NCBI GenBank assembly: GCA_002721445.1
Contig: PBKN01000005.1
Coordinates: 219,689 to 283,688 of the forward strand
DNA: 64,000 bases
Source: Chloroflexota bacterium
GTDB lineage: Bacteria > Chloroflexota > Dehalococcoidia > Lucifugimonadales > GCA-002723415
Direction of reading: 5' to 3'
In this document: one piece after another, positions 1 to 64,000 of the stretch
How positions within the stretch are numbered: the stretch's first letter is position 1
Layout: the number at the start of each line of letters is the position of its first letter
Translations under genes and position numbers: made by a program
Notes under the pieces: model-generated
Database searches by the model: none
Seen by the model: only the letters and a program-made list of their open reading frames with translations
Told to the model about the DNA's origin: nothing

Positions 1-2091
1 TATAATGCCTGCATAAGTAGCCCAAAATATACTAACACCTAAGCTACTTAATTTTGCATCTTTTATAAAAGCTAATATTTCTAAACTAAACATTATTAAA
101 GTAAGCAAATTAGCGATCACTAGAGCAGTAAGTAATATATCTTTTATTTCTAATTTGTCGAGTATATTTAATTTATTACTGAAAATTAAATATGCTGAAC
201 CATATAAAGACAGAATAATAGATAGAAAAGCAAGAAACCTATAATTTAAAATAAATTGAATATTTTCATTATTAGTGTTAACAATATCTAAATTAATTAA
301 ATTCAGTATAGAAATACCAAATAATAAGTATGAAAACCATCTTAATTCAATTAAACCAAATCTAAATGAAGTAAATATTAAAAATAAATTAAATATACTC
401 CAAGCAAATATAATCCAAGAGCTTTCAAACTGTATAAAAATACCAATAGCAAATAGAATATTGGCACAACTAAAAAATACTGAATGCAACCCTAATCCAC
501 GTCCATATTTTTCTAAAATCTTTTCTCTATCTAAAATATAACTAGAAGATTTTTTGATAATCCAACCAGACACAAGCGTAGATGCTATTACTAGAATATA
601 TTCAATAGTATATACATTCCATATAGGCGTGATTTTTAAATTTAATAAAGTAGGAGTTCTATCAAATATCATCCAGATAAATGTTAGAGCTAAAAGAAAA
701 TATCCGCTTATTCTAAATTCCCAAGACTTTAATACAAAAGAAAGCCATATAACTAGAGCTCCTTCAATTGACCAAGCTATCCCTAACCATGCTCCTTCTA
801 ATTGTATTGGAAAAGCAATAGTAATAAATAATAATGATATTCCAAAATACATCAAGCTTAATTTAGGATTAGATTTATTTATCCTGAAAACATAATACCC
901 TATACAAGAATAAATAACTGAAATTAATAAAGTAAAAGAACCCAACCAGTTTTTGAAATCAGAATCTCTAAAAATCCAATAACTAATAATCAAATAAAAT
1001 ATTCCATTAGCTAGCATAGTAGAATAATCTGAAATTCCTGGCACACGTTTCCAGATTATATGGAACAATAAGCCTACAAAAATGAATATCCCAAATATAG
1101 TCGACAAATATAATTGAGCTTCCCAGAATGTAGTTATTTCACTAAATTCAATATACCAAAATACAAATGCGAACATAGAAAACACTAACGCAAGCTTATT
1201 AAACCAACTCCAGTTTTTAAAAGTAGATAAAAATAAAACGCCTAAATCTAGCAATATCACATAAAAAAAGAATTGAGATTTAAGATTATTATAATTACTG
1301 CTATCTGGAGAAATTAAATTTGAATTACCTGCAGAAATAACAAATGGAGCTAAAAATGCACCTATAATTCCTATTGTAGCTAAACTTGCAGAATCATGCT
1401 TAAAAGCAAGCAAAGATGAAGTAAGGGTAATTAAAAATATTATGCTTATGGTTATATATAATCCAAACATACTATGTATAGCAAATGCAGCAAATACAGA
1501 AATATATAATATTCCAATACCTCCACCAAATAATGTCTGAGCATATTTCGGGTAACTTCTATAAAAATATTCTCCTAATCCTATAAAAATTAGACCAGTT
1601 AAGATTCCTAGAGTTACCTGTCCTGTTTCATCTATCCATTTATTATCAATAGCTAACTTCAAAAAAAATGCAGTACCTATTAATACAGCAAACACACCAA
1701 TACGAGCTAACCAATTACCACCTAAAATTAGCTCTAAATCAAATATATTATTAAATCTTTTTTTATAAGACTCAATGAGATTATCTGACTTTTCAAGCTT
1801 TGATTGACTAATATCTTTTAAGTTTTTCGAAGGGTCTATAGTGGCAGGAGGAACTTCCTTAATATAATCCTTTTCTTCTATCGACATCCCATTTCTAGCT
1901 AGGATCAACCTAAGTGATTTAACTTGTCTTTCTAAATTAATGATCCTATTTATTGAATTGATAGGTCTAGAATTTTTTTCTAAATCATCTAAATCAGCTG
2001 TAGGAATTTTATTCTTTAAAAGACGCCTTCCGCAATTAGTACAATAATTATTTTGTTCGTGATTTTCTGTTTGACATTTTTCACAAAACAT
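1..2091 (-). CDS. DUF2339-like multi-TM membrane protein with N-terminal zinc ribbon (partial, continues beyond left edge)
   Basis: Minus frame starting at 2091 (MFCEKCQTENHEQNNYCTNCGRRL...) is open in every stretch I checked down to base 1 (...DAKLSSLGVSIFWATYAGII). Two CxxC motifs then many hydrophobic segments. Missing from ORF track because it has no stop inside the window. Confidence 0.8.
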   Translation of the reverse strand, partial: MFCEKCQTENHEQNNYCTNCGRRLLKNKIPTADLDDLEKNSRPINSINRIINLERQVKSLRLILARNGMSIEEKDYIKEVPPATIDPSKNLKDISQSKLEKSDNLIESYKKRFNNIFDLELILGGNWLARIGVFAVLIGTAFFLKLAIDNKWIDETGQVTLGILTGLIFIGLGEYFYRSYPKYAQTLFGGGIGILYISVFAAFAIHSMFGLYITISIIFLITLTSSLLAFKHDSASLATIGIIGAFLAPFVISAGNSNLISPDSSNYNNLKSQFFFYVILLDLGVLFLSTFKNWSWFNKLALVFSMFAFVFWYIEFSEITTFWEAQLYLSTIFGIFIFVGLLFHIIWKRVPGISDYSTMLANGIFYLIISYWIFRDSDFKNWLGSFTLLISVIYSCIGYYVFRINKSNPKLSLMYFGISLLFITIAFPIQLEGAWLGIAWSIEGALVIWLSFVLKSWEFRISGYFLLALTFIWMIFDRTPTLLNLKITPIWNVYTIEYILVIASTLVSGWIIKKSSSYILDREKILEKYGRGLGLHSVFFSCANILFAIGIFIQFESSWIIFAWSIFNLFLIFTSFRFGLIELRWFSYLLFGISILNLINLDIVNTNNENIQFILNYRFLAFLSIILSLYGSAYLIFSNKLNILDKLEIKDILLTALVIANLLTLIMFSLEILAFIKDAKLSSLGVSIFWATYAGII

Positions 2092-2230
2092 TTAAAAAAT
2101 CTCCAAAACTATATTAAAATCGAAATAAAAATATCTTCTATTCAATTCACTTTTTCCGAGGCTATCATATAATAAAATATCAATCAATCTATATATAGAC
2201 AGTATAATTTAATATAAAATATTAGTTAAT

Positions 2231-2833
2231 ATGTTTAATAAGTTAAATAAAATAAAAAATATAAAGAAAAATATTATTTCTGAAGAAATACCCCCCGGAC
2301 AATTTGTTACTGAAAAATTCCCAGCATTAACATTTGGAGAAATTCCTAATATTGATATAGAAAAATGGAAATTAAAGATTACTGGAAATATAAATTATCC
2401 ATTTACATTAAATTGGACCGATATTCAAAAATATAAAATGATTAAGACAACAACTCCTTTTCATTGCATTACTCAATGGAGCCGAATGGTAAACCATTGG
2501 GAGGGGATTCCATTTAAAAAGATATATGAGCTTGCAAAACCTAAACCTGAAGCGATTTATGTAATGATTCATTCATATGGAGGTTACTCTACTAATTTAG
2601 ACCTACAAACTTTACTAGAAGAAAATGTGATTTTAGCACACATCCATGATGGATCAATACTTTCACCTGAACACGGCTATCCTTTAAGATTAGTTGTGCC
2701 GGATAGATATGGATGGAAAAGTGCAAAATGGATAAGCAAAATAGAGTTTACCAACAATAATTTACCAGGTTTTTGGGAAAGTAGAGGATATCATATGAAT
2801 GGAGACTACTGGAAAGAAGAACGTTTTTCCTAA
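2231..2833 (+). CDS. Sulfite oxidase-like molybdopterin-dependent oxidoreductase
   Basis: Motifs TPFHCITQWSRMVNHWEGIPF and HGYPLRLVVPDRYGWKSAKWI typical of the SUOX/YedY molybdopterin domain. Confidence 0.85.
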   Translation: MFNKLNKIKNIKKNIISEEIPPGQFVTEKFPALTFGEIPNIDIEKWKLKITGNINYPFTLNWTDIQKYKMIKTTTPFHCITQWSRMVNHWEGIPFKKIYELAKPKPEAIYVMIHSYGGYSTNLDLQTLLEENVILAHIHDGSILSPEHGYPLRLVVPDRYGWKSAKWISKIEFTNNNLPGFWESRGYHMNGDYWKEERFS

Positions 2834-2844
2834 AACGCTCAAGA

Positions 2845-2911
2845 TTAATCTAGTTTATATATTAAACCTTGACATAATCTGTATCAAGGTTTAATATATA
2901 AACTAGATTAA
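2845..2911. promoter_or_regulatory. 28-bp perfect inverted repeat with HAIR-like core (CTTGA-N11-TCAAG) overlapping a sigma70-like promoter
   Basis: TTAATCTAGTTTATATATTAAACCTTGA (2845-2872) and its exact reverse complement at 2884-2911, 11-nt loop. TTGACA at 2869-2874, 17-nt spacer, TAATAT at 2892-2897. Directly upstream of the hspR-like gene. Confidence 0.7.
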
Positions 2912-2924
2912 CAATTTATAACTA

Positions 2925-3368
2925 ATGGATATGAAATATTTTACTGACAATTCAGACTACAGAATTAGAATCAGATTAAATAATCCTATTTCATATAACC
3001 CAGAAATTCACAATCCTTCTGAAACTGAATTAGTAGGAGTATACATAATAAGTGTAGCAGCTAGGATGCTTGAAATGCATCCACAAACACTTAGAAAATA
3101 CGAAAGATTAGGCCTAGTAAGGCCTTCCAGAACTGTAGGAATGTTAAGACTATATTCTGAGGAAGATATTGTAAGATTAGAGCTGATAAAACACCTAGTA
3201 GGTGAATTAGGTTTAAATTTAGCTGGAGTCAGAATGGCAATAGGCCTTTTTAACAAATTAATCCTGTTAAAAAAAGAAATGGAACCTGCGGGTAATGTTG
3301 AATTAAGAAAATTATTGTCAAAAGGAATAGACGAAATGTTATCTATACTATATGGAAATACTGAATAA
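2925..3368 (+). CDS. hspR: MerR-family heat shock regulator, HspR-like
   Basis: YIISVAARMLEMHPQTLRKYERLGLVRPSRT MerR HTH; located directly before grpE-dnaK. Confidence 0.85.
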   Translation: MDMKYFTDNSDYRIRIRLNNPISYNPEIHNPSETELVGVYIISVAARMLEMHPQTLRKYERLGLVRPSRTVGMLRLYSEEDIVRLELIKHLVGELGLNLAGVRMAIGLFNKLILLKKEMEPAGNVELRKLLSKGIDEMLSILYGNTE

Positions 3369-3390
3369 ATTTCCTAGGAGAACTAATTAT

Positions 3391-3969
3391 ATGCCAAAAA
3401 AACCTAAAAATAATCGTGAATCAAAAAAAAATAATTCTGAATCAACTTCAGATAATAAAAATTTAGATAAAGAAAAAGAAATTGAAGAACTAGTTAAAGA
3501 AAAAGATTCCTATTATGCAATGGCCCAAAGAAGTCAAGCTGACCTAGTTAATTATAAAAAAAGAGCGTCAGAAGAAAAAGAAGAAATAAGAAAATCTACA
3601 AATTTTTTTATGATTTTAAAAATCCTTCCTATTATTGATGACTTTGACAGGGCAATTTCAATAATACCTGATGATTCAATTAAGTCTAGCTGGGGAGAAG
3701 GCTTAGTACTTGTACAAAGAAATTTTATTAACACTCTAGAATCTTTAGGAGTTAAAAAGATAGAAGCCAAAGGAAATGAGTTTGACCCAAGAGAACATGA
3801 AGCAATTTTATATGAAGAAAGCAAAACGCTTTCAGAGGGAATAGTAGTAAACGTTATACGAGATGGTTATAAGCTTAAAGATCAAGTCATAAGGCCTGCG
3901 CAAGTAACCGTATCAAAATCACATGAAATCCAAAAAGATTTGAAAGAGAACAATAAAAAGGAGGAATAA
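3391..3969 (+). CDS. grpE: Nucleotide exchange factor GrpE
   Basis: GrpE C-terminal region (VKKIEAKGNEFDPREHEAILYEES...GYKLKDQVIRPAQVTVSK). ATG at 3391 preceded by aggag; preferred over the ORF-track start at 3352. Confidence 0.9.
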   Translation: MPKKPKNNRESKKNNSESTSDNKNLDKEKEIEELVKEKDSYYAMAQRSQADLVNYKKRASEEKEEIRKSTNFFMILKILPIIDDFDRAISIIPDDSIKSSWGEGLVLVQRNFINTLESLGVKKIEAKGNEFDPREHEAILYEESKTLSEGIVVNVIRDGYKLKDQVIRPAQVTVSKSHEIQKDLKENNKKEE

Positions 3970-3972
3970 TTT

Positions 3973-5877
3973 ATGCCAAAAGTATTAGGAATTGACCTTG
4001 GTACTACAAATTCATGCATGGCAATTATAGAAGCAGGAGAACCTAGAGTCCTAGAAAATGCAGAAGGAGGAAGAACTACTCCATCTATGGTAGGAGTAAA
4101 TCCAAGATCAAATGAACGTTATGTTGGAATGACAGCTAAACGTCAAGCGATTACAAATCCAGAAAATACAGTTTTTTCTGTTAAAAGGTTAATGGGAAGA
4201 AAATTCACCGATAAAACAGTTAAGTCAGATACAAAGTTAGTTCCTTTTAAAGTAACTAAACATAGTAATGGAGATGCCCATGTAAGTATGTGTGATAAAA
4301 ACTATGCACCTCCTGAAGTTTCCGCAATGGTACTACAAAAATTAAAAAAAGATGCCGAAGAAAAAATAGGCGAGGAAATTACTCAAGCAGTCATAACAGT
4401 TCCAGCTTATTTTAATGATAGCCAAAGAAATGCCACCAAAGATGCTGGGAAAATTGCTGGATTAGAAGTTCTAAGAATAATCAATGAGCCTACAGCTGCT
4501 TCACTAACTTATGGACTAGATAAAAAAGGTGAAGAAACTATAGCTGTATATGACTTAGGAGGAGGCACATTTGATATAACTATATTACAAATTAGCCAAG
4601 GAGTTTTCGAGGTTAAAGCTACAAATGGCGACACCCACCTTGGAGGGGATGATTTCGATCAAGTAATAATAGATTGGATATGTGATGAATTCCAAAAAGA
4701 CCAAGGGATTGATCTTAAACAAGACAGAATGGCTCTTCAAAGATTACGAGAATCTGCAGAAAAAGCAAAAATTGAATTGTCAACATTAATGGAAACTGAA
4801 ATAAATCTGCCTTTTATAACTGCAGATGCGTCTGGTCCTAAACACCTCGTAAATAAATTAACAAGATCTAAATTTGAACAATTAGTAGCTACATTAATTA
4901 AACGAACGATAACCCCTTGTAAACAAGCTATAAAAGACGCAGGGATATCTGCAGGAGAAGTTAATGAAGTCATATTAGTTGGAGGCATGACAAGAATGCC
5001 AGCTGTACAAGACTCAGTAATTAAAATATTTGGCAAAGAACCTAATAAAGGAGTCAATCCAGATGAAGTTGTAGCTATAGGGGCAGCAATACAAGCTGGT
5101 GTATTGCAAGGAGATGTTCAAGATATACTTTTATTAGACGTAACTCCGCTTACTTTGGGAATAGAGACTTTAGGAGGAGTATCTACACCACTAGTACCAA
5201 GAAACACAACTATCCCAACAGCAAAAAGCGAAACCTTTACTACTGCAGCCGATAATCAAACAAGTGTTGAAGTACATGTATTACAAGGTGAAAGAACTAT
5301 AGCTTCAGAAAATAAATCAATTGGAAGATTTAATTTAGAAGGCATACTACCTGCTACTAGAGGAACTCCTCAAATTGAAGTAACTTTTGATATAGACAGT
5401 AATGGAATTTTAAATGTTTCAGCTAAAGATAAAGGGACAGAAAAAGAACAAAAAATTACTATTACTGCTAGCTCTGGACTAGAACAGGACGAAATTGACC
5501 GTATGGTTCAAGAATCTGAGCAATATGCTGAAGAAGACAAGCAAAAACGTGAAGAAATAGAAACTCTAAATGCATCAGATAATTTGGTATATACTGCAGA
5601 AAAAATGGTAAAAGATAATGAAGATAAAATACCAGAAGATTTGAAGACTGAAATAGAAGAAAAAATAAAATTATCCAGAGAAGCTATTACTGAAAAAGAT
5701 TCTGAAAAAATAAAATTATCTATGCAAGATTTGCAAACAACTATGCAAAAAGTTGGTGAAATAGTTTATGCTCAACCACCAAATAACGATGGAGAAGAAA
5801 CCCCAGTAGAATCCGAAGAAAAAGACTCTGATTCAGATGAAAATACAGTTGATGGTGAATTTAGAGAAGTAAAATAA
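3973..5877 (+). CDS. dnaK: Chaperone protein DnaK (Hsp70)
   Basis: [23 protein letters not shown]... through C-terminal EFREVK; SD ggagg. Confidence 0.98.
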
Positions 5878-5887
5878 TCTACAAATA

Positions 5888-5922
5888 TACTATCAAGCTA
5901 TTTAATAAATAGCTTGATAGTA
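5888..5922 (+). terminator. Hairpin after dnaK, probable transcription terminator
   Basis: TACTATCAAGCTATTT-AAT-AAATAGCTTGATAGTA (16-bp perfect stem, 3-nt loop), then a T-rich run. Confidence 0.7.
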
Positions 5923-5988
5923 ACAATATTTTTTTCAAGCAACTAGGTAGTATATTCAAAAATTAATATTTTTTAAAATTATAAATTT

Positions 5989-6981
5989 TTATAAAACATG
6001 ATATGAAAGTAGATGTTTTCTCAAAACATCCTGAGCAAAATCATTCTCTACATCTCTCCAGACTGAATGAACATGATTCGCACCAGATTGATAATTATCT
6101 AATTCGATAAATAAATTTCCTCCATGAATTCTATAATAATATGCTTCACCAAGATTAATGCCTCCTGCCCATCCAAACTTCACACTTTTAAGAGTATTTG
6201 ATTCTAAATACTCTAATTTAGATTTTACTAAATTAGGGTTCACTTGATTTACATATTCAGCAATCAAAAGTTTTAACAATTTCTGCTGACCAATTTTTAA
6301 TTCATCCCAAGAAATACCCTCAACTACAGGTACAGTTACCCTAGAACTGTTATAAGTAATAATATCCTTAGGTGTATTTTCATAAATAGTCGCAATATGG
6401 TGCTGGTCCTTGCTCATACTATTAACCAACTCAAACGCAAGGTCTTCTCTTTTCTTTAAAATACGTAGCCCCTTACTATCTCCATCTTTAACCTCAGCCG
6501 GGTTCACCCCTAAAAACAATGGTGTAACAGATATAATTTTATCTGACCATATACTAAAATGAATAGAGACATGATGCCCTTCAAATCTCCACCCCCATGG
6601 GTCTTTACTCTTAGGATTACCAAAAATAGTAAAATAATACCTTTCAGGGTCTCTAACAAAAGTCTTAATATTTTCACGTATTTCTAATTCTTTTAAAATC
6701 AATTCATGATTAATTATTTGCAAAGTTTGATTAAAAGCATCAGAACTAAGACCAGTTTCAAGAAGAGTAAATACTAAACTCTTAAGCTCTTTTGTCATAT
6801 CCTTCAAAGGTAATCCATGTCTATTTAAAGGAGGATAATACCAAAATATCCTTTCCCCATCTAAATAATGGAAAAGAGCCTTGTTTCTAGCTTTGGCATC
6901 AAGATTATCATAGAAACTTGATGCAGCTTCTTGCATTTTTTTAATAGTAGATTTGTTTTTTGAACTAGATGAAAAATTCAT
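5989..6981 (-). CDS. DUF3500-like protein
   Basis: YYFTIFGNPKSKDPWGWRFEGHHVSIHFSI and FLGVNPAEV resemble the DUF3500 family. Confidence 0.75.
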   Translation of the reverse strand: MNFSSSSKNKSTIKKMQEAASSFYDNLDAKARNKALFHYLDGERIFWYYPPLNRHGLPLKDMTKELKSLVFTLLETGLSSDAFNQTLQIINHELILKELEIRENIKTFVRDPERYYFTIFGNPKSKDPWGWRFEGHHVSIHFSIWSDKIISVTPLFLGVNPAEVKDGDSKGLRILKKREDLAFELVNSMSKDQHHIATIYENTPKDIITYNSSRVTVPVVEGISWDELKIGQQKLLKLLIAEYVNQVNPNLVKSKLEYLESNTLKSVKFGWAGGINLGEAYYYRIHGGNLFIELDNYQSGANHVHSVWRDVENDFAQDVLRKHLLSYHVL

Positions 6982-7018
6982 ATTTTTTCTATTTTCTTTT
7001 TAGTTATATTTACGAGAA

Positions 7019-7969
7019 CTAAACTTTAATTAATTTTTGAAAGCTTCTGACTTGTCCAGGGTCTTTACCATTTACACTATTTAAATTTGTCCATGAAACT
7101 TCGCCAAGATAAATATTTTTATCTATGTCTAAAGTAATACCATGAGGAGCCAAAAATTGACCTTCCTGCAAACCCCAACCAAGATGGCCTATCCTAGATA
7201 AAACATGACCATTTACATCTAAAACTGAAATCCTAGGACCAATATTAGGGTTAGCTCTATTTACAGGTAGCCCCCAACCTAATTCTCCAACATAAAACTC
7301 TTGGTCTCTAGAAATATATAAAGCACATGGACGATGAATATTGTTCCACTGTCCCTCAAATTTCCCCAAAGAATTGAAAATTTGAACTCTGTGATTTTCC
7401 CTGTCAGCTACATACACATAGCTGTCTTTATCTATCGCAATATTATGAGGAATATTAAATTCTCCAGGAGCAACTCCAGGATTACCCCACGAAAATTTAT
7501 ATTTACCTTCTGGGGAATATACATGGATTTTTGCATTCATATATCCATCTGAAACATAAATATCATTAGTTTTAGGGTCAATAGCTACATCAGTACATCT
7601 ATTAAAAGGATTCCCACTGTAAGGTTCAGCGGGGTTATTAGGTGAACCTATAGTAAATAAAACATCTCCATCTAAACTACATTTCCGAACTGTATGGTCA
7701 CCATCATCAATACAAAATAATGAATTATCTAGGCCAAGAGTTAAACCATGAGGTCTAACAAATAAATCTTCTCCCCAGGAATTAAGAAAATTACCCTCCT
7801 TATCAAACACAATCATAGGATGATCACCTCTATTAAAAACATAGACTTTTTGATCAGGCCCGACAGCTACAGAGGCAACTTCTCTCCAAGAAATACCCTT
7901 TGGTAGTTTTGCCCATAATTCTGTAGGTTTATATTGAAAATTATTATCCCCTAAAATTTGATTAATCAA
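7019..7969 (-). CDS. NHL-repeat beta-propeller (peptidylglycine alpha-amidating lyase-like)
   Basis: Repeated NHL units (SWGNPGVAPGEFNIPHNIAIDKDSYVYVADRENHRVQIFN). Confidence 0.8.
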   Translation of the reverse strand: MINQILGDNNFQYKPTELWAKLPKGISWREVASVAVGPDQKVYVFNRGDHPMIVFDKEGNFLNSWGEDLFVRPHGLTLGLDNSLFCIDDGDHTVRKCSLDGDVLFTIGSPNNPAEPYSGNPFNRCTDVAIDPKTNDIYVSDGYMNAKIHVYSPEGKYKFSWGNPGVAPGEFNIPHNIAIDKDSYVYVADRENHRVQIFNSLGKFEGQWNNIHRPCALYISRDQEFYVGELGWGLPVNRANPNIGPRISVLDVNGHVLSRIGHLGWGLQEGQFLAPHGITLDIDKNIYLGEVSWTNLNSVNGKDPGQVRSFQKLIKV

Positions 7970-8095
7970 ATTGATACCTCATTTAATACATAATACATAA
8001 ATTTTATACAAACAAAATTATACCATTAAGAATAAAAAGTTATTCACTCTTGAGAAATCAAGGCTAAAAGGGTACATTAAAGTAAATTAATATCA

Positions 8096-8539
8096 ATGCG
8101 GAGAGTTAAATTGTCTAAAGTATATTCAATACAGATTTGCAAATCCCATAGAAACCCAATGGAAAAAGTAAAAAAAGCTAAATTAATATCAAACATAGGA
8201 ATAGATGAAGATATACATGCATCAAACCAAGGTAAGAAAAAAAACAGACAAATTTTATTAATGGATATTGAAACTTTGAATTCTTTCAATTTAGAAACAG
8301 GCATTATTAAAGAAAATATTACTACTCAAGGTTTAAAAATAAATGACCTTAAATCAAATCAAAAAATCCAAATAGGAAAATCTATAATTCTTCAAGTTAC
8401 TGGTCCATGTGAACCATGCCCAAGAATGGATGAAATACGTCCTGGATTAATGAAGGAAATCGATGGTAAAAGAGGAATTTTAGCATTTGTAGAAAGAGGA
8501 GGAATAATAAATGAAGGAGATAAAATAGAAATAATTTAG
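8096..8539 (+). CDS. MOSC domain protein
   Basis: VTGPCEPCPRMDEIRPGL resembles the conserved Cys region of MOSC domains. Confidence 0.75.
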   Translation: MRRVKLSKVYSIQICKSHRNPMEKVKKAKLISNIGIDEDIHASNQGKKKNRQILLMDIETLNSFNLETGIIKENITTQGLKINDLKSNQKIQIGKSIILQVTGPCEPCPRMDEIRPGLMKEIDGKRGILAFVERGGIINEGDKIEII

Positions 8540-8626
8540 ATTCCTAATAATCTACACTAACAGTATATTTATAAATCAGATATAATTAAATAAAAAACTA
8601 ATATAGTATCGAAAAATATCAATATT

Positions 8627-9589
8627 ATGGCAATGACAACATATAAACGGGATAACCAGCTAATATTTCGCATGGGATTTACTATGCTTTTACTTGCATT
8701 TTTATTTATAGGTTTTTTATATTTTTTATTTGCAATGGGCTTTAGCCCAATATTCATTTTGGCAATTGCTATTTTTATGGCTGGATTTCAATATTTTTAT
8801 TCAGATAAAATGGTATTAAAAACAACAGGGGCTAAAATAGTTACTCCAGATCAAGAACCCAAACTTCACAAATTAATTGATGATTTATGCAATACATCAA
8901 AACTGCCAAAACCAAAACATATAGCAATAATGGATACTCCTGTGCCAAATGCCTTTGCTACAGGAAGAAATCCGAAAAATGCAGTAATTGCAGTTACAAA
9001 AGGTTTATTAAACAAATTAAATCAAAAAGAACTTGAAGCTGTTTTAGCACATGAATTAAGCCATGTTAAAAATCGAGATATTATGGTTCTTACCTGGGCA
9101 AGTATTATAGTTATAATGGCTGGATATTTAATGCAAATGCTTTTTTGGATGAGCTTATTTGGTGGCTTTGGAGGGGGAGGTAGAAGTAGAAATGGGGGAC
9201 AAGCAATGCTTATTATGATGGCAATTTGGATTGGCACTATAATAGTTTATTTTATTGCACAGATGTTAATTATGACGCTATCTAGATATAGAGAATTAGC
9301 TGCGGATAGAGGTGCGGCAATGATTACTGGAAACCCAATGGACTTAGCTTCGGCTTTAAAAAAGATTGAACAAGAAGTTTCTAATACCCCAGAAAAACAA
9401 GTTAGAAATGTTGAACACGCTAGTGCTTTTTTTATAATACCTGCAATCAAGTCAAATTTCATAGCCTCTTTAATGTCTAGCCACCCTAATACAGAGAAAA
9501 GAATTCAAAAGCTAAGAGATATGAAAAAAACTTATTCTTCTTCTAAGCAAGAATATACTAAATTTAATATCGATATATCAAAAAAATAA
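8627..9589 (+). CDS. htpX: M48-family zinc metalloprotease HtpX
   Basis: LEAVLAHELSHVKNRDIMVLTWAS (HExxH), TM segments, SRYRELAADRGAA. Confidence 0.92.
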   Translation: MAMTTYKRDNQLIFRMGFTMLLLAFLFIGFLYFLFAMGFSPIFILAIAIFMAGFQYFYSDKMVLKTTGAKIVTPDQEPKLHKLIDDLCNTSKLPKPKHIAIMDTPVPNAFATGRNPKNAVIAVTKGLLNKLNQKELEAVLAHELSHVKNRDIMVLTWASIIVIMAGYLMQMLFWMSLFGGFGGGGRSRNGGQAMLIMMAIWIGTIIVYFIAQMLIMTLSRYRELAADRGAAMITGNPMDLASALKKIEQEVSNTPEKQVRNVEHASAFFIIPAIKSNFIASLMSSHPNTEKRIQKLRDMKKTYSSSKQEYTKFNIDISKK

Positions 9590-9601
9590 TATTGAAAATT
9601 C

Positions 9602-10282
9602 TTGGATAAAAACTTGGGCAACGAACCTTCTAATATAAATCCAACAATAGGATTAATTCAAATACCTAATACAATAGATAATTCTATTCAAGATTATCTT
9701 GAAAAAAATAATTCAAATATTATAAATTTAGATATTGAATCAAATTTAAATTATTCAAAAATATTTAATACAATTAATGGCATATTATTAATCTATGATT
9801 TTATAGAAAATTATAATAACAATATTGAAGTAAAATTAAAAAAATTTTTGACTAAATGCATAGAAACAAACATCCCCATACTATGTACAGGGAATGCTTT
9901 ACATATATTAAATTATTGCTTAAATGGATTAAAACCTATTTCAACTCCAAGTCATTCATTAGATAATAATAAGTCTTCTTACCATAGAATATTTATTCCT
10001 CCAGGCAGTAAATTAGCTGCAATATTAGGGTCAGGTGGATTTGTAAGGGTAAATAGCAGGCATTCCTATAGCATTACCGAAGTGCAAAAATCATCCGATT
10101 TAATTGCATCAGCATATTCCTTAGATGATGGAATTATAGAAGCAATAGAAAGCCCTGAAAACATTTTTATCATAGCGGTACAATTTAATCCGGAACGTAG
10201 AGGAGAAATCCCTCCTCACTTTGACAAATTATTCACATCATTTATCAAAGCATGTAAAAAAGCACAAAATGGTGTATATTAA
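9602..10282 (+). CDS. Class I glutamine amidotransferase-like (peptidase C26-like), probably degenerate
   Basis: PILCTGNALHILN (nucleophile region), VNSRHSYSI, DGIIEAIES, VQFNPE. TTG start at 9602. Confidence 0.6.
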   Translation: MDKNLGNEPSNINPTIGLIQIPNTIDNSIQDYLEKNNSNIINLDIESNLNYSKIFNTINGILLIYDFIENYNNNIEVKLKKFLTKCIETNIPILCTGNALHILNYCLNGLKPISTPSHSLDNNKSSYHRIFIPPGSKLAAILGSGGFVRVNSRHSYSITEVQKSSDLIASAYSLDDGIIEAIESPENIFIIAVQFNPERRGEIPPHFDKLFTSFIKACKKAQNGVY

Positions 10283-10353
10283 GACTTTATAGGCACATCT
10301 TATAGTGGTATAATTATATCTAATTTAATTCACCAAAAACTAGGGGATTATCA

Positions 10354-12858
10354 ATGGTAAACTCTAAAACTGATTTTGGATTTATAAAAGACACTCCTAT
10401 AGAACAAGAAATGCAGGCATCTTACCTTGATTATGCTATGAGCGTAATTGTTGCAAGAGCATTACCCGATATCAGAGATGGGCTCAAACCTGTTCAACGT
10501 AGAATTCTATATGCTATGCACGACCTTGGAATGCGACGCCCATCATCTTATAAAAAAAGTGCTCGATTAGTTGGTGAAGTTCTGGGAAAATATCATCCCC
10601 ATGGTGATAGTGCAGTCTATGAAGCAATGGTAAGAATGGCTCAACCATTTTCATTAAGAATGCCATTAGTTGACGGGCAAGGTAATTTCGGAAGCGTCGA
10701 CGGTGACTCTGCAGCCGCAATGAGGTACACAGAAGCTAGGTTAAGTCAAATTGCAGAAGAAATGCTAATTAACTTAGAACAAAACACAGTTGATTTTATA
10801 GAAAATTTTGATGGTTCTCTAAAAGAACCAGTCGTTATCCCTGCAAGGCTCCCTAATTTACTTGTCAACGGTGCCTCTGGAATAGCCGTTGGAATGGCAA
10901 CGAATATACCTCCACATAACCTTTCTGAAGTATGTAATGCTGTAATTAAATTAATTGAAAATCCTGAAATTGAAATAGAGGAATTAATTAAATCTGTGCG
11001 TGGCCCTGACTTTCCTACTGGAGGAACAATTATGGGAAAAGAAGGAATAATAAATGCCTATACGCATGGTAAGGGCTCAATAATTGTTAGAGGTAAATCT
11101 GAAATTGAACAATTAAAAAATGGTAAATATAGAATAATCATATCTGAGTTGCCCTTTCAGGTTAATAAAGCTTCATTGGTAGAAAGAATTGCAGAATACT
11201 CTAAGTCAAAACGAATAGAAGGAATAAGTGAAATCAGGGATGAATCTGATCGAGATGGTATGCGCATTGTATTGGAATTGCGTTCTGGATCCCAACCTCT
11301 TGTAGTGCAAAATAATCTATTTAAACATACTGCCCTTCAGTCATCATTTTCTGCAAACATGTTAGCTATAGTGAATGGTATTCCTCAAGTAGTTAATTTA
11401 AAAGTGATTTTAGAGCATTATTTAGAATACCGAAAAGAAATAATTAAACGTAAATCTGAATTTGAGCTAGCTAAAGCAAGGGAAAGAGCTCATATTCTAG
11501 CAGGCCTAAGAATTGCACTCAGTAATTTAGATGAAGTAATTCAATTGATTAGAGAATCTAAAGATTCTGAAGAAGCCAGAAATGGATTGATAACCCGATT
11601 TGGATTAGATGAAAAACAATCACAAGCAATCCTCGAAATGCAATTAAGAAGAATAGCAGCACTGGAAAGAGAACGCCTAGAAAATGAATATAAAGAATTA
11701 CAAGTAACAATCAAATGGCTTGAAGAACTACTAGGAGATGTAAGCAAAATACTAAATGAAATTAAAGATGAAACATTGGAGCTAAAAAAGAAATTCGGTG
11801 GCAAACGACTTACAGATATTAGCTATGAAGCTCATGAATTTGATAGAAGTGATCTTGAACCTCATGAACAAATTGTTATAACTCTAAGTAAAGCTGGATA
11901 TATCAAAAGAATACCTGCAAGTACATACAGAAATCAACATAGAGGTGGAAAAGGTGTCACAGGTATGAATATGAAAGAAGATGACCCAGTAGAACACATT
12001 TTAGTTATAGATACTCACGACAGGTTATTGTTTTTTACAAATACTGGAAGAGTTCTCTCTCTAACTTCATATGAACTACGTGCGGATACTGCTAGAAATA
12101 CCCGCGGAGTGCCTATAGCCAATGTTATTGCTCTAAAAGAAAATGAGACTGTAAGAGCTGTATTTGAAGTAAAAGATTTAAACCAAGAGGACACTTTCCT
12201 AATAATGGCTACGCGTACAGGGAAAATAGAAAAAGTTCCTCTACAAGAAATTTCCTCAATAAGATTATCCGGCTTAATTGTGATGAACCTTAAACCAAAA
12301 GATGAACTGGTTTCTGTAAGATTAGCTCAAAACAGTAATGACTTGATTATGGTTTCAGAGCAGGGCATGTCAATTAGATTTTCTGTAGAAGCATTAACCT
12401 CACACCATAGAGGAGCTGGTGGTGTTAGAGGGATGAAATTACGTGAAAAAGACAAAGTGATAGCAATGAATGTAGGAATTCCAGAGTCTCGTTTATTAGT
12501 AATAAGTAAGAACGGATATGGAAAAGTAACACCACTTGAAAACTACAGGACGCAAAACAGAGGTGGTACAGGTGTAAAAACTTCAAACATAACTAAAAAA
12601 ACTGGAGTGATTGCTTCAGCTCAAGTAGTTTCTGATGATAAAGAAGTATATATAGTTTCTAAAAAGGCTCAAATTATAAGAACTAATTTATCTGAAATAC
12701 GCAGTTTAGGAAGAATAACTCAGGGAGTTAGAATATTCAATGTAAAAGAAGGAGATTCAGTTTCCTGTATAACATGTGTTGATAATCTAGATGACAAGCC
12801 AGAGGACAACATTAAACAACTTAAATTACCATTAAAAGATAAAAAAAATAATAAATAA
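10354..12858 (+). CDS. gyrA: DNA gyrase subunit A
   Basis: [29 protein letters not shown]...[10 protein letters not shown]; GyrA-box-like QHRGGKG; C-terminal propeller repeats. Confidence 0.95.
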
Positions 12859-12862
12859 TTAT

Positions 12863-13219
12863 ATGGAAAATTCAGCCCAACTCCCATATGAATATCATGG
12901 TAAAGTAACGCTACCAAGCGAAAAAGAATCTATTAATTTTTCTCTAAATATAAATAGAGATGCAAAATCGATTGAATTAAATTTTTCTAAACCAATTGAA
13001 GAATCATCAAATTGGAAATGTACAGATATCAAAATTATTAGAAGAACTAAATTTGATGAAATTGTTTTCTTTACTCATGGAATACCTAAACCTTCAGTTC
13101 CTTTAATCTGGAAGATAAATGCTTCTCTTACTGATAAGACTGCTGCAGGAGTTGTAATTGCGCGAGAAAATGATAAAGGTGTAAAAGGCGAAAAAGGCTT
13201 TAAACTTACTTCAAAATAA
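12863..13219 (+). CDS. Conserved hypothetical small protein downstream of gyrA
   Basis: 118-aa ORF starting just after the gyrA stop, full-length frame; no recognised family. Confidence 0.6.
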   Translation: MENSAQLPYEYHGKVTLPSEKESINFSLNINRDAKSIELNFSKPIEESSNWKCTDIKIIRRTKFDEIVFFTHGIPKPSVPLIWKINASLTDKTAAGVVIARENDKGVKGEKGFKLTSK

Positions 13220-14282
13220 ACTTTTCACAAACTTTAGCTGCATCAAACATATCTGTAATGTTTACATATTCATCTAAAGTGTGCATATGATTAGCTCCCA
13301 TTCCAACTACAACTGCTTTAATTCTATTTTTACGAAATATATTCCCATCAGTCCCAGCACCAGAATCCTTTAATACAGGCTCTAATCCAATTTGCTTAAT
13401 GGCTTTTTTAACTTTAATAAATGTTGAATCTTCAGAATCTAAAGAATAAGTTTCAAAATCAGTATTTAAATTCAAATCAATCAAAGCATCAGGAAAATCT
13501 TTCTTCGTAGAAGAAACAGCTTCATTAATATTTGATTTTAATTCAATAATTATATTATTATCAGAAGTACGAAATTCACCTCTAATTATTACATCTTCAG
13601 GCACAGCGTTTCTTACAGTTCCCCCATCAACTAAACCTACATTAAACGTAGTATGTCCATCTAGTCTACCTTGTGGCATTTTTGACATAATATGTGAACC
13701 TATCAATATTGCAGACAAACCTTTTTCTGGTTCTACTCCTGCATGAGCTCCTTTTCCTTTAACAGAAATATCAAATGAAACATAAGTAGGTGACATTGAT
13801 ACAATACGATTAGGAGGACCTTCGCTGTCAAAAACTAAAGCTTCCTTAGATTTTATCTTTGTAAAATCTAAATTTCTAGCACCTAATAAAGCTATCTCTT
13901 CTTCTTTAGTAAATACCACTTCAATCGGATGAATTGAGCTTTTATCTTCTTTAACTGATTGTAGTGCCTCTAATATTGCAGATATTCCACATTTAGCATC
14001 TGCTCCAACAATAGTGTTACCTTCAGAAACAATTTTGTTCCCTTCAACAACCGGGACAACTCCTCTACTTGGCTCAACAGTATCCATATGAGCTGATAAC
14101 ATTATAGGATTAGCTCTTCCATCATTAGCTATAACATTACCATAATCATCTTTAAATACATTTAACCCAAATTCTTTAAGTAAATTAATTAGTTTTTCCG
14201 CAATAATATCTTCTTCTCCAGACGGGCTATCGATAGAAGATATTTCACAAAAAGTATTTACTATTCTATTTTTATTTATCAT
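13206..14282 (-). CDS. M20-family metallopeptidase (PepT-like)
   Basis: PIMLSAHMDTVEPSRGV, GADAKCGISAILEAL, FTKEEEIALLGARNLD, GAGTDGNIF. Confidence 0.88.
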   Translation of the reverse strand: MINKNRIVNTFCEISSIDSPSGEEDIIAEKLINLLKEFGLNVFKDDYGNVIANDGRANPIMLSAHMDTVEPSRGVVPVVEGNKIVSEGNTIVGADAKCGISAILEALQSVKEDKSSIHPIEVVFTKEEEIALLGARNLDFTKIKSKEALVFDSEGPPNRIVSMSPTYVSFDISVKGKGAHAGVEPEKGLSAILIGSHIMSKMPQGRLDGHTTFNVGLVDGGTVRNAVPEDVIIRGEFRTSDNNIIIELKSNINEAVSSTKKDFPDALIDLNLNTDFETYSLDSEDSTFIKVKKAIKQIGLEPVLKDSGAGTDGNIFRKNRIKAVVVGMGANHMHTLDEYVNITDMFDAAKVCEKFILK

Positions 14283-14310
14283 TTAACACATTTTCTTATT
14301 TAATTATTTT

Positions 14311-15420
14311 TTATTTATTAGAGGAAATAACAATTTTTTTCAAGGTGCATTTTTTTAACATATCTGCGTTAGGTGTTGGTAAATCTATTCCAAAAGGTTT
14401 AAAAGTAAGGTTTTCTGTGAGTTCTAATGAAGGTTCAGATAAATCTCTAACATAAAATCTAGAAGATGGAAATAAGTCTCCAGGATAAGTAAAGTTATCT
14501 AAAGTTGCCAATTCAACACATATAGATGAACCTACTGCACTTTCTAACATACCTCCTACCCATACTGGAATACCATTTTCTCTAGCTAACTTATTAATTT
14601 CAATTGAATTATACAATCCTCCAACTCTACCCGGTTTAATATTAATAAATTTACATGCATTTACTTTAATAGCATCCTGTGCTGATTTTATAGAAGTTAT
14701 ACTTTCATCTAGGCAAATCGGAGTATCTATACTTTTAGCCAGCTCAGAGTGGTCTAATACGTCAGCGAAATGTAAAGGCTGTTCAATAAAAATTAAATTT
14801 AATTTATCAATTTCTTTAAAAAGCGCTATATCTTCTAAAGAATAGCCTCCATTACAATCAATATGTAAAATTAAATCAGGAAAAGTGCTCCGGACTGCTT
14901 TTAAAACATCTAAATCCCAGCCTCTACTAACTTTAAGTTTGACTCTAGGAAAGCCAGCATCTACAGCTTTTTGAATATTCCCTAAGAGCATATCTATAGA
15001 GTCTTGTATTCCAAAATCAGCGCCTGCTTGGACTTCTTTACTCTTACCTCCTAACAATTTATGCAGAGGAGTTTTTGTGATTTTACTTTGTAGAGTCCAC
15101 CAACAAATCTCTAAAGCTGCTTTTGCAAAAGTATTACCTTTAAAAATGCTAAGCTTTTGATTAATTTGTTCAGCTGATTCAAATTCATGGTTTAATATAA
15201 ACGGTGCAAAAAATTCAGAAACATTATAGAAAACTGAACCTGCACTTTCAGGCAGATACATAGGTGCATATAAAGGAGAAGATTCAGACCAAGCTGTATG
15301 GTTCCCGCTTGTAGCTTTGACTAAAACAGAATGTATTTCAGGATCTTCACCATATGCAGTCCTCCAAGGATAAATTAGAGGCATTGCAACTTGATAGACT
15401 TCAAATTTTTCAATACGCAT
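14311..15420 (-). CDS. Enolase superfamily (mandelate racemase/muconate lactonizing-type, OSB synthase-like)
   Basis: RVKLKVSRGWDLDVLKAVRSTFPDLILHIDCNGGYS, FIEQPL, CLDESI, NIKPGRVGG, WVGGMLESAVG. Confidence 0.88.
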   Translation of the reverse strand: MRIEKFEVYQVAMPLIYPWRTAYGEDPEIHSVLVKATSGNHTAWSESSPLYAPMYLPESAGSVFYNVSEFFAPFILNHEFESAEQINQKLSIFKGNTFAKAALEICWWTLQSKITKTPLHKLLGGKSKEVQAGADFGIQDSIDMLLGNIQKAVDAGFPRVKLKVSRGWDLDVLKAVRSTFPDLILHIDCNGGYSLEDIALFKEIDKLNLIFIEQPLHFADVLDHSELAKSIDTPICLDESITSIKSAQDAIKVNACKFINIKPGRVGGLYNSIEINKLARENGIPVWVGGMLESAVGSSICVELATLDNFTYPGDLFPSSRFYVRDLSEPSLELTENLTFKPFGIDLPTPNADMLKKCTLKKIVISSNK

Positions 15421-15461
15421 TAGAACTCACAATATTCAATCATATAATTTTAATATAAAGA

Positions 15462-16394
15462 TTAACTTTTCAAACCAGTATGATGCAATGCCTGATCAAC
15501 AATATCTACACCAACTCTTTCACTATGAGCAGCTAATAACTGTTTAGTCATTGGACCCGGCTTTCCATCTCCAATCAATCTATTGTCAATAGAATTTACA
15601 GGAGTAATTCTAGGGCTTGTTCTAGTAAAGAAAACTTCATCTGCAGTATAAATATCATATGGCTGTAAATCCTCTTCAACAACTTGAATACCTATGTTAT
15701 TTGCAACTTCCATTACTGTTCGCCTAGAAACACCCCATAAAATACTTGTACCTTTAGGTGTTTTTAGAACGCCATCTTTAACTAAAAACACATTATATCC
15801 ACTTCCTTCAGTTAAATTTCCATTTCCATCCATTAGTACTGGCAAAGCTTTAGGGTCAACATCTTTAGCCTCTAATTCAGCCAAAACAAAATTCATTCTA
15901 TTATGGTGTTTCACTTTAGGGTCCATCATATCAGTGGAATAGCTTCTAGTTTTTGCTATTACAGCCTTAACTCCATCTACATAAGCATTAGCAAACGCTG
16001 CAAAATTCACAGGTTTAATAGAAATACATACCGTTGGAATCGAATCATTAACAGCACCGACTCCACGAGTTACCCAAGGATGAATTGTAAAATCCCCAGC
16101 TTCTTCTAAATATTTATGATTCCTCTGAACAGCTTCCTCGCAAACAGAAGTCATGTCTTCTGAAGTCATACCAGGGTCAATCCTTACATACTGTAAAGAC
16201 CTATACATTCGATCTATATGGTGATCTAAAGCAAAAGGTTTTCCATTAAATGTACGACCTATATCAAATACGACATCAGCTAATGTAAAACCTCTGTCTT
16301 CAGGATTTATCATTACTTCTCTATAAGGTATCCAATCACCATTAAAATAAGTTTCAAAATTTGAATAATCTACCTTGTAGTCTGCGCTAACCAT
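15462..16394 (-). CDS. Class IV aminotransferase (branched-chain aminotransferase-like)
   Basis: EDRGFTLADVVFDIGRTF, PKVKHHNRMNFVLAELEAK, TEGSGYNVFLVKDGVLKTP. ATG at 16394 preferred (SD aaggag) over TTG at 16400. Confidence 0.88.
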   Translation of the reverse strand: MVSADYKVDYSNFETYFNGDWIPYREVMINPEDRGFTLADVVFDIGRTFNGKPFALDHHIDRMYRSLQYVRIDPGMTSEDMTSVCEEAVQRNHKYLEEAGDFTIHPWVTRGVGAVNDSIPTVCISIKPVNFAAFANAYVDGVKAVIAKTRSYSTDMMDPKVKHHNRMNFVLAELEAKDVDPKALPVLMDGNGNLTEGSGYNVFLVKDGVLKTPKGTSILWGVSRRTVMEVANNIGIQVVEEDLQPYDIYTADEVFFTRTSPRITPVNSIDNRLIGDGKPGPMTKQLLAAHSERVGVDIVDQALHHTGLKS

Positions 16395-16557
16395 TATCAA
16401 TCTCCTTAACTAAATTAACAATCTTTTCTTTCTTCAGGTGTTTTTACTCTATATAAACATTATCTAATAATTAATATGGTACTTATGAAGTAATTTTAAA
16501 TAATTTTTAAATTATATTACAAGTTGAAAATATTAACGTCAATACACTTGTCATAGC

Positions 16558-16586
16558 TTGACAAACTTTAAAAACTAAATTAACAT
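16558..16586 (+). promoter_or_regulatory. Putative sigma70 promoter upstream of the ABC substrate-binding protein
   Basis: TTGACA (16558-16563), 17-nt spacer, TAACAT (16581-16586); -35 overlaps inverted repeat TTGTCA-TAGCT-TGACAA (16548-16564). Confidence 0.45.
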
Positions 16587-16664
16587 GACCAATACTCAAA
16601 AAGTTTGTAATTTTGTATTTATTACAGTTAAAAATTGGAAAATTTAAATCTAAGGAGGATTATA

Positions 16665-18584
16665 ATGAAGAAAAAATTATTATGGTTAGTACCATTAACT
16701 ATAATTGGTTCTTTACTTCTAGTCGCTTGTGGATCTGACGACGAGGAAGTTGCAGCACCTGCTGCACCTGCACCTCAAGGTAAGTCAGAACCTGTAGCTG
16801 GTGGAGTAGCCACAGCCGTAGTTCCTACTGCAGCACCTGCAGCAGCAGCACCTACTGCTCGACCTGCACCTAAGCAAGACAAGTCTGCACCTAGTGCCGC
16901 TATGTATCAAGATGGAAGCTCAATAGCTGACATTCTTGCTGGACCGGCAATTGGAGACATTGACAGCGAAAAGTTTAATAAAGACCGATTTGGTGGAACA
17001 TTGAGATGGGTTCCTCAAGGAAATGTACCTAACTTAGACGGTATGTTATCCGGTACTGCTGTTGGTAGAGGTGTTTCTTGGCACTTCTGGGAATCATTAG
17101 CTCAATGGGATGGAAGCGGAGCACTTAAAGGTGACTTAGCTGACGTCTGGACTATTGCTGAAGACAGCGATGGTGCTCATTATTCATTTACTTTAAGAGA
17201 CGGTCGAAGCTGGCATGATGGAGGTCAACCTACATCTGAAGACGTTAAAGCATCTTTTGCTAGATATCTTGGAAAAGATGGCTCCTTTGGTCCATCAATT
17301 AATGACCGCTTAAAAGGTGGAACAGTAGATACAGCTTTTGAAATAGTTAATGACGATCAATTCATCATTCACTTAACTGAACCTACTGGTCTTTTACTAA
17401 TGGCTCTAGGATATGTTGGAGGTACTCAGCCTCAAATTATGCCTAAAGCTACTGTAGATAAATATATGACAGAGCTTGCTCAAGAATTTAATGCATCTGG
17501 TCCTTATAAGTTTATTAGCTGGGACCAAGGAAATGATGTAGTTCTAGATAGATACGATGCTTATGTTCCTAGGGCAGAGACTCCTAGCTACAGAGCTGGA
17601 GCAAAACTAGGATATTTTGCAAGACTACATACAATTGAAATTCCTGACCAAGAAACTCGCGTTGCTGCACTAATAACTGGTGAAGTAGACTCTCTTGATG
17701 TTATTTCTGGTGACTTCTACGAAGAAGCTATGAAACATCAAGATAAAATAGGAATTCACGTTGGTAACCCTGGAGCTCAGCCAGATATTGGATTTAACAC
17801 TGGTAGCCCTCTAACTGGATTTACTGATCAAGGTAGGCTAATGAGAAGAGCTATACGTGCAGCTATTGATGCTGAAGAGGTTATGAAAGGTTATGGAGAA
17901 AAGAGTTTATGGACTCTATGCCCATCCTTACAGCACTGTGGAGTTGCATGGGAAGAAGCTAGTAAAAATGAAGAATTATATAACCAAAATGATGCTGCTA
18001 AAGCTAAAGCATTATTGGAAGAAGCGGGTTATAATGGAGAGGAAATTATAATTCTTGACCCTACTGACTTCCCAACTATTCACCCACAAGCTCCAGTATT
18101 ACTAGAGCAATTAAAAGCTGTTGGTATTAATGCTAAAATTTATGCTACTGACTGGTCTGGACAAATTGGAATGTTAAGTAAAGCTGAAGGTTGGCATATA
18201 TTCACTAACTGGAATAGCTCTAACTTATACCACCCTCTAGTTGCTACTCACTATAGAACAACTGATGGTACAACCAATACAGAAACTCTTGGAGTTGCTG
18301 GATATCCATACGGAGTAGGATATGATACTGGTGATAAAATGCATCAATTAAGAAAAGATTTTGCTAATGCTAAGAACAGAGCTGAAGAGCTTGTAATTAC
18401 AAAAGCAATGGCTGATCTTGCATGGGCTGACCCTCGAAGAGTTCACTTCGGTCAATTCTTCCAACTTAGACTTCACAACAAAAATGTTCGTGATTCAGAT
18501 GTAAGAGGACATCCTGTTGGTTCACCACTATACCTTAACCAATGGTGGGGTGATGCTTCAAAAAGAGCTGAAGTACCTAAATAA
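16665..18584 (+). CDS. Peptide-type ABC transporter substrate-binding lipoprotein (SBP family 5)
   Basis: Lipobox LLVACG, Ala/Pro-rich linker, then GGTLRWVPQGNVPNLDGM...SWHDGGQPTSEDVKASFARYL. SD aaggagg before ATG 16665. Confidence 0.93.
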   Translation: MKKKLLWLVPLTIIGSLLLVACGSDDEEVAAPAAPAPQGKSEPVAGGVATAVVPTAAPAAAAPTARPAPKQDKSAPSAAMYQDGSSIADILAGPAIGDIDSEKFNKDRFGGTLRWVPQGNVPNLDGMLSGTAVGRGVSWHFWESLAQWDGSGALKGDLADVWTIAEDSDGAHYSFTLRDGRSWHDGGQPTSEDVKASFARYLGKDGSFGPSINDRLKGGTVDTAFEIVNDDQFIIHLTEPTGLLLMALGYVGGTQPQIMPKATVDKYMTELAQEFNASGPYKFISWDQGNDVVLDRYDAYVPRAETPSYRAGAKLGYFARLHTIEIPDQETRVAALITGEVDSLDVISGDFYEEAMKHQDKIGIHVGNPGAQPDIGFNTGSPLTGFTDQGRLMRRAIRAAIDAEEVMKGYGEKSLWTLCPSLQHCGVAWEEASKNEELYNQNDAAKAKALLEEAGYNGEEIIILDPTDFPTIHPQAPVLLEQLKAVGINAKIYATDWSGQIGMLSKAEGWHIFTNWNSSNLYHPLVATHYRTTDGTTNTETLGVAGYPYGVGYDTGDKMHQLRKDFANAKNRAEELVITKAMADLAWADPRRVHFGQFFQLRLHNKNVRDSDVRGHPVGSPLYLNQWWGDASKRAEVPK

Positions 18585-18609
18585 TCACTATATAATTTAA
18601 TAGGATTAT

Positions 18610-18647
18610 AAAAAACCCAGCGTATAATAATATACGCTGGGTTTTTT
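18610..18647 (+). terminator. Rho-independent terminator after the substrate-binding protein
   Basis: AAAAAACCCAGCGTATA-ATAA-TATACGCTGGGTTTTTT. Confidence 0.92.
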
Positions 18648-18730
18648 ACTATTTTTGATTGTTCTAAACTTATAATAATGTTATAATCTCGATTAATAAA
18701 TTCTTAATAGAAATCAAGGTAATCTAAGAT

Positions 18731-19687
18731 ATGCTCCCATATATTACGCGTAGAGTATTAGCTAGTATACCAGTGTTAGTGGTTCTTGCTTCATTAACAT
18801 TTTTTTTACTCAGATTAGTTCCTGGAGATCCAGCTACCTTAATAGCTGGACATGAAGCTACTCCTGAAGAATATCAATTCGTTAAAGAAAATCTAGGTCT
18901 TGATAAGCCTGTACATATGCAATTATGGACATGGGTATCTAACATGGCTCAGGGAAATTTTGGGAAATCTCTTAGATCTGGCCTTCCAGTCTTTGATTTA
19001 ATTAAAGGACGACTAGAGCCTACGCTTTCATTAACAGTAACGACTCAATTATTGGCAATGTTAATTGCGATACCCTTAGGTGTAATAGCTGCCTGGAAAG
19101 CAAACACTATAATAGATCGTTTAATAATGCTATTTTGCGCTATAGCTTTTTCTGTTCCAGTATTTTGGCTTGGATACATTTTTATATGGTTATTTGGATT
19201 GTGGGCTTTTGGAAGAGATGAAGCGATACTTCCTGTTGCGACATTTGTACCTATAGGAGAAGACCCTTGGGAATTTCTTAGACATATGATTCTACCCGTA
19301 GTATCCCTAGGACTTTTAGTATTAGCTGGAATTGCCAGAATGACACGTGCTAGTGTTTTAGAAGTTTTAAAAGAAGATTATATTCGCACTGCTAGAGCAA
19401 AAGGACTAGGTGAGCGAATTGTACTTATAAGACATGCATTAAGAAATGCCTCCCTTCCTATAATAACTATAATAGGTCTAGGCCTTGCAGGATTATTATC
19501 AGGTGCTGTTGTTACTGAAAATGTATATGCAATACCTGGATTAGGCAGAATGGCTGCTGAAGCTATATCGACTAGAGACTATCCTATTATTCAAGGCTTA
19601 ATAATACTTATTGGAGCTGCATACGTATATATTAATTTAATAATTGATATTGCATATGCATTTTTAGACCCAAGGATTAGATATTAA
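18731..19687 (+). CDS. ABC transporter permease (DppB-like)
   Basis: MLPYITRRVLASIPVLVVLASLTFFLLRLVPGDPA; DYIRTARAKGL EAA loop. Confidence 0.95.
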   Translation: MLPYITRRVLASIPVLVVLASLTFFLLRLVPGDPATLIAGHEATPEEYQFVKENLGLDKPVHMQLWTWVSNMAQGNFGKSLRSGLPVFDLIKGRLEPTLSLTVTTQLLAMLIAIPLGVIAAWKANTIIDRLIMLFCAIAFSVPVFWLGYIFIWLFGLWAFGRDEAILPVATFVPIGEDPWEFLRHMILPVVSLGLLVLAGIARMTRASVLEVLKEDYIRTARAKGLGERIVLIRHALRNASLPIITIIGLGLAGLLSGAVVTENVYAIPGLGRMAAEAISTRDYPIIQGLIILIGAAYVYINLIIDIAYAFLDPRIRY

Positions 19688-20649
19688 TGTTTAAACAAAC
19701 AACAAGTAATACTTTTATTGAAGCCTTTAGAGAAAGTCCACTAGGGTTTATAATTGGCATTATTGATTATTTAATCTCAATAATTAAAAATCCAAAAATT
19801 CTTCTAAGAAATATAAAACAACAACCAACAATGGCTTCAGGTATTATTATTATTGTTCTAATGATAATAATAAGCTTATTCTCACCCATTTTGATGACGT
19901 ACGATCCAAATGATGTTGAAATGGATGATAGATTTCAACCTCCTGGTGAAAAATCTGAAGAAACTGGTAGAACATATTGGTTTGGTTCTGATGCATTTGG
20001 TAGAGATATATATAGTAGAACTATAGATGGAGGAAAAGTTTCGTTATTTATAGGATTTGCTGTTGCCTCTTTAAGTGTTTTACTTGGTGCAATTTTCGGC
20101 TCCATAGCAGGATATTTTCGTATGATTGATTCAGTATTAATGAGAGTTATGGATGGAATTATGGCTATTCCTAGCTTATTATTAGCTATAGCATTAATGA
20201 TGCTGCTGCAACCAGGAGTATGGACTGTTATTACTGCAATAGTCATTGTTGACACGCCCAGGATGACAAGAGTAGCAAGGGCATCTGTTCTTAGTTTAAG
20301 AGAACAAGTCTACATTGAAGCCGCAAAAGCAGTAGGAGCAGGATATGTTAGAATAATTGGTAGGCACATAATCCCCAACCTTATAGCCCCTTTAATCATC
20401 ATGGGAACTTTTGTAGCAGCTGGAGCAATGTTAACAGAAGCGTATCTAAGCTTTCTCGGAGCTGGAGTACCTCCTTCAACTCAAGCTACTTGGGGTAATG
20501 TTATGGCTGAAGGAAGAGGATTTATACATAAAGCCATGTGGGTAATATTTTACCCTGGTTTGTTTTTAGCAATTGCAGTTACATCTATCAATTTAATGGG
20601 TGATGGACTTAGGGATATGCTAGATCCAAAACTAAGACGTAGACTATAG
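19687..20649 (+). CDS. ABC transporter permease (DppC-like)
   Basis: YWFGSDAFGRDIYSRTIDGGKVSLFIG; YIEAAKAVGAGYVRIIGRHIIPN. Confidence 0.95.
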   Translation: MFKQTTSNTFIEAFRESPLGFIIGIIDYLISIIKNPKILLRNIKQQPTMASGIIIIVLMIIISLFSPILMTYDPNDVEMDDRFQPPGEKSEETGRTYWFGSDAFGRDIYSRTIDGGKVSLFIGFAVASLSVLLGAIFGSIAGYFRMIDSVLMRVMDGIMAIPSLLLAIALMMLLQPGVWTVITAIVIVDTPRMTRVARASVLSLREQVYIEAAKAVGAGYVRIIGRHIIPNLIAPLIIMGTFVAAGAMLTEAYLSFLGAGVPPSTQATWGNVMAEGRGFIHKAMWVIFYPGLFLAIAVTSINLMGDGLRDMLDPKLRRRL

Positions 20650-20654
20650 AGTAA

Positions 20655-22046
20655 TTATTCTATAGCATATATAAACCCATCTTCAGACGTTAGATATACT
20701 ACTCCTCCAGAATAAGATGGACTAGCTTTAATTTGGCCCTCAGTATTAAATACCCAAATATTTTTTCCAGTATTTATATCAACTGCATGTAGATCTCCAC
20801 TAGCATCACCTATATATACAATGCTACCAGCAATTAACGGAGAGCTAAGGTTCAAACTTTTCAAAGAATACTCCCAATCTTTATTCCCTGTTTTTTCATC
20901 TACTTTAATCAGATTACCTGAATAACCTGCAGCATACACTTTATTTTCATATAATGCTGGAGTTGTATAATACCCTCCTCCTCCACTTGCAGCCCATACA
21001 AAACCTCTTTGATGAGGAATAGAATTAGTTAACCCTAAAAAGAATAATTGAGATTTGAATCTTAAAATAAAACCATCTCCAGGTAGATTAATAGAATTCC
21101 AGTCAACTGCTTTAATACCTCCTGAAGGGTTAGGTACAAATACTAAATCCTCTCCAAAGACTGCAGACCCCGTAGGTTCCCCATCAATTCTAAAAGTAAA
21201 TCTCTTTCTTCCAGTATTTTTATCTAAAATATATAAACCATGATTATACGAAATAATCCCAACTACATCTTTATAAACTGCTGGCGATGAACTAATCCAT
21301 CCTCCAGTATCAAAAGTCCATATTTTTCGCCCATTAACTACATCAAGCGCATACAGTAAACCATTACCAGACCCAATATAAACTATTCCATTCGAAACTG
21401 CAGGAGATCCAGCTACTTTACCACCTAAATCATATTGCCATATTAAACTTCCATCTGATTTATTAATAGAAATAACTTTTCCTAAATTTAAACCTATAAT
21501 TAACTGGTTATCTACAATAGATAGTGTTGAATATATCGGAGATTCTAAATTTTTTTCCCAATTTAGTTTACCATTATCTATATTAAGTGATAATATTCGT
21601 CCATCCCAAGTAGATACATATAAATTTTCACCTTCTATTACTGGACTCGAAAAAATCTTAGAATCGGCGAAATATTTCCATTTTAAAATTCCTTTAGGGT
21701 CTTCTTTATTGCCTATAACTGAAGCACTGTGAATTAAATCACGATGATACATAGGCCAATTATTTCCAGTAGTTAAAATAGATATATTTGATAAAGGTTT
21801 ATCTATTAAAAAATTCGGACTATATCTCTTATAAGCACATCGTCCAAATATAAGTAATAACAAAGCAAATATAAATAAAAACCAAATTACTTTACTGTAT
21901 TTAAGAATTTTTATTCTTTGTGACTTTAAATCACTAACAGATTCATAATTATATAAAGTTAAATTAGACCGACATTCACGACATTTATTAGCATCACTAG
22001 GATTAACAGTGTGGCATGCTGTACAAAATTTTAATTTATTTTCCAT
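20655..22046 (-). CDS. Membrane-anchored PQQ-like beta-propeller with N-terminal zinc ribbon
   Basis: FCTACHTVNPSDANKCREC, one TM segment, then repeats such as GSPAVSNGIVYIGSGNGLLYALDVVNGRKIWTF. Confidence 0.85.
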   Translation of the reverse strand: MENKLKFCTACHTVNPSDANKCRECRSNLTLYNYESVSDLKSQRIKILKYSKVIWFLFIFALLLLIFGRCAYKRYSPNFLIDKPLSNISILTTGNNWPMYHRDLIHSASVIGNKEDPKGILKWKYFADSKIFSSPVIEGENLYVSTWDGRILSLNIDNGKLNWEKNLESPIYSTLSIVDNQLIIGLNLGKVISINKSDGSLIWQYDLGGKVAGSPAVSNGIVYIGSGNGLLYALDVVNGRKIWTFDTGGWISSSPAVYKDVVGIISYNHGLYILDKNTGRKRFTFRIDGEPTGSAVFGEDLVFVPNPSGGIKAVDWNSINLPGDGFILRFKSQLFFLGLTNSIPHQRGFVWAASGGGGYYTTPALYENKVYAAGYSGNLIKVDEKTGNKDWEYSLKSLNLSSPLIAGSIVYIGDASGDLHAVDINTGKNIWVFNTEGQIKASPSYSGGVVYLTSEDGFIYAIE

Positions 22047-22065
22047 AAAAGTTAATTAAAAAGAA

Positions 22066-23136
22066 TTAGTATTCTTGAAAGAGTTTTCCCCAAGGAGTTT
22101 TTAAAGCTTCATTAATTCTCTTTTTTCCTATAAACCTCAACCAATATTCGTTATGGTAAATATTTGATGCAAAATATGACCAAGGTACCAAAGGAGTTCT
22201 AAGTAATAATTTTTCTAAAGGCTTTAATGGACCCCAGTAAATTAATTTTTGCATTTTACTAGCAAAAGTATTTTCAATATGACTAAATTTCCAGTTAATC
22301 CCTTCAATGCTATCACCTACTATTTCAATATTATTAACATCTCCACAACCAAGGCCTAATTGATTTGCCAAATAAATAAATTTAACCTTCAGAGGATCAA
22401 ATCCCATAAGTTTTGCTGCTACTGCATCAATGGCTACTTGATCTTGGCTTGCTAAAATCACATTTTTTTGGTGCCAACGCATTGCTCTAGGACCAGGCCC
22501 ATCACCAGCCAATGTCCCATCTGAAACTGCAAATATACCAGGATGTATTTCTTTTTGAATTTTTAATAAATCTACAAGAGTCTCGTGAATTACAGAATGT
22601 GTCCAATGCCTTTTATGGTTTAATAAACCTCCAAAAGCATTTTTCATTGCTCCAGTTAAGTTAGTAAAAACATGTGTTTTAACTGTTGGCAAATGGATAA
22701 TATTTTTTCCAATTAAAATCTTCGGAATACTAAACCCTTCAGGGTAGACCTCATCTAAAACCATCATTTTAGAATTTGGTTTATATTCAATCCAATCAGC
22801 TTCTTCAAGGTAAACAGAATCTATTTTATGTTTTTTTTCTACATTTAAATGCTTATTATTTATTGCACCCTCTTTAGCATCAACTACAACAGTGCCATTA
22901 TGAGTAGGTATAACATTAGAGAAATTATCCGCCTTTAAAGTTTCAATTACACCGTCAAGTTGCCATGGAGTAGTTGAACAAGCAGGATAATAATATTGCC
23001 ATGAAATATTGATTTTTAAAATAGTGCCAATATCTTTATTAAGATATTCTTTATACCCAGCTATTTCCATAGCTTTTGATATATCTTGTTTAACAGATTC
23101 TGGTGAAGTAAATAATACTGCTACTTTTGATTTCAT
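22066..23136 (-). CDS. DUF362-like protein
   Basis: IHLPTVKTHVFTNLTGAMKNAFGGL, QVAIDAVAAKLMGFDP. Start at 23136 overlaps the upstream stop as ATGA. Confidence 0.82.
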   Translation of the reverse strand: MKSKVAVLFTSPESVKQDISKAMEIAGYKEYLNKDIGTILKINISWQYYYPACSTTPWQLDGVIETLKADNFSNVIPTHNGTVVVDAKEGAINNKHLNVEKKHKIDSVYLEEADWIEYKPNSKMMVLDEVYPEGFSIPKILIGKNIIHLPTVKTHVFTNLTGAMKNAFGGLLNHKRHWTHSVIHETLVDLLKIQKEIHPGIFAVSDGTLAGDGPGPRAMRWHQKNVILASQDQVAIDAVAAKLMGFDPLKVKFIYLANQLGLGCGDVNNIEIVGDSIEGINWKFSHIENTFASKMQKLIYWGPLKPLEKLLLRTPLVPWSYFASNIYHNEYWLRFIGKKRINEALKTPWGKLFQEY

Positions 23137-23588
23137 ATTGGAGTATTCCACCACGACTCCCACGGAAAATGTATCCAAGTTTTTGTGGAGTCTTTAGCTA
23201 TTTCGTTGACATAATAATGGGGATCAAAATTACACTCATTATTCCAATACAGGACAGCATATCTAACATCTACTCCGTTAGCTCTCTCTATAATATATTT
23301 TGAAATTTTATTGAAGGTTTCACCAGAATCACATACATCATCTACAATTAGAACTTGTTTATCTGATTTGCGTGGTAGGTATGTTTCCCACTCTGGATAA
23401 TCACGCAGGGCTGCTTTAACAGGTGTAAATGGTTTCTTCATCCAATGAGACATCATAACGCCAGGGATAAGACCTCCTCTTGATAATCCTACAATCACAT
23501 CTGGGTCAAACTTATCCAGTAATATTTCTCTGCAAAGAGAGTTTACATCCCTTCGCATCTCTTCCCACGAATACCATAGTTTATTCAT
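23133..23588 (-). CDS. Phosphoribosyltransferase
   Basis: PDVIVGLSRGGLIPGVMMS; VLIVDDVCDSGETF PRPP motif. Confidence 0.9.
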   Translation of the reverse strand: MNKLWYSWEEMRRDVNSLCREILLDKFDPDVIVGLSRGGLIPGVMMSHWMKKPFTPVKAALRDYPEWETYLPRKSDKQVLIVDDVCDSGETFNKISKYIIERANGVDVRYAVLYWNNECNFDPHYYVNEIAKDSTKTWIHFPWESWWNTPI

Positions 23589-23628
23589 AATCCATCAACT
23601 TTATTAATGAGACTCACGCTAGATATTT

Positions 23629-25137
23629 TTATTCTAAGAAATCCCTTAATTTTTTTGACCTACTAGGATGTCTTAATTTCCTAAGAGCTTTAGCTTCAAT
23701 TTGCCTTATTCTCTCTCTAGTAACTCCAAATTCTCTTCCTACTTCTTCTAATGTACGCCCTCTACCATCTTCTAATCCAAAGCGAAGCTGTAAAACTCTT
23801 GCTTCTCTTTCACTAAGAGTTTCAAGCACATCTTCAACTTGCTCTTTTAATAATTGATAAGAAGCAGCTTCTGCAGGAGCTAAAGCCGATCTATCTTCAA
23901 TAAAATCTCCTAAATGACTGTCTTCTTCTTCTCCAATAGGAGTTTCAAGAGAAACTGGTTCTTGTGATATTTTCAATATCTCACGAACTTTTTCTGGCAC
24001 AACTTCCATGCCTTCACCAATTTCTTCACTAGTTGGCTCTCTACCATATTCTTGGACAAGTCTTCTTGTTACTCTTAATAGCTTATTTATTGTTTCTACC
24101 ATGTGAACAGGTATTCTTATAGTACGAGCTTGGTCTGCAATTGCTCTTGTTATAGCCTGTCTAATCCACCAAGTAGCATAAGTACTAAATTTATATCCTT
24201 TTCTATAATCAAATTTTTCAACAGCACGAATTAAACCTATATTGCCTTCTTGAATTAAATCTAAAAGAGTCATACCTCTGCCAATATATTTTTTTGCCAC
24301 GCTTACAACTAATCTTAAATTTGCCTCAGCTAGGTGAGATTGTGCATCTTGACCAGCATCTCTTCTTTTAAGCAAATACGAACTAAATACAAATTCAAAA
24401 GATTCTAATTTTTTTGTAAATTCTTTATCTTTTAAAGCAAGAGATAAGGCTTCTAATGTATCAATCTTGTCTAATAATTCAATTATATCCTCAGGAACAA
24501 TACGCACATTTAAAGCTAGATTTTTAATCTCAGAAGCAATATCTTGTGGTTCTATATTTAATATTTCTGACAAAAAGTTTAATTTTTCTTCGGGCAATTC
24601 AGCATCTACAGCAATTCTAATATCAGAGGATTCAAGAAATAAATCCTTTACAGTCCATGAATCTCTCTCAATCTGAGCACTTTTACCAATTGCATTTAAC
24701 AATTCACCTTGGCTAACTAAATAGTTCAAAGCTCGATTAATGTACATCCAGGATCTTACTGGTTGAATTTCAGAATCAGCATATTCTTTATCAAGCCTTT
24801 CTAAAAACCTTAAACTTTCTAAATGTCTTGCTAAAGAGCTTTCTTCAGCAGCTTTTAGAAGCCCGACTCTTCCGATCTCCCTTAGATACATTCTAACTGG
24901 ATCATCTATAATATCAGAATTTTCAAGCGCATCAATCCAGCCTTCATTTTTTTCTTCATCAGCATCTACATCATTTTCAGATAAATCAGATTGATCAGGA
25001 TTATTCTTAGAAAAACTAGATCTTTGTTTATCAGATATACTACTTGCCAAATTAATTATTTCACTAGCATTTGGAGAGTGCTCCATAGTCTCTTTATATA
25101 CATCAGAATTATCTGGGTCATCATCGCCAATGTTCAT
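23629..25137 (-). CDS. rpoD: Primary RNA polymerase sigma factor (sigma-70)
   Basis: Region 1.2 [16 protein letters not shown]; region 2 [29 protein letters not shown]; region 4 [31 protein letters not shown]. Confidence 0.97.
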
Positions 25138-25167
25138 TTTACCCTCTACTTACTTTAAAACTCTAAA

Positions 25168-26934
25168 TTATTTTTTTAAAAATGATTGTTTAATCAATTT
25201 ATTTAATTCAACTATTTTATCTTCTAAATCTCTAGAAGGAGGAATTTTTTCATGCTTAGTTGACAAAATTTCTTTTTGTAGCTCAAGCAGGTGATCCCTC
25301 TCCAACCTATTTAAACATTCAAATAAAGCATCTTTTTTTTGCTTCATATCTAATGAAACAGATTCATTAGATAACATTTCAGTTAATAAATTAAGCAAAT
25401 ATCCATCTAAATCATTACTCAATTGATTAATATTAGATGAATCTCGCCATCTCATAAATATTTCTTTATATTCACTATTTGAAAAATTTTCTGGAGAAAA
25501 TTCAAATACATATTCTTTAAATTCTGGGTTATCTAATAATAAGCATAATACATATTTTTCTAATTGTCCCTCTGTTTTTGGGTTTAAATTCGATATTAAA
25601 TGCGAATCATCTTTTTTTCTATAAATTACTTTATTATTTTTCAAGCTAGAGAAACTGGCCCTTACTGAACTCTCACTAACATCTAATTTCTTAGATAATA
25701 ATCTAATATATTTATCCTGATCAAAATAGTTATCAATTGAAGTAATTAGAGGGAAAATATTTTTTACTAATTGCATTTTTCCTTCTCCAGATTGTATATC
25801 TATTTTTAAGGATAAAATACGTATTAAATAATCAATTAAAGGTTCAGCATTATTAATAATAAATTCCCACTTTTCAGAATCTTTACGAATTAATTCATCA
25901 GGATCCTGTCCTTGAGGCACTTCAGCAATTTTCAAACTAAAAGAAGTGCTCTTCTTGTTTGTAAACGACTGATTACGAGAAGTTTGAGAATTTCCTATTA
26001 ATTCCCATGCAGAATCTAAGCTTCTTAAAGTTGCTTCCTGACCAGCAAAGTCAGCATCTAAAGCTAATACAAATTCATTACCTATTAATTTCAAAGCCCC
26101 TACTTGTTGTTTAGTAATTGCTGTACCCATAGAAGCTACAACATTATTGTAACCATTTTGATGTGCAGCGATTACATCCATATACCCTTCAACAATAATT
26201 GCTTTTTTTGATTTTTTTATTTGACCATATGCTAAATTTAATCCGTATAATATTGATTTTTTATCAAATATAGAAGTTGCAGATGTATTTACATATTTTG
26301 GCATTGAATCATCTAAAGATCTGGCCCCAAATCCTATAACATTCCCTTTCCAATCATGAATTGGAAACATTAATCGATTTTTAAAAAAATCTCTGTAACC
26401 TGAATCAAATTTTTTTATAAGTCCTGCTGATTCACAAATGTTCTCATTCAATCCTTTAGATTTTAAGTGAGAAGTCAAATCTCCCAAACTCAATCCAATT
26501 TTAAATTTCTCTGCTGTTTCATTGTCTACACCTCTTTTTAACAAATATTTATTGGCATAGTCAGCATTACTAGAATTCAAATTTTCTTGAAAAAATTCTA
26601 AAGCTACAATATTTGCTTGATACAATTCTTTAAATTTAGAGTCGTTCTTTTTTTCTTTTAACTCAACTCCTGTTTTATTAGCAAGGAATTTAATTGATTC
26701 GCCAAAACCAATAGACTCCATCCTCATAACAAATGAAAAAACATCTCCTCCAGTGCCACATGCCCCAAAACAATGCCATGATTGCCGATCAGGATTTACT
26801 ATAAATGAAGGTGTTTTTTCAGAATGAAAAGGACATATTGATTTAAAATATTTCCCTGATTGGTTAATAGAAACATAATTAGAAACAATATCTATGATAT
26901 CTGCTTTAGTTCTAATTTCTTCAATAACACTCAT
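25168..26934 (-). CDS. dnaG: DNA primase
   Basis: CPFHSEKTPSFIVNPDRQSWHCFGACGTGGDVFSF zinc finger; VEGYMDVIAAHQNGYNNVVASMGTAIT toprim. Confidence 0.97.
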   Translation of the reverse strand: MSVIEEIRTKADIIDIVSNYVSINQSGKYFKSICPFHSEKTPSFIVNPDRQSWHCFGACGTGGDVFSFVMRMESIGFGESIKFLANKTGVELKEKKNDSKFKELYQANIVALEFFQENLNSSNADYANKYLLKRGVDNETAEKFKIGLSLGDLTSHLKSKGLNENICESAGLIKKFDSGYRDFFKNRLMFPIHDWKGNVIGFGARSLDDSMPKYVNTSATSIFDKKSILYGLNLAYGQIKKSKKAIIVEGYMDVIAAHQNGYNNVVASMGTAITKQQVGALKLIGNEFVLALDADFAGQEATLRSLDSAWELIGNSQTSRNQSFTNKKSTSFSLKIAEVPQGQDPDELIRKDSEKWEFIINNAEPLIDYLIRILSLKIDIQSGEGKMQLVKNIFPLITSIDNYFDQDKYIRLLSKKLDVSESSVRASFSSLKNNKVIYRKKDDSHLISNLNPKTEGQLEKYVLCLLLDNPEFKEYVFEFSPENFSNSEYKEIFMRWRDSSNINQLSNDLDGYLLNLLTEMLSNESVSLDMKQKKDALFECLNRLERDHLLELQKEILSTKHEKIPPSRDLEDKIVELNKLIKQSFLKK

Positions 26935-26980
26935 AAAAATACCTAATTAAAATTAATAATTTAATATAACCTTATAATCC

Positions 26981-27346
26981 TTAAAGCTTTTTTCTTTCAG
27001 ATTCAGAATATGAAAAATTAGTAATCATATTAATTGGTTTTTTCACACTTTTAACATGCCTATCTAAATGATCAATTATACTTCGTATATCAACTAAAAT
27101 TTCTCCTATAGAATCCCATCCATGGTCCTCATTTAAAAGTATTTTTAATTTATTTTCTAAATCTTTAGATGCACTCCAGCAATCAGATAAATCTGTACAT
27201 AATACAGCCAGCTGCTGATCAAAATCATCAGGCAATTCCATCTCTTTAAACTTAACTAAAATTCTATGTGCAAGTTCCGCAACCTGCCTAGGCTTAGAAA
27301 AGCCAGGCTGTAATTCAAAATTATATTCATTATTAGTATTAGTCAT
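26981..27346 (-). CDS. Hypothetical protein in dgt-dnaG-rpoD gene string
   Basis: 121-aa ORF, overlaps upstream ORF by 4 bp, co-directional. Confidence 0.65.
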   Translation of the reverse strand: MTNTNNEYNFELQPGFSKPRQVAELAHRILVKFKEMELPDDFDQQLAVLCTDLSDCWSASKDLENKLKILLNEDHGWDSIGEILVDIRSIIDHLDRHVKSVKKPINMITNFSYSESERKKL

Positions 27347-27594
27347 TTAGAAAACACATAATGTGAAGCATAGGATGTCCAAGGTTCTCTTATATGCTCT
27401 AAAGCTTTTTTCTGAACATCTGGTTTCATACAATCTATTTGTTTAAATATATATTTCCAAATAGAATCTACCTCTTTGTGCCACGGTTCAAACTCAAGTC
27501 CGTACGGATCTCTTTGCATAGATTCTAAATGTTCTTGAATTAATAATATATTAATTTCAACTTTTTTTAATCGGATTTTGTCATTTATATACAA
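27343..27594 (-). CDS. Hypothetical protein in dgt-dnaG-rpoD gene string
   Basis: 83-aa ORF with TTG start immediately after the dgt stop; tight packing suggests coupling. Confidence 0.55.
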   Translation of the reverse strand: MYINDKIRLKKVEINILLIQEHLESMQRDPYGLEFEPWHKEVDSIWKYIFKQIDCMKPDVQKKALEHIREPWTSYASHYVFSK

Positions 27595-27596
27595 GT

Positions 27597-28664
27597 TCAG
27601 GTCCTAATTAATGATTTAGCTATTCCAGGCTGGATTTTTTCAGCAAAACGAATAGCATAATTATCAGTCATACCAGCAATATAATCTACAATAACACTAT
27701 TTTTGTCTTTATTCCAACTAGTATATTCTTTGGGTACATAATCTAAATTTAAATTAAGAAATTCATATAAAGCTCTAATTATTTGACGAGCAACTTTTCC
27801 TTCCTCACTTAAATCTTCTGGCATATAAACATTTTCAAACATAAATTCTCTAAATTGATAAAATACAACTTTTATTTCATTACTCATCGATATAACAGGA
27901 AATATATCTGATCTCTCAGCATGTTCAATAGATTTTTGAGAATTTAAAATTATATCTTTAACTAACGTATTTACTCTTTCAGAATGAGATTTACCTAAAA
28001 CCTCTATGATATCTGAAGGTATATCATCAAATTGTAAGACTTTTGCTCTAAAAGCATCCTGAATATCATGATTCAAATAAGCAATAGCGTCAGATAATCG
28101 ACATATCTGACCTTCGAGCGACAAATTATCTGATGATAATTTGCTTAAAAAATCCCCTCTAGGTTTTGAATGAAGCATAATTCCTTGTCTAACATCACGC
28201 GTTAAATTAAGACCTCTACCATCTTTCTCAATTTTTTCAACGGTCCTAACACTTTGTAAACTATGCTTAAAACCATGAATATATATTTTATCAATTTCAT
28301 CTTCTCCTATATGACCAAAAGGAGTATGGCCTAAATCATGTCCTAAAGATATTGCCTCAGTTAGATCTTCATTTAAATTAAGCGCTCTAGCTATAGTTCT
28401 TGAAATCTGTGAAACTTCTAAAGTATGAGTAAGTCGTGTAACAAAATGATCACCTAAAGGAGATATAAAGACCTGAGTTTTATGTTTTAATCTACGAAAT
28501 GCTTTTGAATGTAATATTCTATCCCTATCACGTTGGTACTCAGTCCTAAACTGGCAAGATTTTTCTTTAATATCACGACCAATATTTAAATAAGATTTAG
28601 ATGCAAATTTTGAAAAAGAATTTTCTCTTTCCTCTAAAATTTTTCTTATATTATTTTTAACCAT
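27597..28664 (-). CDS. dgt: dGTPase-like HD-domain triphosphohydrolase
   Basis: RTEYQRDRDRILHSKAFRRLKHKTQVF; RLTHTLEVSQISRTIARAL; GHDLGHTPFGHIGE. Confidence 0.95.
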   Translation of the reverse strand: MVKNNIRKILEERENSFSKFASKSYLNIGRDIKEKSCQFRTEYQRDRDRILHSKAFRRLKHKTQVFISPLGDHFVTRLTHTLEVSQISRTIARALNLNEDLTEAISLGHDLGHTPFGHIGEDEIDKIYIHGFKHSLQSVRTVEKIEKDGRGLNLTRDVRQGIMLHSKPRGDFLSKLSSDNLSLEGQICRLSDAIAYLNHDIQDAFRAKVLQFDDIPSDIIEVLGKSHSERVNTLVKDIILNSQKSIEHAERSDIFPVISMSNEIKVVFYQFREFMFENVYMPEDLSEEGKVARQIIRALYEFLNLNLDYVPKEYTSWNKDKNSVIVDYIAGMTDNYAIRFAEKIQPGIAKSLIRT

Positions 28665-28847
28665 ATGATGAATTTCTTAAATATTGTTAAATTTATTTTA
28701 AATTATTCAGATAAATTCTATATAAATGGACTAGAATATTCAAATTACAATTTTAATCAAAAATCCCAACTCTATACCAAATTGTTGAAAATAAAACTTA
28801 TCAATGGTACAACTATTACTAATTTTCAATCAAAATAGAGGAAGTAC

Positions 28848-30017
28848 ATGTCAGATAAAACAATATATGAAACTTTAGGTATAAAACATGTAATTAATGC
28901 TAGAGGTAACCAAACTCTACTTGGAGGATCTTTACTACCAAAAAAAGTACAAATAGATATGGAGGAGGCTAGCTTACACTTTGTTGAAATGCAAGAATTA
29001 CTAAATAAATCCGGTGATTATATCGCAAACATTTTAGGTACAGAATCTGCATATGTAACATCTGGTTGCGCTGCAGCAATAACTCTTAGCACAGCAGCAT
29101 GTATGGCAGGAACTAACGAAAAAAAAATTGGTAAATTGCCTGATACATCTAGTATGAAAAATGAAATACTTATTCAAAAATTACAACGATATAGATTCGA
29201 TAGGTGTTTTACTCTAGCTGGAGGGAAATTGGTAGAATTTGGAAATCAATCTAAAACCACTAAAGAAGATCTTGAAAATTCTATAGGAAACAAAACTGCA
29301 GCAATTGCATATGTGTTAAATACAGATATAACAAGTAATATGCTTTCACTAAATGATACTGTTGAAATTGGACGAAAGCACAAAATCCCAGTAATCACAG
29401 ATGCAGCTTCACAAATTTACCCTCTAGATTATTTTAAAAGCAGTGCTCAATTACCAGATCTAGCATGCTTTGGAGCAAAATACTTCGGAGCACCTCATTC
29501 CTCAGGTATCGTTGCAGGAAAAAAACATTTAGTAGAAGCAGTAAAATCTCAAGGATTTATTGCTTACCATCATGATGGAGGCCTAGCTTATGGACGAGCA
29601 ATGAAATTAGATAGACAGGAAATTGCAGGAGTTGTATCTGCATTAACTGCCTGGTTCTCTATTAATCATGAAGACAGATTATTAAATTATGACAAAAAAA
29701 TTGAAACAATTCAAAGTTATCTAAAAGGAATTAATGGTGTTAAAAGTGAAGTTTTACCAGTTAAAAGATTCTATGGCTCTACATTGAAAATTCAAATTGA
29801 TCCTAAAATTATTGGAAAAACTGCTAAAAAAATTGCTGAAGAGCTTGATTCAGGCAACCCAAGAATATGGGTCTATGCAGAATCTGATCCAAAAAATTTA
29901 AGTATAGATGCTAAAAACCTATTATCTGATTCTGAAACAATCGCTGTTAATGTGCATACACTAAATGAATATGAAGAGAAAATTATAGGAGAAAGATTAA
30001 AATATTTATTAACCTAA
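28848..30017 (+). CDS. SelA-like PLP-dependent enzyme
   Basis: YETLGIKHVINARGNQTLLGGSLLP; FGAKYFGAPHSSGIVAGKKHLVEAV. Confidence 0.82.
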   Translation: MSDKTIYETLGIKHVINARGNQTLLGGSLLPKKVQIDMEEASLHFVEMQELLNKSGDYIANILGTESAYVTSGCAAAITLSTAACMAGTNEKKIGKLPDTSSMKNEILIQKLQRYRFDRCFTLAGGKLVEFGNQSKTTKEDLENSIGNKTAAIAYVLNTDITSNMLSLNDTVEIGRKHKIPVITDAASQIYPLDYFKSSAQLPDLACFGAKYFGAPHSSGIVAGKKHLVEAVKSQGFIAYHHDGGLAYGRAMKLDRQEIAGVVSALTAWFSINHEDRLLNYDKKIETIQSYLKGINGVKSEVLPVKRFYGSTLKIQIDPKIIGKTAKKIAEELDSGNPRIWVYAESDPKNLSIDAKNLLSDSETIAVNVHTLNEYEEKIIGERLKYLLT

Positions 30018-30046
30018 TCAAATTAAGGATGATTTAATTATTATTT

Positions 30047-30433
30047 ATGAACTATTATAAACAAACTGACAAAAGTAATACTTACAAATACCCGGCGCAT
30101 CACGAAGGCGAAGGTGTTTTTAAAATTTGCCCATTATTTGATAAAGAATTGAGCTTACCAATTAAAATGCAAATTTGGACTTTAAACCCTGGTGATAGTG
30201 AAGGTGATCATACTCATGGAGACGATGATACTGCTTTAGAAGAATTTTATTATTTCCTTGAAGGAACTGGAACAATGTATATAAATAAGGAAGAAATACC
30301 TATAAAACCTGGAGATACATTTTTGGTCCCTCCAAACATAGACCATGGATTTAAGAATACCGGAGATTCTATATTAAAAGTATTCATAATATGGGGACTA
30401 CCTGATGAATCTCTGCAAAATTCTAAAAAATAA
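30047..30433 (+). CDS. Cupin domain protein
   Basis: GDHTHGDDDTALEEFYYFLEGTGTMYINKEEIPIKPGDTFLVPPNIDHGFKNTG. Confidence 0.9.
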   Translation: MNYYKQTDKSNTYKYPAHHEGEGVFKICPLFDKELSLPIKMQIWTLNPGDSEGDHTHGDDDTALEEFYYFLEGTGTMYINKEEIPIKPGDTFLVPPNIDHGFKNTGDSILKVFIIWGLPDESLQNSKK

Positions 30434-30944
30434 TTTCAATTCTTTTTTTATATTTAAAACCATATCAATTATAGGAATTTTGATTGCTGGATCAATTATT
30501 CTGATTATGATATTCACCACCTTGGGTATGTGGCAAGAATCTTTAAGCATAGTTCCTGATCAGAAAAATATCACAATAGCAGAAAACAATCCTCAATCTG
30601 CCTTAACTGCACGTAAAATACGTGAATGGGAACAATTAGAACTTGTAAATAAATATTGGGATTCTATAAATAATTCAAATGCTGATATAGCCGTATCTTT
30701 ACTAACAGACAAATATAAATTAGTTAAAGAAGAAGAAATAAATAAAATAGTATCAACAATAAATGAAGAAAACAAAATAGAAATATCTGATTTAACAGAA
30801 CCATTTATAATTTGCCCTAAAGTTTGGGGAATAACATTCTATATAAGTCAAAAAAGTGACGAAAAAATTATGACACAAATTAAATTAACAAATATTGCTG
30901 GAACATGGCAAATATCATATATAGGAGAACCTACAGAGTGTTAA
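30405..30944 (+). CDS. Hypothetical protein with N-terminal TM segment
   Basis: Hydrophobic TISIIGILIAGSIILIMIF then soluble domain; exact start uncertain because it overlaps the cupin gene end. Confidence 0.55.
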   Translation: MNLCKILKNNFNSFFIFKTISIIGILIAGSIILIMIFTTLGMWQESLSIVPDQKNITIAENNPQSALTARKIREWEQLELVNKYWDSINNSNADIAVSLLTDKYKLVKEEEINKIVSTINEENKIEISDLTEPFIICPKVWGITFYISQKSDEKIMTQIKLTNIAGTWQISYIGEPTEC

Positions 30945-30955
30945 ATGATATTATA

Positions 30956-31777
30956 TCAATGCTCCATCATCCCTCCACCATCTAAGTTTATTGATTGACC
31001 GTGAATCCAAGAAGCAGCCTCTGTGCAAAGATAAGAGATAAATCCTCCAACCTCTTCATCTGTCCCTGTTCTACCTATTGGTAAAGCTTTTGCAATTTTA
31101 TCCCATTCATCTGTTTTACTTACGTCATCAACTCTTGAAGTATCAACAGCTCCAGGACATATGCAATTAACATTAACACCATGAGGGCCTAATTCACGAG
31201 CTAAAGATTGAGTCATCCCAATTTGAGCAAAACAAGCAGCATTATATGATAAATTTTGAGCACTCCCACTCTTTCCTGCACCAGATGAAACATTAACAAT
31301 CTTTCCACCTTCACCTTGCTCAATTAATACCTTTGCTACTAATTTACTACAATAAAAAGTACCATTAATTTTAACATCTAATACTTTCTGAAAAACCTTA
31401 GGGTCTAAGTCTAATAATGGCACTCTATCTGGACCTCTGGCATAAGCCGCATTATTAACTAAAATATCAATTCTCCCAAATTCATTCAAAGTTTTATCTA
31501 TAAGTCTCTGCACATCATTTAAAGACGATACATCAGCAATAACAGGTAGCGCTTTACTTCCTTTTGCTCTAATTTGCTCAGAAGTACTTTCTATATCTTT
31601 CCAATTAACCACCTTCTCATCTTCTGGAAAACTATCTGGATTACGCCCCGTACCAGTAACAACAACATCAGCTCCTAAATTTGCAAGAGACAAAGCAGTA
31701 GCTCTACCTATTCCTCTTAACCTACCAGCACCTGTAACTATAGCAACTTTACCTTCAAGTTCTTTCATGTTATACAC
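30956..31777 (-). CDS. Short-chain dehydrogenase/reductase
   Basis: GKVAIVTGAGRLRGIGRATAL, LVNNAAYA, SLARELGPHGVNVNCICPGAVDT. Confidence 0.93.
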   Translation of the reverse strand: MYNMKELEGKVAIVTGAGRLRGIGRATALSLANLGADVVVTGTGRNPDSFPEDEKVVNWKDIESTSEQIRAKGSKALPVIADVSSLNDVQRLIDKTLNEFGRIDILVNNAAYARGPDRVPLLDLDPKVFQKVLDVKINGTFYCSKLVAKVLIEQGEGGKIVNVSSGAGKSGSAQNLSYNAACFAQIGMTQSLARELGPHGVNVNCICPGAVDTSRVDDVSKTDEWDKIAKALPIGRTGTDEEVGGFISYLCTEAASWIHGQSINLDGGGMMEH

Positions 31778-31790
31778 TCCAAAATTTCAT

Positions 31791-32918
31791 CTATTTCTTT
31801 TTTATTCTGCCACTTGGTAGCTTACCAGAAGTTTCATCTTTAACCATTTGATTATATGAATCACTTAAACCATTAAGGCTATTATTAAACTGAGGAATAA
31901 CATATCTTGAAAATAATTCTAAAGATTTATACCATTTCTCTACTGATGTCCATTCTATAGATAATAAAAGTAATCCGCCAAACCCCCCAGTTTCTTTTTC
32001 CAATTCTTTTATTTGAGATATACAATCATCAGGATCTCCAATTATCCATCTTCTTTGTTTAATAATTTGCTCAATAGTTATTTCATCCACAGGCTGCCCA
32101 GGATATATTTCAAATGAAGACTTAGCTCCAGCCTTAAATGTATAATTTCTTATTTCATGCATTGCACCTGCCTTTATGTCCTCTAAAGCTTGCTTTCTAG
32201 ATGAAGAAACATATATAGGCACATTACCTATTACCCAATCTTTTCTATTAACAGAAAATCCATTTTCAGAAGACCCTTTTGAATAAAAATCCCACTGTTC
32301 ATTTAATTTCATCGTACCAGGTAAAGTATAAGCTCCAGATATAATTTTCAGACCTCTTTCAGATGCCACTTTTAGGCTATTACCGCTTCCCGAACTGACA
32401 CAATATATAGGCATGTGAGGGCTTTGATATGGTTTTATTTGAATTTGCATTCCTTCAATATCCCAGTAATTACCTTTGTGAGAAATTTCACCTCTTTCAC
32501 TAAATAGTTTCAATATTATATCCAGTGATTCATTCATCATAGGTCTTAAATCTTTAGGATCTAGATTAAACATTTTTATATCTGACCCTAAAATTCCAGG
32601 AGCACAGCCAAAATCTAATCTGCCTAGAGTCAAATGATCCAAAAAAGCCATTCGTTCTGCAACATGAAATGGATGGTGATAAGGTAAAGCAATCGCACCT
32701 GTCCCCAGCCTAATCCTGCTAGTTCTAGTTGCCGCTGCGGAAATAAATATATCAGGAGCAGGAATATTTTCCCAACCACCTGTATGGTGTTCTCCTACCC
32801 AACATTCATCAAATCCAAGACTCTCTATATATTCAATTAATTTTAAATCACGCTCAAAAGCAATAGTTGGGTTTTCACGAATTGAATGTGAAGGCATCAT
32901 AAATAAACCAAATCTCAA
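31791..32918 (-). CDS. LLM-class (luciferase-like) flavin-dependent oxidoreductase
   Basis: SLGFDECWVGEHHTGGWENIPAPDIFISAAATRTSRIRLGTGAIALPYHHPFHVAERMAFLDHLTLGRLDFG. Confidence 0.93.
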   Translation of the reverse strand: MRFGLFMMPSHSIRENPTIAFERDLKLIEYIESLGFDECWVGEHHTGGWENIPAPDIFISAAATRTSRIRLGTGAIALPYHHPFHVAERMAFLDHLTLGRLDFGCAPGILGSDIKMFNLDPKDLRPMMNESLDIILKLFSERGEISHKGNYWDIEGMQIQIKPYQSPHMPIYCVSSGSGNSLKVASERGLKIISGAYTLPGTMKLNEQWDFYSKGSSENGFSVNRKDWVIGNVPIYVSSSRKQALEDIKAGAMHEIRNYTFKAGAKSSFEIYPGQPVDEITIEQIIKQRRWIIGDPDDCISQIKELEKETGGFGGLLLLSIEWTSVEKWYKSLELFSRYVIPQFNNSLNGLSDSYNQMVKDETSGKLPSGRIKKK

Positions 32919-32996
32919 TTTAATCTCCTCAAATAATATAAAAAATTCTAAAAAATTATTATAGCATTCATAATATTAAATTATAAACCAGAAGAA

Positions 32997-33641
32997 TTAA
33001 TTTATTCCTGAAAAAGACTTATTCATAAGCTTATTTATAATTCCCGGCCTAATTTTTTGAAAATAATTTAAATCCTCTACTGTATCCAAATCAAATACCA
33101 ACCCTTCCTGCTTGCAAAAACTAAATTTTGAATTTAATTCAACTACTTGATCAGTATGTTTATCTAAACTATAATTTCCTAATTTTATTAAAAAATCAGA
33201 TAAAACTGGAGCAATAATCAAATTTGTTCCTTTATCATTATATGCAGGCGAAAATACAAAATCCTGTCCAAAATTCGATAAATTTATTGCCATATTTATA
33301 TCATTAAACTCTATAAATGGAAGATCAGAAGCAATATAAATCGGTGTCAAATTTTTTTTGAAAGCATCTGAAAATTTATTATTTAATATATTATTCAAAC
33401 CACACCCTTCATCTTGAATCCATCTAACATTAAGACAACTACAAATATCTTTAAATAATTTATCTTCACCTATAACCCATACCTCATTAGATAATGATTT
33501 TTTAGATGCTTTAATAACTTCTAAAAACATATTTACTGTTATATTAAATCTCTCGTTTTTAGTCAGAACATTACTAAGCCTAGATTTAGCTAAAGCCAAT
33601 GATTTAATTGGAATAATAATTACAAAATTGGACTGATTCAT
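32997..33641 (-). CDS. cofC: 2-phospho-L-lactate guanylyltransferase-like (F420 biosynthesis)
   Basis: FVIIIPIKSLALAKSRLSNVLTKNER; adjacent to cofD. Confidence 0.85.
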   Translation of the reverse strand: MNQSNFVIIIPIKSLALAKSRLSNVLTKNERFNITVNMFLEVIKASKKSLSNEVWVIGEDKLFKDICSCLNVRWIQDEGCGLNNILNNKFSDAFKKNLTPIYIASDLPFIEFNDINMAINLSNFGQDFVFSPAYNDKGTNLIIAPVLSDFLIKLGNYSLDKHTDQVVELNSKFSFCKQEGLVFDLDTVEDLNYFQKIRPGIINKLMNKSFSGIN

Positions 33642-33658
33642 AAATTTCCTATTATGTT

Positions 33659-34591
33659 TTAGAATTGATTTTCTATAAACCTTGCAAGATCAATTTTCTT
33701 TTGTAAATCATCCATTATTGTATCAAAGATTTCTACCCTGTATCCCATATTTTGAATTATAGCTTTATTTTTTTCATCAAGTTTATCAATAACTATAGAA
33801 TTGCAAATTCCTTCATATATTTTAGCTATGCCTATACTAGTAGGCTCATAGCCTAATTCAATCATAATTTTATCAGCTGGACCTTTTATAGCCTTACCAT
33901 CAACTATTGGAGATATAGCAATTTTTGCACCATCAAATTTCTTTATTTGATCTAAAACATTCTCTAATTTAAGAATTGGATAAATACTTAGAAATGGATT
34001 AGAAGGACAAATAATAATTGAATTACATACATCTAAAGCATTTTTAAAATCATTTGAAATCTTTGCAGTATCTCTTCCTTTAAAAATAAACTCTTTAACT
34101 CTTGGCTCACATCTATATTTGACAAAGTAATCTTGAAATGACAATTCTATTCCATTATCTGTCAACACTTTTGTAGAGAAAATATCATCTGACATAGGAA
34201 TCACAGAATGTTCAATCCCTAATTGTTTTGTCATTTTTTTTGTAACTGATGATAAAGTCATGCCTTTCTTTAATAAATGTGAACGATATATATGCGTTGC
34301 AAAATCTTTATCTCCAATTTTAAACCAATTATCTAGTCCGAAATTTTTTAGCGAAGAAAGCACTTCAAATGTGTCACCTTCAATACCCCATCCAGTTTCT
34401 GGATTAACATAATTAGATAAAACATACATAACAGTATCCAAATCAGGAGAAACATGTAATCCATAAAAATCTTGGTCATCTGCCGTGTTTATTACAAAAA
34501 ATATATCATCCGGTTTATAAACTGATTCTAATCCCTTAATTAATTTAGAACCGCCCACGCCACCAGCTAAAACTAATATAGGTTTTTTCAT
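33659..34591 (-). CDS. cofD: 2-phospho-L-lactate transferase (F420 biosynthesis)
   Basis: VLAGGVGGSKLIKGLE, NTADDQDFYGLHVSPDLDTVMYVLS, CPSNPFLSIYPIL. Confidence 0.92.
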   Translation of the reverse strand: MKKPILVLAGGVGGSKLIKGLESVYKPDDIFFVINTADDQDFYGLHVSPDLDTVMYVLSNYVNPETGWGIEGDTFEVLSSLKNFGLDNWFKIGDKDFATHIYRSHLLKKGMTLSSVTKKMTKQLGIEHSVIPMSDDIFSTKVLTDNGIELSFQDYFVKYRCEPRVKEFIFKGRDTAKISNDFKNALDVCNSIIICPSNPFLSIYPILKLENVLDQIKKFDGAKIAISPIVDGKAIKGPADKIMIELGYEPTSIGIAKIYEGICNSIVIDKLDEKNKAIIQNMGYRVEIFDTIMDDLQKKIDLARFIENQF

Positions 34592-34615
34592 ATAATGAAC
34601 ATCTCTAAAAAATTA

Positions 34616-36310
34616 TCATTTTAGATTAAAAGAACTTTTCTTTGCCCATGAATCTCTTAAAGAAACAGTTCTATTAAAAACTAATGATCCAGATTTAGTA
34701 TCTTGAGAATCTAATATATAATACCCTAATCTTTCAAATTGATAATGTATTCCTTCAGATGCATTCTCTAAACTAATCTCTATAGGGCAATTTTTCAAAA
34801 CCTTGATTGAATTTGGGTTTAATTCCATATTATCTGAATTCTCTTCATCAAATTCTTTTTCTGAAATCAATTTATCATATATCCTAATTTCAGCTCTTGA
34901 TGATTTTAATGCAGACACCCAGTGAATTGTGCCTCTTACCTTACGTCCATCTGCAGGCTTACCTCCACGACTATTCTCATCATATTCACAATGAATTTCT
35001 ATGACTTCTCCTTTTTCATCTTTGATTACGTCAACACACTTCACTATATATGCATATCTTAATCTTACTTCTTTACCTATAGTTAAACGATGAAATTTGG
35101 GCGGAGGTATTTCAGCAAAATCCTCTCTCTCAATATATATTTCTCTTGAAAATGGAACTTTTCTAGAACCCATTGCAGGATCTTCTGGGTTATTTAAAGC
35201 ATCGATTTCTTCAAACGAATCATTTGAATAATTTTTTATAACAACTTTAATAGGATTCAACACAGCCATTACCCGATAAGCTGATTTATTCAAATTCTCC
35301 CTTACACAATGCTCCAATAAAGACAAATCAACAAGATTTGTTCTCTTTGTTATACTAGTTCTTTTACAAAAATCTAATATTGCTTCTGATGGATACCCTC
35401 TTCTACGCATACCAGATATAGTTGGCATTCTTGGATCATCCCATCCATTTACCATATTAGATAAAACTAATTCAGATAATTGACGCTTACTCATCATTGT
35501 GCCACTAATGTTTAGTCTCGCAAATTCTATTTGTCTAGAAGGATAAATATTCAACTTATCAATAAACCAATTATATAAAGGCCTATGATCTTCAAACTCA
35601 ACAGTACAAATCGAATGAGTAATTTTTTCTAAAGAATCTGATTGACCATGAGCAAAATCATAAGTTGGATATATGCACCATTTATCACCTGTTCTATGGT
35701 GTATAATGTTCATTATCCTATAAATAACAGGATCCCTTAAATTTAGATTACCTGAACTCATATCAATTTTTGCTCTTAAAACTCTAGTTCCATTTTTAAA
35801 TTTGCCATTTTTCATTTGCTCAAATAAATCTAAATTTTCTTCTATAGTTCTGTCTCTATAAGGACTATTTTTACCTTTGGTTGTTAGAGTGCCTCTATAT
35901 TCTCTAATCTCATCTTGGTTTAGATCACATACATAAGCTAATCTCATTTCAATAAGTTTCACAGCATAAGAATATAATTGATCAAAATAATCCGATGAAT
36001 AATGAACTTTATTACCATAATCAAACCCAAGCCATTTTAAATCGTTTTGAAAGGCATGAATAAACTCTTCTTCCTCTTTAGATGGGTTTGTATCATCAAA
36101 TCTTAGGTTACATTTACCGTTATTTTCAGATGCTATACTAAAGTTAACAAAGGCAGATTTTGCATGCCCAATATGCATATATCCATTAGGCTCAGGCGGA
36201 AAACGAGTTATTATTCGTTTGTATTTACCATCGCTTAAATCCTTAGATATAATTTCCCGAATAAAATCTTGATTATTTTCTAAGTTATCATCTTTATTAG
36301 TATTATTCAT
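34616..36310 (-). CDS. glnS: Glutaminyl-tRNA synthetase
   Basis: ITRFPPEPNGYMHIGHAKSAFVNFSIA; NISGTMMSKRQL; GMRRRGYPSEAILDFCKR. Confidence 0.95.
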   Translation of the reverse strand: MNNTNKDDNLENNQDFIREIISKDLSDGKYKRIITRFPPEPNGYMHIGHAKSAFVNFSIASENNGKCNLRFDDTNPSKEEEEFIHAFQNDLKWLGFDYGNKVHYSSDYFDQLYSYAVKLIEMRLAYVCDLNQDEIREYRGTLTTKGKNSPYRDRTIEENLDLFEQMKNGKFKNGTRVLRAKIDMSSGNLNLRDPVIYRIMNIIHHRTGDKWCIYPTYDFAHGQSDSLEKITHSICTVEFEDHRPLYNWFIDKLNIYPSRQIEFARLNISGTMMSKRQLSELVLSNMVNGWDDPRMPTISGMRRRGYPSEAILDFCKRTSITKRTNLVDLSLLEHCVRENLNKSAYRVMAVLNPIKVVIKNYSNDSFEEIDALNNPEDPAMGSRKVPFSREIYIEREDFAEIPPPKFHRLTIGKEVRLRYAYIVKCVDVIKDEKGEVIEIHCEYDENSRGGKPADGRKVRGTIHWVSALKSSRAEIRIYDKLISEKEFDEENSDNMELNPNSIKVLKNCPIEISLENASEGIHYQFERLGYYILDSQDTKSGSLVFNRTVSLRDSWAKKSSFNLK

Positions 36311-36340
36311 ATAAAACTTTATAATCCATAGATAAAATAG

Positions 36341-36417
36341 TGGCGACCCCGACCGGATTTGAACCGGCGATCTCTGGCTTGACAGGCCAGTATGTTAAAC
36401 CGCTACACCACGGGGCC
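36341..36417 (-). tRNA. tRNA-Asp (anticodon GTC)
   Basis: Minus strand GGCCCCGTGGTGTAGCGGTTTAACATACTGGCCTGTCAAGCCAGAGATCGCCGGTTCAAATCCGGTCGGGGTCGCCA; anticodon stem CTGGC/GCCAG, loop CTGTCAA, encoded CCA. Confidence 0.95.
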
Positions 36418-36456
36418 ATAGAGTATTGTCAAATATTATATCAGCATTTTAGGATT

Positions 36457-36696
36457 TTAGTTAATATTATTTAACATTAATTCAAGTTTAGTTGTATCAA
36501 AACCTACAACAAACTCATCTCCAACAAATGTTACAGGAGTAGTCATTAAACCTTTGTTTAATAAAAATTCTAAAGAATCCTGATCTAAAGATATATTATG
36601 CTCTATAAATTTAATACCTTTTTTAGAAAAAAAATTCTTTACCATGTCACATGGCTTACAATCTATTGAGGTATATATTTTAACTATATCATGCAC
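36457..36696 (-). CDS. Glutaredoxin-like protein
   Basis: VKIYTSIDCKPCDMVKNFFSKKGIKF (CxxC), TTPVTFVGDEFVVGFD. Confidence 0.87.
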   Translation of the reverse strand: MHDIVKIYTSIDCKPCDMVKNFFSKKGIKFIEHNISLDQDSLEFLLNKGLMTTPVTFVGDEFVVGFDTTKLELMLNNIN

Positions 36697-36708
36697 TTAA
36701 AATTAACC

Positions 36709-37122
36709 TTACGATTTTTCCTTATAAGTTATTCCAGAAATCAAAAGGAAAATTATTAATACCAAGCTAATCACTACATCAGTGTACCCTACTGGCAATT
36801 CATCAGCAATAATTTGTGAAGCATGATGTGCCTGAACTATGAGGCCTATTATTGCAGCCAAAATAGCTGGCCCTTTTGCAGCAGCTCCTCTGTTTCTTAT
36901 ACCTGCAGCTAATGTAAAAGCTCCCCAGGCAGCCCAAACTACACCTAAAGCTTCGTGCATGTTTTGAGCAAATAATAGTAGAATTGAATCAGACAGATCA
37001 CTTCCTAATTCTCCTGCTAAATTAGATGCAGCATCTTCTGAAACATAATACAACATAACTCCAAATAATAGATTAACTAATCCAAAAATAATTAACCAAA
37101 ACCTAGGATTAAAAATTCTCAT
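36709..37122 (-). CDS. Small membrane protein, unknown function
   Basis: 137 aa with several hydrophobic segments. Confidence 0.65.
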   Translation of the reverse strand: MRIFNPRFWLIIFGLVNLLFGVMLYYVSEDAASNLAGELGSDLSDSILLLFAQNMHEALGVVWAAWGAFTLAAGIRNRGAAAKGPAILAAIIGLIVQAHHASQIIADELPVGYTDVVISLVLIIFLLISGITYKEKS

Positions 37123-37204
37123 ATTAATACTCCTATCAAAATCATTATTTAAACGATAAATATAAAAAATTATATAATATATCTATTTACTCTATATAAT
37201 TACT

Positions 37205-38017
37205 TTAGCTCTTCTTTGGTTTAATCATTTTATTCATTGCCCAATCAGGGTACAAATTATATATATCCATATTTTTTACAGGCGCACCCAAAGCTTGTGG
37301 AGGAATAACAAAGTCCCCTGGTTCTCCAGTCATATCAGTCATATAATAGCTTAAACCTACAGATCTTAAAGTACGAGCAGAAGGAACATTAAATGGACCT
37401 ACTGTTGCGAGGGGTATACAGCCTTTATCTAGTATCCATTGAACAGCTGCATTCACAACAGCTCTACCCATTCCTAATCCTTGAGAAGACCTTTCTACTT
37501 CCATTCCAATTTCATATATACTCTCTCCCTTATCTACTACTGTAGCCAAAGCAGAAATTTCACCCTTATTTTTGACTGCAAATCCTGACACTGCATCATC
37601 AAAATAACAATGCCAAAATATATCCCTATCGACTGATTCCAATTCTTCTTTACTAGCCATGAATACTCTAGGGTCCACTTCTAAATTACATTTATCTTTG
37701 TCTCCAAATAAATAATAAGAAGGACCATTTATTTTGAATTTACTTTTTTTTATTAACTTTGCTAATTCATAAGAACCATAAATAGAAAAAAGCATTTCTT
37801 TATCTAAATGTTCAATTAAATTCTCAAAATCAGAAATCCATTTTTTATCAGAAAAAATTATAGTTGATTGTTTGTATTTAATAACCCAAATTGGCTTCCC
37901 TATAAAAGGATCATTCAATATAGGAACAACCTGATATTTCTCGATACCTAAATCGAGAATCTTTTTATCAAGGTGTGAGTTTATCCATTTTTCTACTTTT
38001 GTTGAAAGATCAGACAT
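37205..38017 (-). CDS. GNAT-family N-acetyltransferase
   Basis: YEIGMEVERSSQGLGMGRAVVNAAVQWILDKGC acetyl-CoA motif. Start MSDLSTK at 38017 preferred. Confidence 0.78.
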   Translation of the reverse strand: MSDLSTKVEKWINSHLDKKILDLGIEKYQVVPILNDPFIGKPIWVIKYKQSTIIFSDKKWISDFENLIEHLDKEMLFSIYGSYELAKLIKKSKFKINGPSYYLFGDKDKCNLEVDPRVFMASKEELESVDRDIFWHCYFDDAVSGFAVKNKGEISALATVVDKGESIYEIGMEVERSSQGLGMGRAVVNAAVQWILDKGCIPLATVGPFNVPSARTLRSVGLSYYMTDMTGEPGDFVIPPQALGAPVKNMDIYNLYPDWAMNKMIKPKKS

Positions 38018-38077
38018 TTCAATCCTTATGTTAATATTTAAAAGATATATTATCTTTATCACTAGATATAGTAAAGT

Positions 38078-38374
38078 TTATATATTATAAATCTCAAATA
38101 ATAAATAAGTTAAACTAATAAATATAATAATAGATAAAATTAAACAAAAATAATACTTAACTAGAAATTCTTTTTTCCTATTCTTATGTCTAATCGATTT
38201 TATTATTAATAGTCCAAAAACCCAACCACCCATTAATGCTAAAGTAAAAAAATACTTTTCGGGAATCCTGCTATATCCTTTTAAAGCAAAACGCTTATCA
38301 ATAATCAAAAAAATCACAGAAAACAAATTAACAGAAAAAAGCATTCCAGCCAAAATTGAAAAAAAATAAACCAT
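38078..38374 (-). CDS. DUF1294-like small membrane protein
   Basis: DKRFALKGYSRIPEKYFFTLALMGGWVFGLLIIKSIRHKNRKKEFLVKYYF. Confidence 0.8.
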   Translation of the reverse strand: MVYFFSILAGMLFSVNLFSVIFLIIDKRFALKGYSRIPEKYFFTLALMGGWVFGLLIIKSIRHKNRKKEFLVKYYFCLILSIIIFISLTYLLFEIYNI

Positions 38375-38386
38375 TTATTTTATAAA

Positions 38387-39976
38387 TTATTTTTGATCAA
38401 CTAAATGACCTCCCAGTATTGGCCAACCTTCTGAATTCCAACTTAATGATCTGACTCCTAATTTAGATATGCCATTATCAAATCCATCATAGAAATGGTA
38501 GGTAAAAATATCTCCATATTCTGAAGTAGTAAGTATACCTGCGTGACCTGGTCCAATATATCTCCCTTCAGTTTTTAGGATTACTGAACCTCCACCATTT
38601 AACATATCCTTACCATTTTTATCAAAATAAGGTCCACCGATATTTTTTGACCTTCCAGCTACAATGAAATATGTAGAATTAATTCCATTACAACATTTAC
38701 CATGATTTACAAATAAATAATAATATTCACCATTTTTATATATATATGGTGCTTCAATTTCTACTTCATCAATTCCATTATTAAATGCGATATTGATAAA
38801 TCTTTCTGGATAATCTGAAGTTGTAGGCTTATCATTGTAATTACTTAATAACATTGTGCTTGAATCTAATTCAGTAACATATATACCTCCAGCATGAGAT
38901 CCAAATACTAAATAAACTTTATCGTCATTATCTCGAATTACACTTGGGTCCATTGCTCTAGCAGTTGACAAGTTCTCATCAAAAGATTGCACAACAATTC
39001 CTTTATCAATCCATTCAGGACTATCAGGAGATCCAATGTTTTCAGCAACTCCAATTGCATCCCTTATTGTCGCATCATTTTCATCGTAAACAGTATAAAA
39101 TATATATTTTCCATTATCTAAAAGAGAAGGAGCGTCAAATTCACCTGTTGGATTCCATATTTGAAATTGCTTAGCCCAAGCAGGTACTCCATTAGCAAAA
39201 ACTGAATTATAATCTTTATAAGATCTATCTTTAAGATTAATTAAAATACCTTGTAGTGGTTTTCCTTGAGATCCAGATCCATATCCAATTAAATTATCTT
39301 CATTACCAAAATTAAAAAAAGCACTTGGATCATGGACTAATTCAGTAATTGACTGTAATACGGTATTGGGCATAGGTGCTGGTGTAGGTACAACTATAAG
39401 TGAAGATGGTTGATTAAGTTGAACTAAAAGACCTAGAATTTCAGCTTCTTTATATTTTAATAATTCCAGTAATTGATCGTTATTATTTAAAAGCTTCTCA
39501 AGTTCAATGTTTAAACTTTCGTTTTTTTGATCTAAGTTAATAATATTATCTTGAGTTAAATTAATTAGTTTCCTGGTTTGATCTAATTCAATATTTATAT
39601 TATCAAATTCTGCTATTAAATCTTTATTACTAATAATTAATAAATCAATTTCGCTCTGGGAATCTTCAGACCTAGTTGTCATCTTCTTATTTAAATTCTC
39701 TAGGTTTTCAGCTCTTGTTTTAGCATTATTTATTTCATTTTCTAAAATACCAATTTCTCTAACTAAATCTTTCCCATTATTTATCAACTGATTAAATTCA
39801 TTTTTTAATTCATCATTCATTTCATTTACTTCTTTTTCTAAAGAGTTTGAAATTACAAAATCTAAATTAATTTCTTTTTCCACCTGCCCTGAACCTGACC
39901 CTTCGCCTAATAAACCATTACATCCAATTAAAGACAAAATTGTTGTCAATGTAATTAAATAAATAAGGTTGCGCAT
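38387..39976 (-). CDS. Lipoprotein with coiled-coil stalk fused to GH43 arabinanase-like propeller
   Basis: Lipobox SLIGCNG; about 150 aa heptad-like coiled coil; then VHDPSAFF, ARAMDPSVIRD, EIEAPYIYKNGEYYYLFVNHGKCCNGINSTYFIVAGRSKNIGGPY, GPGHAGI. ATG 39976 behind GGAG. Confidence 0.85.
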   Translation of the reverse strand: MRNLIYLITLTTILSLIGCNGLLGEGSGSGQVEKEINLDFVISNSLEKEVNEMNDELKNEFNQLINNGKDLVREIGILENEINNAKTRAENLENLNKKMTTRSEDSQSEIDLLIISNKDLIAEFDNINIELDQTRKLINLTQDNIINLDQKNESLNIELEKLLNNNDQLLELLKYKEAEILGLLVQLNQPSSLIVVPTPAPMPNTVLQSITELVHDPSAFFNFGNEDNLIGYGSGSQGKPLQGILINLKDRSYKDYNSVFANGVPAWAKQFQIWNPTGEFDAPSLLDNGKYIFYTVYDENDATIRDAIGVAENIGSPDSPEWIDKGIVVQSFDENLSTARAMDPSVIRDNDDKVYLVFGSHAGGIYVTELDSSTMLLSNYNDKPTTSDYPERFINIAFNNGIDEVEIEAPYIYKNGEYYYLFVNHGKCCNGINSTYFIVAGRSKNIGGPYFDKNGKDMLNGGGSVILKTEGRYIGPGHAGILTTSEYGDIFTYHFYDGFDNGISKLGVRSLSWNSEGWPILGGHLVDQK

Positions 39977-40039
39977 TATTTTCTCCATATGATATAAAAA
40001 TATTAAGTTCTATTTATTTTTTAATATTTGAAAATAGTA

Positions 40040-40624
40040 TCAACTTGAATCCACGTTCTTTTGCTCTAATTGATCTTTCAAAATTGCTATTTGATCTTCT
40101 TTTTGATTTAACTGATTAACTAAATCAGTATTTTCAATAATAATCATTTGAATATCATTATTTAATTTAGAATTGTTATCTTCCAAATCATATAATTTTG
40201 TCATAGACTGATTTAAATCATCTCTCAAATTCTTAAGTTGCTCTAAATATACGTCTAATTCCTGGATTAATACTGAATTTGTTTTCTTCAAATCTTCAAT
40301 TTCATTTTGGGAATTAGCAGCGAGTTCTTGGTTTAATCTGTCGAATTCGTCTCCTATTTTCAAAGCTTCGTCTAATTCTTTTAACAATATTTCTTCTTTT
40401 TCACTTAAAGACTTCCTCAGATCCATCAATTGATTAAATTCTCTACGTAATTCTTCGCTCACCTCATTAAGGGCATAATTTAGTCCTTCTGAAATTTCTG
40501 GCCCAATTTTTAATATATCTAAAGATATATCTTCTTCTGATGCTGCGCCTTGCCCAATAACACCACTACAGCCAATTAAAGTAAAAATCATTATCAATGT
40601 AATTAAATAAATAAGCTTACGCAT
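40040..40624 (-). CDS. Coiled-coil lipoprotein
   Basis: MRKLIYLITLIMIFTLIGCSGVIGQG lipobox then coiled-coil; similar to N-terminus of the downstream GH43 fusion. Confidence 0.75.
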   Translation of the reverse strand: MRKLIYLITLIMIFTLIGCSGVIGQGAASEEDISLDILKIGPEISEGLNYALNEVSEELRREFNQLMDLRKSLSEKEEILLKELDEALKIGDEFDRLNQELAANSQNEIEDLKKTNSVLIQELDVYLEQLKNLRDDLNQSMTKLYDLEDNNSKLNNDIQMIIIENTDLVNQLNQKEDQIAILKDQLEQKNVDSS

Positions 40625-40652
40625 TCTTTTCTCCAAGTGTTAAAAAATTAAT

Positions 40653-41243
40653 CTATTTATTTAAAGCTTTAGATAGCTCTCCCTGCAACCTTAAAGATTC
40701 TTTATTCAAATCTTCTATTGTCCTTAAAGCATCTTCCAAGCGTATTCGTCCTTCATCTACTTTTCTATTAGAGTCATCAGATCTTTTAATTAATTTATTA
40801 ATTTCATCTTGATAATTTTTTTCTAATTCTTCACTTCTTTTTTGCCAATCTTCTTCAGTTTGGTTAATAATTGATTGAAAATTACTTTCTGTTTCATTTC
40901 TTTCTTTTTCAATTCTAACTAACCAATCTTGGTCTATTTCTTCAATAATTTTGTTAATTTCATCTTGATAATTTTTTTCTAATTCTTCACTTCTTTTTTG
41001 CCAATCTTCTTCAATATCAGCTCTAATATTGTCAGCTTGTTGATTTAATGTATCTATTTCTGACCGAAGTTGCTCAGACTCTTCTGTTAATTCCACAACC
41101 TTTTCTAGCGCTTCTACTAAATCTGATTGTATTTGATCAAAATTGGTAGATTTTTCATTACCTGTACCTTGACCAACTAAACCGCCACAACCAATTAAGG
41201 ATAATATTATTATAGAAATCAACACAAAAATAACTTTTTGCAT
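40653..41243 (-). CDS. Coiled-coil lipoprotein with internal repeats
   Basis: MQKVIFVLISIIILSLIGCGGLVGQG lipobox; EEDWQKRSEELEKNYQDEINK present twice. Confidence 0.75.
   Translation of the reverse strand: MQKVIFVLISIIILSLIGCGGLVGQGTGNEKSTNFDQIQSDLVEALEKVVELTEESEQLRSEIDTLNQQADNIRADIEEDWQKRSEELEKNYQDEINKIIEEIDQDWLVRIEKERNETESNFQSIINQTEEDWQKRSEELEKNYQDEINKLIKRSDDSNRKVDEGRIRLEDALRTIEDLNKESLRLQGELSKALNK
40798..41013 (-). repeat. Perfect 60-bp direct repeat, two copies with 156-bp offset, inside lipoprotein gene
   Basis: ttaatttcatcttgataatttttttctaattcttcacttcttttttgccaatcttcttca at 40798-40857 and 40954-41013. Confidence 0.9.
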
Positions 41244-41436
41244 GTTTCTCCTTATTTCTAAAATAGTCCTAATTTAGGACACTAAATGATTACATTTTAA
41301 TTATAACTTATCAAGTGATTATTATATATTAGTAAAATTACCTGTTTGATTTTGTATAAATTAATCTGCAAAGCATAATAAAACTAAATTCTGTTAAAAT
41401 GAATTTAAAAAATCATTTTAGAAAAAAGGATAGGAT

Positions 41437-41760
41437 ATGTATATAATAAGAAGAACATACAAGACTAAAACAGGGCAGGCAAGAAAAGCTGCCTTATTGC
41501 TTAAAAAAATTGCAAACATTTACACTGAATCTGGCCAACGTAGTAAAACAATAATTTATTACAATGGAGGAACTCTCCCGTGCCCAATAAATGAAATAAA
41601 TAGAATATATATGCAATGGACAAGTGAAATAATAGACTCCCCTTATAGAGATGGAAATAAGTTTCCTGATTTAAGTGGGGTTTACAACGAATTTAGAGAA
41701 CTATTAGATGAATCAGATGGACCAACTTCATGGATTGAATTTTGGGAAGAAATTAAATAA
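41437..41760 (+). CDS. Hypothetical protein (possible dimeric alpha-beta barrel fold)
   Basis: 107-aa ORF MYIIRRTYKTKTGQARKAALLLKKIANIYTESG...; family not certain. Confidence 0.55.
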   Translation: MYIIRRTYKTKTGQARKAALLLKKIANIYTESGQRSKTIIYYNGGTLPCPINEINRIYMQWTSEIIDSPYRDGNKFPDLSGVYNEFRELLDESDGPTSWIEFWEEIK

Positions 41761-41798
41761 TACCATTTTTTGATTCATGTAAAATTAAGGATAAAGTT

Positions 41799-42659
41799 AT
41801 GAACACATCATCAAAATTAAAAAAATTATTAAATGGCAATAAATCTATAATTGTCCCTGGAGTGCATGATCCTATGAGTGCAAAAATTTTCCAAGACAGT
41901 GGATTTGATGTTCTATTCGCTGGAGGCTTCTCTTTATCTGCATCTACATTAGGAGTTCCTGATATAGGATTATTAACTATGTCTGAAAACATAGAACGTG
42001 TAAAGAGAATTACAAGTCACATAGATATTCCATTGATTGCAGATATGGATACTGGATATGGAAACCCAATTAATGTAATACGAACTGTAAAAGAATCTAT
42101 AAATGCCGGAGCTTCAGCAATTATTCTTGAAGACCAATCATGGCCAAAAAGATGTGGACATATGGAAGGGAAATCTGTCATATCTATGGAAGAACATGTA
42201 GCAAAAATAAAAGCAGCAGATTATGCTAGAAAAAATTCAGACTTAGTAATAATAGCAAGAACAGACTCACGCGGGACACATAATCTAGATGAAGCTATTA
42301 AAAGAGGTAAAGCATTAGAAAAAAGTGGAGCTGATGTAATATTTATTGAAGCACCTCAAACAGAAGAAGAGATAAAAACTATTGGAAAAGAAATAAACAA
42401 ACCATTACTAATTAATTTAATTGAAGGCGGAAAAACTCCAAGCCTATCAATAAACGAATTTGAATCTCTAGGATTTAAAATTATATTACACCCACTTACA
42501 AGTATATTTGCAACAGCCTATTCTATGAAGAAATTAGCAAATCACATAAAATCTAATTCTACAACCAAAAATTATAATGAAATATTAGATTTCAATGAAT
42601 TTGAGAAAGTAGTCGATTTAGAAAAATACAAAGAATTAGACTCTCAGTTTTTAATTTAA
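41799..42659 (+). CDS. Isocitrate lyase/PEP mutase family protein
   Basis: PGVHDPMSAKIFQDSGFDVLFAGGFSLSAS, ADMDTGYGNPINV, LEDQSWPKRCGHMEGK, IIARTDSRG. Confidence 0.9.
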   Translation: MNTSSKLKKLLNGNKSIIVPGVHDPMSAKIFQDSGFDVLFAGGFSLSASTLGVPDIGLLTMSENIERVKRITSHIDIPLIADMDTGYGNPINVIRTVKESINAGASAIILEDQSWPKRCGHMEGKSVISMEEHVAKIKAADYARKNSDLVIIARTDSRGTHNLDEAIKRGKALEKSGADVIFIEAPQTEEEIKTIGKEINKPLLINLIEGGKTPSLSINEFESLGFKIILHPLTSIFATAYSMKKLANHIKSNSTTKNYNEILDFNEFEKVVDLEKYKELDSQFLI

Positions 42660-42710
42660 AGTTATAAAAATTAATTCAAAAAGATAATTAAAAGTTAACC
42701 CTCATATATA

Positions 42711-42824
42711 TTAAGGCTTAGTAATAATAAGTGTATATATTAATAAAGCTAATATTACGACCGTAATAACTTTACCCCTAGAACTTAATGAAACAAATTT
42801 GTTATATAGCCATCTCGTAATCAT
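42711..42824 (-). CDS. 37-aa single-TM small protein candidate
   Basis: ATG 42824 preceded by AAGGGGGGTATT; MITRWLYNKFVSLSSRGKVITVVILALLIYTLIITKP, TAA at 42711-42713. Confidence 0.5.
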   Translation of the reverse strand: MITRWLYNKFVSLSSRGKVITVVILALLIYTLIITKP

Positions 42825-42884
42825 AATACCCCCCCTTATTCATAAAGAAAAATTATATCATGAAGTTAAATTAATGAGAGTTAT

Positions 42885-43427
42885 TTAATCAATTAATTTA
42901 ATTAATGAAAATAGTTTTTCAACTTCAACTGGCTTCTTAATCCGAATAAATTTATTATTATATTCATTACTATCAATCAAAATAGTTTCAAATTTCTTAC
43001 GATTTTTCCAATGAGTCTTAATGCACCAAAATAGAATTGATTTCTTCGTAAATAATTGATTAAAAAAATTTTCAGTATTGCCATTCCATAAAACTTCTTT
43101 AGTTATGAATCTTTTTATTGTTCTTTTTAATAAACGCGTAAAAACAATATAAAATGGATAATCTAACCATATAATTAAATCCGCTTTAGGCCATATCAAA
43201 TCGCATATAATTTGATAATTACCATCAATTATCCATGAATCAAAATCTTTTGTTACTTTAATAACTCTTTCTCTAAAAACTTCAGGTTCTGCCTGTTCCC
43301 AATTTGAGCCATGATTATATAAATCTAATTCAATATGTTTAAAATTTAAAGCTAGAGATAGGTTTTTGGCAAGGTATGTTTTACCCGATCCACTTGTTCC
43401 AATAATAACAAATTTATTTCTTTGCAT
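42885..43427 (-). CDS. P-loop adenylate kinase-like protein
   Basis: FVIIGTSGSGKTYLAKNLSLAL Walker A; DSWIIDGNY; ADLIIWLDYP. Confidence 0.8.
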   Translation of the reverse strand: MQRNKFVIIGTSGSGKTYLAKNLSLALNFKHIELDLYNHGSNWEQAEPEVFRERVIKVTKDFDSWIIDGNYQIICDLIWPKADLIIWLDYPFYIVFTRLLKRTIKRFITKEVLWNGNTENFFNQLFTKKSILFWCIKTHWKNRKKFETILIDSNEYNNKFIRIKKPVEVEKLFSLIKLID

Positions 43428-43435
43428 TATGTATT

Positions 43436-44734
43436 TTACAGACTACCTGACTCAATATACTCATATTTTCTAACTCCAGATATTCCATACCAAATCACTA
43501 GAACTACAATTATGGATACTACACCACCTAGAACCATGGTATTCCCTGCTCCAATAGCATCTGACATTATCCCCACTTCCCATTTACCAAATCCATTTGC
43601 ACTCATTGCAGCTAATGAATGAGCTGCGGTTGCTCTTCCTCTCATATTATCTGGTGTGGTTAACTGCACTACTGTTTGCCTCATAGTCATTCCAACAGCA
43701 TCTGCTGCACCAAGTCCAATAATTGCAAAAGCTCCAATCCAAATAGAAGTAGAAAAACCAAATAAGATTAATAAAAATGCATAAATTAAAGTTGCATATA
43801 AAACTATTTTTCCTTTTTTCTTAAACTTATAGGTATTCATTACCAATAAACTTCCTAAAATGGCACCAACAGCATTAAAAGCTGTTAACGCAGCAACTAT
43901 ACTTCGTCCACCAGAATATAATTGCTTTGCAAAAATAGGAAACAATTCCCTGTAATACGAAACTATTGTTACTCCTATATCTAAAATGTAAAGCCCAGGT
44001 AGAATAGGATGATTAATTACATATTTAAATCCCTCAACTATATTTCTATGTATATTACCAATAGTATTTTCATCGCTAGAAATATTCAAAGCTTTTCCAC
44101 TTTCTCTTATAAATAGAGGGAAAACCACACTAAAAACAGCAAATCCAGTATTAATCCAGAATGAGAGAACTAATGATTCACTCACACTTTCTTTCCAGGC
44201 AAAAGAAGTAATATAAAAAACAAAAGGAGTAATTATAGTTCCTACTTGCATTGTAATTGAATTCATAGCTACTGCATGTGTTAATATATTTCTTGGAACT
44301 ACTCTAGCTGTTAAGGCTGATCTAGAAGGATTACTAAAAATACTTGTTGCAGATAATATGCCAGTTGCGATGTACACATGCCAAATTTCTAACGCTCCAA
44401 AAGTTTCAAAAAGCGTCATTGCTCCAATAAATATAAAACTAAATAACTGAGTTACAGCAATAAGTTTTTTTCTATCTAATCTATCAGCAAATACACCACC
44501 ATATATATTAGCTGGAATTCTTACTACCAATTCTATTAATCCAAGGTAAGCTAATGTAGCTCCAAGCCCTGTTTTTTCATAAAGCCATACACCTGTAATA
44601 ATCATTCTAAGGTTCATAGTTACCATAGCAGTTACTCCAGATAGCCATAGTATTCTGTAATCAAAGAATAAAAATGGTGACCATGCCTTGAGTTCAACAG
44701 AATCTTTTTTTTCTATTGGATTTTGAGGATTCAT
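43436..44734 (-). CDS. MFS transporter
   Basis: About 12 hydrophobic segments; GGVFADRLDRKKLIAVTQ; LTTPDNMRGRATAAHS. Confidence 0.87.
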   Translation of the reverse strand: MNPQNPIEKKDSVELKAWSPFLFFDYRILWLSGVTAMVTMNLRMIITGVWLYEKTGLGATLAYLGLIELVVRIPANIYGGVFADRLDRKKLIAVTQLFSFIFIGAMTLFETFGALEIWHVYIATGILSATSIFSNPSRSALTARVVPRNILTHAVAMNSITMQVGTIITPFVFYITSFAWKESVSESLVLSFWINTGFAVFSVVFPLFIRESGKALNISSDENTIGNIHRNIVEGFKYVINHPILPGLYILDIGVTIVSYYRELFPIFAKQLYSGGRSIVAALTAFNAVGAILGSLLVMNTYKFKKKGKIVLYATLIYAFLLILFGFSTSIWIGAFAIIGLGAADAVGMTMRQTVVQLTTPDNMRGRATAAHSLAAMSANGFGKWEVGIMSDAIGAGNTMVLGGVVSIIVVLVIWYGISGVRKYEYIESGSL

Positions 44735-44743
44735 ATTAATTAA

Positions 44744-45436
44744 TCAAAGGTCCTTTACAAAAAATTCACCATTCCAGCTGTAACCATCATATTCAAAATC
44801 TGTAATCCCTTTAACATCATATACATTATTTTGAGCTAAAAATCGAATAAATTTTCCTTTTACAACTTTTCCTGAATGAGCAGACTGAATTAATTTTCCA
44901 TTTTTATTAATAATAAAATTAATACTTAAAATGTTTTTTTCTAATTTAAGCACTTTCCTATGAGTAGCAGGTAATAAATCTAAAATAAGTTCTTCATTTT
45001 TCAATTGGTTTGAAATATCATTTTTCCAAAAGTCAGTTAATGATAAAACATTCATTTTTAGTTTGTAATTAGGGATTAAACTATCAGGCTTTAAAATACC
45101 AAAAAGGCCACTTACTATTCTAAGATTCTCGTTTAAATAATTTTTTGATATTAAATCTAATGAATCCCAATCAATATTTTTAAAAACAACACCCGTATAC
45201 CTCTCTATAGCTTTAGAACACCCTTGATCAAAAATATTTAAATTATTCTTATGTAATACTCTTGCTTTATCTAAAGTTGTGCTATAAATAGAAACAATTT
45301 TTTTTTCATCTAATTTATTCAAAATTGACAGAATTTTTTCTACTCTATCTTTAAAAATATAATTTGTTTCAATGAATTTCTCATTTACAGTATTTTTAGA
45401 GGATTTTCCTTCACTAGGAGGTGCTAAAATTATCAT
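44744..45436 (-). CDS. YaaA-family (peroxide stress) protein
   Basis: MIILAPPSEGKS N-terminus; RYTGVVFKNIDW; FGILKPDSLIPNYKLKM. Confidence 0.88.
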   Translation of the reverse strand: MIILAPPSEGKSSKNTVNEKFIETNYIFKDRVEKILSILNKLDEKKIVSIYSTTLDKARVLHKNNLNIFDQGCSKAIERYTGVVFKNIDWDSLDLISKNYLNENLRIVSGLFGILKPDSLIPNYKLKMNVLSLTDFWKNDISNQLKNEELILDLLPATHRKVLKLEKNILSINFIINKNGKLIQSAHSGKVVKGKFIRFLAQNNVYDVKGITDFEYDGYSWNGEFFVKDL

Positions 45437-45479
45437 TTATTTCTCCTTTAACAATTATACTTTATTCTAATGTTATATT

Positions 45480-46592
45480 TTAAAAAATATATGTTAATTT
45501 CCTCCATATCAACTCCAAAGGACCATATTTATAATTATCGAGCCAATATTTAGACCAAAGGATTTGAATAATCCATACCACAAAAACAAAAACCATAATC
45601 TCAGCTCTACCTAATGTTCCTTTAGAAAAAATTAAATTAAATATTAATATGCCAAAAATTGTTTGAGTAATATAATTAGTAAATGCCATTTTCCCACATG
45701 CTGAAAAATATACTAATATTGATTGAGGCAAGCATCTATTTAAAAGAGAAAATAATCCTATATATCCAATAACCATAGGAACCATGCCAATAGTAGAGGG
45801 AATATATCCAATTAAAGCTATACTAGGACTATAATCTTTAGAAACATACCAAATTAAACTTAATAGTGTTAACAAAATACCAAGTGAAAAACCATAAAAT
45901 ATCATTTTTTTATATATTTTAGATTCTAAATTTCCATTTAAAATAAATTTTCTATATAAAACCACCCCTATAAACATCATGCCTAAAGCTCTACAAAAAC
46001 CACCAAAAAGAAATACCAAAGAAGCTGATCCATATTCATCTGAATCTGCAAACCAAAATTTACCCAACCCAATATCTTCTCCTTCAGTTGCTAATATATT
46101 TTTCCCAGTAATAGGGTCATAAGCAGATTGAAAGAAAATTGATAAGAATATAGGAAAAAGAGTAATAACTAATCCCAATACAAATAAGAATTTTATTTTT
46201 TTATTATATGTAAGAATTATTATTGGAGCACATAAAGCATAAAAAACAAGAACATCTCCTTCCCAAAAAAGCATATGTATACTCCCAAAACAAAATAATA
46301 AAAAATTCCTCCATAAACTTAATTTTTTTGCATCTTTACCCTTTTTTTGTGCTGACTCAATAAACAATACAATACTAGCTCCAAACAAAATCGAAAAAAG
46401 CCCCATCATTTTTTGAGCTATAAAAAGTTCTGATAAAAATACTGCAGTCCAGTCAAACATATTACTTGTACCAGCAGATGATGGGTTAAAATATGCTGAA
46501 AAAGGAAGCCCATGAACTACTGAATTCATTACAAAAATACCTAGAACTGCTAAACCTCTAATAAAATCTATATTTGTAATTCTTTCATTCAC
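45480..46592 (-). CDS. DUF418-like membrane protein
   Basis: RITNIDFIRGLAVLGIFVMNSV; ACGKMAFTNYITQTIFG; GPLELIWRKLTY C-terminus. Confidence 0.85.
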   Translation of the reverse strand: MNERITNIDFIRGLAVLGIFVMNSVVHGLPFSAYFNPSSAGTSNMFDWTAVFLSELFIAQKMMGLFSILFGASIVLFIESAQKKGKDAKKLSLWRNFLLFCFGSIHMLFWEGDVLVFYALCAPIIILTYNKKIKFLFVLGLVITLFPIFLSIFFQSAYDPITGKNILATEGEDIGLGKFWFADSDEYGSASLVFLFGGFCRALGMMFIGVVLYRKFILNGNLESKIYKKMIFYGFSLGILLTLLSLIWYVSKDYSPSIALIGYIPSTIGMVPMVIGYIGLFSLLNRCLPQSILVYFSACGKMAFTNYITQTIFGILIFNLIFSKGTLGRAEIMVFVFVVWIIQILWSKYWLDNYKYGPLELIWRKLTYIF

Positions 46593-47574
46593 TGTTTATT
46601 AACTTTTCTGTTCTAAAGAATTTAAAGAAGCACCAAGTTGAAAATGCAGTCATTAAATGCCAAATAGCATGAAGCTGAATAAACGAATCAGGATTACAAT
46701 ATGAAGAATTAGGTTTACCTTGAGCCCATATAATAAAAGATAGAATATACATAATCATTCCAAGAAAAAACCAGGGGAAGTATTTTCTTTTTTTAACTGG
46801 CTTATATCTAGAAAATAATGCAGGTAGCCAAAATAAAATAACCCACCAATATTTATCAAAATTAGAAAAAATTTCTATAGGAGTAATACCAAAAACAGCT
46901 GCAACTACAAAACCAATAAACCCTGAAAACCATCTGAATTTCGAAGTCCAAAATCTATATAATGTCTCTGAAATAATCCAAAGACCAATAGATAAGCCAA
47001 ACAAATCAAGATTTATACCTAAACTTGATCCAAATACCCATCTACTCAAAGCATATATTAAAACTATTATAATATATACTCTAATAAATTTTCTTATAGA
47101 CCAACGCCCCATTTCTCCAATGTTAATTATCCAAGGCAATATAATATACATAATCATACTTAAATTATCTGCCCAGCCACCCCAATTTGTATTAGTACCA
47201 TGCATTAACAAAGAACCAATACCTAAATAAACTACAGTTCCTGCATACAGTAATGATATTGGAGTTAATCCATAAAAATTATTTACATTATATTTATTCT
47301 TACAATCACTAGAGAGAATGCTAAACATTAATAATCCTGAGATCATAAAGCCTAGATTACTCAAGCTATTTATAGGTTCCTTAAATATACCTGCGCTTAT
47401 TCTTTCACACCATCTAGAAATGCTTCCATTAGCATACGATGTTTGATCTAACCCAATCAGCCCAAATGAAGCTAAGCCAATATATAAAATAAGAAAACCT
47501 AATGTAATAACTAATGCAATAGGCAATACCTTGTCTTTCCAAAAAGAATACCCAGTAATTAATCTAGACTGCAT
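46585..47574 (-). CDS. Multi-TM protein resembling the ceramidase/CREST superfamily
   Basis: CERISAGIFKEPINSLSNLGFMISGL, GSLLMHGTNTNWGGWADNLSM, LHAIWHLMTAF; 7-9 hydrophobic segments. Confidence 0.6.
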   Translation of the reverse strand: MQSRLITGYSFWKDKVLPIALVITLGFLILYIGLASFGLIGLDQTSYANGSISRWCERISAGIFKEPINSLSNLGFMISGLLMFSILSSDCKNKYNVNNFYGLTPISLLYAGTVVYLGIGSLLMHGTNTNWGGWADNLSMIMYIILPWIINIGEMGRWSIRKFIRVYIIIVLIYALSRWVFGSSLGINLDLFGLSIGLWIISETLYRFWTSKFRWFSGFIGFVVAAVFGITPIEIFSNFDKYWWVILFWLPALFSRYKPVKKRKYFPWFFLGMIMYILSFIIWAQGKPNSSYCNPDSFIQLHAIWHLMTAFSTWCFFKFFRTEKLINSE

Positions 47575-47939
47575 TTAAACAACACTCTCTCTATATCCTT
47601 GAATAAGATAAATAAAGAACCTTTGATTAAATAATACACTGGAATTTTACTTATCAAAAATATCATATCATTTAAGTTGATATGGATAATATCGAAACTA
47701 AGATTAACAATAGAAAAATTTGGATTTGTTAACCCACAAGACCTTATTTATATAAATTAAAAATTAATATTTGAAGCTTATGGGCTAACCATAATAATTA
47801 AAAATATATTATATTTAAAACAAATCATTATAAAGAGTAAAAACACCTAAATTATTAAAAAACAAATTTTTTAATCTTGAATTAGACAATTTAATTTCTT
47901 CTTAACAAAATATTATTAAATATTTTATAAATTTAACTA

Positions 47940-48398
47940 CTATTGTATTTCTAAGCACTTACAATCATTGCAAGTGCTGAGAAGTTCTAATGAATGAGAC
48001 AATACTGAAACATTACGAGAAGATTCTATTTGTTCTATTTGTTCTTTAAGCTGTTGCTCTAAAATATCATCTAATTCAAAATCATCTACAGCCCCACAAT
48101 TATTGCAGAAAATATGATGATGATGGCCTTCTATATTGGATAGTTCTATCACTTTTGTTTTATCAGGAGTTTGAAATTCACTAATTAAATTGTAGTTTTC
48201 AAATATATTGATAATTCTATACAAAGAAGATATCGCAATTTTACCTTTTGACAATCTAATTACATCTTCTATTCTTAAAGGACCTTTGTTTTGCAACAAT
48301 ATTCCTAACAACTGAATCCTTGGTCGAGTTATAGGAATAGCATACTCTCTTAAAATTATCTTACATTCTTCTGTTAAATCTTTTTGGTCTTTAAACAT
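47940..48398 (-). CDS. zur: Fur-family regulator (Zur candidate by context)
   Basis: PITRPRIQLLGILLQNKGPLRIEDV, SSLYRIINIFEN, EGHHHHIFCNNCG, CNDC; divergent from znuA. Confidence 0.8.
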   Translation of the reverse strand: MFKDQKDLTEECKIILREYAIPITRPRIQLLGILLQNKGPLRIEDVIRLSKGKIAISSLYRIINIFENYNLISEFQTPDKTKVIELSNIEGHHHHIFCNNCGAVDDFELDDILEQQLKEQIEQIESSRNVSVLSHSLELLSTCNDCKCLEIQ

Positions 48399-48456
48399 AA
48401 GGTTATTATACCTATTAATTAATTAAATTCCAATGACTTAATTTTAGAAAGTAATC

Positions 48457-48508
48457 TTGACATATTATAAAAAACATGACATTATTGGGAATAAGAATCA
48501 TTCTCATT
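48457..48508 (+). promoter_or_regulatory. Putative znuA promoter with Fur/Zur-type box
   Basis: TTGACA 48457-48462, 17 nt, CATTAT 48480-48485; near-palindrome AATAAGAAT-C-ATTCTCATT 48490-48508 (one mismatched pair). Confidence 0.6.
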
Positions 48509-48522
48509 TAAGGAGGAATGTA

Positions 48523-49605
48523 ATGAAAATATTTAATTTATTAAAGAAATTCTCTGTAATTTTTTTAGCAATAACCTTGATTGGATGTGGGCTTGGAGAA
48601 GAATCTTCATCTGAAGTCGAAAAGCCTTCACCTGAAATCCAAGAGTCTAGTAAAGACCTTAATATTTTAGCCACAACGCCTATGCTAGGTGAATATGTTC
48701 AGCAAGTAGCAGGAGATGTTCTTGATGTACAGATTTTAATGCCTTATAGTGTTAATCCGCATATGTTTGATCCATCTCCTCAAGATGTTAAGAAGATCAG
48801 TGAAGCTGATTTAGTTTTTCATGTAGGTATAAAATATGAAAGTACAGCTCTCCGAAAACTAATTGAAAATACAGTAACTAATGAGCAAGTTTTAATTGAA
48901 ATAGGGTCTAGAATTAACCCTATAGAATTTAAAGACGAACACGATGATCATGATGGTCACGATGATCATGACGACGAAGGCAAACACGATGATCATGACG
49001 ACGAAGGCAAACACGATGATCATGATGACGAAGGCAAACACGATGATCATGACGGTCACGATGACCACGATGGCCACGATCATGGCACATTTGATCCCCA
49101 CTTTTGGTTTGATATCGATAGAGTGGTATTAGCTATTAATGAAATTAAAAAAGAATTAATAAAAATAGATCCAGAAAATAGAAGTTCTTATGAATCATCA
49201 GCAAATAGCTATATACAAGAATTAAAAACTTTAGATGAAGAAATAACTTCTCTAATTGAATCAATTCCTTCTAATAATAGAAAAATAGTGACTACTCATG
49301 AATCATTAGGCTATTTAGAAGTAAAGTATGGGATCAACGTTTTATCTACAATAATCCCAAGTTATACTACAGAAGATGGAACTACTCCTAAAGGATTAGT
49401 TAGTGTGATTGAAACAATAAAAGAAAATCAAATAAAAACAATCTTTCTTGAATCTGAAAGCCCTACTAAAGCTGCAGAAGTCATTGCTGATGAAACTGGT
49501 GCAATTTTAGTTTCGGGATTATGGGTTGAAACCTTGAAAGAAAATCAATCTTACATTGATTTTATGAAAACTAATATAGGTATTATTGTAGATTATCTAC
49601 AATAA
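48523..49605 (+). CDS. znuA: Zinc ABC transporter substrate-binding lipoprotein (ZnuA-like) with His/Asp-rich loop
   Basis: Lipobox TLIGCG; NPHMFDPSPQDVKKISEADLVFHVG; HDDHDDEGK repeats; FDPHFWFD; ATG behind aaggagg. Confidence 0.93.
   Translation: MKIFNLLKKFSVIFLAITLIGCGLGEESSSEVEKPSPEIQESSKDLNILATTPMLGEYVQQVAGDVLDVQILMPYSVNPHMFDPSPQDVKKISEADLVFHVGIKYESTALRKLIENTVTNEQVLIEIGSRINPIEFKDEHDDHDGHDDHDDEGKHDDHDDEGKHDDHDDEGKHDDHDGHDDHDGHDHGTFDPHFWFDIDRVVLAINEIKKELIKIDPENRSSYESSANSYIQELKTLDEEITSLIESIPSNNRKIVTTHESLGYLEVKYGINVLSTIIPSYTTEDGTTPKGLVSVIETIKENQIKTIFLESESPTKAAEVIADETGAILVSGLWVETLKENQSYIDFMKTNIGIIVDYLQ
48958..49038 (+). repeat. Three tandem 27-bp repeats encoding HDDHDDEGK
   Basis: CACGATGATCATGACGACGAAGGCAAA x3 with one substitution in the third copy. 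Confidence 0.95.
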
Positions 49606-49616
49606 TACCTGATTAG

Positions 49617-49741
49617 CACGGTCGGTTGTTGCTGTTGAGCTCTACAGCGCACACTTAGAGCTTAGCAGCAACTTATACTTCCCACGGTCGGTTGTTGCTG
49701 TTGAGTTCTACAGCGCACACTTGGAGCTTAGCAGCAACTTA
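49617..49741. repeat. Two tandem GC-rich 59-bp units (66-bp period), each with a 16-bp-stem hairpin
   Basis: CACGGTCGGTT + GTTGCTGTTGAGYTCT + ACAGCGCACACTT + RGAGCTTAGCAGCAAC + TTA at 49617-49675 and 49683-49741, 57/59 identical. Confidence 0.92.
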
Positions 49742-49824
49742 ATTTAATTTAAAGTAGTTTAAATCAATAAATAAGTGAATTTTCCTATAGTTAGATATTA
49801 TGAATTCTTGTATAGTTACAAATT

Positions 49825-50610
49825 ATGTTACAAAAAACTTCTAATGATAATTGCCAAATAGTTTCTGATGGTTGCTGTGTGGAACTTGGAAATGAAGTAA
49901 TTTTAGATGACGTTAGTTTCTCAATTAAAAAAGGAACCTTGGTTGGAGTTGTTGGCCCTAATGGAGGAGGAAAAACAACTTTATTTAATACTATATTGGG
50001 CTTAGTTTCAATCACTCATGGCTCAATTAAAATAAAAGGATTAGACCCTAAACAAACTTCAGGAATGATTGGATATGTTCCTCAAAAAGAAGAATTAAAT
50101 TGGAACTTTCCTGTAACTGCTAAGGAAGTCGTCCAAATGGGAATCACCAATAACAATTCATTACGACCTATTCCATCTAAAAAAGATCATCAAATAATTG
50201 AAGAATCGTTAAGCAAAGTAGATCTACTAGACAGAATTAATGATCGCGTAGAAAATATGTCGGGTGGACAAAGACAAAGGGTCTTTTTGGCTAGAACTTT
50301 AGCTCAGGGTGCAGAAATTTTACTTTTAGATGAAGCTTTTAGTGGAGTAGATATTGGTTCACAAGAAAAATTGTTAGATGTATTGAAAAAACTAAAAAAT
50401 GATGGAAATACGGTCTTAATGGCAACTCATGATTTGAACACAATTGGTGAAAGGTTTGATGAGGTTCTGTGCCTCAATAGACATTGCTGCGCTTTTGGTG
50501 ACCCGAAGCAGGTCTTGACCAAAGATGTTTTAGCTGAATTATATGGTTCCCATAGCTCAATGTTTGAAAACCATTCATTAGGTAACCATGGGCACAATGA
50601 TGGGATTTGA
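49825..50610 (+). CDS. znuC: Metal ABC transporter ATP-binding protein (ZnuC-like)
   Basis: GVVGPNGGGKTTLFNTILGL; NMSGGQRQRVFLARTLAQGAEILLLDEAFSGVD. Confidence 0.94.
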   Translation: MLQKTSNDNCQIVSDGCCVELGNEVILDDVSFSIKKGTLVGVVGPNGGGKTTLFNTILGLVSITHGSIKIKGLDPKQTSGMIGYVPQKEELNWNFPVTAKEVVQMGITNNNSLRPIPSKKDHQIIEESLSKVDLLDRINDRVENMSGGQRQRVFLARTLAQGAEILLLDEAFSGVDIGSQEKLLDVLKKLKNDGNTVLMATHDLNTIGERFDEVLCLNRHCCAFGDPKQVLTKDVLAELYGSHSSMFENHSLGNHGHNDGI

Positions 50611-51427
50611 ATACATATACGAACCATTTTCTTACGCATTTATGATTAGATCTTTAATAGTTGCTGTTTCAGTTGGATTAATGTTGCCTTTGCTGGGTTC
50701 ATATGTTATCAACCGTAATTTAGGTTTTATGGGAGATGCAATTGCTCATGCTAGTTTACCAGCACTGGTTTTTGGATTATTAATAGGTGTGAATATTCTT
50801 ATAGCAGCTATACCTGCAGCAATACTTCTTGCTTTATTACTTGGATATCTAATCAACAAATCAAATATAGGCGAGGATACTGCAATTGGAATCATTTTTT
50901 CTTCGTTCTTTGCTCTAGGTTTTATTTTATTATCAATTTTTAAAAATATTGCACTCAACGTAGAAGATTTACTATTCGGACAAATTTTAGGCGTCTCCAG
51001 TTTTGATGTTTCAATTACTTTGATTTTAACTACAATTGTTATAATTACATCATTTATACTTTACAAACAATTTTTGTTTATCTCCTTTGACCCTAAGGGA
51101 GCTAAAGTAGCAGGAATAAAAGTAAATCTATTCAATAATATTTTTTTAGTGCTTTTATCTTTAGCTATTATTGCAGCATTACAATCTGTAGGAATAATTT
51201 TGGTTTTAAGCATGCTAATTACTCCTGCTGCTGCTGCTAAATTAATAATTAAGAGTTTCCCTAATACAATAATAACAGGAGCTATCTTTGGAATTACTGC
51301 TTCAATGAGCGGATTATATTTATCTTATTATTTAGATTTTCCTTCAGGACCATCAATGGCTTTAACCGCCACATTAATATTTATAATTGTTTGGATATTA
51401 AAAAGAACAATTAGTTATGCAAATTAA
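50588..51427 (+). CDS. znuB: Metal ABC transporter permease (ZnuB-like)
   Basis: LGSYVINRNLGFMGDAIAHASLPALVFG; LVLSMLITPAAAAKL; overlaps znuC end. Confidence 0.93.
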   Translation: MGTMMGFEYIYEPFSYAFMIRSLIVAVSVGLMLPLLGSYVINRNLGFMGDAIAHASLPALVFGLLIGVNILIAAIPAAILLALLLGYLINKSNIGEDTAIGIIFSSFFALGFILLSIFKNIALNVEDLLFGQILGVSSFDVSITLILTTIVIITSFILYKQFLFISFDPKGAKVAGIKVNLFNNIFLVLLSLAIIAALQSVGIILVLSMLITPAAAAKLIIKSFPNTIITGAIFGITASMSGLYLSYYLDFPSGPSMALTATLIFIIVWILKRTISYAN

Positions 51428-51495
51428 CATATCTGACCATTGCAAAACTAATAATAAATCTTAATTTAGGTTATCTTAGATATATTAAAATGTAT

Positions 51496-52695
51496 TTACT
51501 TTTTTATAGCAGCATAAGTCATATTAGAGAATATTTGTTGCATATAATGGTGATGAGTAAGCCAAGGGTAATATGAACAATTTCGGGTATTTCCATATGA
51601 AGAATCATGGTAAGCACTTGTTAAAAATATAGTTATCAAATCATACTCTGGATCCACTATGGCTCTCATACCGTATGCTCCACCGTGGAAAAATGCTTTT
51701 GGGCTCATCAGGTCAGAACCTCTGTAGTGCGACTTATTTCTAACCATCCATCCTAATCCCTGACTCACAAAATCTGGTTTTTCTTGTAGATTTAGTTTAC
51801 TTCCACTATCCCACCATTGAAATTGTGGTTCTGTCATTCTCGAAACAGTAACTGGAGAAAGGATTTGAACATTATTATAAGACCCTTGATTAAGCATCAT
51901 TTGGCAGAAAGCAGCTATATCTCTAGGATTAGAAATTCCGTTACCTCCACCCATATTAAATTTAAAATGATGATGAAGTTCTAAGCCACTGTCATGTGGT
52001 GAAAGGTCTATTTCCATTGCTCTGTTGAAAAGAGGTATTGCCTGGTCAATTGGAGCTTTGGGAGTGTTAAAGTGTGAATTTGTCATAGCCATAGGTTTAA
52101 AAAGTAATTCCTTACTTAATTGCTCCCACTCTATTCCAGATGTTTTTTGTATCAATGTTACTAATACTTCAAATGCCGGAGTACTATAACTGAAATCGGT
52201 TCCAGGTTGAAACATCAATGGTTGTTCGCATATTCTGTTTATAACTTCATCAAAACAAGTAGGTTTAGGCTTTCCGTTTTGAGCTACTAGAGAATCCGAT
52301 AATCCTGAAGTATGCGTAAGTAAGTGTCTTGGAGTTATTGAATTTTTACCTTTTTGACCAAACTCGGATATATATTCTGCAACAGGAGTATCCAGAGAAA
52401 AATTTCCCATTTCGACCATCTTCATTGCTAAAGTAGCAGTTAGAGGCTTTGTTACAGATGCAATAGGAAACATACTGTTTGAATAGATTTTAATTCCCTG
52501 GTCTACAACTTTAGGATGTATAAAATATTTGTCTAGGACAATTTTACCCTTACGAACTACGAATACATATACTAATGGTATATGGCCTGCATTAACTTGT
52601 TGTTCAACATATTTTGATGCTAAATCAAGCTGACTGGAATCCATATCTACGGATTCAGCATCACCTTTGCTTATTTTTTGAATATATTTTGACAT
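51496..52695 (-). CDS. Serine hydrolase, beta-lactamase/esterase family
   Basis: FPIASVTKPLTATLAMKM (SxxK), FSYSTPAFEVL (YxT-like), FFHGGAYG. Confidence 0.9.
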   Translation of the reverse strand: MSKYIQKISKGDAESVDMDSSQLDLASKYVEQQVNAGHIPLVYVFVVRKGKIVLDKYFIHPKVVDQGIKIYSNSMFPIASVTKPLTATLAMKMVEMGNFSLDTPVAEYISEFGQKGKNSITPRHLLTHTSGLSDSLVAQNGKPKPTCFDEVINRICEQPLMFQPGTDFSYSTPAFEVLVTLIQKTSGIEWEQLSKELLFKPMAMTNSHFNTPKAPIDQAIPLFNRAMEIDLSPHDSGLELHHHFKFNMGGGNGISNPRDIAAFCQMMLNQGSYNNVQILSPVTVSRMTEPQFQWWDSGSKLNLQEKPDFVSQGLGWMVRNKSHYRGSDLMSPKAFFHGGAYGMRAIVDPEYDLITIFLTSAYHDSSYGNTRNCSYYPWLTHHHYMQQIFSNMTYAAIKK

Positions 52696-52727
52696 TTTTT
52701 CCAGTCATTAATAATGATTTAATAAAA

Positions 52728-53378
52728 TTAAGAAGTACTCTTCCTAGCCGACCATAGAATAAGGAATCCAGTTGCAGCTGTCATGAGAGGAAAGCCCAAA
52801 AAACCAATGAACCATATCATTCCGGCCCAATTATCCCCTGAAGAAAACATACCGCCAAATAAAACGCACGCCCCGAAGAATGCGAAGAATCCACCCACTA
52901 TCGGACTCAAGTTTTTTTGCTTAACTATCGCTAAACCTAACAACAACATGACTATGCCATTAAAGACAAATATACCTCTAAAAATTGCTTCGCTTATAGC
53001 ATATGCACTAAGAACATCACCACCCGACGTAACCCAACTGCTTTCTCTTTCTGTTACAGTTAATTCCAGCCCCGATGATACCATAGCAATTCCGGCTATA
53101 AGTAAAGCAAAAATTGATGCCAATCCAGCGAGATCAGAACCTGGTTTATTTTCCCCTTGCATGGAACGAGCCAGGTAATGAATTCCTATAAAAATAATCA
53201 TAATAGCCACAAAAAACAACACCATACTAATCGAAGCTATTGCATAATTCTCGGACATTCTTTGAAGCGTTTGTGCGAATGTCTGTTCATCACCACCTGG
53301 CTCGAATAAAACCAGCGAAGCGATCGCCAGAAAAGGTCCAGCTAGCATAAATGATCCAATAAGTTTTTTGGATAACAT
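52728..53378 (-). CDS. Multi-TM membrane protein, unknown function
   Basis: 216 aa with about six hydrophobic segments. Confidence 0.7.
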   Translation of the reverse strand: MLSKKLIGSFMLAGPFLAIASLVLFEPGGDEQTFAQTLQRMSENYAIASISMVLFFVAIMIIFIGIHYLARSMQGENKPGSDLAGLASIFALLIAGIAMVSSGLELTVTERESSWVTSGGDVLSAYAISEAIFRGIFVFNGIVMLLLGLAIVKQKNLSPIVGGFFAFFGACVLFGGMFSSGDNWAGMIWFIGFLGFPLMTAATGFLILWSARKSTS

Positions 53379-53558
53379 AAATTACTCCTTAATTCATAAA
53401 AGTTAATAAATATATCTATATAACAATATGCTTTATTGAATGTCAATTCATGAATTTGAATACATTTTGTAAATATAACGTTAAGAATGCATTTTTTTCA
53501 ACAAAATATTACACTACTAAAACTCATATAAAAGATTAATTTTATATCTAAAAAGATA

Positions 53559-53635
53559 TGGTGGGCGGTATAAGATTCGAACTTATGACCTCTGCGATGT
53601 CAACGCAGCACTCTAAACCGCTGAGCTAACCGCCC
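53559..53635 (-). tRNA. tRNA-Val (anticodon GAC)
   Basis: Minus strand GGGCGGTTAGCTCAGCGGTTTAGAGTGCTGCGTTGACATCGCAGAGGTCATAAGTTCGAATCTTATACCGCCCACCA; anticodon loop TTGACAT, encoded CCA. Confidence 0.95.
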
Positions 53636-53680
53636 GCAAAATGGTCATTTAATAATTTTCAATAGAGGATTGAAAAAATA

Positions 53681-56600
53681 TCAATCCTCTGAAATAAGGC
53701 TATCTAACAAATTACTCTCTGTTTCATATTCATCTTTAATATATCCCTCAGAGTCCCCTTCTATATTTAGCTCACTACCTTCAGTTTGTTCATCTAAACT
53801 TTCAAGATATTTAATACCTAATTTCTCTCTTCCTTCTTCTGACAAATCGAATCTAGCAGGTATTAAGCGGCCAATTATCACATTCTCTTTAAGACCATTA
53901 AGGCTATCTGATTCACCAGCAATAGCTGCTTCAGTAAGAACCCTCGTTGTTTCTTGAAATGAGGCTGCTGCTAAAACGCTGTCCATATTTAATGATGCAC
54001 GTGTAATTCCTAACATAGCAGTGTTTGCAGTAGCGGGTTCTCCTCCTTCAGCAAGAATACTAGCATTCTTTTCTTCATATCCACGTCTATCAATCAATTC
54101 ACCAGGAAGTAAATCAGTATCTCCAGGAGAATCAACCCTTACTTTACGTAACATTTGAGAAACAATAATTTCAATATGCTTGTCATGTATTGCAACACCC
54201 TGAGCTCTATAAACTTGTTGAACTTCTTCAATTAAATATTTTTGAACTGAATCTCTACCTTGAATACGAAGTATATGTTGAGGATTTTTTGGACCTCCAG
54301 TTAAAGACTGTCCAGCAACAACAGGTTCTAAATCTTTCACTAATATTTGAGCTGCAGCAGGAATTAAATATTCCCTTTCATCTTCATCGCTCCAAGAAAT
54401 TCTAACTTTCTTTTTATTAATTTTAACTTTACCTGACACTCTAGCTATTATTTCACCACCATCAAAATTATCTAAATCTACAGTTTTTCCTTTAGGAGCC
54501 TCTACAGCTAAAACTGTACCTATTGATACAATTTCATCATCAGTAACAAGTGCTTTATAACCTTTAGGAATTTCATAATCATCTTGATACTCTTCTAAGT
54601 TAACAACTCTAATACTTCGACCCTCACTAACATCAGTTACATAAGCAATACCATCAATTTCAGACAAAACAGATTCTCCTCTTGGAGATCTAGTTTCAAA
54701 TAACTCTTCAACCCTAGGTAACCCACTCGTTATATCTACTCCAGCAATTCCACCAGTATGAAAAGTTCTCATTGTAAGCTGTGTTCCAGGCTCACCAATA
54801 CTTTGTGCGGCAATAATGCCAACAGCCTCTCCCAGAAGAACCAATTTCATTGAAGCTAATGCAATTCCATAACACATCCTACAAATGCCTCTTTCAGCCT
54901 GGCATGTAAGAGGAGACCTTACAAACACTCCTTCTACTGATAATTCTTCTAACTTATTTACAACTTCATCATTAATCTCACGATTTCTTTCGAAAATAAT
55001 TTCTCCTGTTTCAGGATCCCCAACCGGAGAAGCAAGCATTCTTGATTTAATTTTTTCACCAAATGTAATACCTAAGGATTCAGTCTTTACAGATGATATC
55101 CATAAAGAATCAGATGTTTCACAATCGTCCTCTAAAACAATAATTTCTTGTGCAACATCAATTAACCTTCTAGTTAAGTACCCACTATCTGCAGTCCTTA
55201 AAGCAGTATCAGCAAGTCCTTTTCTAGCACCATGAGTAGAAATAAAATATTCAAGCACGCTTAAACCTTCTCGAAAGCTTGATTTTATAGGCCTTCCAAT
55301 AATTCTCCCTTTAGGATCAGACATCAAACCTCGCATTCCAGCCATCTGCTTTATTTGAGCAATATTTCCTCTAGCTCCAGATGTAGCCATAATATACATT
55401 CCACCATAATTATGTAAATTTTCTTCAATAATTTTAGTTAAATCCTCATTTGCCTGAGTCCACACTTGTACTGTATTAAGATACCTTTCATCCTCAGTAA
55501 TTAATCCATTATTAAAATAATCATCTAAAGTTAAAATTTTATTTTCAGCATCTTTAATTATTTGTTCTTTTTGTGGCAATATCTCAATATCATTAATTGC
55601 TATAGTAATACCAGACTGGCCAGCATAATGAAATCCTATTCTTTTAATTTCATCTAACATTTTCTGGGTTTCTTCATCTCCAAATAAATTATGAACTTCA
55701 CTAGTTAAATCTTTCAATGCTGTTTTATCCATAACATCATTTCTAAACCCTAATGGATCTGGTAATATGTTATTAAAAATAATTCTCCCGACTGAAGTAT
55801 CAATAAACTTATCATCTGATTCTAAATTGATATTGCGTACTTTTATAGGAGTCCTTAAACTTATAACTTCTCTGTCAAAAGCTATTAAAGCATCTTCAAA
55901 ATTAGCAAATGGAGATTTATGTATATCTAAATTATCATCTATAGTAGTCAAATAAAAACATCCTAAAACAATATCTAAAGTAGGAGCCACAATTGGTTCC
56001 CCTGAACTTGGAGATAGCATATTTTTTGTACTTAACATTATTCTCTGAGCTTCTAAGACTGCTTCTGGTGATAATGGCAAATGTACAGCCATTTGATCTC
56101 CATCAAAGTCAGCATTAAATGCAGTACATGCTAAAGGATGAACTTGTATTGCATTTCCATCAATTAATACAACTTCAAACGCCTGAATTCCTAGCCTATG
56201 TAATGTAGGAGCTCTATTTAATAATACAGGCCTATTTTGAACAACTTCTTCTAAGATATCCCATACTTCTGGTTTAACAGCTTCAGCAATACGCTTTGCA
56301 CTTTTTATATTATGAGCATATCCTAGCATTACTAATTGATTCATCACAAAAGGCTTAAATAGTTCAAGAGCCATTTTACGAGGCAAACCACATTGGTGCA
56401 TTTTTAATTCTGGTCCAGCAATAATGACAGAACGACCACTATAATCAACTCTCTTGCCTAACAAATTTTGCCTAAATCTTCCTTGCTTACCTCTTAATAA
56501 ATCTGAAAGAGCTTTTAATCGATGATTATGACTTCCTGATACTGCTCTTCCTCTTCTTCCATTATCAATCAAAGCATCAACTGCTTCTTGCAGCATTCTT

Positions 56601-57748
56601 TTTTCATTTCTAATAATTATTTCTGGTGCCTTCAATTCAATAAGCCGTAATAACCGGTTATTACGATTAATAACTCTACGATACAAGTCATTTAAATCAC
56701 TAGTAGCAAAGCGCCCTCCATCTAATTGAACCATTGGCCTTAATTCAGGAGGAAGAACAGGTAAAATTGACAATATCATCTGCTCAGGCTTATTTCCACT
56801 TTTTCTAAAAGCTTCAACTATTCTCAATCTTTTGATAACTTTCTTTCTTCTTTGACCGGAGGTGGTTCTCATCTCTTCTTGAAGTGTATTCTTTAACATA
56901 TCTAAATCAACAGATTTAAGAACATCCAAAACAGCCTCTGCTCCCATATTCGCACTAAAAATAGGACCATGTTTTTCTTTAAAAACACGATACTTTTCTT
57001 CAGTCAACAATTGGCCAATTCTTATACTTTCTACTTCATCAATTTCATCTAAAATCATTTTTTCAAAAGCTGTCTTGTCGGCTTCAAGCTTTGCGTTAAT
57101 CTCATTAACATTCAATTCGCTTGGTTCAGTTATGTTTTCTGACTCTGAAATTTCCTCTGGTTTGTTTTCTGTATCTTCTGCCTCTGAAACCTGAATAGTT
57201 TCGATTTCTATATTTTCTGGTTCGGACAAACTCTCAATTTGGGAGTTTGAATCTGATTCTATTTTTTCTATTCCTTCATCAAGCTTTTTTTGTAAATTCT
57301 CGATTGCAAGCTTTCTTAAATCTTCATCAACATTAGTTATAAGGTATTGAGCAAAATATATAACTCTATCTAAATTTCTCGGAGAAATATCTAAAATCAA
57401 CCCAGGTCTATTTGGAGTAGCTTTAGAATACCAAATATGTGCAACAGGCGCTGCCAATTGAATATGCCCCATACGCTCACGTCTTACTTTTGATCGAGCG
57501 ACCTCAACTCCACATCTATCACAAATCACACCTTTAAACCTTATTTTTTTATACTTACCACAATAGCATTCCCAATCTCTAGTAGGACCGAAGATGCGTT
57601 CACAAAAAAGACCATCTTTCTCAGGCCTTAAAGTACGATAATTTATAGTCTCTGGCTTTGTAACTTCGCCATAAGACCACATTTTTATTTGGTCAGAAGA
57701 AGCTAAAGATATCCTAATTGAATTAAAATCGTTAGCGCTCTGTGGCAT
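53681..57748 (-). CDS. rpoC: RNA polymerase beta-prime subunit
   Basis: [82 protein letters not shown] start at 57748 preferred. Confidence 0.97.
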
Positions 57749-57785
57749 AATTAACACTCCCTAGTTTTATTTAAATTAAATAAAT

Positions 57786-60700
57786 TTACTTTTGCTCAAT
57801 GTCTTCTTGAGGCCCAATGTCTTCTTGAAGATCAATGTCTTCTTGAGGCTCAATGTCTTCTTGGAGATCAGTAGTGTCTGTTAAAAGTAATTCCTCACTA
57901 TCAATATCCATTTCCATTAAATCTGTATCATTGCCTTCATCGCCCCACGAAGCTAATCCTTCATCTTCATGCAAAAGCTCTACAGCCAACCCTAAACTCT
58001 GTAACTCCTTCAAAAGAACATGAAATGATTCAGGAATACCTGGCTGAGCAACTTTTTCACCTTTAACAATTGACTCATATGTTTTAACCCTTCCAACAAC
58101 ATCGTCAGATTTAACAGTCAATATCTCTTGGAGGTTATAAGCAGAACTATATGCTTCTAAAGCCCAAACTTCCATCTCGCCAAATCTCTGGCCTCCAAAT
58201 TGAGCCTTACCGCCTAAAGGCTGTTGAGTTATTAAAGAATATGGTCCTGTAGATCGTGCATGAATCTTGTCTTCACCTAGATGGCTTAATTTCATCATAT
58301 AGATATATCCTACTGAAACGGGCTGATCAAACGTCTCGCCTGTTCGGCCATCTTTTAATTTATATTTCCCAAATATAGGCGCAGATATTTGTTTCTCTCT
58401 ATTTAATGTAAAAGCTTCTGTCCTTAAATCTGTATAACTTAATCCAGATTTATCTTCACCTATTTCTTCCTTAAACCATATATCTAAACATGCCTTTACT
58501 GCGGATTCACTATCATTTCCTGAAAAGACATCATCATATTTATACCCTCTATCATCAAGCCATGAAGTCACTTTTTCAATGTTTATGTTTTTACCATCTA
58601 AAGCTATATCATTAAAGTTATAAACTGTACTGGTTGAATCTGATTTACTTACAATCCAAGCTTGAGCTAATGCAGTTTCAATTTGAACATCAGGTGCCCC
58701 ATCAAAAACAGGTGATATAGCACGAAAACCTAAAGTATTAGCAGCCATACCTAAATGAGTTTCTAATAGCTGACCTAAATTCATTCTTGAAGGAACCCCT
58801 ATAGGATTCAATATTATATCTACTGGAGTACCATCTTCTAAATAAGGCATGTCTTCTTCTGGTAAAACTCTTGCAATTACACCCTTATTCCCATGCCTAC
58901 CAGCCATTTTATCTCCAGCTGAAATTTTTCTTGTTTGTGCTATCCACAATCGAACAAGTTTATTTACACCAGGAGAAAGCTCATCTTTATCTTTACGATT
59001 TAAAACCTTAACATCAATTACTTTACCTTTTTGACCATGAGGGACTCTTAATGAAGTATCTTTAACATCCCTAGCTTTTTCACCAAAAATTGCTCTTAAA
59101 AGCTTTTCTTCAGCTGATAGCTCTGTCTCACCTTTTGGAGTTATTTTCCCAACAAGTATATCTCCCGGATTTATTTCAGCACCAATGCGAACTATACCTT
59201 CTTCATCTAAATGAATCAGGCTATCTTCTCCTACATTTGGAATATCTCTAGTAATTTCTTCCGGCCCCAACTTTGTATCACGAGCTTCTACTTCATGTTT
59301 TTCTATATGAACAGAAGTAAAAATATCGTTTTTCACCAATCTTTCACTTATAATAATTGCATCTTCAAAGTTGTAACCTTCCCAACTCATAAATGCTACA
59401 AGCACATTATGTCCTAATGCCAATACTCCTTTTCCAGTAGAAGAACTGTCTGCAAGAACCTGTCCAGATTCAATAACATCTCCCTTATTTACTATTGACC
59501 TTTGATTAATGCAAGTTCCCTGATTACTCCTTACATATTTTGACAAAGGGTAAACCCTCTTATCTCCATTCTGAGAAACAATTATTTCATTTCCAGTAGA
59601 TTTAGTAACAATACCTGACAAATCAGAAACAATTAACTGCCCGCTATCTCTAGCTACTCTCTCTTCCATACCTGTACCAACTAATGGTGGATCAGGCCTT
59701 AATAAAGGAACTGCTTGTCGCTGCATATTAGAACCCATTAAGGCTCTATTTGCATCATCATGCTCTAAAAATGGAATTAATGAAGTAGAAACACTTACAA
59801 GCTGTAGAGGCGACACATCCATATATTTTACTGAATCAATATCAGCTATTACTACAGAATCCCCCATACGTGTTTCAACTTTATCACCAATGAATTGACC
59901 TAAATTATCCAATGGTGAATTTGCTTGAGCAATATGCACATTCTCTTCTTGGTCAGCAGACAAATACATAACACCTGAAATATCATTAACTACATATGGT
60001 TGCACTTTTAGCTGCTGCTCATCTAAAGCAGCAATTCTTCTGATTGTCTGAGTAGTAACCTTGTTGCCTTTACGTAAAAGTGTTTTACCATTTTCAGTTA
60101 TTATATTTTGCTCTATTGTTCGGCCTAACAAAGTTGGATTGGTATTACTAATTTCTCTATAAATCACCCTATATGGAGTTTCAATAAATCCATAATCATT
60201 AGTCCTAGCATATGTTGCCAAAGAACCCAACAAACCTATGTTAGGACCCTCAGGAGTCTCAATAGGACAAATTCTTCCATAATGAGAATGATGAACGTCT
60301 CTAACATCAAATCCTGCTCGCTCTCTAGACAAGCCTCCAGGCCCTAATGCAGATAATCGACGCTTATGAGTTAATTCAGATAAAGGATTGGTCTGGTCCA
60401 TAAATTGAGAAAGCTGAGATCCTCCAAAAAACTCTCTAATTGAGGCAACAACAGGACGAATATTTATCAGAGTTGCAGGTATAGTTTGATCAGGATCTAA
60501 CTGAGTAGTCATTCTCTCCTTAACAACTCTTTCCATCCTCATAAGGCCTAATCTAATTTGATTTTGAATTAATTCACCAACCGCCCTAACTCTACGATTA
60601 CCAAGATGATCAATGTCATCAGGAAGAATTTCTTCATTATTTATCTTAATCATTGACTTAATAAGCTCTACTAAGTCACCAAGCTCTAAAACCCCTTTAT

Positions 60701-61592
60701 CAGATGCAACATTTCTTTCTAATCGAGTATTTAATTTATATCTACCTACTTTTCCTAAATCATATCTTCTAGGATTAAAAAACAGATTGTCTAATAAAGA
60801 TTTTGCGTTATCTATGTTAGGCGGCTCACCAGGCCTAATTTTTCTATAAAAATCTAATAAAGATTCTGAAAAGTCTTTTGTTGAATCTTTATCCATTGTT
60901 GACTTAATAAATTGATGCTCAGGATTATTATCAACACCTGAAAATTCTTTGACAATATCTTCATTTGTGCCAAATCCCATTGCTTTGAGCATAGTTGTTA
61001 TAGGAGTTTTACGTTTTTTATCAACTTTAACAGTCATAACATCTCTGTTGCTTGTTTCAAATTCCATCCAAGCGCCCCTGTATGGAATTAATTTAGCAGA
61101 ACTTAAAAGCCTTCCAGTAGTGACATCTGAAGTAGTAGTAAAATATACTCCAGGAGACCTAACAAGCTGGCTTACAACAACTCGTTCAGCTCCATTTATA
61201 ATAAATGTACCAGTCCTTGTCATCATCGGAACATCTCCTATAAAAAGAGTCTGCTCTTTAACCTCTCCTTGTGAAGGACCAGGCGTTTTAATCTTTAATT
61301 TAACTGTTACATAAAGTGGAGCACAAAATGTTATTTCTTTTTGCCTACATTCTTGCTCGTTATACTTTGGGTCATCAAACCAATGGTCTGAAATGGTTAA
61401 CTCAAAACGTCCACCAGGATTATCTTCTATAGGTGAAATTTCATCAAATAAAGATTTTAAACCTTCTCCTTTCAACCATTCAAATGATTCTAATTGAACG
61501 GCTATTAAATTAGGCACATTAAGCACAGAATCAATATTTGCATAAGAATTCTTGCGAATTGACGGGCGATTGGACGCATCAGTAGAAACCAT
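57786..61592 (-). CDS. rpoB: RNA polymerase beta subunit
   Basis: [69 protein letters not shown]. Confidence 0.98.
57797..57868 (-). repeat. Four tandem 18-bp repeats at the 3' end of rpoB
   Basis: caatgtcttcttgaggcc / ...gaagat / ...gaggct / ...ggagat; encodes QEDI-type hexapeptide repeats. Confidence 0.92.
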
Positions 61593-61757
61593 AAGTTCTA
61601 AACTCCTAAAAATTAATCAAAATTGACAAAATAATTTAAAAAGAAATAAGACCAAAACGTAATGTTTCATCCATAGGGGAAATAGTGGGAAAATATTTCG
61701 ACCTAACGAGTAGACTACCATATATACGAGCAACAGTCAACACATACAGCAATCACT

Positions 61758-62693
61758 TCATCCAAGTTTTGCATGCGTAAAATCATTATAACCCTGTATA
61801 AATTCTTTAACTAAAATAATTTTTTTACCTTCAAGCTGAATTTTATTTAATATTAAAGAACCTTCACCTGTCATAACGTGCAATTTATTATCTAATTGAA
61901 AAACAAATCCATTAGAATAATTACCTCTAGAGCTAGTATGACACAACTCGGCCTCTATAATTTTAATCCTTTTACCTTTCCAATATGTAAATGCTCCAGG
62001 CCAAGGGGTGTATGCTAAGATTTTTTTATTAATCTCAATTGCAGAATGACTCCAATCTATCCTCCCATCCTCTTTTGACAATTTATTAGTATAAGTAGCA
62101 TTACATTCGTTTTGAGGTATTGCCTTTATCTGCCCATTCTCCCATGAAAATAATATATCTGAAATCAATGAAGCTCCAAGTTGAAAAAGTCTTTGAGTCA
62201 AGCTTCCTGCGTTTTCTTGACATAAAAATTCTACATTTTTCTGAGTAACTATAGGCCCGGTATCCAAGCCTTCATCCATAAGCATAATAGTTACCCCCGT
62301 AAATTTTTTTTCATTTAATAAAGCGAAAGGAACGGGAGAAGGGCCTCTATATTTTGGCAATAATGAAGGATGAATATTTAAACAACCTAAAGGAGGTAAT
62401 CTTAAAATTTCAATAGGAATTATTAGCCCAAAGTCTGCAACAATTATCAAATCTGGCGAAATGTTTTTTAACTTTCTATATGCTTCTTTATTATTTATTA
62501 ACGAATTATATTGAAATAAATCTATATTAGTATTATCAACATAATCCTTAATGGGAGAATTATTAACCTTCATTCCTCGGCCAGAAGGTTTAGATAGTCT
62601 AGTAAAAACAGCACTGATTTCAATATCTAATTGAATTAATTTTGACAAAACACAAACAGAGTCCAATGAAGTACCCATAAATATAATCTTCAA
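61758..62693 (-). CDS. fmt: Methionyl-tRNA formyltransferase
   Basis: MKIIFMGTSLDSVCVL; GCLNIHPSLLPKYRGPSPVPFALLNE; MDEGLDTGPIV; AYTPWPGAFTYWKGKRIKI. Confidence 0.94.
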   Translation of the reverse strand: MKIIFMGTSLDSVCVLSKLIQLDIEISAVFTRLSKPSGRGMKVNNSPIKDYVDNTNIDLFQYNSLINNKEAYRKLKNISPDLIIVADFGLIIPIEILRLPPLGCLNIHPSLLPKYRGPSPVPFALLNEKKFTGVTIMLMDEGLDTGPIVTQKNVEFLCQENAGSLTQRLFQLGASLISDILFSWENGQIKAIPQNECNATYTNKLSKEDGRIDWSHSAIEINKKILAYTPWPGAFTYWKGKRIKIIEAELCHTSSRGNYSNGFVFQLDNKLHVMTGEGSLILNKIQLEGKKIILVKEFIQGYNDFTHAKLG

Positions 62694-62734
62694 TCAGCTA
62701 CCTCTCTAAAAAATGTGATCCTTAATATATTAAT

Positions 62735-64000
62735 TTAAGGAACAGCTTGACCCGAAAATACACCTGTGCAAACTTCATCTTTAACAGCAATACTTCCGTT
62801 AACAATTACATATGGAATTCCTACCGGAAATTGCTTAGAATCGTCATAAGTTGCTGTGTCAATGATCTTATCTTCATCAAAAATCACTATATCTGCAAAA
62901 TAACCTTCTTTTAATAATCCTCTACCGGATAAATTAAAAGTTTTTGCCGGATTATTAGCAATTCGCTGAATCATCTGTTCAAGAGACATTACATTAAATT
63001 GCCTGCGAAGCCTACCGACAAACCTTGGAAAAGTGCCATAAGCTCTAGGGTGCGGAACACTCCCTAATGGAATAGAGTCACTTCCTATCATATAATCAGG
63101 TCTAGATAAAAATTCCATAGCATCTCTGCTTATCTGCCTCCATATAGATATACTCTGAGGAGGAATCTGCCAAAATCCTACTTGCAAATCTTGCTCAACC
63201 AATAAATCACAAATTAAATCTCCCATTGAAACACCTCTCAATTCTGAAAGCTGAGCAACTGTCATCCCTTCTAGTTCAGGATTTTTAGGCAAATAAGAGA
63301 GTAATAATTGATCCATTCTACGTCGTTTATTAAACCTAAATCCTTCGATTATCTTTGAGCGAGAATTCTTATCATTTAATCTTTCTAAAATATCTTTTGG
63401 ACCTCCTTCATGTGCCCAACTAGGAAGATTACTGAGCAAAAACGAACTCCCTGTAGGATAAGGGTAAAGTTCTAAAGTACAATTTACTCCTTCATTCTTT
63501 GCTTTATCAATTAATTCTAAGACTTTTGAAACTTGTCCAGCATTTTCAGCAGTCGTTCGTGTATGAGAAAAATGCACTCTTACTCCAGACCGCCTGCCTA
63601 TCTCAAGGGCTTCAGGGACACCTCCGCCACCAAAACCTCTATCAGGGTTTACATCTCTTAAATGAGTAATATATACGCCATTATTTTGCCTGACAACTTT
63701 ACATAATTCGACTAACTCTTCCGTAGTACTCCAAGCATTAGGATGATATGACATTCCTGTAGCTAGTCCTACAGAACCCTGATCTAAGCCCTCTTTAAGC
63801 AATATTTTTGCATGATCCAATTCTTTTCCTACCAGAGGTTTATCATAAAACCCCACTGACTCCATTCGTAAAGCTCCATGAGAAACTGGATAAGCTGTAT
63901 TTACTGAAACTTTTTTATGATAGTTAGCCCTAAATGCACTTACACTGCTCATATCAAGATTTTCTGGAGGCATCCCCAAAATACCACTTAAATATTTTCT
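62735..64000 (-). CDS. Amidohydrolase, D-aminoacylase (N-acyl-D-amino-acid deacylase)-like, partial
   Basis: GLATGMSYHPNAWSTTEELVELCKVVRQNNGVYITHLRD; NPAKTFNLSGRGLLKEGYFADIVIFDEDKI. Frame stays open to 64000 (RKYLSGIL upstream of ORF-track start), so the true start is outside the window. Confidence 0.9.
   Translation of the reverse strand, partial: RKYLSGILGMPPENLDMSSVSAFRANYHKKVSVNTAYPVSHGALRMESVGFYDKPLVGKELDHAKILLKEGLDQGSVGLATGMSYHPNAWSTTEELVELCKVVRQNNGVYITHLRDVNPDRGFGGGGVPEALEIGRRSGVRVHFSHTRTTAENAGQVSKVLELIDKAKNEGVNCTLELYPYPTGSSFLLSNLPSWAHEGGPKDILERLNDKNSRSKIIEGFRFNKRRRMDQLLLSYLPKNPELEGMTVAQLSELRGVSMGDLICDLLVEQDLQVGFWQIPPQSISIWRQISRDAMEFLSRPDYMIGSDSIPLGSVPHPRAYGTFPRFVGRLRRQFNVMSLEQMIQRIANNPAKTFNLSGRGLLKEGYFADIVIFDEDKIIDTATYDDSKQFPVGIPYVIVNGSIAVKDEVCTGVFSGQAVP

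Follow-up and report, generated by a model that had tools for sequence, protein, structure and literature searches.

The locus and its genes

The window, which is the whole 64 kb stretch of DNA analyzed here, has a GC content of 31.7% and belongs to a genome of 1.71 Mb in 18 contigs with a completeness of 99%. Three co-directional genes, M3, M2, and M1, follow one another in that order on its minus strand. The gap between M3 and M2 is 28 bp and that between M2 and M1 is 63 bp, in agreement with the first-pass annotation, which had placed three co-directional genes here with gaps of about 30-60 bp. Translation of M1 and M2 begins at the ATG codons at 39976 and 40624, respectively, four codons inside the listed ORFs, as indicated by the ribosome-binding site GGAGAAA ahead of each. 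The positions of the genes and of the features within them are given in Table 1.

Table 1. Genes and features of the operon, with positions in the window
Feature	Position	Strand	Description	Basis
M3	40653-41243	-	Lipoprotein of 196 aa, helical (coiled coil or single helix); first of the run	ORF; leader LIGC-GGLVGQG; AlphaFold2
M3 predicted helix	40659-41153	-	Residues 31-195, about 24 nm	AlphaFold2; mixed periodicity
M2	40040-40624	-	Lipoprotein with a coiled coil; 194 aa when started at the inner ATG; leader and coil duplicate those of M1	
M1	38387-39976	-	Lipoprotein, 529 aa; leader, long coil, linker, and GH43 domain	
M1 signal peptide	39923-39976	-	Residues 1-18, ahead of lipobox Cys19	
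M1 post-cysteine G-E-G motif	39899-39907	-	Residues 24-26; GQG in M2 to M5	
M1 predicted continuous helix / coiled coil	39413-39865	-	Residues 38-188, about 22 nm	Periodicity; AlphaFold2
M1 disordered linker	39344-39412	-	Residues 189-211, with Pro/Thr	pLDDT <50
M1 GH43 domain	38390-39343	-	Five-bladed propeller, residues 212-529; D216, D343, E408; W281D	
Palindrome	41266-41280	.	22 bp upstream of the M3 start	Sequence

The palindrome ahead of M3, GTCCTAAATTAGGAC, is a possible operator, or it may be a chance occurrence. A gene for a DUF1294 membrane protein begins 12 bp past M1 and is followed by a GNAT gene, both co-directional with M1. No terminator-like site was found on the M1 strand between M1 and the DUF1294 and GNAT genes, and the transcription unit may therefore be longer than three genes. 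Among the scanned neighbors of the operon there is no sugar transporter and no other glycan-degrading gene. A 329-aa protein at 46585-47574 matches the Pfam family Ceramidase (PF05875, E 2e-12). At 47940-51427, a likely metal-uptake locus combines a FUR-family regulator with an adjacent ZnuA-type lipoprotein and ABC genes.

Leaders and stalks

The N-termini of M1, M2, and M3 run from a short basic segment through a hydrophobic core to an LIGC lipobox, after which the sequence follows the pattern C-x4-G[EQ]G. The first-pass annotation had called these leaders near-identical. A DNA form of the motif has three occurrences in the window against 0.10 expected from dinucleotide shuffles. The lipobox of M1 to M3, together with an Lgt gene in the genome (E 2e-50), identifies the three as bacterial lipoproteins.

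In the whole genome the leader pattern occurs at five places, compared with two for a reversed control pattern. These five are M1, M2, M3, and two further genes, M4 and M5. M4, of 177 aa, lies on contig C5 at 322 kb, and M5, of 231 aa, on contig C17 at 5.9 kb; each has the same leader and a heptad-patterned region. A profile built from the five leaders recovers M1 to M5 at E 2e-18 or better. The next match in the genome is far weaker (E 8e-5) and is a family-5 solute-binding lipoprotein that carries the motif as CNSLVGEGTS (G000:C1:207628; L007:1468-3207). A 528-aa lipoprotein of two order-mates from another family (G233 and G234; L148:1918-3504) begins IGCNAVTGQATG and matches the leader profile at E 5e-5. 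The post-cysteine form G[EQ][GA][TS] heads both the solute-binding lipoprotein and this 528-aa lipoprotein.

The post-cysteine motif may serve as a linker or as a sorting signal in the lipoproteins of one lineage. It is absent from four other lipoproteins picked by pattern in 144 kb of the window genome, and lipoprotein counts in this genome rest on searches and selected stretches. Across the order, the leader pattern has single matches in 15 other genomes. The two that read closest (L115 and L119) were rejected, as neither heads a lipoprotein gene. Judged by sequence, the leader marks one set of this genome's lipoproteins, mostly coiled coils, and is not peculiar to the operon. Immediately upstream of M5 is a membrane-microdomain pair, composed of genes for an NfeD1b membrane protease and an SPFH (Band 7) protein (L025:3557-6560). 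Three tandem related lipoproteins with another leader type (SCSN) are found at L025:17541-19603.

The AlphaFold2 model of single-chain M1 contains one unbroken helix of 151 residues, with residues 18-37 and 189-211 disordered. Single-chain M3, modeled from sequence alone, contains one unbroken helix of 165 residues. The helix lengths in Table 1 were calculated from 1.485 angstrom per residue. The hydropathy of M1 has a strong period of 3.5 residues and that of M5 a very sharp one, with 0 of 2000 shuffles as high in either case, and both proteins place Leu and Ile at two core positions of the heptad. Periodicity is weaker in M4 and in M2, where it is marginal (p 0.05), and is mixed in M3, between 3.5 and 3.8 (p 0.02). 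The long coiled coils predicted for all three proteins are supported in M1, which combines a long unbroken helix with a heptad period, and are marginal in M2 and mixed in M3 by periodicity.

The coils of M1 and M2 align end to end with 34% identity (z 10.7), and 0 of 300 heptad-preserving shuffles scored as high. The leader and upstream region of the two genes is 78% identical over 114 nucleotides, and their coils have diverged with a dN of 0.65 against a dS of 1.34. No kinship of the M3 coil with that of M1 (z 0.5) or M2 (z 1.2) was detected beyond the leader and heptad pattern. The M3 coil does stand out against that of M4 (z 4.3). From the end-to-end coil homology and the shared leader region, M1 and M2 are therefore read as tandem duplicates along leader and coil, and M3 as a separate branch with the same anchor. 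The earlier description of three related stalks holds for M1 and M2, but M3 shares only the leader with them. M3 also contains an internal 73-nucleotide direct repeat (40785-41013, 95% identical) that encodes two near-identical helical segments.

The GH43 head and its distribution

The C-terminal 318 residues of M1 form the GH43 head. The match to PF04616 (Glyco_hydro_43) has an E value of 6e-27 and 95.1 bits, against a gathering cut-off of 32.2. The catalytic triad D216, D343, and E408 is intact and is conserved across relatives, and a conserved histidine is also kept. This confirms the GH43-type propeller with the expected acidic residues that had been proposed from the sequence.

The head has 22 PDB matches, nearly all arabinanases, of which the closest by sequence is 1gyd (E 5e-45). 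Its fold matches are AbnB, ABN-TS, and other arabinanases at a target TM of 0.80-0.87. The GH43 endo-1,5-alpha-L-arabinanases CjArb43A of Cellvibrio (1gyd), AbnB of Geobacillus (3cu9), and ABN-TS (1wl7) share the fold and catalytic residues of M1, with about 31% identity over the propeller. These enzymes lack the lipid anchor and 22-nm stalk of M1, and they have a Trp where M1 has an Asp. The NCBIfam model for AbnA-type endo-arabinanase (NF053747) gives M1 168 bits, which is below the curated equivalog cut-off of 480.

Across 26 relatives, 51 columns are conserved, and M1 keeps 46 of them. The loss that stands out most is at position 281, which is Asp in M1 and Trp in all 26 of the sampled relatives. 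This residue aligns with W94 of CjArb43A, a Trp that we take to line the substrate cleft. Because of the W281D change, the substrate of M1 may be other than plain arabinan. The label "arabinanase-like" stands as a statement of kinship, and W281D makes arabinan specificity uncertain.

The base composition of the head resembles that of the genome, and no sign of foreign origin was found by this measure. In the tree, M1 is the longest branch and is placed, with weak support, beside UBA7891, Planctomycetota, and Bacteroidota sequences.

Among 250 genomes of the order, one other intact GH43 relative was identified, a coil-less lipoprotein in Dehalococcoidia bacterium UBA7891 (L038). It resembles M1 in having a GH43 domain with a lipobox, is 36-38% identical to it, and comes from the same order. 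Unlike M1, it has no coiled coil, and the next gene is read as a GH2-type glycosidase. GH43 remnants or fragments are present in three further genomes of the order. Those in G239 (L020:1474-1722) and G242 (L021) adjoin a PEP-mutase-like gene; a PEP-mutase family gene is also found near the operon (window 41799-42659), a parallel that is possibly due to chance.

No stalked GH43 was found in the 249 other genomes of the order, and no match to M2 or M3 in 58 genomes of the order, all of them outside the window genome's own family. The idea that the three genes are conserved together in relatives fails in these genomes. A class-wide search of 393 genomes with full M1 added a single genome, whose GH43 proteins are distant, and the lipoprotein leader was not seen on the copy inspected there. 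Full M1 had no match in the GTDB species collection. The GH43 alignment gave 114 confirmed relatives in that collection, of which 80 were kept; they were gathered with two short peptide patterns and are a sample, not a census. By a heuristic, a coiled-coil N-terminus was present in 0 of 82 inspected GH43 relatives, 80 of which came from the GTDB scan.

Viral contigs gave no match. Phage records gave two fecal contigs with partial matches only, which leaves a phage origin unsupported. Plasmid matches came from 39 records, all below 60% identity, and those listed are ordinary GH43 genes.

The first-pass annotation knew of no described system with such a layout, and a literature search likewise found no GH43 or other glycosidase with a coiled-coil stalk. 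Lipobox, long coil, and GH43 occur together only in the window genome, as far as the searched genomes and collections show. Each part is of a known kind, and the combination appears to be new. The case rests on one draft genome.

Proposed display at the cell surface

The window genome and UBA7891 belong to the same order, and on this ground we infer that the window genome is a member of SAR202, which it resembles in size, GC content, and F420-related and enolase-superfamily genes. The SAR202 envelope is described as monoderm, peptidoglycan-free, and S-layered (PMC10444878, PMC11994032). Cultured cells are monoderm, without peptidoglycan genes, and have an S-layer-like coat (PMC10444878). S-layers, along with slaA and slaB genes by annotation, are reported for SAR202, and the envelopes are described as rich in surface glycoproteins (PMC11994032). 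No penicillin-binding transpeptidase was found in the window genome by a search that was positive in 10 of 14 controls. This absence matches the wall-less, S-layered envelope expected of SAR202-type Dehalococcoidia.

The preferred reading, to which sequence and models together give an even chance, is that M1 is a stalk-displayed glycosidase in which a lipid-anchored spacer rod presents the enzyme at S-layer height. Lgt would lipidate Cys19, and the lipid would hold M1 in the single membrane. The helix would pair or trimerize into a rod of about 22 nm, on which the enzyme of this peptidoglycan-free cell would reach the S-layer or pass through it. There the head would cut an arabinofuranose-containing or related glycan and release small sugars. 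M2 would be a headless copy of the M1 stalk that serves as its partner or as a spacer, and M3 would be another rod with an anchor of this type. M1 itself probably arose by fusion of a GH43 domain to one copy of a duplicated stalk gene.

Counted for this reading are the GH43 kinship, the M1 helix with its 3.5 period, Lgt, the absent transpeptidase, the M1-M2 duplication, and the composition of the head. Counted against it are the lack of sugar transporter or glycan-degrading neighbors, W281D, the longest branch, and the few carbohydrate enzymes reported in small low-GC SAR202 genomes (PMC11994032). The surface-anchored stalk family of the first-pass annotation is upheld in its lipobox, coils, and GH43 head by sequence and models, but the family is also found outside the operon, as M4 and M5. 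Several of the readings considered here can hold together.

A tentative alternative, compatible with a stalk-displayed glycosidase, is that the coiled-coil lipoproteins are S-layer pillars. They would act as SlaB-like, lipid-anchored distance rulers that hold the lattice about 22-25 nm above the membrane, with M1 as an enzyme-bearing pillar comparable to tetrabrachion and its STABLE protease. The similar lengths of the M1 and M3 helices (151 and 165 residues) and the five coil members with one anchor type fit such a role, as do the missing transpeptidase and the S-layers and annotated slaA and slaB of SAR202 (PMC11994032). However, no lattice-binding domain was matched by Pfam in M2 or M3, and their lack of matches in 58 genomes of the order would be odd for an essential envelope part unless the coils drift past recognition.

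SlaB of Sulfolobus resembles M1 to M3 in combining a membrane anchor with a coiled coil, a possible distance ruler (PMC6911244). It differs in its transmembrane anchor and lattice-holding beta-sandwich domains (PMC6911244), neither of which is found in M2 or M3; no such beta-sandwich was matched by Pfam in M1 to M3, M2 and M3 being wholly helical or helix-like. Tetrabrachion with STABLE, from Staphylothermus marinus, resembles M1 as a coiled-coil surface stalk that bears a hydrolase in an organism without peptidoglycan (PMC5744192). It is, however, an archaeal glycoprotein, tetrameric and 70 nm long, built with 11-residue repeats, and it binds its protease non-covalently (PMC5744192). No sequence kinship with either system is claimed. 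It is quite unlikely that these genes form a bacterial S-layer pillar family, in which lipid-anchored coils that share the post-cysteine G[EQ]G linker would determine how far the layer stands off a peptidoglycan-free cell, and one member, fused to a glycoside hydrolase, would cut glycans at the lattice.

It is unlikely that the head trims the cell's own surface glycans, for example the sugars of S-layer glycoproteins, and not a food polysaccharide. Scanned neighbors without uptake or degradation genes, the substrate-site change W281D, and the glycoprotein-rich SAR202 envelopes (PMC11994032) would suit self-trimming, but the closest relatives act on plant-type arabinan, and we know of no arabinofuranose in SAR202 surface glycans. 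Also unlikely is that the long helices, that of M3 above all, are stable single helices and the proteins monomeric spacers. The mixed period of M3 (3.5 to 3.8), its many charged residues, and the single-chain nature of the AlphaFold2 models are consistent with single helices, whereas the sharp 3.5 period of M1 and M5 and the Leu and Ile in two of their core positions point to coiled coils. Least probable is a head that binds a glycan and no longer cuts it, making M1 an adhesin or capture protein. The loss of an invariant tryptophan and the long branch would fit this, but M1 has kept all three of its catalytic acids, a histidine conserved among relatives, and 46 of the 51 conserved columns, which argues for selection on activity.

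The spacing between membrane and S-layer in peptidoglycan-free Dehalococcoidia is poorly known, and the rods provide named candidate genes for this gap. Lipid-anchored rods of near-equal length, one of them tipped with an enzyme, would offer a direct way of measuring it. M1 as a stalk-displayed glycosidase suggests that a lineage described as poor in carbohydrate enzymes may tether at least one of them at its surface and so lose the released sugars less easily.
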